Shown one piece after another: positions 1 through 34,231 of a DNA stretch of 34,231 nucleotides. Origin of the DNA: Lachnospiraceae bacterium (lineage in GTDB: Bacteria; Bacillota; Clostridia; Lachnospirales; Lachnospiraceae); the NCBI GenBank assembly GCA_024405155.1, contig JAKSPC010000023.1:1-34231 (forward strand), given 5' to 3'. A model generated the notes under the pieces. That model saw only the letters and a program-made list of their open reading frames with translations. It was not told where the DNA came from and searched no databases. A program made the translations under genes and the position numbers. Position 1 is the first letter of the stretch, and each line of letters starts with the position of its first letter.

Positions 1-2
1 TG

Positions 3-266
3 AAAGGAGTATCGGCACGTGATATGAGTATTTCCATCGGACAGAATCCCGGATATATTAACAATATTGAAACAGGAAAGGCACTTCCGTCAATGGCAGG
101 CTTTTTCTATATTTGTGATTATCTGGGCGTTTCTCCACAGGAATTCTTTGATACTGAATCTCCGGATCCTGAATGCCTCAATCACATAATAGAAAATCTC
201 AAGAAGCTCAATACCGAGTATCTTGATTCGGTCTCGGTTATTGTTGAAGGACTTGCAAAAAAATAG
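3..266 (+). CDS. XRE-family HTH regulator, C-terminal part (5' end outside window)
   Basis: The reading frame is open from the left edge, so the gene begins before the window. The visible 87 residues hold the second half of an XRE helix-turn-helix: a recognition-helix stretch (SIGQNPGYINNIETGK), the usual Leu-Gly-Val-Ser turn before EFF, then a short acidic helical tail. The ATG at 24 is inside the HTH and is not the natural start. Proteins of this type (KGVSARDMS-like N-terminus) are common near recombinases in Clostridia. DNA binding is inferred from the fold; the target is unknown. Confidence 0.75.
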   Translation, partial: KGVSARDMSISIGQNPGYINNIETGKALPSMAGFFYICDYLGVSPQEFFDTESPDPECLNHIIENLKKLNTEYLDSVSVIVEGLAKK

Positions 267-420
267 TTTTCAATACTATGTCATTAGATTTAAGATGACA
301 CTTCGCAGCTTCACCAAGCGCCTCTCCTACTGAAAGTCTTTTGGAAGCACATTCCATACACACATCATCAAATGATTCCGGCATTTCTATGGGTTTTCTC
401 CCGAATATCTTTCCGTTTGC
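238..420 (-). pseudogene. Possible C-terminal remnant of a serine recombinase/invertase
   Basis: The leftward frame is open for 60 codons but starts directly after a stop codon (TAA at 423-421) and has no start codon. It reads GRKPIEMPESFDDV followed by a helix and LGEA. This resembles the linker and C-terminal HTH region of resolvase/invertase proteins (GRP-x-IELP-x-x-F-x-x-V pattern, then a helix containing a LG turn). It overlaps the 3' end of the XRE gene on the other strand. I read it as a gene remnant; the similarity is short and could be chance. Confidence 0.3.
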
Positions 421-438
421 TTATGTGATGAAGACATA

Positions 439-798
439 TTAACCAGAATGCTCGATCAGGAACTGTAACTTCCTTAGTGCCTCTTTCACATCGCAGGATA
501 CGTTATAAATCGCTTCTTTTTCATATAAGCTACAGTCTTCTAACAGTTTTCCGAATTCCAAGAGATATTCTCCGCGGCCAGCCGACTGATCTCCGTAAAG
601 AAGACAGTCGGCTGAAACCTCCAGTGCCTCGGCGATCTGCATAAGGACCTGCATGGAAACCTTTTTCTGACCGTTCTCAATATAGCAGACATAGGTATCT
701 GAAATATCCGCTTTTTCAGCAAGAACCGCCTGGGTGTAACCCTTCGCTCTCCTTCTTTCGCGTATGCGGTTTCCGATCTGTACATAATCAGGCTTCAT
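439..798 (-). CDS. XRE-family HTH transcriptional regulator
   Basis: A 119-residue protein. Residues about 7-63 form a canonical XRE helix-turn-helix (IGNRIRERRRAKGYTQ, then LAEKADIS, then VCYIENGQKKVS, then ALEVSADCLL), followed by a helical C-terminal segment of about 50 residues that probably dimerises. I chose the ATG at 798 because GGAGGAGGC lies 7-8 bases upstream; a longer frame to 873 has no good ribosome site. The start overlaps the end of the upstream HD-domain frame by 11 bp, indicating translational coupling. It probably regulates its own operon or an element gene; the target is unknown. Confidence 0.85.
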   Translation of the reverse strand: MKPDYVQIGNRIRERRRAKGYTQAVLAEKADISDTYVCYIENGQKKVSMQVLMQIAEALEVSADCLLYGDQSAGRGEYLLEFGKLLEDCSLYEKEAIYNVSCDVKEALRKLQFLIEHSG

Positions 799-1345
799 AC
801 AGTGTGCCTCCTCCGTCAGTCTCTGCATTCTGTTCTCCGCTTTCAAAATACTTTTCCAATTCCTTTTCGTCACACGGGCGGTATATCGTTGTATTGTCTA
901 AAGCAAAAATCTTCCCAGAAAGCATTCCACAGTCTACAGACCTGTATGCATCTTCAAACTGATACATTTTAGCGTCTAATGTATCGAGGATATTAAGAGC
1001 CTGCGCCTCAGCTGTTGCCGGAACCGTAATCGCACCGTATTCTGCTTTTCCGTGATGTGCGGCGATACAGTGCTCAAGAAGCCTGATACGCTCGCATTTA
1101 ACTCCGAGTTCCTCTGCCGCTTTTTCAATCATTTGGATACCGATCGGCGTATGTCCGAAAAGTCTTCCGTCAATTGTATAATCCGCCTCCCCGGTCATTG
1201 TTGTCTTAAGCTCGACAATCTTTCCGATATCGTGGAGTGCCGCAGCCGCGATAAGCATCTCCGCATCAAGATCGGTATAAACGCTGCACATCTGCTTCAA
1301 GCTTTGCCTTGATGTCGTCTGCGGTTGCCTTGTCAGCGCCTTCAC
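788..1345 (-). pseudogene. HD-domain phosphohydrolase (YhaM/Cbf1-like), 5'-damaged
   Basis: The product contains an HD signature (AALHDIGKIVEL, then GHTPIGIQMIEKAAEELG, then HCIAAHHGKAEYGA, then a LLD-like NILDTLDAKM segment), the order seen in HD proteins such as the YhaM 3'-5' exoribonuclease. The natural frame appears intact only from about SVYTDLDAEM onward (nt ~1290). The preceding ~20 codons (KALTRQPQTTSRQ) look non-protein-like, whereas the neighbouring frame over 1287-1353 gives a plausible helix (GADKATADDIKAKLEADVQ). The 5' end runs into the insertion sequence. I read this as a truncated, frameshifted remnant, though the HD core itself is undamaged. It overlaps the XRE gene start by 11 bp. 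Confidence 0.6.
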
Positions 1346-1369
1346 AGATGCCGCATGATCAAAAACCTT

Positions 1370-3000
1370 ACATTTGCCTTAAAATAAAGGCGTTTTCGCA
1401 TTATATACTGGTATTCTTCTTTACATTGTGGTACAATATATTTACCGATATTACCGATATGCAAAGGAGAAACAGCCAATGGCTTCAGCCACTATTCCTG
1501 AGGAAGTGAGCCGGTTTCGTCCGGGCCCGTGTACGGAGATCAAGCACATCAACGGACACTACTACGTATACATGTACCAGTCAGTCCATTTGCAAAGCGG
1601 CAGATGGGGAAAGAAGACCGGTAAAAGTATCGGCACCATCATTCCGGGGCAGGGTTTTGTTCCAAACAGAAACTATGGCCTTTATACCGGAGAAGGATCT
1701 GCCGATGAGATCACCATCCTTGAGTATGGGCAGTACGCTCTGATCGGAGCGGTTGCCGCTGATGTGAAGTCCGCCCTGGAAAGCCACTTTCCCCTGGATC
1801 GCGCGGCACAGATATTTGCGTACGCAAGCATTCTGTTCGTCAACGGCTTCACACATTTGGATCAGGTCCATCGCTACTATGAGCAGTGCTGGCTGTCGCA
1901 GGAATTTAAAGACTTCACCTTCCGTATGGGAAAGACAGCACTCGGCACTCTGCTGGAAAACCTCGGACGCCGTACGAGACGTATCACAGCATACGAACAG
2001 GCTGCGGTCGATCAGTCATCCGCGATAGCGATCGACGGTCACGCGATCCGATCCTGTTCCGAAGAAAACGATCTTTCGGAATCCGGATATAAGTTCCGGG
2101 AACTTGGCGAAGATCAGGTCAACCTGCTCATGGGTTATGATACCGTTTCAAAAATGCCGCTGTTTGCACGGATGTATCGCGGTTCCTGCAACGATAAATC
2201 CAAGATCGAAGATCTTACGGCACTGCTTTCCTTTTCCGGTGTGCTGTTCATCGTGGACCGTGGCTTTTACAGCCGCAAAAATCTGGACCGTTTTTCCGAA
2301 AACGAGAACACCTTTATCATTCCGGTACCGACGAATGCCGATGCCTTTCAGATCGCCATGAAGGATCCGATGTACACGGACAGCTTTTACTACAGAGCCG
2401 GCAAGAAGCAGGCCAGGATCGAATACAGAGAGCGCCCGATATCCGGCACCGAAAGCGTCTATGTTTTCCGTGACATTGACGAAAACGAAAAATGCCGGTT
2501 CAACTATATCCATTCCATGGAACTCGGAAAGTCCGGCTATACACAGGAAGGCTTTAACAAAAACAAAGAGTTGTTTGGCGTATATGTCTTCCAGAGCAAC
2601 AGCGGACTTCGACCGGAAGAGATCTTTGCCGCCTATAAAAAGCGCTGGGGCATTGAGACCTTCTATCAGTACCTGAAAAACAGAGGCGATTATAACGACC
2701 TGATGATTCAGGACTACTACAAAGAGCAGGGGTTTTCCTTCATCATGCTGATCGCCGGGCAGATCCATCAAAAGATGATCGCAGCGGTGAAGACCCTTAA
2801 CGACAGCACCATCTCCACGCAGGATGTGCTCCTTGCGGCAAGATGCATGAAGATGGAGCGGCGCGGCAATGTATGGAGTCTCAAAAACACAAGGAAGAAA
2901 GACCTTGAACTTTTTAAAAAACTCGGCTTCGAACCGGCTCTTTCCGTCACCGTCAGCAACTGACGGGTGGGACATATCGGCAAAAAGCTAAATGATTATG
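1370..3000 (+). mobile_element. IS1634/IS4-type insertion sequence (approximate limits)
   Basis: The region holds one DDE transposase gene with short flanks and sits between a truncated HD gene and the ArsR/chromate operon. Ends could not be fixed. The best candidate terminal inverted repeats are weak: a CATTTGCCTT-like sequence near 1371 and its imperfect inverse around 2985-2996 (rightward AAAAAGCTAAATG). No convincing target duplication was found. A perfect 7-bp-stem hairpin (CCGTCAG/CTGACGG, 2950-2966) covers the transposase stop codon. Confidence 0.6.
1479..2963 (+). CDS. IS1634-family (IS4 group) DDE transposase
   Basis: A 494-residue transposase of the usual length. The DDE triad is visible: D186 in AIAIDGHAIRS, D260 in LFIVDRGFYS, and E393 in the diagnostic Y-(2)-R-(3)-E-(6)-K box (YKKRWGIETFYQYLK). 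I chose the ATG at 1479 because AAAGGAG lies about 9 bases upstream; the frame extends back to 1428 without a ribosome site. A TACAAT -10-like element lies at about 1433. The frame is intact, so the element may still be mobile. It catalyses cut-and-paste transposition; the target preference is not evident. Confidence 0.92.
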   Translation: MASATIPEEVSRFRPGPCTEIKHINGHYYVYMYQSVHLQSGRWGKKTGKSIGTIIPGQGFVPNRNYGLYTGEGSADEITILEYGQYALIGAVAADVKSALESHFPLDRAAQIFAYASILFVNGFTHLDQVHRYYEQCWLSQEFKDFTFRMGKTALGTLLENLGRRTRRITAYEQAAVDQSSAIAIDGHAIRSCSEENDLSESGYKFRELGEDQVNLLMGYDTVSKMPLFARMYRGSCNDKSKIEDLTALLSFSGVLFIVDRGFYSRKNLDRFSENENTFIIPVPTNADAFQIAMKDPMYTDSFYYRAGKKQARIEYRERPISGTESVYVFRDIDENEKCRFNYIHSMELGKSGYTQEGFNKNKELFGVYVFQSNSGLRPEEIFAAYKKRWGIETFYQYLKNRGDYNDLMIQDYYKEQGFSFIMLIAGQIHQKMIAAVKTLNDSTISTQDVLLAARCMKMERRGNVWSLKNTRKKDLELFKKLGFEPALSVTVSN

Positions 3001-3024
3001 ACTAAATTAAAGTCGGGGGGCACT

Positions 3025-3345
3025 ATGGAAACTGATAAGATGCTCAAAGCATTGGGCGAACCGATGCGGTTCAAAATCTACGGCTGTCTTTTGGAACGAA
3101 AGCACTGTGTGCGTTCTCTATCCAAAAAGCTCGGTATCACGGAATCTGCAATTTCGCAGCATATCAAAGTTATGAAGGAAGCGGGACTGGTGTACGGCGA
3201 GAAATACGGCTATCACATGCACTATCTCCCCTCACAGGAAGCGCTGGATTTACTCGTGAGCTGCTTTGCGGAAATGAAGGAAATGTCCTTATCACTGGAT
3301 CGTGATATGACGAAATGCCAATGCGAGTATCGGGAGGTAGAGTAA
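3025..3345 (+). CDS. ArsR-family metalloregulator-like repressor
   Basis: A 106-residue winged-helix protein. LKALGEPMRFKIYGCLLE, then LSKKLGITESAISQHIKVMKEAGLV is the ArsR/SmtB helix-turn-helix, followed by the wing (YGEKYGYHMHYLP). Cysteines at about 21, 28, 80 and a C-terminal C98-x-C100 pair could bind a metal or thiol-reactive ligand. The start follows a GGGGGG Shine-Dalgarno; an upstream in-frame ATG at 2992 lacks one. The stop is one base before the first chromate-transporter gene, so the three genes form one operon. It is inferred to repress that operon. Its promoter must lie within or at the edge of the adjacent IS. Confidence 0.85.
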   Translation: METDKMLKALGEPMRFKIYGCLLERKHCVRSLSKKLGITESAISQHIKVMKEAGLVYGEKYGYHMHYLPSQEALDLLVSCFAEMKEMSLSLDRDMTKCQCEYREVE

Positions 3346-3346
3346 G

Positions 3347-3925
3347 ATGCCGCTTCTAATACAGCTTTTTCTTACATTTGCAAAGATCGGTCTTTTCACC
3401 TTCGGCGGTGGTTATGCCATGATCTCAATGATCGAAAACAACTGCGTGGAGAAGAAAAAATGGATCACCCACGATGATATGATGAATGTCACAGTCATCG
3501 CAGAGTCCACGCCGGGCCCGATTGCGATCAACTGCGCAACTTTTGTCGGCTGCAAGCAGGCGGGATTCATCGGCGCGCTGGTCGCAACCCTTGGTATGGT
3601 GTTGCCATCCTTTGTGATTATCTATCTGATCTCCATATTTCTGGATAACTTCCTAGAGATCGTCTGGATCGCAAATGCCTTTAAGGGCATCAAGATCGCT
3701 GTTGGTATTCTGATTCTGGATGCCGGGATCACGATGATCCAGAAGATGCAGAAAAAGCCCTTGCCCCGAGCGATCATGCTTTGTGCCTGCGCAGCGATGC
3801 TTGTCATTAACGTCTTTTCTCTGAAATTCTCCTCGATTGCGCTGATGCTGATTGCAGGCGTCATCAGCCTGATTATCTTCATGGCGAAGGACGCTCCGGC
3901 ACAGAAAGGAGGACATAAGGCATGA
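3347..3925 (+). CDS. chrA: Chromate transporter, short-chain CHR protein (first half)
   Basis: A 192-residue membrane protein with one CHR domain. Family motifs are clear: FGGGYAM in helix 1, then STPGPIAIN, then GxLVATLGMVLPSF. About six hydrophobic segments are present. Short-chain CHR proteins work as pairs, each half being equivalent to one half of long ChrA; the next gene supplies the other half and overlaps it by 4 bp (ATGA). The family exports chromate in some members, but many Clostridia homologues have unknown substrates, so the substrate is not proven. The ribosome site lies inside the end of the ArsR gene. Confidence 0.9.
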   Translation: MPLLIQLFLTFAKIGLFTFGGGYAMISMIENNCVEKKKWITHDDMMNVTVIAESTPGPIAINCATFVGCKQAGFIGALVATLGMVLPSFVIIYLISIFLDNFLEIVWIANAFKGIKIAVGILILDAGITMIQKMQKKPLPRAIMLCACAAMLVINVFSLKFSSIALMLIAGVISLIIFMAKDAPAQKGGHKA

Positions 3926-4488
3926 TCTATCTTGACTTATTGCTTGGATTTCTTCGTGTCGGCTGCTTTGCCTTTGGCGGAGCGTACGGAGCCATTCCGT
4001 TGATCCGTGACGTGGTGCTCTCTTATGGATGGCTTACCGATGAACAGCTCACCTATATGATTGCTGTCAGCGAAAGCACGCCGGGCCCGATCATGGTAAA
4101 CCTTGCAACTTATGTAGGCAGCAGTCAGGCAGGATTCTGGGGTGCGGTTCTTGCAACATCAGCAGTCGTTCTTCCGTCGTTTATCATTATCCTGCTTTTG
4201 ATGATCGTTCTGAAAAACATCATCAAGAACAAGTATGTGCAGGCGGTGCTTCGTGGTCTCAAGCCCTGTATCATCGGTATCATCATGGCGACCGGCATCT
4301 TCATGATTGTGAACAACGTGATGAATATTCGTGCAGAGAATGGATTTGAACTGAAAGCACTGATTCTGACGGTGGTTCTTGCCGCTGTCATGTTCCTGCC
4401 AAAGCCGATACTGAAAAAGAAAGTTTCACCGATTATATTGATCGTTATATCAGCAGTTCTTGGCATTATGGTGTATGGAATCGGCTGA
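3922..4488 (+). CDS. chrA: Chromate transporter, short-chain CHR protein (second half)
   Basis: A 188-residue partner of the preceding gene, overlapping it by ATGA. It repeats the CHR-domain motifs (FAFGGAYGAIPLI, ESTPGPIMVNLATYVG, TSAVVLPSF) with about six hydrophobic helices. The two halves probably assemble with opposite membrane topology into one transporter, as known for paired short-chain CHR proteins. It ends 75 bp before the convergent gene at 4564, and no clear intrinsic terminator was seen between them. Confidence 0.9.
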   Translation: MIYLDLLLGFLRVGCFAFGGAYGAIPLIRDVVLSYGWLTDEQLTYMIAVSESTPGPIMVNLATYVGSSQAGFWGAVLATSAVVLPSFIIILLLMIVLKNIIKNKYVQAVLRGLKPCIIGIIMATGIFMIVNNVMNIRAENGFELKALILTVVLAAVMFLPKPILKKKVSPIILIVISAVLGIMVYGIG

Positions 4489-4563
4489 CAGTTCGCAATG
4501 ATTAAGCAACGGCAGCCATCCGTGTTCAGAAATAGATAAATTGGAATTTACTCTTTTAGTCAC

Positions 4564-5661
4564 TTAAAAGAGATCCAGGCAGCTGTCCAGGTAGATCTCT
4601 TCCCGCACCTTTAACTGCCACTGCGGGCGGGTGAGGTAATACAGCAGAAACTCCAGCACCACCGCGCTTCCCAGGCCCCGGCCTTCTATCTTGAAGTTGG
4701 AAAAGCCCATGGGAAGATAGATGTTCTGGATGTCCTCGCGGCTGATGAACGCGGGATTTTCCATGGCGCGGGAAAAGCGGTAGCCTTCCGCGGCGTATGG
4801 ACTGCGGCAGATATGATCCGCGCAGGGCTCTCCCAGGCTTTTTAAACTCACATTCTCATAGCATGCTTTCCGTTCTTTACAGTTTATGTCGCAGCACTCA
4901 TTGACAAGGAACTCTGCCTTGTCTTTTTCTTTTTGCGACAGACCCTCCAGCAGAGAGAAAGCTTTGTTCAGCCGGAAATCCGGCACCACGTAATTGAATT
5001 CCTCCCGGTCCAGTTCTTTTTTCAGATCTGCAAACTCCGTGAGCACCTTTGTGGTGGAGGAAACGAGGTACAGGGTGGGGTAGGTTTCCCGCAGATAGGA
5101 AAGGAGCAGCTCCGAGTGGACGATGACGCCGTTTTTTACGCTCTGTCCCGCCCTGCTGCCGGCGGTTTCTTTCGCAGGAAAAGTATATTCCGGGGCAGTG
5201 CTTCCGCCGCCGGCGGCTTCAGCAAAGAGTTCACACAGTTTGTTGCACTTTCTGTCGGAAAGACGCTCCGGCAAAAGAAGGGAATTGCTGAAGGTGAGCC
5301 TTCCGGAAATGCCGTATTCGGAAAGGAGCGAAAGCACGGACTCTGCGTCATCCCCTCCAAAGCCCACCCGGCCGCCGCCCCACAGGGCATCCGCCGGCGC
5401 GCCGTAGAGAGAGGCGATCTCGCAGTCTTCATAGAACCACTCCCTGTGACCGTAAAAAAGCGGCAGGAACTTCCGGTAGAGCTCCGTAAATTCAAAGAGC
5501 CCGGGAAGATGAAAATATGCGGTTTTTCCTAAATGCTCCTTCATTTGCAAGGCCTGCTGTGCCACGGTCTTTCCCTCGTACTGTTCATAGCCGGGCCCGA
5601 TGTAGGCCACTTCGATATCGTCGTAGCCGAAACCGATCATCAGGCTGGTGGCGGCGCACAT
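4564..5661 (-). CDS. U32-peptidase-like [Fe-S] protein of unknown function, probably 5'-rearranged
   Basis: Recognised as a conserved Clostridia family related to U32 collagenase-like proteins: the C-terminus carries MGFSNFKIEGRG (U32 signature) and a cysteine cluster (CC, C, C, C, C at about residues 280-309 of the longest frame) likely to ligate an Fe-S cluster. Homologues I recall begin near YFHLPGLFEF, so the first ~50 residues here may be foreign. Possible starts are 5733, 5661 and 5544. I give 5661, where GGAAGTGGGCG precedes the ATG, but the frame upstream of it overlaps an amidohydrolase N-terminus in another frame. The catalytic role is unknown. The stop codon overlaps an inverted repeat (CTCTTTTA/TAAAAGAG, 4551-4572). 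Confidence 0.6.
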   Translation of the reverse strand: MCAATSLMIGFGYDDIEVAYIGPGYEQYEGKTVAQQALQMKEHLGKTAYFHLPGLFEFTELYRKFLPLFYGHREWFYEDCEIASLYGAPADALWGGGRVGFGGDDAESVLSLLSEYGISGRLTFSNSLLLPERLSDRKCNKLCELFAEAAGGGSTAPEYTFPAKETAGSRAGQSVKNGVIVHSELLLSYLRETYPTLYLVSSTTKVLTEFADLKKELDREEFNYVVPDFRLNKAFSLLEGLSQKEKDKAEFLVNECCDINCKERKACYENVSLKSLGEPCADHICRSPYAAEGYRFSRAMENPAFISREDIQNIYLPMGFSNFKIEGRGLGSAVVLEFLLYYLTRPQWQLKVREEIYLDSCLDLF

Positions 5662-5767
5662 CGCCCACTTCCAGGATGCGGTCTTTTTCAAACAGTACAC
5701 TTCCCGTGAAGGCATCGTTTCCCGTGCCGTCATAGATCTTTGCGTTCTTCAGTAATGTCACAGCCAT
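5662..5767 (-). pseudogene. N-terminal fragment of a D-aminoacylase/dihydroorotase-type amidohydrolase
   Basis: From an ATG at 5767 with a good ribosome site (AGAGGGAGAG) the frame reads MAVTLLKNAKIYDGTG, then GSVLFEKDRILEVGD. This is the typical first beta-sandwich strand set of N-acyl-D-amino-acid deacylases and related amidohydrolases (IIKNA-x-IYDGTG, D-I-x-I-x-x-G-R-I). After about 36 residues the homology stops and the frame enters the U32-like gene in the wrong register, ending at about 5590. Some 400 residues of the enzyme, including all metal ligands, are missing, so the product cannot be active. Confidence 0.65.
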
Positions 5768-5827
5768 AGCTTTTCTCTCCCTCTTTTCACAGATGCGCCG
5801 CCCTTTTTTGGAGGCGTTTTCCAAACG

Positions 5828-6865
5828 TCAGTACTTGTTCCTTACCACTTCCAGGGCGCAGATGAAATCTGTAAATTCCAGTTTTTCACCTTCATCCGTG
5901 ACGGCAAAGCCGGTCATTTTTCCGAAGACCTGATGCTGGCTGGAAATGATGACCTGGTAGTTCATTTCGGCAGCCCGGTCCAGGATGGGCACGAAATCCG
6001 CCTCGAACCGTCCGTCATCCGACGTGATCTTCCAGGGATCGGTGAAGCGGAATTTCCCCTCGCTGTTTCCGGGGATCTCAAAGGTCACTTCGTTCAGTTT
6101 GTGGATCTTCCCTTTGTAATACAGGCAGTTTTCGGATGCGGAGGATCGGTCGGAAAAGCCGTAGCCCAGGTTGAATCCGAAAGGCTCGCCGGAGAGCCTG
6201 CCGGAACCGGTGCCCCAGTACCAGGTGTTGTCGTAGGTCCATACGCCGCGGCCCCAGTCCAGGCAGCCAAGCGTCGTTTTCCGATCCACGTATTCCTTGC
6301 GGTCACCGTAGGAGACCACGCCTTCCGCCTCCAGACAGTTCCGCTTGCAGTTGTAGTAGAACGCCGTCTCCTTTTCCGCCCAGGGCGTGGCGATGTACAT
6401 GGCTTCCATTTCGGGCTCATACACGTCCAGCTCGCAAAGAAGATTCTTGTGCCTGTCAAAATTGCGGAAATTGCAGGAGATGTGCCGGTGGTCCCCCGCG
6501 TTTTGAAAGCTCATGTCCAGGCGTTTGGTGTGGCATTCGGCATTTGCGTCCGCCACCCTCTTTCCCAGGCCGAACTTTTTGCCCCGGGGAAGGAGCACCA
6601 GTTCCGACTCCGTGTGTTCCGTGGCTGTCTTCAGATCGATGAACGATGCGGACAGCAGGCCGATGTAGCCAAGGTCCGATATGGTGAAGGCCAGGGCGAA
6701 ATTTTCGTTGGTGAACAGGTAATAGTCCCATTCCTTTTTCCGGTACCAGGGCGCCAGGATATTTTCCCGCGCGTATTCCATGATCTCCGTTCTGGCAAAG
6801 CCGGGCTCCCGGATGGTGCCGTCCGCTGACGGTACCTGGATCATTTTTACGATCTCTGTCTGCAT
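5828..6865 (-). CDS. DUF2804 family protein
   Basis: A 345-residue protein recognised as DUF2804 by its tryptophan-rich core (GCLDWGRGVWTYDNTWYWG), the FGFNLGYGF segment and the C-terminal SSQHQVFGKMTG with ALEVVRNKY. No signal peptide or membrane segment is seen, so it is probably cytosolic with a beta-rich fold. The start at 6865 follows AGAAAGGAG at ideal spacing; the frame continues upstream without initiation signals. It lies 23 bp downstream of the MFS transporter on the same strand, so they are probably co-transcribed. The family has no established biochemical function. Confidence 0.88.
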   Translation of the reverse strand: MQTEIVKMIQVPSADGTIREPGFARTEIMEYARENILAPWYRKKEWDYYLFTNENFALAFTISDLGYIGLLSASFIDLKTATEHTESELVLLPRGKKFGLGKRVADANAECHTKRLDMSFQNAGDHRHISCNFRNFDRHKNLLCELDVYEPEMEAMYIATPWAEKETAFYYNCKRNCLEAEGVVSYGDRKEYVDRKTTLGCLDWGRGVWTYDNTWYWGTGSGRLSGEPFGFNLGYGFSDRSSASENCLYYKGKIHKLNEVTFEIPGNSEGKFRFTDPWKITSDDGRFEADFVPILDRAAEMNYQVIISSQHQVFGKMTGFAVTDEGEKLEFTDFICALEVVRNKY

Positions 6866-6888
6866 ATGGTCTCCTTTCTTCCTGTGTT

Positions 6889-8142
6889 CTAACGTTTTTG
6901 TTTTCTCATTTTTATGATGGCAGTGATGCAGAGGATCGCTCCCGCCGCTCCCACACACGCAAAGAGGAGCATGGTCTTTCGCACGGATATCCGGTCAATG
7001 AGAATACCGCACGAAATGCTGGACAGGATAACGCCCAGCGTTCCCATGGATGCCGCGAGGCTCTGCGCCTTTGCCGAATCCTCATAAGGGATCTTTTTAA
7101 TGGTGTATGCAACGATAGCCGGTGTATACAGACCATACCCCGCAAAATGCAGGATCACTCCCGGATAGATCGCCGGAATGCTTCTTACCAGGGCAAAAAA
7201 GAGCGTCTTTCCCACGAAGAAACAGATGCTTAACGCCAGCACCGTATCCCCGTGTTTTTTGGAGATCCTGCGCCACAGAAGCATCGCTAGGATCTCCAGG
7301 GCCGCATAGGCTGCATTGATATATCCCATATCCGCCGCCGTTCCGCCAAGATCTTCCACGATGTTGATCAGGAAGACTGCCACCGCGCCGTCCCCGGTGA
7401 GTACCAGTCCCAGTCCAAGCAGCAGAAGGCCGAAATCCCGGTACTGCTTCAGAAAAGCCGGTATACTCTTTCCCCTGCGCGGCCGTTCCGCAGCTTCCGC
7501 CGTATTGCTGCCGCGTTTTGCATCTGCTTCGGACGTTCTGTCTCCCGCAATTTTTGCCCGTTGTTTTCTCAGGGACCGTCCTGCGGCAAAAACCGCCGCG
7601 GCAAGAAGAACAAGCGCAAACAGCGCCAGTTTCGTGATCACTGTATAGGGATACGTCTCCAGCAGTTTTCCCAGAGTAAGAGAAGTAACAACATAAGAAA
7701 AGGATCCGAAGGCGCGGCCGGTACTGTATTCCATGCGATAGCCGCAATGCTCCGCATCCACGCAGACCTCGGTACAGAGGGGCAGCAGGGCCCACATAAG
7801 CCCCATCCAGATGATAAAAATGATCCCCGGTATGATACCTGCCCGGGTGAAACAAAGGACGGCGCTTCCGGCAGCGAGCTGCACCGCGATGATCCCAAGA
7901 AGTGCCCCTGTGGAGGTGAGTTTTCTTCCTTCGTCGATAATGGGGGAAAGCACCATGGGCAGGAAGAATGCCAGCGTACAGGCCAATGCCATGACAGTTC
8001 CCGTGACTGTGCCGGAAAATCCCAGGCTCTGCAGATAAAACGCCGCATAGGAGCCAACGGCACCGTAGGCGCACCAGTAAAGCCCCTGGATCAGGGCATA
8101 GTCCATGTTCATTTTTCGGTTTTCGTTTTTCCCGATGTTCAT
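6889..8142 (-). CDS. MFS transporter (MFS_1-like/sugar-nucleoside symporter type)
   Basis: A 417-residue protein with twelve predicted membrane helices in two groups of six, separated by a charged loop (about residues 195-230, rich in Lys/Arg/Glu). The N-terminus (ALIQGLYWCAYGAVGSYAAF) resembles the LacY/nucleoside-H+ symporter-like branch. Starts at 8142, 8112 or 8106 are possible and none has a strong ribosome site. A TATAAT -10-like element lies upstream (leftward, about 8198). It forms an operon with the DUF2804 gene and the amidohydrolase remnant. It may import a peptide, acyl-amino acid or oligosaccharide for those enzymes, but the substrate cannot be read from the sequence. Confidence 0.88.
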   Translation of the reverse strand: MNIGKNENRKMNMDYALIQGLYWCAYGAVGSYAAFYLQSLGFSGTVTGTVMALACTLAFFLPMVLSPIIDEGRKLTSTGALLGIIAVQLAAGSAVLCFTRAGIIPGIIFIIWMGLMWALLPLCTEVCVDAEHCGYRMEYSTGRAFGSFSYVVTSLTLGKLLETYPYTVITKLALFALVLLAAAVFAAGRSLRKQRAKIAGDRTSEADAKRGSNTAEAAERPRRGKSIPAFLKQYRDFGLLLLGLGLVLTGDGAVAVFLINIVEDLGGTAADMGYINAAYAALEILAMLLWRRISKKHGDTVLALSICFFVGKTLFFALVRSIPAIYPGVILHFAGYGLYTPAIVAYTIKKIPYEDSAKAQSLAASMGTLGVILSSISCGILIDRISVRKTMLLFACVGAAGAILCITAIIKMRKQKR

Positions 8143-8333
8143 GTTTCTGGCATAAAACAGGTTTTAAGCAGACGGAGGCCGGTACTGTAATCCCATTATA
8201 CGGATATGGGCGCCAAATGTATATATTTTTTGCGTAGCGGGGCATGTGTTTCTGTGCTACAATCGGGGCAGAAATGATCCCCTGCGGCAGTTCACATGAG
8301 CTGCCCGATAACAGAAAAAACTGGAGGAAATCT

Positions 8334-9824
8334 ATGAAGATCCTGATCGGAAAGCTTGGTGCGGAAACCAATGATTTCGCAACTGAGATCTGTAACATGA
8401 AGCGTTATGCGCCGCTTGGCATCTGCCAGGGCGACCGGCTGATCCCCACCTACCGCGGCACCGCGGACTACCTTGGCGGCATGATCAAGGCCGGCGAAGA
8501 GGAAGGCGTGGAGATGTTCCCGTCCATCGGCATCCTGTGTGCCGTTCCCACGCTGGAAAAAGAATGCCTGGAGGAAGCTGTGGAAATGCTGCTTTCCTAC
8601 ATAAAGCCCTTAAAAGACGAGCTTGACGGCATCTGCTTAGGCATGCACGGCGCCGGCGCTGCCAGGGGCATTCCGGATATGGAGGCCTATACACTTAAGC
8701 GCGTGCGTGAAGTGGTGGGACCCGACATGCCTATCATGAGCTCCCTTGACCTGCACGGAAACATCAGCGAAGAAATGGTGTCTCTTTCCGACGGTCTTTT
8801 CGGCGTTAAGAATTATCCGCACATCGATGAATATGATGCCGGATACCTTGCCATGAAGACGCTCATCCGCACCATCCGCGGCGAAGTGAAGCCCCGGTTG
8901 GCGGTGAGAAGACTTCCGCTTCTGGTCATGCCGGCTATCGGCTGCACCTTTAAGAGCCCCATGATGGACATCCGCGATCACGTGGCAGCCTACGCGAAGG
9001 AGAACGGTCTCATCGACGCCACCTTCTTCCACGGATTTTCCTACACGAATGTTCCCTACGCCGGCTCCTCCCTGGTGGTCGTTTCCGAAAAGGACGCACA
9101 GAAACACGCCGACACGCTGGCAAAGTGGGTATGGGAAAGAAGAGCCGCACTGGTCCCCGAGTGCCTTACCTGCGCGGAGGCCCTGGACAGAGCCGAGGCG
9201 GAACTTGCAAAACCCGGTGACGGCTACGTGGTCATCAACGAGACTTCCGACAACCCCGGCGGCGGCACCCCCGGCGACGGCACGCATCTTTTACGGGAAT
9301 TCTTAAAGAGAAACGAGCCCGGCATGCTTTTCGGCAGCATCGTGGATCCCGAGTTTGCCTTTAAGGCACACGCAGCCGGCGTGGGCGGCACCGTTTCCGG
9401 ACTTCTGGGCGGAAAGAGCGATAACCTGCACGGCGAGCCTATCGAGATCAAAGACGCCGTGGTCCTTGCCCTTTCCAATGGCGAGGCGACCTACGTTTCT
9501 CCCATGCACCGCGGACTCCGCATGCATCTGGGAAAGACCGCCCGCGTCCGTGTAGGCAATGTGGAGATCGTGGTGAATGAAGTAAAGGGCATCCAGGGCA
9601 TGGACGACCGTCCGTACCTTGTAACCGGCGCCGACATCAACGAATACCGCATCGTAGGTTTAAAGTCCAGCATTCATTTCCGCGCCTGGTTCGACAGCCA
9701 CGCAAAGGCCATCGTCACCGCGGACCCGCCGGGGATCCACACGTCCAATATCGCGCAGCTGCCCTTTACGGACATCACCCGGCCTGCGTACCCCCTGGAT
9801 CCGGACACGAAGTTCGAAATCTGA
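8334..9824 (+). CDS. M81 family (MlrC-like) metallopeptidase
   Basis: A 496-residue protein matching the M81/MlrC family over its full length: the N-terminal G-A-E-T-N motif (E11), then DLHGN (D139, H141) and YPHIDEYDAG (H163). The D-x-H plus His 22 residues later reproduces the zinc-site spacing of MlrC. The C-terminal MlrC domain contains NETSDNPGGGTPGDGT. The start at 8334 follows GGAGGAAA; the frame extends upstream without a signal. MlrC cleaves a linearised microcystin peptide; gut homologues probably hydrolyse other small peptides or amides. It is divergent from the MFS/DUF2804 operon and ends in a strong terminator. Confidence 0.9.
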   Translation: MKILIGKLGAETNDFATEICNMKRYAPLGICQGDRLIPTYRGTADYLGGMIKAGEEEGVEMFPSIGILCAVPTLEKECLEEAVEMLLSYIKPLKDELDGICLGMHGAGAARGIPDMEAYTLKRVREVVGPDMPIMSSLDLHGNISEEMVSLSDGLFGVKNYPHIDEYDAGYLAMKTLIRTIRGEVKPRLAVRRLPLLVMPAIGCTFKSPMMDIRDHVAAYAKENGLIDATFFHGFSYTNVPYAGSSLVVVSEKDAQKHADTLAKWVWERRAALVPECLTCAEALDRAEAELAKPGDGYVVINETSDNPGGGTPGDGTHLLREFLKRNEPGMLFGSIVDPEFAFKAHAAGVGGTVSGLLGGKSDNLHGEPIEIKDAVVLALSNGEATYVSPMHRGLRMHLGKTARVRVGNVEIVVNEVKGIQGMDDRPYLVTGADINEYRIVGLKSSIHFRAWFDSHAKAIVTADPPGIHTSNIAQLPFTDITRPAYPLDPDTKFEI

Positions 9825-9853
9825 CATACTGCAATTTCATCTGTTCCCCGAAA

Positions 9854-9882
9854 GGCTGCCGCTTAGTGCGGCGGCCTTTTTT
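9854..9882 (+). terminator. Intrinsic terminator of the M81 gene
   Basis: A nine-pair GC stem (GGCTGCCGC / GCGGCGGCC with one G-U pair) with a 5-nt loop is followed by TTTTTT, 30 bp after the stop codon. Confidence 0.9.
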
Positions 9883-9936
9883 GACGGCGGCCTTTCTGTC
9901 CCGGCAGCATCTTTGCCGGCGTCATATTTCAGCGGA

Positions 9937-10230
9937 ATACATATAATAGGGGAGTTTTGTGCGAATTATATGTATGCGACAGCGGCCAGCAGGGGCTGAT
10001 ATACATATAATACGGGTGTTTTTGCCAAATTCTATGTATCAGACGACGTTCAGCCGGGGCTGACATACATATAATAGTGTATTTTCTGCCAGATTCTATG
10101 TATCCCGCACCGCCCGGCAGGGGCTTTTGTACATATAATAGGATCATTTTTATTGAATTATATGTATCCCATAGTATCTGGCAGAATCCATATACATATA
10201 ATAACGCTTTTTTTGCAGAAATATATGTAT
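9937..10230. repeat. Array of five 39-bp palindromes at 63-64 bp period
   Basis: Five units at 9937-9975, 10001-10039, 10065-10103, 10129-10167 and 10192-10230. Each is exactly 39 bp: left arm ATACATATAAT (first base G in unit 4), a 17-bp centre usually ending in TTTTGCC-A or similar, and right arm ATTATATGTAT (ATTCTATGTAT in units 2-3, AATATATGTAT in unit 5). Spacers of 24-25 bp share GGC-AGGGGCT in units 1-3 and TCTGGCA later. The starts are 64, 64, 64 and 63 bp apart, close to six helical turns. It lies between the M81 terminator and the GntR promoter. Function unknown; it is not CRISPR-like. Confidence 0.92.
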
Positions 10231-10266
10231 CCCGTTGCGTCTGGCAAAGACCGGTCGAAGTTTTTC

Positions 10267-10306
10267 TTGACTTTCTGTGATTACTGTGTATATATAGTAT
10301 ATACAG
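10267..10306 (+). promoter_or_regulatory. Promoter and dyad operator of the GntR/ABC operon
   Basis: A -35 TTGACT at 10267-10272 is followed by a TA-rich -10 (TATATA at 10291, or TATAGT at 10293). The -10 is embedded in an inverted repeat at 10284-10306 (CTGTGTATAT, short centre, ATATACAG). This matches the GTGTA...TACAC type of site bound by YtrA-subfamily GntR repressors, suggesting autorepression by the following gene. Confidence 0.75.
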
Positions 10307-10358
10307 TTTGAGAGAACGATGCCGGCCTCTGCGCCGGCTTACGGAAAGGAACATAGCT

Positions 10359-10736
10359 TTGACGATTCTTTTAAGCAGCAAAAACGGAGTCCCCATTTAT
10401 GACCAGATCTGCTCACAGATCCGGGATCAGATCATTGGCGGAAAATTAAAGGAAAACGAGATGCTTCCTTCCATCCGTGGCCTGGCGAAGGACCTGGGCA
10501 TCAGTTTCATTACCACGAAACGGGCCTACGAAGAGCTGGAGCGGGAGGGCTTCATCTACACGCTGCCGGCCAAGGGCTGCTACGTGGCGCCAAAGAATGT
10601 GGAACTGATCCGGGAGGAGAATTTAAAAAAGATCGAAAAGCACTTTTCGGAAGCCGCGAAGCTTGCCGCAGCCAACGGGATCTCCGGGGAGGAGCTCCTT
10701 AAGATGTTTACTCTTACCATGGAGGAAAATCTATGA
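10359..10736 (+). CDS. GntR-family regulator, YtrA subfamily
   Basis: A 125-residue protein with an N-terminal winged HTH (PIYDQICSQIRDQIIGG, LPSIRGLAKDLGIS, TTKRAYEELEREGFIYT, KGCYVAP) and only a short C-terminal helix pair, the length and layout of YtrA-type GntR repressors. No ATG fits. The TTG at 10359 is preceded by GGAAAGGA at 8 bp spacing and places the conserved ILLSSKNGVPIYDQI at the N-terminus. The stop overlaps the ABC ATPase start (ATGA). YtrA repressors typically control the ABC exporter encoded with them, often in response to cell-envelope antibiotics; the effector here is unknown. Confidence 0.9.
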   Translation: MTILLSSKNGVPIYDQICSQIRDQIIGGKLKENEMLPSIRGLAKDLGISFITTKRAYEELEREGFIYTLPAKGCYVAPKNVELIREENLKKIEKHFSEAAKLAAANGISGEELLKMFTLTMEENL

Positions 10737-11572
10737 ACGCACTGGAACTGAAAAACGTATGCAAAACATACCCCGGTTTTCGGCTGGATGATCTTACCCT
10801 TATGCTTCCGGAAGGATGCATCCTGGGACTCATCGGCGAAAACGGTGCCGGAAAAAGCACCACTATCCGGCTCATCTTAAACATGATCCGGAAGGACGGC
10901 GGAGACATTTCCGTGCTGGGAAAAGAGATCGTAAAAGATACTGACCTTCCGAAGGAAGACATCGGCGTTGTGCTGGACGAAGTGGGGATCCCGGAGTGCC
11001 TGACCGTTTCCCAGATCGAAAACGTGATGAAAAACGTTTTCAGAAACTGGGACAGCAACGAGTTTCACAGGATCACGGCAAAATTTTCCCTTCCCGACGG
11101 AAAACCTTTCAAAGACTTTTCCCGGGGCATGAAGATGAAGACCGGCATCGCCGTGGCGCTGAGTCACCACGCCAAGCTCCTCATCCTGGATGAGGCCACC
11201 GGCGGGCTGGACCCGGTGGCAAGAGACGAAGTGGTGGAGATGTTAAACGACTTTACCAGAGACGAGACCCATTCCATCCTGATCTCTTCCCACATCGTGA
11301 GCGATCTGGAAAAACTGTGCGACTACGTGGCTTTCCTGCACAAGGGAAAACTCATGCTATGCGAGGAAAAAGATGTCTTAAAAGACCGGTACGGTTCCGT
11401 GCGCATGACGGCGGAAGACGCGGACCGGCTGGACAGAAGCGCAGTGCTGTTCCGGAAGGATACCCCTTACGGCACGGAGCTCATCGTCAGACGGGACCTG
11501 GTTCCCGCGGATGCCGAAATCACGCCTGTCGGCATCGAGGAATTGTTTGTTGTCATGGCAAAGGAGAACTAA
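10733..11572 (+). CDS. ABC transporter ATP-binding protein (YtrB-like)
   Basis: A 279-residue ATPase. The Walker A (GENGAGKST), Q-loop region, signature (FSRGMKMK, a degenerate LSGGQ-type as usual in this subfamily), Walker B (LLILDEATGGLDP) and H-loop (ISSHIVSDLEKLC) are all present. It overlaps the GntR gene by 4 bp and runs directly into the permease gene, so the three form one operon. It energises the neighbouring six-helix permease, probably as an exporter. Confidence 0.95.
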   Translation: MNALELKNVCKTYPGFRLDDLTLMLPEGCILGLIGENGAGKSTTIRLILNMIRKDGGDISVLGKEIVKDTDLPKEDIGVVLDEVGIPECLTVSQIENVMKNVFRNWDSNEFHRITAKFSLPDGKPFKDFSRGMKMKTGIAVALSHHAKLLILDEATGGLDPVARDEVVEMLNDFTRDETHSILISSHIVSDLEKLCDYVAFLHKGKLMLCEEKDVLKDRYGSVRMTAEDADRLDRSAVLFRKDTPYGTELIVRRDLVPADAEITPVGIEELFVVMAKEN

Positions 11573-12229
11573 ATGAAAGGACTCATTATTAAAGATCTGT
11601 ATCAGATGGCAAAGTACTGCCGGTCGTATCTCATCATCCTGCTGGTATTCCTTACGGCATCGACCATGAACACCTCCCAGTGGTTCTTCCTGTTTTATCC
11701 CTGCCTTCTGTGCGGCATGATCCCCGTAACGCTTCTGGCCTACGACGAGCGGAGCCGCTGGGACCAGTATGCCCTTACGCTTCCCGTTTCCAGAAAAGAG
11801 ATCGTTACGGGAAAATACCTCATCGGCATCGGCACTATCCTTGTGACGCTCCTCATTTCCATGGCCATTTCCGCGCTTGGCATGGTAAAGGCGGGGTCAT
11901 TTTCCGTAAAGCACCTTATGTCTCTTGCCGGTACGATCTTCATGGCGGCCGCACTCACCTCTTCCATTACGCTTCCCTTCATGTTTAAGCTGGGCGTAGA
12001 GAAGGGACGGGTCATCTACTATGTGGTGATCGGCGCCATGACCGCCCTTGTTTTTCTTCTTTCCAACGTTATTCCTTCTGTACAGGAAGAGACGGCAGAG
12101 GCTGCAGCAAACGCGGCCTCGCTGGCTGCGAAAATTCCGGCCGTGATCCCGTTTCTCATCGGCATCGCCGCCATCGTCATCTCACGGATACTGTCTGTAA
12201 AATTCTACGAAAAAAGAGAGCTCCGGTGA
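11573..12229 (+). CDS. ABC-2 type transporter permease
   Basis: A 218-residue membrane protein starting immediately after the ATPase stop (TAA then ATG). It has about six hydrophobic segments (for example LIILLVFLTA, FFLFYPCLLCGMIPVTL, VIPFLIGIAAIVIS). The cytosolic motif YDERSRWDQYALTLPVSR is characteristic of YtrC-like/ABC2_membrane_2 permeases. The substrate is unknown. The last codons overlap a hairpin that serves as a terminator for the convergent gene. Confidence 0.9.
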   Translation: MKGLIIKDLYQMAKYCRSYLIILLVFLTASTMNTSQWFFLFYPCLLCGMIPVTLLAYDERSRWDQYALTLPVSRKEIVTGKYLIGIGTILVTLLISMAISALGMVKAGSFSVKHLMSLAGTIFMAAALTSSITLPFMFKLGVEKGRVIYYVVIGAMTALVFLLSNVIPSVQEETAEAAANAASLAAKIPAVIPFLIGIAAIVISRILSVKFYEKRELR

Positions 12230-12234
12230 GCTCT
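12211..12234 (-). terminator. Intrinsic terminator for the leftward zinc-ribbon/MATE unit
   Basis: Read leftward, AGAGCTC-ACCG-GAGCTCT is followed by CTTTTTT. It lies about 80 bp beyond the stop of the 12317-12937 gene, inside the last codons of the convergent ABC permease. Confidence 0.75.
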
Positions 12235-12316
12235 GCTGTAGGAGCCGCCGTCCACGGCTGCCCTGGTGGGAAGATATCCGCCCAGGCCGTTTGAAAGCTG
12301 GATGACGAACACCTGC

Positions 12317-12937
12317 TCAGCCTTCCTTCGGCTGTGTTACGTGCCACACCCGTTCATGCAGTTCCTTGATGGCGGTACCGCAGAAAGCACATTGCTTGTG
12401 GCCCAGATTGGTCACCGGAGCGCCGCAGTTGGGACAGTTGAGGGAAAGTCCCATCTTGGCGGGATCGTATTTCATGGCGTCCTGCACGTAGATGACCGGC
12501 GTGACGAACCGGGTCTCTTTGTGCTTTCCGTCTTTGTCGTAAGAAGCCGAGGTCTGGGTCTCGATGCGGCAGAGCCCTTCCTTGTTGTCGTACCGGGAGA
12601 TCACCGTGCGGTGAACGGCATCCGGGTCCGCGCCCAGTTCTTTTGCAATGTATTCCTTTACTTTGTCCTGCACCTTGAGTCGGAACTGCTCCCAGTTGAA
12701 ATTCGGAAAATCCTTTTCGATCAGCGGCAGCAGAAGATCCGTCATGGAGGAAACGCTCCTCTCTTCCGACAGGAACTTATCTTTTGCTTCCGCCATGCCC
12801 TGAAAGATGTTGGGAGTGCCGAATTCCCGCTCGCTCAATTCCCTGGCCTTGTTCCGGATGCGGAAATAGAGGGTGAGGATCACCACGATCAGGGCGATGA
12901 GGACCACGATGAGAAGAATGCGGAGGATGTTACTCAT
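12317..12937 (-). CDS. Membrane-anchored zinc-ribbon protein
   Basis: A 206-residue protein. One N-terminal membrane helix (ILLIVVLIALIVVILTLYF) is followed by a soluble alpha/beta region of about 125 residues reminiscent of Tim44-like domains. A C-terminal zinc ribbon follows (CPNCGAPV, then CAFCGTAI). It overlaps the upstream MATE gene by 8 bp, so both are translated from one mRNA. The role is unknown; the ribbon may mediate a protein contact at the membrane. Confidence 0.8.
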   Translation of the reverse strand: MSNILRILLIVVLIALIVVILTLYFRIRNKARELSEREFGTPNIFQGMAEAKDKFLSEERSVSSMTDLLLPLIEKDFPNFNWEQFRLKVQDKVKEYIAKELGADPDAVHRTVISRYDNKEGLCRIETQTSASYDKDGKHKETRFVTPVIYVQDAMKYDPAKMGLSLNCPNCGAPVTNLGHKQCAFCGTAIKELHERVWHVTQPKEG

Positions 12938-14288
12938 GAGGCAGTTCTCCTTTCTTTTTCAGAACATACAGACAGCACAGTTCAAACAGACACATGAAAG
13001 TCCAGCCGGCCATGCAGGCAAAAGCCTCTCCCACCACACCGATCTTCGGTGCCAGAACGGTGGTAAGGATGGCGCGGATGGTGATCTGGAACGCGCTTGC
13101 CAGAAATACGATGGTCAGTTTCCCGATCCCCCGGGACCATCCCTGCAGAGCATTGTTGGTGCAGCCGATGACCAGGGAGACCAGTTTTACGTTAAGGCAC
13201 AGGATGGCCATGTCGATCATCACCTGGGACCCGTCAGGACACAAAAGACGCACCGCCGGACGCCTTACCAGAAGAGACATGACGGCAGCAACGGGGAAGT
13301 AGCAAAGCTCCACGGCAAGACCTTTTTTAAAGGTCTCGTTCACACGGGCGAATTTTTCGGCACCCAGGTTCTGGGCGGTACAGGTGGTGATGCCGTTGGC
13401 GATGCTGGTGGCCGGGATGAAGAAAAAGTCGTCCACCCGGGACGCGGCGTTAAAAGCACCCACGGCAACCACACCCAGAGAGTTGATGGCGGACTGGACG
13501 AAAAGTTTGCCCAGGGGGATCACCGTCTGCTGCATGGCCACCAGAGCGCCGCTTGCCACGGTCTCTTTCAGAAGACCGGTATCCGCCGCGAATTCGTTTC
13601 GCTTGAGGCTAAGCTCCGGAATGCGCCGGTAGATCCACACCATGCAGAGCACCACGGAGATCGCCTGGGAAAGAACGGTGGCAAGGCCCGCCCCGAAAAC
13701 GCCCAGAGAAAATACGCCGATAAACAAAGGATCCAGAAGCACGTTGAGCCCGCAGGCAATGCCCAGAAACAGCACCGGGCTCCGGGAATCGCCGATGGAG
13801 CGCATGGCATAGGAAAGGATATTGTACAGGAAGGTAAACAGAAACCCGAAAAGCACGGTACGCAGGTACGTGACCGCCATGTTAAGGGACTCCTTCGGAG
13901 TATTTATCCACAAAAGGATGTTCCGGGAAAGAAAGATACCAACAAGGAACACCAGAAGCGATACGCCCGTGGAAAAGATCAGCGTGGTGGAAAACTCCCG
14001 TTTCAGTCTCCCGTACTCTCTGGCGCCGAACAGGCGGCTCATGATGATGCCCGCCCCTATGCCGATGCCGGAAGTGCCCATGACCATGAGGGTCATGACG
14101 GGATTGGAGGTGGAAACGGCCGCCAGTGCTTCCGCTCCCAGTAATTTCCCTACCACAACAGAGTCCACCAGATTGTAGGTCAGCTGGATGTAGTTTCCCA
14201 GGATCATGGGAATGGCCATGGCCAGGATGTGGCGCACGATGCTGCCCTCGGTCATGTCGGTATGGGTGGAAGTTCTTTTTTCTGCCAT
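12930..14288 (-). CDS. MATE-family efflux transporter
   Basis: A 452-residue polytopic protein with about twelve helices and a two-fold repeat typical of MATE pumps. The N-terminus (MTEGSIVRHILAMAIPMILG, NLVDSVVVGKLLGAEALAAV) is diagnostic, and the second half restarts at GALVAMQQTVIPLG. It probably exports drugs or cationic metabolites using an ion gradient. A leftward extended -10 (TGC-TATAAT, 14308-14313) lies just upstream of the start. The distal zinc-ribbon gene overlaps its 3' end. Confidence 0.93.
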   Translation of the reverse strand: MAEKRTSTHTDMTEGSIVRHILAMAIPMILGNYIQLTYNLVDSVVVGKLLGAEALAAVSTSNPVMTLMVMGTSGIGIGAGIIMSRLFGAREYGRLKREFSTTLIFSTGVSLLVFLVGIFLSRNILLWINTPKESLNMAVTYLRTVLFGFLFTFLYNILSYAMRSIGDSRSPVLFLGIACGLNVLLDPLFIGVFSLGVFGAGLATVLSQAISVVLCMVWIYRRIPELSLKRNEFAADTGLLKETVASGALVAMQQTVIPLGKLFVQSAINSLGVVAVGAFNAASRVDDFFFIPATSIANGITTCTAQNLGAEKFARVNETFKKGLAVELCYFPVAAVMSLLVRRPAVRLLCPDGSQVMIDMAILCLNVKLVSLVIGCTNNALQGWSRGIGKLTIVFLASAFQITIRAILTTVLAPKIGVVGEAFACMAGWTFMCLFELCCLYVLKKKGELPHE

Positions 14289-14307
14289 TTGCGTTTTCCT
14301 TGCCGTG

Positions 14308-14316
14308 ATTATAGCA
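14308..14316 (-). promoter_or_regulatory. Extended -10 promoter of the MATE gene
   Basis: Leftward TGC-TATAAT (TG-n extended -10) lies about 20 bp before the MATE start codon. No good -35 is visible. Confidence 0.45.
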
Positions 14317-14433
14317 TAACTGCAGAAAAAATACTGTGCAAATCTGCGGTTTTGGAGTATGATGAACGTGTATTTCGTGTGCCCGCCGGCTTAAGCTCAG
14401 GGTGCGCATCGTTTAAGAAAAGAGGATGATTCT

Positions 14434-15978
14434 ATGGCAAAAGTAAAGATCGGTTGGGCTGAAGTCAGCCTTACCCCCGATAAGAAGATCTCTCTGGCAG
14501 GTCAGTTTGCAGAGAGAATTTCCCAGTATGTGGAAAAGCCCCTTACCGCTACCGCTATGGCAGTAGAGTGCGGCGGCGACCAGATGGTAATGGTCTCCTG
14601 TGACCTGGTGAGCCTGCAGTACACCTGGATGCTCAAGGTCCGTGAGCTCCTGAAGGACAACAAGGAAGGTCTGGATCCCGAAAAGGTCATGGCATGTGCC
14701 ATCCATACCCACACCGGTTACCGTCCCGGCGGAAAAGGACGCACCGCAGCTTACGCAAGAGAAGGTTTCAGAACGGACAGAGAAGTTCTGGAGCAGTATT
14801 TAAGACCCGGCCAGAAGTATGTGGAAGCTGCCGATACCACCGCTCCCGACATCATGACCATGCAGGAAGGCTTCGACCTTTCCACCAGCAGGGTAGCCGA
14901 GGTCGCTCTGGCAGCATGGAAGAACCGTAAAGAGGCTTCCTTCGCCAACGCATTTGACAGAGCCTGCGTCGGCATGGGCCGTCGTGTGGATTACACCGAC
15001 AACACCGCTCAGATGTGGGGCAACGCCAATACCGCAGTATTCACTGAGGTAGAAGGCGGCAACGATTCCGGCGTGGAGCTGATGTACTGCTTCGACGCAG
15101 CCGACAAGCTTACCGGCGTTGTGGTAAACCTTGCCTGCCCGGCACAGTGCGTACAGCACAGACTGTTCGTATCTCCCGATTTCTGGGGCGAGGCAAAGAA
15201 ACTCATCCGTGAGCGTTTCGGCGAGGACATCTTCGTACTTCCGCTCTGCAGCCCCGCAGGTGACCAGTGCCCCGTTGACCTGGTAAGATGGGTAAATCCC
15301 GATACCGACGTACACGATCCCAACCTGATCCGTCACAATCCTCCCGTCCGCAAGGCAGATCCCTCCATGTTCGATCTGGAAGGCATGAGAAAGGCCGGCA
15401 AGAGAGTTGCCAACGCCGTACGTGACGCATGGGAAGACGGTGTAGGCGAGCATCAGTCCGACATCAAATTCGAGCATCACATCCACAACATGCAGCTGCC
15501 TCTTCGCCGCGCTACTCTTACCGAGTACAACAGGGCTGTGAAGGCTGTAAAGGATTTCGTGCGCGAGACCGAAAGAGACGTTGACTTCAACGATCTGGCA
15601 AACCTTCAGCAGTACCTTGGCATCATCCGCCGTTTCGACCTTCAGGAAAGAGTTGAGACCCTGGATACCGAAGTACACGTGATCCGCATGGGTTCCGTGG
15701 CATTCGCCACCGATCCCTTCGAGCTGTTCCTGGACTACGCAAACCAGATCAAGGCACGTCAGCTCTGCGAGCAGACCTTCCTTGTACAGCTGTGCTGTGC
15801 TTCCGAAGGCTACCTTCCCACCGAGAAGGCAGAGGGCCACGGCCACTACAGCGCATTCATCCCGTCAGGCTACACCGGACATGCCGGCGGCGACCAGCTG
15901 GTGCGTGAGACCTTAAAGGACATCAACAGCATGTTCGAAGGCGACTACAAGGTATATACCTACGCCGACGAGAAGTAA
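14434..15978 (+). CDS. Neutral/alkaline ceramidase-like hydrolase
   Basis: A 514-residue protein matching the N-terminal domain of neutral/alkaline non-lysosomal ceramidases: KIGWAEVSLTPD at the start, then VMVSCDLVSL, then the metal-binding HTHTGYRPGG, then a NLACPAQCVQ segment and a C-terminal EGYLPTEKAEG. There is no signal peptide, so unlike secreted ceramidases it is probably cytosolic. It lacks most of the C-terminal immunoglobulin-like domain seen in larger family members. The substrate may be another N-acyl amide. GAGGAT precedes the start. Codon use is strongly biased (few rare codons), suggesting good expression. It is monocistronic and ends in a long terminator. Confidence 0.85.
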   Translation: MAKVKIGWAEVSLTPDKKISLAGQFAERISQYVEKPLTATAMAVECGGDQMVMVSCDLVSLQYTWMLKVRELLKDNKEGLDPEKVMACAIHTHTGYRPGGKGRTAAYAREGFRTDREVLEQYLRPGQKYVEAADTTAPDIMTMQEGFDLSTSRVAEVALAAWKNRKEASFANAFDRACVGMGRRVDYTDNTAQMWGNANTAVFTEVEGGNDSGVELMYCFDAADKLTGVVVNLACPAQCVQHRLFVSPDFWGEAKKLIRERFGEDIFVLPLCSPAGDQCPVDLVRWVNPDTDVHDPNLIRHNPPVRKADPSMFDLEGMRKAGKRVANAVRDAWEDGVGEHQSDIKFEHHIHNMQLPLRRATLTEYNRAVKAVKDFVRETERDVDFNDLANLQQYLGIIRRFDLQERVETLDTEVHVIRMGSVAFATDPFELFLDYANQIKARQLCEQTFLVQLCCASEGYLPTEKAEGHGHYSAFIPSGYTGHAGGDQLVRETLKDINSMFEGDYKVYTYADEK

Positions 15979-15991
15979 CTGCTGAATACAC

Positions 15992-16087
15992 AAAACGCGG
16001 GTGGTACCCTGCGCATTGCCTGTCCGAGAGCGCGGCGCTTCGCAAGCGCCTCGGAGCAGGCAATGTCGCAATCCACCCGCGTTTTTT
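15992..16087 (+). terminator. Long three-tier hairpin with U-tract (probably bidirectional)
   Basis: The outer stem AACGCGGGTGG / CCACCCGCGTT (15994-16004 / 16073-16083), a middle stem GCATTGCCTG / CAGGCAATG and an inner stem around GGCGCTT-CGC-AAGCGCC form one nested structure. TTTTTT follows on the plus strand and GTTTTG on the other. It lies between the ceramidase-like gene and the convergent lipoprotein gene, so a shared terminator is the simplest reading. The 5' arm contains GGGTGGTACC, resembling the T-box antiterminator core. Confidence 0.8.
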
Positions 16088-16128
16088 CTATTCCCGCAAG
16101 GAGCGATCCACTTGAGGGGTATTTTTAT

Positions 16129-17322
16129 TTACAAATCGTACTGCTCGCCGTCGGCAGTGAAGGAATCGTTGCCTTCGCGGCCGATGCAGATCATGGTTTT
16201 TCCTTCGTTTAAGGTGATCTCTTTTCCGGCGGGGTCATAGAACCGCGTGCATTCGTAGTCAGCGGTCTTCTGCCATCTTACGGGGATCATTTTCCCCCGT
16301 GTTATGTACCAGCCGAAATGACCGGCATCCAGCACGTGAAAATAGAGATACCCGGCGCCTCGCTCTCCGTAGACGCAGGATTCGATGAGGATGTTGTCGA
16401 AGGCCAACTGATCACCGGTGAGCGCGTCGATCTGCGGTTCACCGTAAATGCTGCGGTAGTATTTTCCGTCTTTTTCATCGTAGGTAAACAGCGGCTGATC
16501 GATGGGGTACATGCCGGCCGTGGAGACCTCCCGGGCATCTCTTACTTCCGCATAGGAGGAAAGGTCCACCGGCGCTTTTGCTTTGGCAAATTTCCAGTGA
16601 TCCGCCTTTTCGCCGCTCCAGTATGCTGTGCGGTGTGTCACGGAAAAACCGGCTTTTTCGATGGCCTTTTCCAGGTGCTCCGAATCCGTATAGGCGTTAT
16701 GGGTGGTGTTTACGTTTTTCGGCACCCGGAAGAAAGCGCCGTAGTCATCTCCCATCACACCGGACACGCCGTTTAAGTTATCCACATCTTCTCTGGTGAG
16801 AAGGTCTTTTACAAACACTTCCGGTCCGCCGAAATGCACGATGACCGGATCCCACTCCAGGGCCTCGTAGATGAAATAGTCGCGGATGCTGCGGATGTTT
16901 CCGATGCGGGAAAGACCGGTGTAGTCTTCCAGGATGCCCATCTGTCGGCTCATGGAGCCTTCTTCCAGGATCTCATAGAACACGCTTACCTTTGACAGCC
17001 CGTACTGAGGCTGCGCTTTTTTGTCCGTGGGATACATCACCGCCACGGGACGCTTTTCGGCAAGCTCTGCCGGGATCCAACTGCCGGTAAGGAAACTCCG
17101 TACCATGCTTTCTTCCGGGGGTATGTCTTCCTCCTCTGCCGCTTCTGTCAACGGTTCTGTCTCCGGCGGCTCCGTTTCGTTTTCGATCACAATGACGGCA
17201 GTCGTGGTCTGGGCGGCGGCGGTGGTCTCTTCCGGCGGGGCGGCAGTTTCCGCCGTGCCCGCATTACTGCAGGCGGCAAGCAGGAAAAGCAGTATGCAAA
17301 TGACGATCAGACTTTTTTTCAT
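16129..17322 (-). CDS. DUF3048 (YerB-like) lipoprotein
   Basis: A 397-residue protein. It has a lipoprotein signal peptide (MKKSLIVICILLFLLAAC) with the lipobox LLAAC giving lipid-modified Cys18, then an acidic Thr/Glu/Pro linker of about 65 residues, then the DUF3048 pair (RPVAVMYPTDKKAQPQYGLS, VFYEILEEGSMSRQM, RIGNIRSIRDYF). I chose the start at 17322, one base after the stop of the upstream amidase gene, because it gives a complete signal peptide. It is attached to the outer face of the membrane; the function is unknown. It is co-transcribed with the nitrilase-family gene. Confidence 0.9.
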   Translation of the reverse strand: MKKSLIVICILLFLLAACSNAGTAETAAPPEETTAAAQTTTAVIVIENETEPPETEPLTEAAEEEDIPPEESMVRSFLTGSWIPAELAEKRPVAVMYPTDKKAQPQYGLSKVSVFYEILEEGSMSRQMGILEDYTGLSRIGNIRSIRDYFIYEALEWDPVIVHFGGPEVFVKDLLTREDVDNLNGVSGVMGDDYGAFFRVPKNVNTTHNAYTDSEHLEKAIEKAGFSVTHRTAYWSGEKADHWKFAKAKAPVDLSSYAEVRDAREVSTAGMYPIDQPLFTYDEKDGKYYRSIYGEPQIDALTGDQLAFDNILIESCVYGERGAGYLYFHVLDAGHFGWYITRGKMIPVRWQKTADYECTRFYDPAGKEITLNEGKTMICIGREGNDSFTADGEQYDL

Positions 17323-17323
17323 G

Positions 17324-18133
17324 TCAGAAAAGCTCCGGGCGGCGGTTTTCCAGCAGGGGAAGGATCTTGCGCACTTCGGGGATGCGGTCCAGGTCGATCT
17401 CTCCGACCACCAGGGTCTCATACTCCGCGGCCTTTGCCACGGGAACGCCCATGGGATCGATGATCATGGAACCGCCGGAGTGCACCTTGTCACACTGATC
17501 GGCCGAGATCACGTAAACCGTATTTTCAATGGCACGGGTGCGGAGAACGGCGTCATACTGGGCCTCCTTCACCTTGCCGCCCACCCAGGCCGTGGGGTGG
17601 AACAGCACGTTGGCCCCTTTTAAGGTAAGGTTTCTTGCGATCTCCGGGAACCGGGCCTCATAACAGGTGAGCACAGCGGCTTTTCCCACGGGGGTATCCA
17701 GCACATCACACAGTTTGTCGCCGGGAATGACAAAATCCGACTCTTTTGCCGTGAAGGCGTCGTAAAGATGCGTCTTTCTGTATTTCGTAACGACGGCGCC
17801 CTTTTCGTCAAGAACGTATACCGTATTGTAGCAGCGCAGCTCCTTCGGATCTTCCGCCGGCTCGTAGCAGCCGAACATGATCCAGAATCCGGCCTCTTTT
17901 GCCAGTTCCTGCATGCGGGCCAGGAACATGCCGTGGGTCTTTTTTACGATCTCGCTTTTCTCCGGAATGGTCTGCTTTTTCTCAAAGTAGCACATGAAGC
18001 ACTCCGGAAATACCAGAATGCAGGGATCATAGGCGCGGGCCTCCGCCACGGCGGCTTCCGCTTTCTTTAAATTCTCTTCCGGCACCGGTGTGGACGATGA
18101 CTGGAACATGGCGATCTTTCTTTTCTCCGACAT
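17324..18133 (-). CDS. Carbon-nitrogen hydrolase (nitrilase superfamily amidase)
   Basis: A 269-residue enzyme with the full catalytic set: E44 in FPEC, K120 in KYRKTHLYD and nucleophile C157 in TCYEARFPE. It has the usual length for a single-domain member. It hydrolyses a C-N bond in an amide; close relatives act on omega-amidase, N-carbamoyl or deaminated glutathione-type substrates, and the specificity is not evident here. AAGGAGG lies 6 bp before the start. A TG-n-TATAAT extended -10 lies about 30 bp upstream, and the DUF3048 lipoprotein follows with a 1-bp gap. Confidence 0.92.
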   Translation of the reverse strand: MSEKRKIAMFQSSSTPVPEENLKKAEAAVAEARAYDPCILVFPECFMCYFEKKQTIPEKSEIVKKTHGMFLARMQELAKEAGFWIMFGCYEPAEDPKELRCYNTVYVLDEKGAVVTKYRKTHLYDAFTAKESDFVIPGDKLCDVLDTPVGKAAVLTCYEARFPEIARNLTLKGANVLFHPTAWVGGKVKEAQYDAVLRTRAIENTVYVISADQCDKVHSGGSMIIDPMGVPVAKAAEYETLVVGEIDLDRIPEVRKILPLLENRRPELF

Positions 18134-18163
18134 GGGCTGCCTCCTTATTCTTCAGGTATTTTT

Positions 18164-18172
18164 ATTATACCA
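18164..18172 (-). promoter_or_regulatory. Extended -10 promoter of the amidase/DUF3048 operon
   Basis: Leftward TGG-TATAAT lies about 30 bp upstream of the 18133 start. No -35 consensus is visible. Confidence 0.5.
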
Positions 18173-18220
18173 TACATTTGAATAATGCGGCGGCGGAAGT
18201 ATCGTATTTCGGACCGCCGG

Positions 18221-18739
18221 TCACGCGGGGCGGCAGAGACACGCCGCTTCCACGGCACGGGCAAGGTCACGTTTCTTTTCGATCTTTACGCGGGGCCCCC
18301 TGGTGAACGTACCGGAAAGGCCGTTGATGCCGTTCAAGATCTTTACGCCGCTGCCGCCGGAACGGATCCATTCCTGAAGGTTGGGGCTGTGGTCGTCACA
18401 GAGCACGTCGCTCTTCTTGATGCCGTGCACCGCCTCCGCCTTGCTTTCCCCGCACAAGGTGAAGATGCGGTGATCCGCGCCGATCTCCGGCAGATACCTG
18501 TCCAGCCACTGATTCTTTTCTTCCCGGGAACGTTCCGCGCACTGGGGAAGCACGGCGGAAAGGATGTAAACTTCCGCCCGGCGGGAGGAAAGCAGATGCC
18601 GTACGGCTTTTACCATTTTTCTGCAGGGTCTTAAATTCGCAAAATAGCCGGCCTTTTCCAGGTCGGAAAGCTCAGCACCGGTGTTATACTCACAAAGCAC
18701 GCCGTCCATGTCGATAAAAATTCTCTTTTTGTTACCCAT
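18221..18739 (-). CDS. 5'(3')-deoxyribonucleotidase-like HAD hydrolase (NT5C family)
   Basis: A 172-residue HAD-superfamily phosphatase. Motif I is FIDMDGV (nucleophile D10, acid/base D12), motif II is ILSAVLP and the C-terminal motif is VLCDDHSPNLQEW with the acidic pair. Size and layout match the NT5C deoxynucleotidase family, which dephosphorylates dNMPs. The start at 18739 follows GGAGG at about 10 bp spacing; a much longer frame upstream has no homology and contains a hairpin. Confidence 0.82.
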   Translation of the reverse strand: MGNKKRIFIDMDGVLCEYNTGAELSDLEKAGYFANLRPCRKMVKAVRHLLSSRRAEVYILSAVLPQCAERSREEKNQWLDRYLPEIGADHRIFTLCGESKAEAVHGIKKSDVLCDDHSPNLQEWIRSGGSGVKILNGINGLSGTFTRGPRVKIEKKRDLARAVEAACLCRPA

Positions 18740-18769
18740 CTTTTTCAGCCTCCATGGAGAGTATAACAA

Positions 18770-18799
18770 AGCGGAAGTCCTAAAAAACGGACTTCCGCT
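18770..18799. terminator. Perfect 11-bp hairpin, probable terminator of lrgAB
   Basis: AGCGGAAGTCC / GGACTTCCGCT flank an 8-nt A/T loop and are followed by TTTG on the leftward strand and CTCTTTT on the rightward strand. It lies 140 bp downstream of the LrgB stop and just before the deoxynucleotidase ribosome site. Confidence 0.6.
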
Positions 18800-18942
18800 C
18801 TCTTTTCCGCCTCTTTCCCGCCTCATTTTCCGAAAAACAGGCAGCCGGCTGTGCTCCGATAAGGATGACGCCGTGGAGGTCAAAGAGGATCTGAAAAGTG
18901 TATTCGGCAACGAACCGCTGACAGACGTATAACGACCCTCAT

Positions 18943-19635
18943 TTAATAGAATCCGGAAAATACTGCCGCCATAATGACGGTGATGACCCCGGCCACGGCA
19001 ATGGAAAGCCCGCTCATGGCGCCTTCCACATCCCCCATCTCCATGGCTTTGGAAGTGCCGATCGCGTGGGACGCCGTTCCGATGCCCACGCCCTTTGCCA
19101 CGGGGTCCTTGATGTGAAACAGCCGGCAGACCGGCTCCGCCAGGATGCTGCCGCACACCCCGGTGATAATGATCACCGCCGCCGTCAGCGAAGGATATCC
19201 TCCCAGCTTTTCTGAGATCGCCATGCCGATGGCAGTGGTCACGGACTTGGGAAGAAGTGTTACATACTCTGCATGGCTGAGACCAAACAGTAAAGAAAGT
19301 ATCAGGATCAGAACGACGCTGGTAAGGACGCCTGCCGTAATACCCGCCAGGATCGCCCGGGCGTTTTTCTTAAGCAGAGAGATCTGCTCGTAAAGCGGTA
19401 CTGCCAGGCAGACCGTTGCCGGCGTCAGAAGGTAACTTATGTACTTTGCGCCTTCGTAGTACGTTCCGTAATCAATGCGGCAGATCACCAGAAAGGCGAT
19501 GGTCAGCGCGATGGCGATCAGCAGGGGATTTGCCAGCGGGTGTTTCCATTTCCTTTTGCAGAAAAGACCCGCCTCATAGAACAAAAGACTCAGAAAAGCG
19601 CCGAAAAATACGGATCCCGAAAAGAGATCGTTCAT
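18943..19635 (-). CDS. lrgB: LrgB family membrane protein
   Basis: A 230-residue polytopic protein. Family motifs are LLTPATVCLAVPLYEQ, LLPKSVTTAIGMAISEKLGG and GTASHAIGTSKAMEMG. It has the usual LrgB length. The start at 19635 follows GGAGAG and overlaps the LrgA stop (ATGA). LrgA/LrgB pairs modulate murein hydrolase activity and cell death in Staphylococcus and act as pyruvate or organic-acid carriers in other Firmicutes; which applies here is unknown. Confidence 0.93.
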   Translation of the reverse strand: MNDLFSGSVFFGAFLSLLFYEAGLFCKRKWKHPLANPLLIAIALTIAFLVICRIDYGTYYEGAKYISYLLTPATVCLAVPLYEQISLLKKNARAILAGITAGVLTSVVLILILSLLFGLSHAEYVTLLPKSVTTAIGMAISEKLGGYPSLTAAVIIITGVCGSILAEPVCRLFHIKDPVAKGVGIGTASHAIGTSKAMEMGDVEGAMSGLSIAVAGVITVIMAAVFSGFY

Positions 19636-19985
19636 TTTTTCTCTCCTTTCTTCATCAGAAACTCCGTGATCTTCCCGGAAACGCCCATCACCAGAACGGT
19701 AGTTACAAGAACGATCACGACATATGCCGGCAGAGAACCCTTGATGATCCCCCACTGTTCCATGAGTCCCACGGCAGCCGGAATGAAAAGGCAGGGCATG
19801 ATGTCCAGAAGGAACCGGGACGTCTCTTTCACATCGGAAACTTTGATCAGGCCGGTGAAAAGGCACACAAACATGATCACCAGCCCATAGATACTTCCCG
19901 GAATGGGAAGCGGGATCTGCCGACCCAGAAATTCACCGGCAAACGACACGCCGAGAATAATGAAAAACTGTTTTAAATACTTCAT
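19632..19985 (-). CDS. lrgA: LrgA/CidA family holin-like protein
   Basis: A 117-residue protein with four membrane helices. The family motif PLPIPGSIYGLVIMF and LDIMPCLFIPAAVGLM are clear. I chose the ATG at 19985 because it begins exactly at the usual N-terminus (MKYLKQFFIILG). Neither this start nor 20015 has a recognisable Shine-Dalgarno, and a strong hairpin ends 15 bp before it. It overlaps lrgB by 4 bp. Confidence 0.88.
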   Translation of the reverse strand: MKYLKQFFIILGVSFAGEFLGRQIPLPIPGSIYGLVIMFVCLFTGLIKVSDVKETSRFLLDIMPCLFIPAAVGLMEQWGIIKGSLPAYVVIVLVTTVLVMGVSGKITEFLMKKGEKK

Positions 19986-19995
19986 TGGTACAAGA

Positions 19996-20020
19996 AAACG
20001 GACGGATGGGGTCATCCGTC
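19996..20020 (-). terminator. Terminator of the Na+/Pi cotransporter gene, abutting lrgA
   Basis: Leftward GACGGATG-ACCC-CATCCGTC is followed by CGTTTTC. The 8-bp perfect stem lies 40 bp after the cotransporter stop and only 15 bp before the lrgA start. Confidence 0.7.
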
Positions 20021-20060
20021 ACCAAAAAATGCAGCAGAAGGTGCGGCCGCCTTCCGTTTC

Positions 20061-21854
20061 TTATTTCTCCAGTTCTCCGAAGTAATGATCGTGACGTTCT
20101 TTGAATGCTTTGTTGAAGTATTCGTCCTGACCCTGATGCAGCACGCTGATGTAATCGTGAGGGCTTGCCGCACGGGCATCTGCCAGTGACATGGTGTAAA
20201 CGCCTACGTTGGAGCACTGGTCGGAGATACGTTCCACATTGGTGAGCACATCCAGGAACACCAGACCGTTCTGGATGGTGCACTGCCCCTCGCGGAGCCG
20301 TTTGATGTGGCGGTCCTTCAGCGCTGCCACCATGTCGTCCACCACTTCCTCTACGGGCTCTATCTTCCTTGCTGCCTCAAAATCCAGCCGGGAGAATGCC
20401 GTATAGGTACTGGAAAGGATATCCCGCAGCGCCTCGCTCACCACATGCAGTTCTTCTTTGGCGTACTGGGAAAACTCCGTATTTCTCGCATGCAGGTCGC
20501 CGGCATTTTCCGTCAGGTTCACGGCGTAGTCGCCGATCCTCTCGAACTCTCCGAAACACTGCATGTAGTAATTGAGCCGCTCGTTGTTTCTGCCGTCCAG
20601 GGAATGCCTGCTGAGTCCGATCAGGTAATTGTCCACGGCGTCCGCCAGCCGGTCGATGCTGTCCTCATTTTCCGTGATCACATCCACCACATGCTGGTCA
20701 TATGCATCGAAATTGTTCATGGCATTGATCACGCCTTCCTGAGAAAGCTTTGCCATGGTGGTAATGGCCTTCTTTACGGAATCCAGAGCCAGTGCGGGAG
20801 AAGCGTACAGCTTGGTATCCAGCATAGAAAGCTCCGCGTCGATGCTGGTGCCCACCTTTTTGTCGTCGGGAATGATCTTAAGCGCCAGCTTTTCATATAC
20901 GCCTGCCAGCGGCATGAGCAGCACGGCACAGGTAAGGTTGAAAACGGTATGGGTATTGGCGATGGAACCGGAATTCATGGTCATATCCCAGATGCCGTCC
21001 AGCACGCCGAACTTCTTTAACAGGAAGACCCCCAGGAATACCAGCATGGTCTCGCACAGGTTGAACATGATGTGAATGGCGCCGGTCCGCTTGGCATCGG
21101 CCTTGGCACCGATGGAGCACACCATGGCGGTGGTGACGCAGTCACCCAGGTACACGCCCACGATGATGGGGTAAGTAGCCTTGAAGGTAAGCGCTCCGGT
21201 GATGGAGAACGCCTGCAGGATACCGATGGTGGCGGAAGACGACTGCAGAATGAACGCCACAGCCACGCCTACCAGATAGGCAAGGAAGGGATTGTCGCCG
21301 AACTTTACGAAAAGATTGGTGAACGCGGGTTCCTTTGAAAGCGGCTCCACCGCGCCGGTCATGGAAAGAAGTCCGGTAAACAGGATGCCGAAACCCATGG
21401 CCACGGTACCGATGGTCTTGATGCTCTCTTTTTTGTTATTGAGGAACATGATGCAGACGATGCCAATGATCGCTGCAATGGGAGCTAACGTAGAAGGTTT
21501 GAAGAAATTGAGCCAGGCGGTGCCGGAGGCGTCCACATCCAGAAGACGGATGATCTGGCCGGTAATGGTGGTGCCCACGTTGGCACCCAGGATGATGCCT
21601 ACGGACTGATGCAGGGTAAGGATGCCCGCGCCTACCAGACCGGAGGTGATAACGATGGTGGCGGTGGACGACTGGATGATGGCTGTCATCAACATGCCCA
21701 CCAGGAAACCCTTGGCCGGGTTGTTGGTCACTTTTTCCAGGACCTTTCTCAAAGTGTCCGTGGACCCTTCCTTCAGTCCGTCGCCCATGACCCTCATGCC
21801 GTAGAGGAACAGCGCCAGACCTCCGAATAACGTAATGATGTTGAATACTGACAT
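20061..21854 (-). CDS. Na+/phosphate cotransporter family protein with PhoU-like C-terminus
   Basis: A 597-residue protein. The N-terminal half is a Na/Pi-cotransporter (NptA/PF02690-type) with two inverted QSS repeats: TAIIQSSTATIVIT and AFILQSSSATIGIL, plus GANVGTTITGQ. From about residue 340 a cytosolic PhoU-like helical domain follows (ENEDSIDRLADAVDNYLIGL, FERIGDYAVNLTENAG, NVERISDQCSNVGVY). The length is normal for the fused type. It imports phosphate with sodium, the PhoU part probably tuning activity. AAGGACA precedes the start. Confidence 0.93.
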   Translation of the reverse strand: MSVFNIITLFGGLALFLYGMRVMGDGLKEGSTDTLRKVLEKVTNNPAKGFLVGMLMTAIIQSSTATIVITSGLVGAGILTLHQSVGIILGANVGTTITGQIIRLLDVDASGTAWLNFFKPSTLAPIAAIIGIVCIMFLNNKKESIKTIGTVAMGFGILFTGLLSMTGAVEPLSKEPAFTNLFVKFGDNPFLAYLVGVAVAFILQSSSATIGILQAFSITGALTFKATYPIIVGVYLGDCVTTAMVCSIGAKADAKRTGAIHIMFNLCETMLVFLGVFLLKKFGVLDGIWDMTMNSGSIANTHTVFNLTCAVLLMPLAGVYEKLALKIIPDDKKVGTSIDAELSMLDTKLYASPALALDSVKKAITTMAKLSQEGVINAMNNFDAYDQHVVDVITENEDSIDRLADAVDNYLIGLSRHSLDGRNNERLNYYMQCFGEFERIGDYAVNLTENAGDLHARNTEFSQYAKEELHVVSEALRDILSSTYTAFSRLDFEAARKIEPVEEVVDDMVAALKDRHIKRLREGQCTIQNGLVFLDVLTNVERISDQCSNVGVYTMSLADARAASPHDYISVLHQGQDEYFNKAFKERHDHYFGELEK

Positions 21855-21927
21855 TCGCTGATGTCCTTTCTCTCTTCTCTGAACTATTTCACCGAAGGCA
21901 GTATACTCCTTTTGCCCGGCAACTGCA

Positions 21928-21959
21928 AGAAAAAGCGGCAGGCGCTTGCCCTGCCGCTT
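21928..21959 (-). terminator. Intrinsic terminator of the YcxB-like/GNAT unit
   Basis: Leftward AAGCGGCAGG-loop-CCTGCCGCTT (10-bp perfect stem) runs into TTTCTTG, 5 bp after the GNAT stop. Confidence 0.88.
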
Positions 21960-21963
21960 GTGA

Positions 21964-22491
21964 TCAATCGTTTTTCTGAGCGGGTATCTTTTCCATCTCC
22001 GTTAAATTGTCTTCGTTCTTCCCCCGGTAGCCGAAGGAATACCGGTACCCCCTGTTTTCGTAGAATTCTCTGGCGTACACGGAAGTGGTGAGCCACACCC
22101 GGGCTGCCGAAAGGAACGCCGGGTCATTTTCCAGCGCGTCAAACAAAAGTGAGCCGATGCCTTTTCTGAGAGAATCCGCGTCGATGAAACACCCGCAGAT
22201 CTCGGCCTCGTTTTCGGCGCCTTCTCTGGCCGGACTGTCTTTTTTGATGGTGCCGGTGGCAACGATCTTTCCGGTATCAGCGTCTTCGATCACGTAGGTG
22301 TGTCCCGTTTCCGCGTTCTTTTTTATATTCTCCGGTACGTAAAAGTTATAGAGGTACTCCCGCTCCCATTCCGGGTCTTCGTAAGTCACCTCACGGATAT
22401 CGCGGCGGATGAGTTCCGAAAGCGTTTCGGCATCCTCCCCGCGAAAATCCCGGATCACGTACCGGTCTTTTTTCAGTTCTTTATCATTCAT
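21964..22491 (-). CDS. GNAT-family N-acetyltransferase
   Basis: A 175-residue acetyltransferase. After YVIRDFRGEDAETLSELI, the core strand IVATGTIKKD and the acetyl-CoA loop region (CGCFIDADSLRKGIGSLLFDAL, pattern R-K-G-I-G) are visible, then WLTTSVYAREFYENRGY, the usual C-terminal end. I chose the start at 22491, 5 bp after the stop of the upstream membrane protein, over 22524, which lies inside that gene. The substrate is unknown. It is translationally coupled to the YcxB-like gene. Confidence 0.88.
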   Translation of the reverse strand: MNDKELKKDRYVIRDFRGEDAETLSELIRRDIREVTYEDPEWEREYLYNFYVPENIKKNAETGHTYVIEDADTGKIVATGTIKKDSPAREGAENEAEICGCFIDADSLRKGIGSLLFDALENDPAFLSAARVWLTTSVYAREFYENRGYRYSFGYRGKNEDNLTEMEKIPAQKND

Positions 22492-22496
22492 ATCCG

Positions 22497-23018
22497 TCAC
22501 TGCTTTGTCACGTGCACGCTCCACCGGAACTTTTTCGGCAGTTTCTTTGCCAGATGTTCCCGCAGAAGCTGCTGATCCCTGGGAGCAAGCTGCTTTAAAA
22601 ACGTCACCACGTATTCGTCCTTGAAGGTGAACAGCACGATGTGGTCGTCCGTACGCATGCCCCGCTTGAAGTTCGAGTAAGCCAGCGTCCCCTTCCAGCC
22701 GTTGTTGTGGCAGAAGATGCTGATGCAGTCATTTTCATAGGAGACCGTGTATTCCAGTGCGCCGTTGTTTGCTGCCAGCAGTTCCCGCTGGGCTTTCAGC
22801 CACTTTGCCGGGCGGCGGAACAGGGCGTTATACCCCAGAAATGCCATGATGATCGCCATCACCAGGCCGAACCAGTCACGGATATAGAGCGCCACCAGGA
22901 TATAGGCAAGGCCTACGATGAACACCACCCAGATCATGACGGTCTGAAGTGTGGAATGGCGCTTCTTTACGATCTCCTGCAGAAGATCCTCATTGATCTT
23001 TCCCGTTGTTTTGTACAT
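22497..23018 (-). CDS. YcxB-like membrane protein
   Basis: A 173-residue protein. Two adjacent membrane helices (TVMIWVVFIVGLAYILVAL, FGLVMAIIMAFLGYNALF) are followed by a cytosolic beta-rich domain (YTVSYENDCISIFCHN, FKDEYVVTFLKQL), the layout of YcxB-like proteins. AAAGGAAA precedes the ATG. Function unknown. It is co-transcribed with the GNAT gene. Confidence 0.75.
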   Translation of the reverse strand: MYKTTGKINEDLLQEIVKKRHSTLQTVMIWVVFIVGLAYILVALYIRDWFGLVMAIIMAFLGYNALFRRPAKWLKAQRELLAANNGALEYTVSYENDCISIFCHNNGWKGTLAYSNFKRGMRTDDHIVLFTFKDEYVVTFLKQLAPRDQQLLREHLAKKLPKKFRWSVHVTKQ

Positions 23019-23033
23019 AGGTTTTCCTTTGTT

Positions 23034-23064
23034 AAAAAGGGTACACGCCCAAAGGCGTGTACCC
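23034..23064 (-). terminator. Intrinsic terminator of the SNF transporter gene
   Basis: Leftward GGGTACACGCC-TTTG-GGCGTGTACCC, an 11-bp perfect stem, is followed by TTTTTAAC. Confidence 0.92.
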
Positions 23065-23120
23065 GTAAATCATACCTTCGTCTTTTTACAGATTTGAATG
23101 TCCGTAAGAAAGGGGAGGGA

Positions 23121-24479
23121 TCAGCCGATTCCGCCAAGAGCAGCGCCGGCGATCAGAGCGATCAGAGCGCATGCGCAGTAAACGTACTTGCCAAGCGGAT
23201 AGAACCAGGCGCCGATGGGCTTCTTTGCACCCATGGAAACCTGCTTCTCTGCGAAGTCCTTGCCAGCGACCCAGAAGAACATGATAGCTGCAAGAAGAGC
23301 GCCAAGCGGGCAGATGTAAATGGATACAACGTCCATCCACGGAGAGGTGATGGGCTGGATGCAGATGGCAACGATAGCGCCGAAAGCGAGCATTGCTGCA
23401 ACTGCGGGTTTTCTCTTCATTCCGAACTTCTCCTGAAGGAGAGCTACGGGAGCCTCGTACAGGTTGATGATGGAGGACAGACCTGCGAACATAACTGCCA
23501 CGAAGAAGATAACGCCGATGATACGTCCGCCGGGCATACCGTTGATAACGTTTACAAGGTATACGAACATAAGTCCGGGGCCGCCGGTGGAAAGCTCAGC
23601 ACCAGCTGCTGCCATAGCCGGGATGATAACGAATGCTGCAAGAAGAGCAGCGATGGTATCGAACAGAGCAACGTTTCTTGCGGATACCGGGATATCCTCG
23701 TCCTTGGAAAGGTAGGAACCGTAGATAACGGAACCGTTACCTGCAACGGACAGCGAGAAGAACGCCTGACCGAATGCATAGATCAGTGTCTTTCCGTCGA
23801 TGGACCCGTTGAAGGAAAGGATGTACTTGTAACCGTTGGAAGCGCCCGGAAGGGTCGCGATGTAGATACCAAGGATCACGAACAGACCGAACAGGATGGG
23901 CATCATGACCTTGTTTGCAGCCTCGATACCGTTGGCGATACCTGCTGCCATGATGATGAAGGCAATGATCACTGCTACTACGATCCAGACGGTAGCTGCA
24001 CCGGTGATGGTGAAGTCAGCATAAGCTTCCGGAGCGGTTGCGCCGAAGGTGCCGCCGATGGTAGCCATATCGGTACCCATAGCATACATGGAACCGGTGA
24101 TTGCCATAACGGTGTACTTGCAGATCCATGCGAACACTACGGTGTAGCCGATGGAAAGGCCCAGAGAGCCGATGATCGGAAGGTATCCGAGTGTTTCGCC
24201 CAGCTTCTTTTTGCCCTTCATTTCCATGCACATGCCGAAGGCACCTACAGGGCCGGCACCTGCCGCACGTCCGAGAGCGAACTCTTCCATAACGCCGGTT
24301 GCACCGATCAGAACTACAAATACGAAGTAAGGAAGCAGGAAGGTAAGTCCGCCATATGCAGATACCAGGATCGGGAATCTCCAGATGTTTCCCATACCTA
24401 CTGCCGAGCCGATGCAGGCAAGGATAAATCCCCAGCGGGACTTAAAGCCGTCTCTTGCCTCAGTTTTTGCTTCTGCCAT
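23121..24479 (-). CDS. SNF-family Na+-dependent transporter, probable tryptophan/aromatic amino-acid symporter
   Basis: A 452-residue transporter of the neurotransmitter:sodium symporter (LeuT/TnaT) family, with the conserved unwound helix-1 motif (SAVGMGNIWRFPILVSAYGG), about eleven helices and the FFSLSVAGNGSVIYGSYL helix-6 region. It lies directly downstream of the tryptophanase-type gene; TnaT, a Na+/tryptophan symporter, occupies the same position in Symbiobacterium, so import of the lyase substrate is a strong inference. It has its own -10 (TATAAT, 24521-24516) as well as possible read-through. Codon use is biased as in a well-expressed gene. Confidence 0.92.
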   Translation of the reverse strand: MAEAKTEARDGFKSRWGFILACIGSAVGMGNIWRFPILVSAYGGLTFLLPYFVFVVLIGATGVMEEFALGRAAGAGPVGAFGMCMEMKGKKKLGETLGYLPIIGSLGLSIGYTVVFAWICKYTVMAITGSMYAMGTDMATIGGTFGATAPEAYADFTITGAATVWIVVAVIIAFIIMAAGIANGIEAANKVMMPILFGLFVILGIYIATLPGASNGYKYILSFNGSIDGKTLIYAFGQAFFSLSVAGNGSVIYGSYLSKDEDIPVSARNVALFDTIAALLAAFVIIPAMAAAGAELSTGGPGLMFVYLVNVINGMPGGRIIGVIFFVAVMFAGLSSIINLYEAPVALLQEKFGMKRKPAVAAMLAFGAIVAICIQPITSPWMDVVSIYICPLGALLAAIMFFWVAGKDFAEKQVSMGAKKPIGAWFYPLGKYVYCACALIALIAGAALGGIG

Positions 24480-24515
24480 AAATAAATCCCCCTAATTTTA
24501 GATTTTTGTGGCTTA

Positions 24516-24555
24516 ATTATACACAAGCAGCTTCCCCCGGTAAAGGGGAAGCTGC
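24516..24555 (-). promoter_or_regulatory. Hairpin after tnaA overlapping a promoter for the SNF transporter
   Basis: GCAGCTTCCCC / GGGGAAGCTGC (24527-24537 / 24545-24555) forms an 11-bp perfect stem just after the lyase stop, without a U-tract. Leftward, a TTTACC -35 (24544-24539) lies in the loop and a TATAAT -10 (24521-24516) lies 17 bp on, so terminator/processing signal and promoter overlap. Confidence 0.6.
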
Positions 24556-24572
24556 GGGTTACCGATCAATAA

Positions 24573-26228
24573 TTACTTGTTCGGATAGGGCTCAAGGAAT
24601 GCATGGAAGTGTCTCATGGGAAGGTTGTGGCCCCAAACGATACGCATGTTGGGGATGTTCTCACGATCTTCGTACAGTTCCTTAACTGCTGCGATGACAT
24701 AGTCCAGGTGCTCACGGGTGAGACGGCTTCTGTCGATTGCGAAACGAACAACGTTTGCAACTTCCTTCTGCTGCTCGGGAGTCTTCAGGTCATACTCCAT
24801 CGAGTAGTCACCAAGCTCGGAAACACGGATGCCGTAACGGCGGATCAGCTCAAGTGAGAAGCCCTCACCTGCGAAGGTCTCGTGACCGCGCTTGCCGTCG
24901 AAGAACTCATCCATGTTGATGTATACTGCATGTCCGCCGGCGGGGATAACAACACCCTTGACGCCTGCCTTGTAGAATCCCTCTGCAAGGTAGTTGCACT
25001 GTGCAACTCTCTCGTTCATGTAGTTGAAGTCGCAGGACTCGTAGAGACCTACTGCCAGAGCCATGATGTCACGTCCGCTCATTCCGCCGTAGGAATCGTT
25101 GCCGTAGCAGGAGATCTGCTTAACCTTGAGAAGTACACCAACGTCGGTGGTAACGTACTTGGGATCGCCCTCGTGACCTTCCTCGAAGTCAGAGAAGTTT
25201 CTCCAGAAGTAACCTTTATCTCTGAATGCGAGCATGCCGCCCATGTTTGCATGGCCGTCCTTCTTTGCTGACATGCAGAATGCATCGCAGTAGGAGAACA
25301 TTTCGGTAGCGATCTCGGCGATGGACTTGTCGGCATAGCCTTCCTCGTTCATCTTGATGAAGTAAGCGTTCTCTGCCCATCTTGCGGTATCAAGAACGTA
25401 AGGAATGTTGTAGGAGTGAGCGATCTCGCTGACTGCCTTCAGGTTAGCCATGGAAACTGCCTGTCCGCAAACGGGGTTGTTGGTGATGCAGGTGAAGATG
25501 AGCGGGATGTTCTCTGCGCCTACAGCGTCGATCAGCTGATTCAGCTTGTCGATATCCATGTTGCCCTTGAAGGGGTTCTTCTCATAGCGGCCGCCTTCGG
25601 GTACTTCGTAAAGGAGTTCCTTGTTGTAAAGGTTACGCGGAACGGAACCCATCTGCTTGATGTTTCCTTCGGTGGTATCGAAATGTCCGTTTGAGGGAAT
25701 GGTGAATACCTTGCCGGGATGTCTCTTGGCGAGGATCTTCTTAACGATCTCCATCAGAACTGACTCTGCAGCACGGCCCTGCTGGATAATGAAGGTGTTG
25801 GGGCGCTCCATCTGAGCTGCGCCGCCGTTGAACAGGCCGCCTTCGTACTCGCAAAGGTAAAGCTCGTCCATCATCTTCTCAACGTCTCTGCAGTCGGTGC
25901 GAACCAGGTCGATAGCCTTCTTCCAGTTCTTCTCTCCGCCTCTCTCGAAGATATCACGGAAAGTGTCGAGAAGTACGTAGTAACCGGTGTTGCGGCCGTA
26001 AGCCTCGTCGCCAAGGAACAGGGAAGCCCACTGCTGGTTGGTCATTGCGGTCGTGCCGGAGTCGGAAAGCATATCAATGGTAAGCATTCCTGACGGGAAA
26101 GCGAACTCGTTGTAGTGAGTAGCCTTCAGAGCACGCTCACGCTGTTCAACGGTAACTTCCGCAACGTCACGGACAGCATAGGTAAAGTGATGGGGTGTCG
26201 GTACATTAAGTTTGTACTCTTTTGCCAT
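24573..26228 (-). CDS. tnaA: Tryptophanase-family beta-eliminating lyase (long form)
   Basis: A 551-residue PLP enzyme of the tryptophanase/tyrosine phenol-lyase family. It keeps the substrate/PLP landmarks: TIDMLSDSGTTAMT, GDEAYGRNTGYY, QQGRAAE, GHFDTTEGNI, VLDTARWAENAYFI and the PLP-lysine box SAKKDGH (K323). E. coli TnaA is 471 residues. The extra length is mainly an insertion of about 45 residues at about 95-140 (between DTFRDIF and NTFIIQQGR) and another of about 20 near 345-365. It would split L-tryptophan (or a related amino acid) to indole, pyruvate and ammonia in the cytosol; specificity is inferred from family and neighbours. AGGAGGAG precedes the start. Codon use (many CGT, GCT, GTT) suggests very high expression. 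Confidence 0.88.
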   Translation of the reverse strand: MAKEYKLNVPTPHHFTYAVRDVAEVTVEQRERALKATHYNEFAFPSGMLTIDMLSDSGTTAMTNQQWASLFLGDEAYGRNTGYYVLLDTFRDIFERGGEKNWKKAIDLVRTDCRDVEKMMDELYLCEYEGGLFNGGAAQMERPNTFIIQQGRAAESVLMEIVKKILAKRHPGKVFTIPSNGHFDTTEGNIKQMGSVPRNLYNKELLYEVPEGGRYEKNPFKGNMDIDKLNQLIDAVGAENIPLIFTCITNNPVCGQAVSMANLKAVSEIAHSYNIPYVLDTARWAENAYFIKMNEEGYADKSIAEIATEMFSYCDAFCMSAKKDGHANMGGMLAFRDKGYFWRNFSDFEEGHEGDPKYVTTDVGVLLKVKQISCYGNDSYGGMSGRDIMALAVGLYESCDFNYMNERVAQCNYLAEGFYKAGVKGVVIPAGGHAVYINMDEFFDGKRGHETFAGEGFSLELIRRYGIRVSELGDYSMEYDLKTPEQQKEVANVVRFAIDRSRLTREHLDYVIAAVKELYEDRENIPNMRIVWGHNLPMRHFHAFLEPYPNK

Positions 26229-26271
26229 TTTTCATTCTCCTCCTGAAAATAATTAGTTCAAAGTTCTTGGA

Positions 26272-26649
26272 TCAGCCAACAACTGCGATGCACTCGATCT
26301 CTACCAGGGCATCCTTGGGAAGTCTTGCCACTTCCACAGCGCTTCTTGCCGGGTAGTCGCCTTCAAAGAAGGTCTTGTAAACTCCGTTCATAGCGGCGAA
26401 ATTGTTCATGTCGCTAAGGAAAACGGTGGTCTTTATCACATCTGCCATGGATGCGCCTGCTGCCTCCAGGATGGAACGGCAGTTGGTGAGGGAAGCCTTG
26501 GTCTGCGCTTCGATCCCCTCCGGGAACGCGCCGGTCTCCATGTCGATGGGGAGCTGACCGGATGTAATAAGAAGATTACCTTTTTTTACTGCCTGAGAAT
26601 AGGGGCCGATAGCACCGGGAGCCTTTTCCGTAGCAATGATTTCTTTCAT
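26272..26649 (-). CDS. ridA: RidA family enamine/imine deaminase
   Basis: A 125-residue protein covering the whole YjgF/YER057c/UK114 family: ATEKAPGAIGPYSQAVK, LLITSGQLPID, the NCRSILEAAG helix, YPARSAVEVARLPKDALVEIECIAV with the catalytic Arg and Glu. RidA hydrolyses reactive 2-aminoacrylate and related enamines to keto acids and ammonia. Beta-eliminating lyases such as the next gene generate exactly this intermediate, so co-transcription makes biochemical sense. GCAGGAGG precedes the start, and a near-consensus promoter lies just upstream. It is first in the ridA-tnaA-transporter unit. Confidence 0.95.
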   Translation of the reverse strand: MKEIIATEKAPGAIGPYSQAVKKGNLLITSGQLPIDMETGAFPEGIEAQTKASLTNCRSILEAAGASMADVIKTTVFLSDMNNFAAMNGVYKTFFEGDYPARSAVEVARLPKDALVEIECIAVVG

Positions 26650-26677
26650 GGCACAATACCTCCTGCGTTTTTAAGAT

Positions 26678-26706
26678 ATTTTATCGTTTTTCAAAAATTT
26701 AGTCAA
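26678..26706 (-). promoter_or_regulatory. Promoter of the ridA-tnaA operon
   Basis: Leftward TTGACT (26706-26701), a 17-bp spacer and TAAAAT (26683-26678) lie about 30 bp before the ridA start. Confidence 0.82.
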
Positions 26707-26755
26707 TTTGTAAGGGTTTGGCTGTATAAAAATCTCAACTATGCACAAAATCTTC

Positions 26756-26783
26756 TTGAAATTTTGTTGGAATTGTTTATACT
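26756..26783 (+). promoter_or_regulatory. Promoter of the YheO-type regulator
   Basis: TTGAAA (26756-26761), a 16-bp spacer and TATACT (26778-26783), about 95 bp before the start. It is back to back with the ridA promoter, so one bound regulator could affect both. Confidence 0.65.
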
Positions 26784-26877
26784 GAACAAAGAAATATGAG
26801 AAATTATTATTATCCGTGTTTCGATTCTCACCTTTTATTATCACCGTTAGAAATTTGTAAGAATTCGGAGGCCTTCC

Positions 26878-27594
26878 ATGACAGACACGATGATCAGAAC
26901 CTATTCCTCACTGGTGCATTTCCTGGGGGAAGCCCTGGGCCCCTGCTACGAAGTGGTGCTGCAGGACACCTCCGGTGAAAAAGGCGGCATCGTTGCCATT
27001 GCCAACGGCGAGATCAGCGGCCGGCACGTGGGATCACCCCTTACCGGCAGCGCTATCCGCATGATCATGTCCCGGAAATATGAAGAGACCGACATGGTGC
27101 TGAACTACCGTGGCGTATTGAAAGACGGCCGCACCATCCGTTCCTCCACCAAGTTCCTTTATGACGAAAACGGAAAGCTGGCCGGTCTTCTGTGCATCAA
27201 TTTCGACCCCACGCCCTTCAGGAATATGGCGCGTACGCTGACCGAGACCATCCATCCGAACGATTTCATCCGGCACTATCTGGAGCCGGCAATGACAGAA
27301 AACGACACGTCCCGCGAGCTGGCCCCCATCGCCGGTCCCACGGAATACTTCAGCGCGGATTCCACCTCTCTGATGAACGACCTCTTTACAGAGACCACCG
27401 CCTCCATGGGTCTGCCCACTTCCCGCCTGAAGCAGGAGGAAAAGATCCTGCTCATCACGAAGCTTTACGAAAGCGGACTTTTCAAGCTGAAAGGCTCCGT
27501 GGAATTTGCTGCGGAAAAGCTGGACTGCTCCCAGGCCAGCATCTACCGGTATCTGACCATCGTAAAGAAAAGCGAAAACAAAGCGCGCCAGTGA
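26878..27594 (+). CDS. YheO/DauR-type PAS-HTH transcriptional regulator
   Basis: A 238-residue protein. Residues about 10-115 form a YheO-like PAS sensor (FLGEALGPCYEVVLQD, NGEISGRHVGSPLT, STKFLYDENGKLAGLLCINFD). The C-terminal about 60 residues (KILLITKLYESGLFKLKGSV, AAEKLDCSQASIYRYL) form the matching HTH. DauR, a family member, regulates D-arginine catabolism, and YheO-type regulators often sit beside amino-acid or RidA genes. Here it is divergent from ridA-tnaA-transporter and is the obvious candidate regulator, perhaps sensing tryptophan, a product or an enamine-derived signal. GGAGG precedes the ATG. Confidence 0.9.
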   Translation: MTDTMIRTYSSLVHFLGEALGPCYEVVLQDTSGEKGGIVAIANGEISGRHVGSPLTGSAIRMIMSRKYEETDMVLNYRGVLKDGRTIRSSTKFLYDENGKLAGLLCINFDPTPFRNMARTLTETIHPNDFIRHYLEPAMTENDTSRELAPIAGPTEYFSADSTSLMNDLFTETTASMGLPTSRLKQEEKILLITKLYESGLFKLKGSVEFAAEKLDCSQASIYRYLTIVKKSENKARQ

Positions 27595-27609
27595 TGTCAC
27601 CGGCGCGCT
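27582..27609. terminator. Hairpin between convergent genes
   Basis: AGCGCGCC / GGCGCGCT (27582-27589 / 27602-27609) spans the stop of the YheO-type gene and lies 7 bp before the convergent MerR stop. The U-tract is weak (AACTGTTTATT). Confidence 0.5.
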
Positions 27610-27615
27610 AACTGT

Positions 27616-28407
27616 TTATTCGATCGGCAGCTGGATCTCCGTCAGCCAGTCTTCCTCGGATTCCTTGTTCCAGATACCGTCAATGTAACATTCCCGGGCA
27701 AGCCCTGATGCCGTGTACCCGTTCTGCTCCGCATATTTCATCAGAAACGCGTATGCTTCCCCGATCTTGTCATAGGCTCCCTTGTGATAGATGCTCAGGA
27801 CCTTTGCAGCCGGGAGCGTTTTGAACCTGATAAGTTCGTTTTCTTTTCCGAATGCCGTTACGGCTTCATTGTGTCTGATGTGAATGTCCGTTTCTTTATA
27901 CTCGCCGTCAAGATACTCACAGAACTCATAGGGCGGCTCCGCGCACTTAAGTCCCGGATTCAGCTTAAGGCACTCTTCACCCACAGACGGGATCCACTGC
28001 ATGCTGTCCGAATAAGTCTTTAAAACCGTTTCCGCAGTATAAACGATCTTTTCGGGGATCACTTTCTCCGTTACCTGGTATTTCATCTCACTGTCCTCCA
28101 GAATTGATTGAATTATGGAAAGACGGGATTCGATCCTTTGCTTTTCTTTTGTAAGTGACCCTATCTTCTCCTGCAGGATCTCTTTCGCATCAGCGCCATG
28201 AAAGACCGCCCTGATCTCTTCGATGGACAGATCAAGCTGCCGGTAGGATTTGATCTTTGCGGCGGTTTCAAGCTGTGAAGTCTCGTAAAACCTGTAGCCG
28301 TTCCATTCGTCAACGGAGGCCGGTTTCAGAAGGCCTTCCTTTTCGTAAAACCTCAGGGCCTTGACGGTCAGATGTGAAAGCTTTGAAAAATCACTTATTT
28401 TGAGCAT
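27616..28407 (-). CDS. MerR-family regulator with GyrI-like effector domain
   Basis: A 263-residue protein. The N-terminal MerR winged HTH (ISDFSKLSHLTVKALRFYEKEGLL, FYETSQLETAAKIKSYRQL) is followed by a coiled-coil dimerisation helix (about 80-120) and a C-terminal GyrI-like/effector-binding domain of about 150 residues (AKVLSIYHKGAYDKIGEAYAFL, CYIDGIWN, WLTEIQLPIE). This is the BmrR/BltR-type plan that binds hydrophobic or cationic drugs. GGAAAGGAG precedes the start. Its own promoter has the distorted MerR spacing, pointing to autoactivation. No drug exporter is adjacent. Confidence 0.92.
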   Translation of the reverse strand: MLKISDFSKLSHLTVKALRFYEKEGLLKPASVDEWNGYRFYETSQLETAAKIKSYRQLDLSIEEIRAVFHGADAKEILQEKIGSLTKEKQRIESRLSIIQSILEDSEMKYQVTEKVIPEKIVYTAETVLKTYSDSMQWIPSVGEECLKLNPGLKCAEPPYEFCEYLDGEYKETDIHIRHNEAVTAFGKENELIRFKTLPAAKVLSIYHKGAYDKIGEAYAFLMKYAEQNGYTASGLARECYIDGIWNKESEEDWLTEIQLPIE

Positions 28408-28434
28408 TGTCTGAATCTCCTTTCCACATTTGGC

Positions 28435-28465
28435 ACTTTATTCTATCCCCTTAGGGATGAGTCAA
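28435..28465 (-). promoter_or_regulatory. MerR-type promoter with 19-bp spacer and dyad
   Basis: Leftward TTGACT (28465-28460), a spacer of exactly 19 bp and TAAAGT (28440-28435). A dyad ATCCC-TAAG-GGGAT is centred in the spacer. This is the hallmark architecture of MerR-activated promoters, placed directly before the MerR gene itself. Confidence 0.85.
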
Positions 28466-28566
28466 GAGGTAAAACCGGAATGATCTGTTGAATATTGTCT
28501 TTTTTCAGAAATCCCAGTGCGTATAAAGAATATGTCGTAAACCCTTCGCCGCCTCCGACATTTGTA

Positions 28567-28643
28567 CTGACTTTTTTCAATAGATTTCAGTGGTTCGTAT
28601 TGTCGTTTTTAAAAGGATACAGCGTACTTGTTTTGTCATTTTT
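28567..28643. repeat. Three short repeats at 33-bp period
   Basis: CTGACTTTTTT (28567), TTGTCGTTTTT (28600) and TTGTCATTTTT (28633) start exactly 33 bp apart in an otherwise gene-free stretch. The segment 28466-28767 holds no other feature I can support. Confidence 0.55.
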
Positions 28644-28767
28644 CGCCGAATCCATTAGAATGTTTTCCGTTACTTCAGTGGTAAGCCGGTCGACAGGCGA
28701 ATAAAATAACTGAAACAGTGGTTTCCCATCCATTCGGCCAACCTGGAATGAGGTCGAAAAAACCGGC

Positions 28768-28967
28768 ATGTGAGCCGGTGAGCGGTTTGAACTGTGTCCG
28801 GCTCACATAAATGCGCGAGAAACTTTTGCCGATTTGGACCTCTGGCGCCCTGATACCCTTAGCGGCTCACATCGCTCCCGAAAATCCTGCAGAAATTGTC
28901 TCAAAACGGTTTACATAAATTTATGTATGTGAGCCAAATGGCATCAAACCACGTCAGCGGCTCACAT
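28768..28967. repeat. Cluster of inverted ATGTGAGCC/GGCTCACAT repeats in a 32/64-bp register
   Basis: Left arms ATGTGAGCC start at 28768 and 28927; right arms GGCTCACAT start at 28800, 28864 and 28959. Both complete pairs have arm starts exactly 32 bp apart, and neighbouring arms are 64 and 63 bp apart. A perfect 16-bp palindrome (TACATAAATTTATGTA, 28912-28927) touches one left arm. No gene is present in this stretch. The layout recalls the 9937-10230 array but with different arm sequence. Confidence 0.8.
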
Positions 28968-29090
28968 CGCAGTTTTTGTAACCATTATACGGAAGAGCAG
29001 GAGGCCAGCCGGGAGCGGCAGGGATCATGATTCCGGCTGATCTCTGAGCAGTAACCGCCTGCCGGCGTATACCGGACACGGATCTGTAAC

Positions 29091-29126
29091 AAAAAAGCAG
29101 CTGATCTCTACCTGACCAACTGCTTT
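29091..29126 (-). terminator. Strong leftward intrinsic terminator
   Basis: Leftward AAAGCAGTTGGTC-loop-GATCAGCTGCTTT (13 pairs including G-U) is followed by TTTTTT. It lies 280 bp beyond the AlbA-domain gene stop and is the first terminator met by that transcript. Confidence 0.8.
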
Positions 29127-29405
29127 CAAGCCGTTCCCGATGCGGTGCAAAGCGTCCGGGGGACGCTTGTCATGCACCGACCGAAGCGGAGCGTAGACGA
29201 ACGCACGACCTTCCGCTTAGGAGTTACCGCTTTTCCGGTAAAAACCGGCTGGCCGAAGTCAACCGGAGTCAATACTGTAAAGGCTTGTTTCCATTTCCCG
29301 GTCAAATCCGGTAAACCGGTAACAACCGCGGAAAAGCACGGAAAAAGCTGTTAAATTAGATATGTATTAGATGCATCTAACAAAGGCGGAAGGGAGGTGG
29401 TCAAA
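29127..29405. other. Gene-free, ACCGG-rich stretch, possible mobile-element relic
   Basis: No supported gene. The stretch carries repeated CCGGT/ACCGG words, GC-rich inverted segments (GCGTCCGGGGGACGC at about 29149-29163) and, near the end, a ribosome-site-like GGGAGGTGG with no gene behind it. The sequence then runs straight into the 3' end of the convergent AlbA-domain gene. It may be the leader of a lost element gene. Confidence 0.3.
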
Positions 29406-30866
29406 TCAGTTTTTCACAGCAACGAATCTCTGCTTCTGACTCTGCGGTCTTTCCGGTATCGTCATTTTTATCAGACCCTTTTTAATCATGGGATTCACAT
29501 AAGCCGACATCGCATACGGTACTGTTCCGATTTTGAGATGCTCTGCTATTTCCTGTCTGCTTCTTGGAATATCCAGAAACATCAGCAGGTCTTTTTCTGC
29601 CCTGCTTAAATCACAATCGAAAGCCGTCTTTTCCTGTTCCGTATGTACATCGTTATAAAGAGTTACGGTAAATGATCCCCGCTCATCAGAAAATACCGGT
29701 TCCTTCAATCCATGTTCTTTCATGCATCTTCTGATAGTCGGAATTCCGGAGTACCTGTTTTCTGTGATTTTCATAATTTCCAGTGCCGTGACCAGAACCG
29801 GATTTCTGGTGTCAGGCTGCATTTTCCCCAGCTGATCTATCTGCATCCGCCCATAGATCCCGCCGGGATTCTTTATTTCGATCCGGTCCGGATACATCCG
29901 GATCTGTATTGGCATCCCTTCTGTATAAATACTGTAATCTCTGTGTACTAATGCATTGAGCACTGCCTCTCTGATGGCAGCGACCGGATACTCCGTGCGG
30001 TCCTCACGCTTTCCTGTGTCAGGATTTACAATGGTTTTCGTCTTCATATTCTTTCTGGTAAAGGCTATTGCCTGATCCAGCATCTCAGGAATATTCCCCT
30101 CGATCCTCCGGTTATCTATAAACCGTTCTCCTGACTCACCCGTCTCACCGTATTCATTTCCCGGCAAAACGACCGCAGTAATACAAAGCTGCGGAAAGAA
30201 CGCCTGAGGGTATCTGCAGAACAGCATCACAGAACTTAAGGTGACTTCTCCTTTTCTGGTAATACTCATCAGTTCATAGATCTCTTCATCCGTCAGAACG
30301 CTTATATTCCTCTTTTCTGCTTTCAAACGGTCTATATATTCATCTAGCAGTGAACGGTCCAGCATTTCGAAAGAGGCTCTCGGAACAGGGCGGATATCGT
30401 CCTGATATTTCTTCCGGAAAGCTTCATAACTATATACTTCATATTCAGTCATCGGCTCATCGCTGTCACCAACGCGCACGTAAGAGCCCTTTAACCGTCC
30501 TTTACCCTGATAATAGCAAGGCCTGTCAGAAACATCGATTCCGGGGATTTCTGCAGACACGAAGGCTTTTCCATCTTTTTCCGCAACCGTAAGAAGTGGT
30601 CTTATAACAGGTTCCATCTGAAGGCATTGTTCATTGATTCTCTTTTGTATCTCCTGTGGATCATATACTCCGCACTCATTATAGTTATCATCTTCATCAA
30701 CTCCAAAGATGATAGTTCCGCCATCATCCTGATTTGAAAAGGAAGAAAGGGTATCATACAGTCTTTTCGGACATTCTTTTTCAGCTGCTTTCAGTTCCAG
30801 TGTCCGTGTCTCACACTTTTGTATCCGGATCTCATTTAACTTTTCAAGAAGTTCTTCACTTGTCAT
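29406..30866 (-). CDS. Schlafen/AlbA_2-domain protein with RecG-like C-terminus
   Basis: A 486-residue protein. The N-terminal AlbA_2 (Schlafen-type divergent AAA_4) domain shows ETRTLELKAAEKECPKRL, FSNQDDGGTIIFGVDED and a GSYVRVGDSDEPM strand. The middle has the HATPase_c_4 part (AIREAVLNALVHRDYS, IEIKNPGGIYG). A C-terminal winged-helix follows (LSRAEKDLLMFLDIP, RSRQEIAEHLKIG). Such proteins are often annotated as ATP-dependent DNA helicase RecG-related transcriptional regulators but lack helicase motifs; some act in phage defence or as regulators. AGGAGG precedes the start, which lies inside a long inverted repeat. It has a consensus promoter. Confidence 0.88.
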   Translation of the reverse strand: MTSEELLEKLNEIRIQKCETRTLELKAAEKECPKRLYDTLSSFSNQDDGGTIIFGVDEDDNYNECGVYDPQEIQKRINEQCLQMEPVIRPLLTVAEKDGKAFVSAEIPGIDVSDRPCYYQGKGRLKGSYVRVGDSDEPMTEYEVYSYEAFRKKYQDDIRPVPRASFEMLDRSLLDEYIDRLKAEKRNISVLTDEEIYELMSITRKGEVTLSSVMLFCRYPQAFFPQLCITAVVLPGNEYGETGESGERFIDNRRIEGNIPEMLDQAIAFTRKNMKTKTIVNPDTGKREDRTEYPVAAIREAVLNALVHRDYSIYTEGMPIQIRMYPDRIEIKNPGGIYGRMQIDQLGKMQPDTRNPVLVTALEIMKITENRYSGIPTIRRCMKEHGLKEPVFSDERGSFTVTLYNDVHTEQEKTAFDCDLSRAEKDLLMFLDIPRSRQEIAEHLKIGTVPYAMSAYVNPMIKKGLIKMTIPERPQSQKQRFVAVKN

Positions 30867-30977
30867 TTAACATTTCCTCCTAATATATCCAATATCTTAA
30901 ATTTTTTTATCACATTTGTCAAATATATTTGAGCTTTTGATAAAATATTTAATGTTTTATGGAAATGTTAAATGACA
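30861..30977. repeat. 17-bp perfect inverted repeat bracketing the AlbA-gene promoter
   Basis: TGTCATTTAACATTTCC (30861-30877) and its exact reverse complement (30961-30977) lie 83 bp apart. The proximal copy includes part of the ribosome site and the ATG of the AlbA-domain gene; the distal copy is upstream of its promoter. Confidence 0.92.
30894..30922 (-). promoter_or_regulatory. Promoter of the AlbA-domain gene
   Basis: Leftward TTGACA (30922-30917), a 17-bp spacer and TAAGAT (30899-30894), 28 bp before the start codon. Confidence 0.85.
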
Positions 30978-31013
30978 TTTTCAATAGTTCTGCTTTTGAT
31001 TCTGGATAATAGA

Positions 31014-31056
31014 AACACGGCAGGCGGACCCGCTTTGAGTCATCATCTGCCGTGTT
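31014..31056 (-). terminator. Hairpin after the ART-partner gene
   Basis: Leftward AACACGGCAG / CTGCCGTGTT (10-bp stem, 23-nt loop) is followed by TCTATT, about 45 bp beyond the 31100 stop. The U-tract is weak, so read-through into the AlbA gene is possible. Confidence 0.55.
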
Positions 31057-31099
31057 CTATGTACTCTATTCTTATTTGGTATTCGCCGCCAGGACATTT

Positions 31100-31579
31100 T
31101 CATGCCCCTTTTCGTATTCTCCGGAAAACCTGATACTGTTTTTCGATGCTCATGTCAAAGGATATATCTTTTGCCTCAAGGATCCTCTCTATTGCCTGAG
31201 CACAATCCATTGTATGACAGGCCGGATACATTTCTCTCAGTTCTTTCGGCTTGACCATCCTGTATGCCTGCACGGATGACAGCTCATATGCATAGGAAAA
31301 ATACCGATAAATATACCCGATCCAGAAAAGTTCGTTCGCCGAGTATTTTACAGATCCGTAAGATGTGACACCATATTGCTCTTCCACTCTTTCGATCATA
31401 TCCCTCGGTGTCATTACGGTATCCAGCGAATATCCAGAATCCAGAAATCTCGCCGTTTCGCTGTGCATAAACCGACGAATGAATATTTCCGAACTGCAGG
31501 AAAGCACTTTCTGCGACAGCTCAAATGCCTGCGCCTGCAGATCACACAGTATCAGCCCTGTATTGTCAATTGTCTTCAT
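31100..31579 (-). CDS. Partner of the HTH-ART gene, putative antitoxin/toxin component of unknown family
   Basis: A 159-residue soluble protein. I recall its core (SSEIFIRRFMHSE, LFWIGYIYRYFSYAYELSS, MVKPKELREMYPACHTMD, AQAIERILEAK) from unnamed Firmicutes proteins next to DUF3990 genes. It has no signal or membrane segment and is mostly helical. It overlaps the upstream HTH-ART gene by ATGA, so production is coupled. By position it is the likely cognate partner (antitoxin or substrate adaptor) of the ADP-ribosyltransferase-like protein. No catalytic motif is visible, and the function is not established. Confidence 0.75.
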   Translation of the reverse strand: MKTIDNTGLILCDLQAQAFELSQKVLSCSSEIFIRRFMHSETARFLDSGYSLDTVMTPRDMIERVEEQYGVTSYGSVKYSANELFWIGYIYRYFSYAYELSSVQAYRMVKPKELREMYPACHTMDCAQAIERILEAKDISFDMSIEKQYQVFRRIRKGA

Positions 31580-32448
31580 CGGCCTTCCTCCGCTACGGTA
31601 AGAATCTCGTCAATATATTTCCCCTGTCCTCTGTATTTGATCCTTGCCAGTTTTACTTTATCTTCCCCCAGCCTGCTTTCGCTGCTTCTGACATCCGCAT
31701 AATATTTTCGCTCATTCTGTGCAATATACACACGTTCTACCGGCTGAACCTTCTTTACTGCCTTTTCTGTAAGGAAAACGTACTGCATGCCCAGATTGAT
31801 CGCAGACAGACAGTGCTCGCACTGTGCATCGGTTATTTCCCCCGCTATGAAGGAGTTTATGATCTGAAACATCCGGTTGTCCGCAATGGGAGCAATGATG
31901 TAATCCGCATTGCCCGCATCAGCAGCCAGTTTCTGCACGGTCGGATGATCACGGTAAGCATCCAGTGTGCCCCTGAAATAAGCGATTGTCATCATCCAGT
32001 CCCGGTCTACGTGATACTCTTTTGATTTCAGGCCGCTTACGTCAAAATCCAGATAGTAAACCGAAGATTTTTCAAACCCCGACACAAAAGACACAGCCTG
32101 TTCGTACGATTCCCCGGCATAGAATCCCTGGCCGAAATCGTTATTGTTCCTTCCGGCTTTTACACTCAGCTCACCTGTGATCTCACCTTTTGCCCCATGA
32201 AACAGAAGTTTATGTTCGGGAGATAAATCCTCTCTCCAAAGCATTTCCTTCAGTCGGTTGATCCGGATATTTTTTTCAAACGCAAAGGCGTATGTCTTTT
32301 CCATAACAGCAGCAGAGGGCTTGAAAAGTTCCTGCTCCTGCCTCGAAACAGTGACCAGTTCCACACCAACCTGCTCCGCCAACTCTGCCTGTGTCAGCGA
32401 CAGCAGCTCACGTATACACTTTAAATCTTCTGTAAAACGATACTCCAT
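31576..32448 (-). CDS. HTH-DUF3990 fusion: XRE domain plus ADP-ribosyltransferase-like domain
   Basis: A 290-residue protein. Residues about 8-65 form an XRE HTH (LKCIRELLSLTQAELAEQVG, VTVSRQEQELFKPS). Residues about 80-235 match DUF3990: LLFHGAKGEI, NNNDFGQGFYAGESYEQAV, ADYIIAPIADNRMFQIINSF and GMQYVFLTEKAV. The order gives an H-Y-Q triad (H84, Y110, Q222) like PARP/Tpt1-type ADP-ribosyltransferase folds; DUF3990 belongs to that group as I recall it. I chose the start at 32448 (GAGAGGCG upstream); the ATG at 32475 lies inside the operator. Fusion of repressor and enzyme in one chain, with a coupled partner gene, suggests an autoregulated toxin-antitoxin-like system. Confidence 0.82.
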   Translation of the reverse strand: MEYRFTEDLKCIRELLSLTQAELAEQVGVELVTVSRQEQELFKPSAAVMEKTYAFAFEKNIRINRLKEMLWREDLSPEHKLLFHGAKGEITGELSVKAGRNNNDFGQGFYAGESYEQAVSFVSGFEKSSVYYLDFDVSGLKSKEYHVDRDWMMTIAYFRGTLDAYRDHPTVQKLAADAGNADYIIAPIADNRMFQIINSFIAGEITDAQCEHCLSAINLGMQYVFLTEKAVKKVQPVERVYIAQNERKYYADVRSSESRLGEDKVKLARIKYRGQGKYIDEILTVAEEGR

Positions 32449-32459
32449 AACGCCTCTCG

Positions 32460-32515
32460 AACTTGTTTTAGTCATTTACTAAAACAAGTTTAATCAGGCG
32501 TGCCGTCTTTGTCAA
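32460..32515 (-). promoter_or_regulatory. Promoter with 31-bp perfect palindromic operator
   Basis: Leftward TTGACA (32515-32510), a 17-bp spacer and TAAACT (32492-32487). The -10 overlaps a palindrome at 32460-32490 with 13-bp perfect arms (AACTTGTTTTAGT / ACTAAAACAAGTT) and a 5-bp centre. Transcription would start inside the palindrome, which is ideal for repression by the XRE domain encoded next. Confidence 0.9.
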
Positions 32516-32566
32516 TACAGATACCGGCATATTTTTTACAGCCATATTCCCGGTACCTGATTTTTT

Positions 32567-32614
32567 GTTATCCCAATTATACTCGCATATTCTGAATGAT
32601 TCAGTTGGGATAAC
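32567..32614. repeat. Inverted repeat GTTATCCCAA/TTGGGATAAC with adjacent 13-bp palindrome
   Basis: GTTATCCCAA (32567-32576) and TTGGGATAAC (32605-32614) are a perfect 10-bp inverted repeat. CTGAATGATTCAG (32592-32604) is a perfect odd palindrome abutting the right arm. It lies between the divergent HTH-ART and BrnT promoters, with a T6 run on its left. No gene is present between 32516 and 32716. Confidence 0.75.
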
Positions 32615-32716
32615 GCATAGTGATAAAGACTGCTATCACCACCTCCCCTGCGGATGAAAAATGCAGTATGATACAGCAATCATAGAGCTGCTCCGACTCA
32701 GTAAATACAACCCCAC

Positions 32717-32754
32717 TTGACAAAAGCAGTCTTCATAATTATCATATAATTATG
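32717..32754 (+). promoter_or_regulatory. brnTA promoter with overlapping operator; leaderless start likely
   Basis: TTGACA (32717-32722), a 17-bp spacer and TATCAT (32740-32745). An inverted repeat CATAATTAT-CAT-ATAATTATG (32734-32754) covers the -10 and the BrnT ATG. The predicted transcription start falls at or within a few bases of the ATG at 32752, and no Shine-Dalgarno precedes it. Confidence 0.78.
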
Positions 32755-33033
32755 AAATTCGAGTGGAATACCGAAAAAGCAGAGATAAACAATAAAAAAC
32801 ACGGCGTATCGTTTGAAGAGGCTTCGAGCGTCTTCTATGATGACAACGCCCTGATGCGTGATGATCCGGATCATTCTGAAGAAGAGGATCGATTCATAAT
32901 TCTTGGACTTAGTGAAGCAGCAAACATTCTGGTGGTATGCCATTGTTACAGAATGAGCGACGAAATTATCAGAATCATCTCTGCGAGAAAAGCTACCCGG
33001 CAGGAAACAAATCAGTATAACGAAAGAGGGTGA
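32752..33033 (+). CDS. brnT: BrnT family toxin (RelE-like ribonuclease)
   Basis: A 93-residue protein with the BrnT signature: FEWNTEKAEINNKKHGVSFEEA, VFYDDNA, RFIILGLSEAANILVVCH and RIISARKATRQE. BrnT toxins are RelE-fold RNases that cleave RNA and stop growth; BrnA neutralises them and the complex represses the operon. The ATG at 32752 has no ribosome site and almost no predicted leader. The antitoxin gene follows after 4 bp. Confidence 0.94.
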   Translation: MKFEWNTEKAEINNKKHGVSFEEASSVFYDDNALMRDDPDHSEEEDRFIILGLSEAANILVVCHCYRMSDEIIRIISARKATRQETNQYNERG

Positions 33034-33037
33034 CAAA

Positions 33038-33250
33038 ATGAGAGAAGAATATGATTTTTCAAATGCAATAAAAAATCCATACGCACAGAAATTGAAAGCC
33101 GAGAAACAGCAGGTCACCATGAACATGAATACAAGTACGGTCACGTACTTTAAAAACATGTCTGCTCAGACCAATATTCCCTACCAGAATCTGATCAACC
33201 TTTATCTTGATGAATGCGTGAGGGAAGAAAAGAAATTAAAGTTTGTATAA
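33038..33250 (+). CDS. brnA: BrnA family antitoxin (RHH type)
   Basis: A 70-residue protein. An N-terminal toxin-binding segment (DFSNAIKNPYAQKLKAEK) precedes a ribbon-helix-helix (QVTMNMNTSTVTYFKNMS, IPYQNLINLYLDECV). It has a strong ribosome site (GAGGGTGA) overlapping the brnT stop region, in contrast to the unled toxin, which would favour antitoxin excess. It is inferred to bind the palindrome over the promoter. Confidence 0.92.
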   Translation: MREEYDFSNAIKNPYAQKLKAEKQQVTMNMNTSTVTYFKNMSAQTNIPYQNLINLYLDECVREEKKLKFV

Positions 33251-33271
33251 AACGAAACTCCTGATCAGAAA

Positions 33272-33299
33272 AGTCGTCTCATAACGGAGACGGCTTTTT
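33272..33299 (+). terminator. Intrinsic terminator of brnTA
   Basis: AGTCGTCTC-loop-GAGACGGCT (9 pairs with a G-U) followed by TTTTT, 22 bp after the brnA stop. Confidence 0.88.
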
Positions 33300-33314
33300 C
33301 ATCCTTGCAGATGT

Positions 33315-33476
33315 TTATCCTGAAAACTGTTCTGAGAGCTTTAAGAGCTCCATCGCTGCCGCTTCCAGCATCTGCTTGCACTTGGGGCACTGGATCTCGA
33401 TCTCACCTTGCTTCGTTCTAAGCAGCTTTTTTCCGCACACCGGACAATTTACTGTAAGTAACTCGTCTTTACCCAA
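33315..33476 (-). CDS. Small Com-like zinc-ribbon protein (TTG start)
   Basis: A 53-residue protein with CPVCG near the N-terminus and CPKC about 19 residues later, then a C-terminal helix (MLEAAAMELLKLSEQ). This is the layout of Mu Com-like or conjugative-element zinc ribbons. No ATG is usable. TTG at 33476 is preceded by GGAG at 9 bp spacing. It lies downstream of the LexA-like gene on the same strand. It may bind nucleic acid; the role is unknown. Confidence 0.65.
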   Translation of the reverse strand: MGKDELLTVNCPVCGKKLLRTKQGEIEIQCPKCKQMLEAAAMELLKLSEQFSG

Positions 33477-33590
33477 TTCTTTCAACTCCTTCTAACGGTT
33501 GTTTTGCTATGGCTCCCAGTTTCAATATTCTGTTCTGAAGGGCCCTGCTCCTTCGGGAAGCATAGGGCCTTTCCTGTCTCCGGTCCGGGT

Positions 33591-34220
33591 TTAATCCGTC
33601 AGTTTCTCCAGGTCTTTAATAACCCGTTTTGCAACGCCCTGTACGATCAGTTGCTTTACGCGGATCACTTTTCCGGGATACTCCTTCTCATTCATGTATT
33701 CGAGAAGGTAGCTTCCGGTTTCCGAATCATATCCGCCGTATCTCTTCAGCGTATTCTGTCCGAATTCATCCAGCGCACCGATAATGCTGCCCTTTTCCGC
33801 CTCCTCAGTCTTACGGATCACGACCAGATCACCGTCATCGATTCCGGCGTCGATCATGGATCTGCCCGAAGCCCTGAGAATATACAGCGTTCCTTTTCCG
33901 AAAATGGATTCCGGGAGACTTACATATTCCTCGACGTATTCCTCTTTCGCCGTGGGATCTCCGCATCTGACAGAACCTACAAGCGGGGCCGCCCTGTAGC
34001 CTGTCATGCATTTCGCACTCTCAGGAGCCGACTGGATTCCGTGTTCGTAATCAAGCATTCCGGTATCACTGAGTTCCACAAGATAACGCCTGGCTGTAGC
34101 TTCGGCCACACCGACACCTGCCGCAACCTGCCTTGTGGTTGGCGAATCGTGATATTCCCGGTAATATCCGTTTACAAACTTAAGTACTGCATCCAGCAGC
34201 TGAGGATCCTTCGATCTCAT
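33591..34220 (-). CDS. LexA-like S24 autoprotease-repressor
   Basis: A 209-residue protein. The N-terminal winged HTH resembles LexA (DAVLKFVNGYYREYHDSPTT, VAEATARRYLVELSDTGML). The C-terminal S24 domain has a Cys-Gly cleavage site (C86-G87 in GSVRCGDP), nucleophile S121 (GRSMIDAG) and general base K159 (NTLKR), spaced as in LexA. Most LexA proteins cleave Ala-Gly; Cys-Gly is UmuD-like and frequent in Firmicutes S24 repressors. The start follows GGTGAG at the window edge. It may be the SOS repressor or an element-specific repressor. Confidence 0.88.
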   Translation of the reverse strand: MRSKDPQLLDAVLKFVNGYYREYHDSPTTRQVAAGVGVAEATARRYLVELSDTGMLDYEHGIQSAPESAKCMTGYRAAPLVGSVRCGDPTAKEEYVEEYVSLPESIFGKGTLYILRASGRSMIDAGIDDGDLVVIRKTEEAEKGSIIGALDEFGQNTLKRYGGYDSETGSYLLEYMNEKEYPGKVIRVKQLIVQGVAKRVIKDLEKLTD

Positions 34221-34231
34221 GAAGTCTCACC

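What the first reader, a model, noticed from the sequence alone, without database searches (positions are those of the whole stretch)
31100..32515. Autoregulated HTH-ADP-ribosyltransferase-like gene with coupled partner
An XRE repressor domain is fused to a DUF3990 ART-like domain with an H-Y-Q triad (H84, Y110, Q222). A 159-residue unnamed partner is coupled by ATGA, and a 31-bp perfect palindrome overlaps the -10 and transcription start. This has all marks of a toxin-antitoxin or abortive-infection module in which the enzyme carries its own repressor. Neither the chemistry nor the partner's role is established as far as I know.
Basis: partly seen in the sequence, partly recalled or inferred. 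Interest (0 to 1): 0.8.

Follow-up and report, generated by a model that had tools for sequence, protein, structure and literature searches.

The report
Toxin-like enzyme carrying own repressor
A bacterium carries a compact two-gene unit in which a probable NAD-using toxin enzyme also holds the DNA-binding part that likely switches the unit off, while in sister systems that part sits on the partner protein; this makes a toxin-antitoxin-like unit likely, though nothing has been tested in cells.

Summary
Window 31100-32515 (minus strand) holds a Cro/C1-type HTH fused to a DUF3990 ADP-ribosyltransferase (ART) domain, then a 159-aa partner overlapping by ATGA, behind a promoter overlapped by a 31-bp inverted repeat (14 of 15 pairs, not perfect). 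H84, Y110 and Q222 are invariant in 50 of 50 aligned sequences. The repeat is conserved upstream of 44 of 51 such loci, window included, with 4 hits elsewhere in 437 kb: good comparative evidence for autoregulation.

Both proteins match PADLOC's candidate phage-defence pair PDC-M42, so the kind is catalogued; my paper searches listed no study of it. New here: sister systems carry the HTH on the partner instead, with a different operator; of 80 ART-partner pairs none has both. The partner resembles two small proteins found with DUF3990 elsewhere, one DUF3791. The best-matching ARTs nearly always have the partner (35 of 36), whereas partners without intact ART occur.

Best reading: a toxin-antitoxin-like module, ART as toxin, partner as antitoxin, repressor on the toxin in this clade.

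The parts
31576..32448 (-). HTH-ART gene (290 aa from the likely start ATG 32448; the mechanical ORF runs to ATG 32475 inside the operator)
32257..32430 (-). N-terminal Cro/C1-type HTH, residues about 7-64
   Evidence: (HTH_3 E=0.0046, below cut-off), profile from relatives, hhalign to the class-II HTH Prob 97
31747..32205 (-). DUF3990 (PF13151) ART domain
32197..32199 (-). H84 codon, first triad position
   Evidence: invariant
32119..32121 (-). Y110 codon, second triad position
   Evidence: invariant
31783..31785 (-). Q222 codon, third triad position
   Evidence: invariant
31100..31579 (-). partner gene, 159 aa, PDC-M42B-like, probable antitoxin
   Evidence: PADLOC PDC-M42B E=7.5e-10; paired with the ART in relatives
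31355..31528 (-). partner N-half (residues 18-75), like the unnamed ~80-aa protein found next to DUF3990 in DUF3791-type loci
   Evidence: hhalign Prob 87 and 83; control against A1 0.4
31172..31333 (-). partner C-half (residues 83-136), DUF3791-like
   Evidence: hhalign Prob 61 and 82; control 0.3; PF12668 hit in 5 of 54 partners, best 4.7e-7, not in the window's own protein
32460..32490 (-). operator AACTTGTTTT-N11-AAAACAAGTT, 14 of 15 pairs
32487..32515 (-). promoter TTGACA-17-TAAACT; the -10 overlaps the operator by 4 bases

Best explanation
A type II toxin-antitoxin-like module. The DUF3990 domain is the toxin: an H-Y-Q ART that uses NAD+ to modify an unknown target. The partner binds and neutralises it. 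The HTH on the toxin dimerises on the operator over its own -10, so HTH-ART, free or in complex, represses the operon. In class I (this clade) the DNA-binding part therefore sits on the toxin; in class II it sits on the antitoxin and uses a different operator. Release of the ART when the partner is lost or inhibited, for example on phage infection, would stop growth. Shown by sequence: architecture, invariant triad, near-obligate pairing, co-inheritance, operator type matched to HTH type, partner homology. Inferred: catalysis, toxicity, neutralisation, DNA binding, trigger.
For: Triad invariant 50/50 and 25/25; DUF3990 is listed in Pfam's ART clan (passage of PMC7955679). Pairing: of the 36 best ART rows (E<=4.5e-57) 35 have the partner directly downstream; the exception is L154. 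Partners with no ART beside them: L009, L155, L160, L161; with only an ART fragment: L006, L028, L097. Operator (<=3 mismatches) in 44 of 51 class-I loci within 250 nt upstream, 4 other hits in 437 kb. Class II: HTH on the partner, own operator in 19 of 21 loci, 0 in 65.6 kb background, 0 of 49 class I. HTH on one protein or the other, never both: 50 HTH-ART/partner, 22 ART/partner-HTH, 8 with neither, 0 with both. ART and partner distances correlate (r=0.88 in 40 close loci, 0.95 in 48; 0 of 2000 permutations each).
Against: No activity, toxicity or binding is shown. Q rather than E at the third position leaves the chemistry open. A regulator with an NAD-sensing ART fold would show the same pairing and operator. 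The operator was not found in 7 of 51 class-I loci (L010, L013-L017, L051). The 36 ART rows were found with a profile made mostly from ARTs that have the partner, which favours the pairing count. The distance correlation does not exclude plain common descent of two neighbouring genes. The partner-without-ART count is small (7). No ORF fusing ART and partner was found.
Confidence: 0.68

Rival explanations
1. NAD-responsive repressor, not a toxin: the ART fold binds NAD or ADP-ribose, or modifies HTH-ART itself or the partner, and so tunes repression of its own operon.
For: HTH and ART are one chain; the operator is conserved; Q stands in the third triad position.
Against: The same ART domain occurs without HTH and with an HTH-bearing partner; no constant neighbour to regulate was seen, although four extra operators lie elsewhere in the loci; partners are found without intact ART.
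Confidence: 0.15
2. In-cis antitoxin: the HTH neutralises the ART in the same chain and the partner is a sensor or chaperone.
For: HTH domains are described as neutralising folds, and a single-protein toxin-antitoxin is known (passages of PMC10440598 and PMC4803016).
Against: Class-II ARTs and a few others (L018, L020, L025, L158) have no HTH but keep the partner.
Confidence: 0.1
3. Phage-defence system of another mechanism (not classical toxin-antitoxin), as PADLOC's candidate listing of PDC-M42 suggests.
For: PADLOC matches for both proteins; class-II-like ARTs in 7 short, unannotated faecal phage records.
Against: PADLOC's listing is a prediction; the neighbour scan shows few defence genes and had no background.
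Confidence: 0.07

Closest known systems
PADLOC PDC-M42 (A: DUF3990 ART; B: partner), a candidate phage-defence pair
   Same: Both window proteins match: M42A E=1.7e-8, M42B E=7.5e-10. A class-II pair (L024) matches M42A at 5.1e-47 and M42B at 9.7e-6.
   Different: The window ART scores better with sibling models PDC-M13B (1.9e-14), M13A (7e-13) and M10A (1.8e-10) than with M42A. PADLOC's thresholds were not available. Candidate only.
DUF3990 with DUF3791 loci (probably PADLOC PDC-M13/M10, an inference; PDC-M13 is counted 3324 times in 6530 rumen genomes, passage of PMC13356809)
   Same: Same ART family with small partner genes; the window's partner halves resemble them. L110 has gene order ART, small protein, DUF3791, the order of the two partner halves.
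   Different: Partners are separate short proteins and the ARTs examined have no HTH.
Xre-RES toxin-antitoxin
   Same: An Xre antitoxin and RES toxin whose complex binds a palindromic promoter repeat (abstract of PMC12204516); that RES is an ART-like fold is listed as an ART-clan family in PMC7955679.
   Different: There the HTH is on the antitoxin; here it is on the ART.
CmdTAC
   Same: H-Y-[EDQ] ART toxin with antitoxin in phage defence (passages of PMC11618068).
   Different: Three genes including a chaperone; 'helix-turn-helix' occurs 0 times in its text.
Tripartite toxin-antitoxin loci (omega-epsilon-zeta, PaaR2-PaaA2-ParE2)
   Same: The regulator is not the antitoxin (passages of PMC4803016).
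   Different: There the regulator is a third protein; here it is a domain of the ART.

Membership tests
DUF3990 / ART superfamily, H-Y-[EDQ] clade | PF13151 above gathering score | tested here: met
   95.2 bits against 32.2
DUF3990 / ART superfamily, H-Y-[EDQ] clade | His, Tyr and E/D/Q at the three triad positions | tested here: met
   H84, Y110, Q222 invariant in 50/50; clade definition from passages of PMC7955679. That these columns are the triad rests on motif position, not on a structure
DUF3990 / ART superfamily, H-Y-[EDQ] clade | split beta-sheet ART fold | not testable with these tools
DUF3990 / ART superfamily, H-Y-[EDQ] clade | NAD-dependent transferase activity | not testable with these tools
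   needs an assay
PADLOC PDC-M42 | M42A and M42B encoded side by side | tested here: inconclusive
   both hit side by side, but M13B/M13A/M10A score higher on the ART and PADLOC thresholds were not available
Type II toxin-antitoxin | two-gene unit of constant partners | tested here: met
   35 of the 36 best ART rows with the partner; distances correlate
Type II toxin-antitoxin | autoregulation at a palindromic operator | tested here: inconclusive
   operator conserved in 44 of 51, binding not shown
Type II toxin-antitoxin | DNA-binding domain on the antitoxin (usual, not universal) | tested here: not met
   HTH is on the ART here; on the partner in 22 class-II pairs
Type II toxin-antitoxin | toxicity neutralised by the partner protein | not testable with these tools
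   needs expression test
DUF3791 (PF12668) | Pfam match of the partner above 25 bits | tested here: not met
   window partner has no DUF3791 hit at E<=0.05; 5 of 54 aligned partners hit, best 4.7e-7

The most novel reading that the evidence does not exclude
A toxin-antitoxin lineage in which the operon's repressor is a domain of the toxin instead of the antitoxin, so repression follows toxin dose; the DNA-binding domain sits on opposite subunits, at opposite ends, in two sister clades, each with its own operator, around an antitoxin assembled from two small DUF3791-like proteins.
Probability: 0.5. Interest if true: 0.72.

Novelty: new variant of a known kind. Interest (0 to 1): 0.57.

Why it matters
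In textbook type II modules the antitoxin carries the DNA-binding repressor (review passages). If here the toxin itself is the repressor the feedback runs the other way, and sister clades with the HTH on either subunit give a natural pair for testing what that does. It would also give DUF3990, DUF3791 and PDC-M42 a testable role (PDC-M13, a probable sibling, is counted thousands of times in rumen genomes), with exact residues and a 31-bp site to test.

Tried and rejected
The window ART had no match at 1e-5 in plasmids or phages. In viral contigs 4 loci matched; none had this partner by my profile, and two of them (L076, L077) are cut off inside the match. The class-II partner was found in 3 plasmid records, one with DUF3990 annotated beside it.

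Papers: one search returned padlock-probe papers. DUF3990 gave 4 papers; I saw passages of PMC7955679 and one passage of PMC4524185, the other two only as listings. DUF3791 gave 1 (listing). PDC-M42/M13/M10 or guilt-by-embedding gave 5; I saw passages of PMC13356809, the rest as listings. Searches looked for ART toxin-antitoxin and toxin-borne HTH; their lists (20 of 51, 16 of 16, 3 of 3, 12 of 58 shown) showed no such system by title and abstract start. PMC12204516 and PMC12457610 were seen as abstract and outline; PMC11618068, PMC4803016 and PMC10440598 as passages.

Considered and rejected: polymorphic secreted toxin (the chain is HTH plus ART only; DUF3990 does occur at the end of Rhs5 of a T6SS); pseudoenzyme (triad invariant); prophage gene (no phage family among 10 window proteins scanned, nor among the 9; a weak test, 19 proteins of the window; a transposase is present). 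A defence island was not shown: 147 neighbour ORFs (of 158 chosen, from 29 of the 44 loci; at least 110 and at most 900 aa, up to three a side) gave scattered hits (mad3 3, BrxD 2, AbiLi 1, PDC-S01 2-3; first 25 of 50 families shown) without background. Iterative profile drift could have created the DUF3791 link, so it was repeated with separate alignments and a control; but several rows of the small-protein alignment A6 were picked's own list, so A6 is not fully independent, and pairwise probabilities are not calibrated against a database. A per-locus shuffle test for any palindrome was weaker than the motif counts: 11 of 21 class-II and 32 of 49 class-I loci reached p<=1/60.

Rows dropped: partner hits covering under 60 profile positions; ART hits covering under 150 or above E=1e-10 and partner hits above 1e-6; in the tree 8 partnerless ARTs under 190 aa. 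Of the 8 ART/partner pairs without HTH, L019 and L072 are cut upstream, L063 and L068 are N-terminally shortened class-I copies, and L018, L020, L025 and L158 remain. Tree support for the class split is moderate (80 and 93, quick method, long branches meet).

Full report
WHAT IS THERE. On the minus strand of 31100-32515 a promoter (TTGACA-17-TAAACT, 32515-32487) is overlapped by an inverted repeat (32460-32490), followed by an HTH-DUF3990 gene and a 159-aa partner overlapping by ATGA. DUF3990 matches at E=3.9e-27. The likely start is ATG 32448, not 32475: relatives align from there; in 40 of 51 class-I loci (window included) the codon at my anchor is a start codon, 37 of these 40 with a Shine-Dalgarno-like motif and 3 with another in-frame ATG upstream; the other 11 loci were anchored by rough offsets and are not informative. 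ATG 32475 lies inside the operator.

THE ENZYME. In A1 (50 rows, identities to the window 30-67%) H84, Y110 and Q222 are invariant, with R100, D104, W151, R159, D182 and others. Two rows of A1 (L018, L020) lack the HTH, so no HTH column could be invariant there; D8, A24, E38 and Y53 in the HTH are at 90% or more. In the wider set A3 (25 rows, including HTH-less ARTs and two viral-contig copies) the three triad columns remain invariant. DUF3990 is placed in Pfam's ART clan, and H-Y-[EDQ] is one of three ART clades, by passages of PMC7955679. No solved structure is a relative by sequence: the window protein gave nothing better than E=0.1, a DUF3791-type ART nothing, and the A3 profile only non-significant hits (6 up to E=10, best 0.2 and 0.27 to unrelated proteins; four entries of the diphtheria toxin, an H-Y-E-clade ART, at 1.2 to 4.6 over profile positions 10-50).

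THE PARTNER. No Pfam or NCBIfam family; PADLOC PDC-M42B at 7.5e-10. Invariant residues in 54 rows: F19, S40, D47, W86, G88, Y89, Y91, R92, H122. Separate alignments of DUF3791 proteins (A5, 6 rows) and of an unnamed ~80-aa protein (A6, 11 rows), both from DUF3990 loci of another type, align to the C-half (Prob 61 and 82) and the N-half (87 and 83), against 0.3 and 0.4 for the ART control. Five of 54 partners hit PF12668, best 4.7e-7, but not the window's. L110 has the gene order ART, small protein, DUF3791, the order of the two partner halves. I infer that the partner arose by fusion of two such genes; A5 and A6 also resemble each other (Prob 57), so a duplication is possible. Several A6 rows were chosen from the iterated profile, so that half of the test is not fully independent.

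WHERE THE HTH SITS. Among 96 distinct ART domains in the loci fetched, 50 are HTH-ART with an HTH-less partner (class I, window included), 22 have an HTH-less ART and a partner with a C-terminal HTH (class II), 8 have a partner and no HTH on either, 0 have both; 15 ARTs and one HTH-ART had no partner by my profile. The HTH-ART without partner is L043, cut at the contig end. Of the 15, 8 are under 190 aa (the DUF3791-type loci) and 7 are L075, L078, L120, L154, L156, L157 and L159, L159 having a weak partner hit (2.5e-6). L075's N-terminus looks HTH-like by eye but was not scored as HTH. Sampling is not even: 39 of the 50 class-I ARTs came from one search seeded with the window protein. The ART tree puts class I with L018, L019 and L020 on one side and class II with L025 and L158 on the other (support 80 and 93, quick method). 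The two HTHs belong to one superfamily (Prob 97).

OPERATORS FOLLOW THE HTH. Class I: AACTTGTTTA-N11/12-TAAACAAGTT with at most 3 mismatches lies within 250 nt upstream in 44 of 51 loci (window included), in 22 of them two or three times, most often 36-39 nt apart; 4 other hits occur in 437 kb of the same loci. It is missing in L010, L013-L017 (mostly distant) and L051, which shows a repeat of the same shape by eye. Class II: TAYNNCYNNRGNNRTA with at least 6 of 8 symmetric pairs lies upstream of 19 of 21 testable loci (missing in L087, L103; L022 cut), 0 times in 65.6 kb of background, in 0 of 49 class-I loci and 0 of 6 with neither; the class-I operator was found in no class-II locus. Both patterns were written after looking at these upstream regions, so 44 of 51 and 19 of 21 are descriptive; the background and cross-class counts are the control.

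PAIRING AND LOSS. In 295 genomes of the order, 36 places match the ART profile at E<=4.5e-57 (the cut was chosen after seeing the list, and the profile was made mostly from ARTs with the partner). Thirty-five have the partner directly downstream. L154 does not; it lacks the conserved LG before Q, but so does L103, which has a partner. Below that cut G157:C27 has a partner, G253 and G165 carry instead a ~160-aa protein with an FHTIG/YHTIG motif, and G249's two copies have weaker partner hits (8e-14, 2.5e-6); most lower rows were not followed. Partners without any ART nearby: G234:C6 (L009), G242:C8 (L155), own C15 (L160), G157:C23 (L161); with an ART fragment: own C1 (L006), G044:C13 (L028), G229:C127 (L097). 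Not counted: L086 and one L017 copy at edges, and L021, L027 and L079, which are partial partners. In the genus 5 of 25 genomes have a partner-family match, 3 of them (own, G299, G302) with class-I-like scores. Class-I records are named mostly Lachnospiraceae but also Anaerovibrio, Holdemanella and Longicatena, which is consistent with horizontal spread. No neighbour is constant among the 147 ORFs scanned. No ORF fuses ART and partner.

HOW IT WORKS. Most likely the ART is a toxin, the partner its antitoxin, and the HTH on the toxin represses the operon. Shown by comparison: pairing, constraint on the triad, operator matched to HTH. Inferred: catalysis, toxicity, neutralisation, binding, and any phage trigger. 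[quoted passage not shown] the toxin as carrier of the repressor is not in the passages I saw.

NOVELTY. The pair falls within or next to PADLOC's PDC-M42, so the kind is catalogued as a candidate. The HTH placement on opposite subunits with matching operators, and the two-part origin of the partner, I found in no listing. The library holds no preprints and lacks most subscription papers, so this is weak evidence of absence.

Noticed in passing
window 32752-33250: BrnT toxin gene (PF04365 E=2e-28) on the other strand, about 260 nt from the operator, followed by a 70-aa protein weakly like CopG/BrnA antitoxins (1.6e-5, below cut-off): a second toxin-antitoxin pair next door.
   Followed up: no
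window 29406-30866: AlbA_2/Schlafen plus RecG-like C-terminal protein (PF04326, PF13749, Fic-like_C); PADLOC pAgo and Aga models also match it, probably through shared domains.
   Followed up: no
own genome C6, C46, C1, C15 (L001-L003, L006, L160): More DUF3990/partner loci: two intact class-II pairs, one partner with a truncated ART, one orphan partner, one DUF3791-type locus.
   Followed up: partly
L075:5974-6867: 145-kb viral contig with an ART related to class I (41% in the ART domain) and an HTH-like N-terminus by eye, but a different 117-aa ORF downstream and no partner.
   Followed up: partly
phage records H4-H10: Seven short unannotated human-faecal phage records encode class-II-like ARTs, 24-50% identical to L024's.
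   Followed up: no
L078, L156, L157: ARTs followed by a 150-160-aa protein of another partner type with an FHTIG/YHTIG motif.
   Followed up: no
L056 and L074, 2572 nt upstream of the ART start; L011 +1312; L062 +1498: Extra class-I operators away from the ART promoter, possibly other genes under the same repressor.
   Followed up: no
window 31014-31060: Inverted repeat AACACGGCAG/CTGCCGTGTT downstream of the partner, read from the sequence; the terminator scan found 1 site in the region against 1.2 expected.
   Followed up: no
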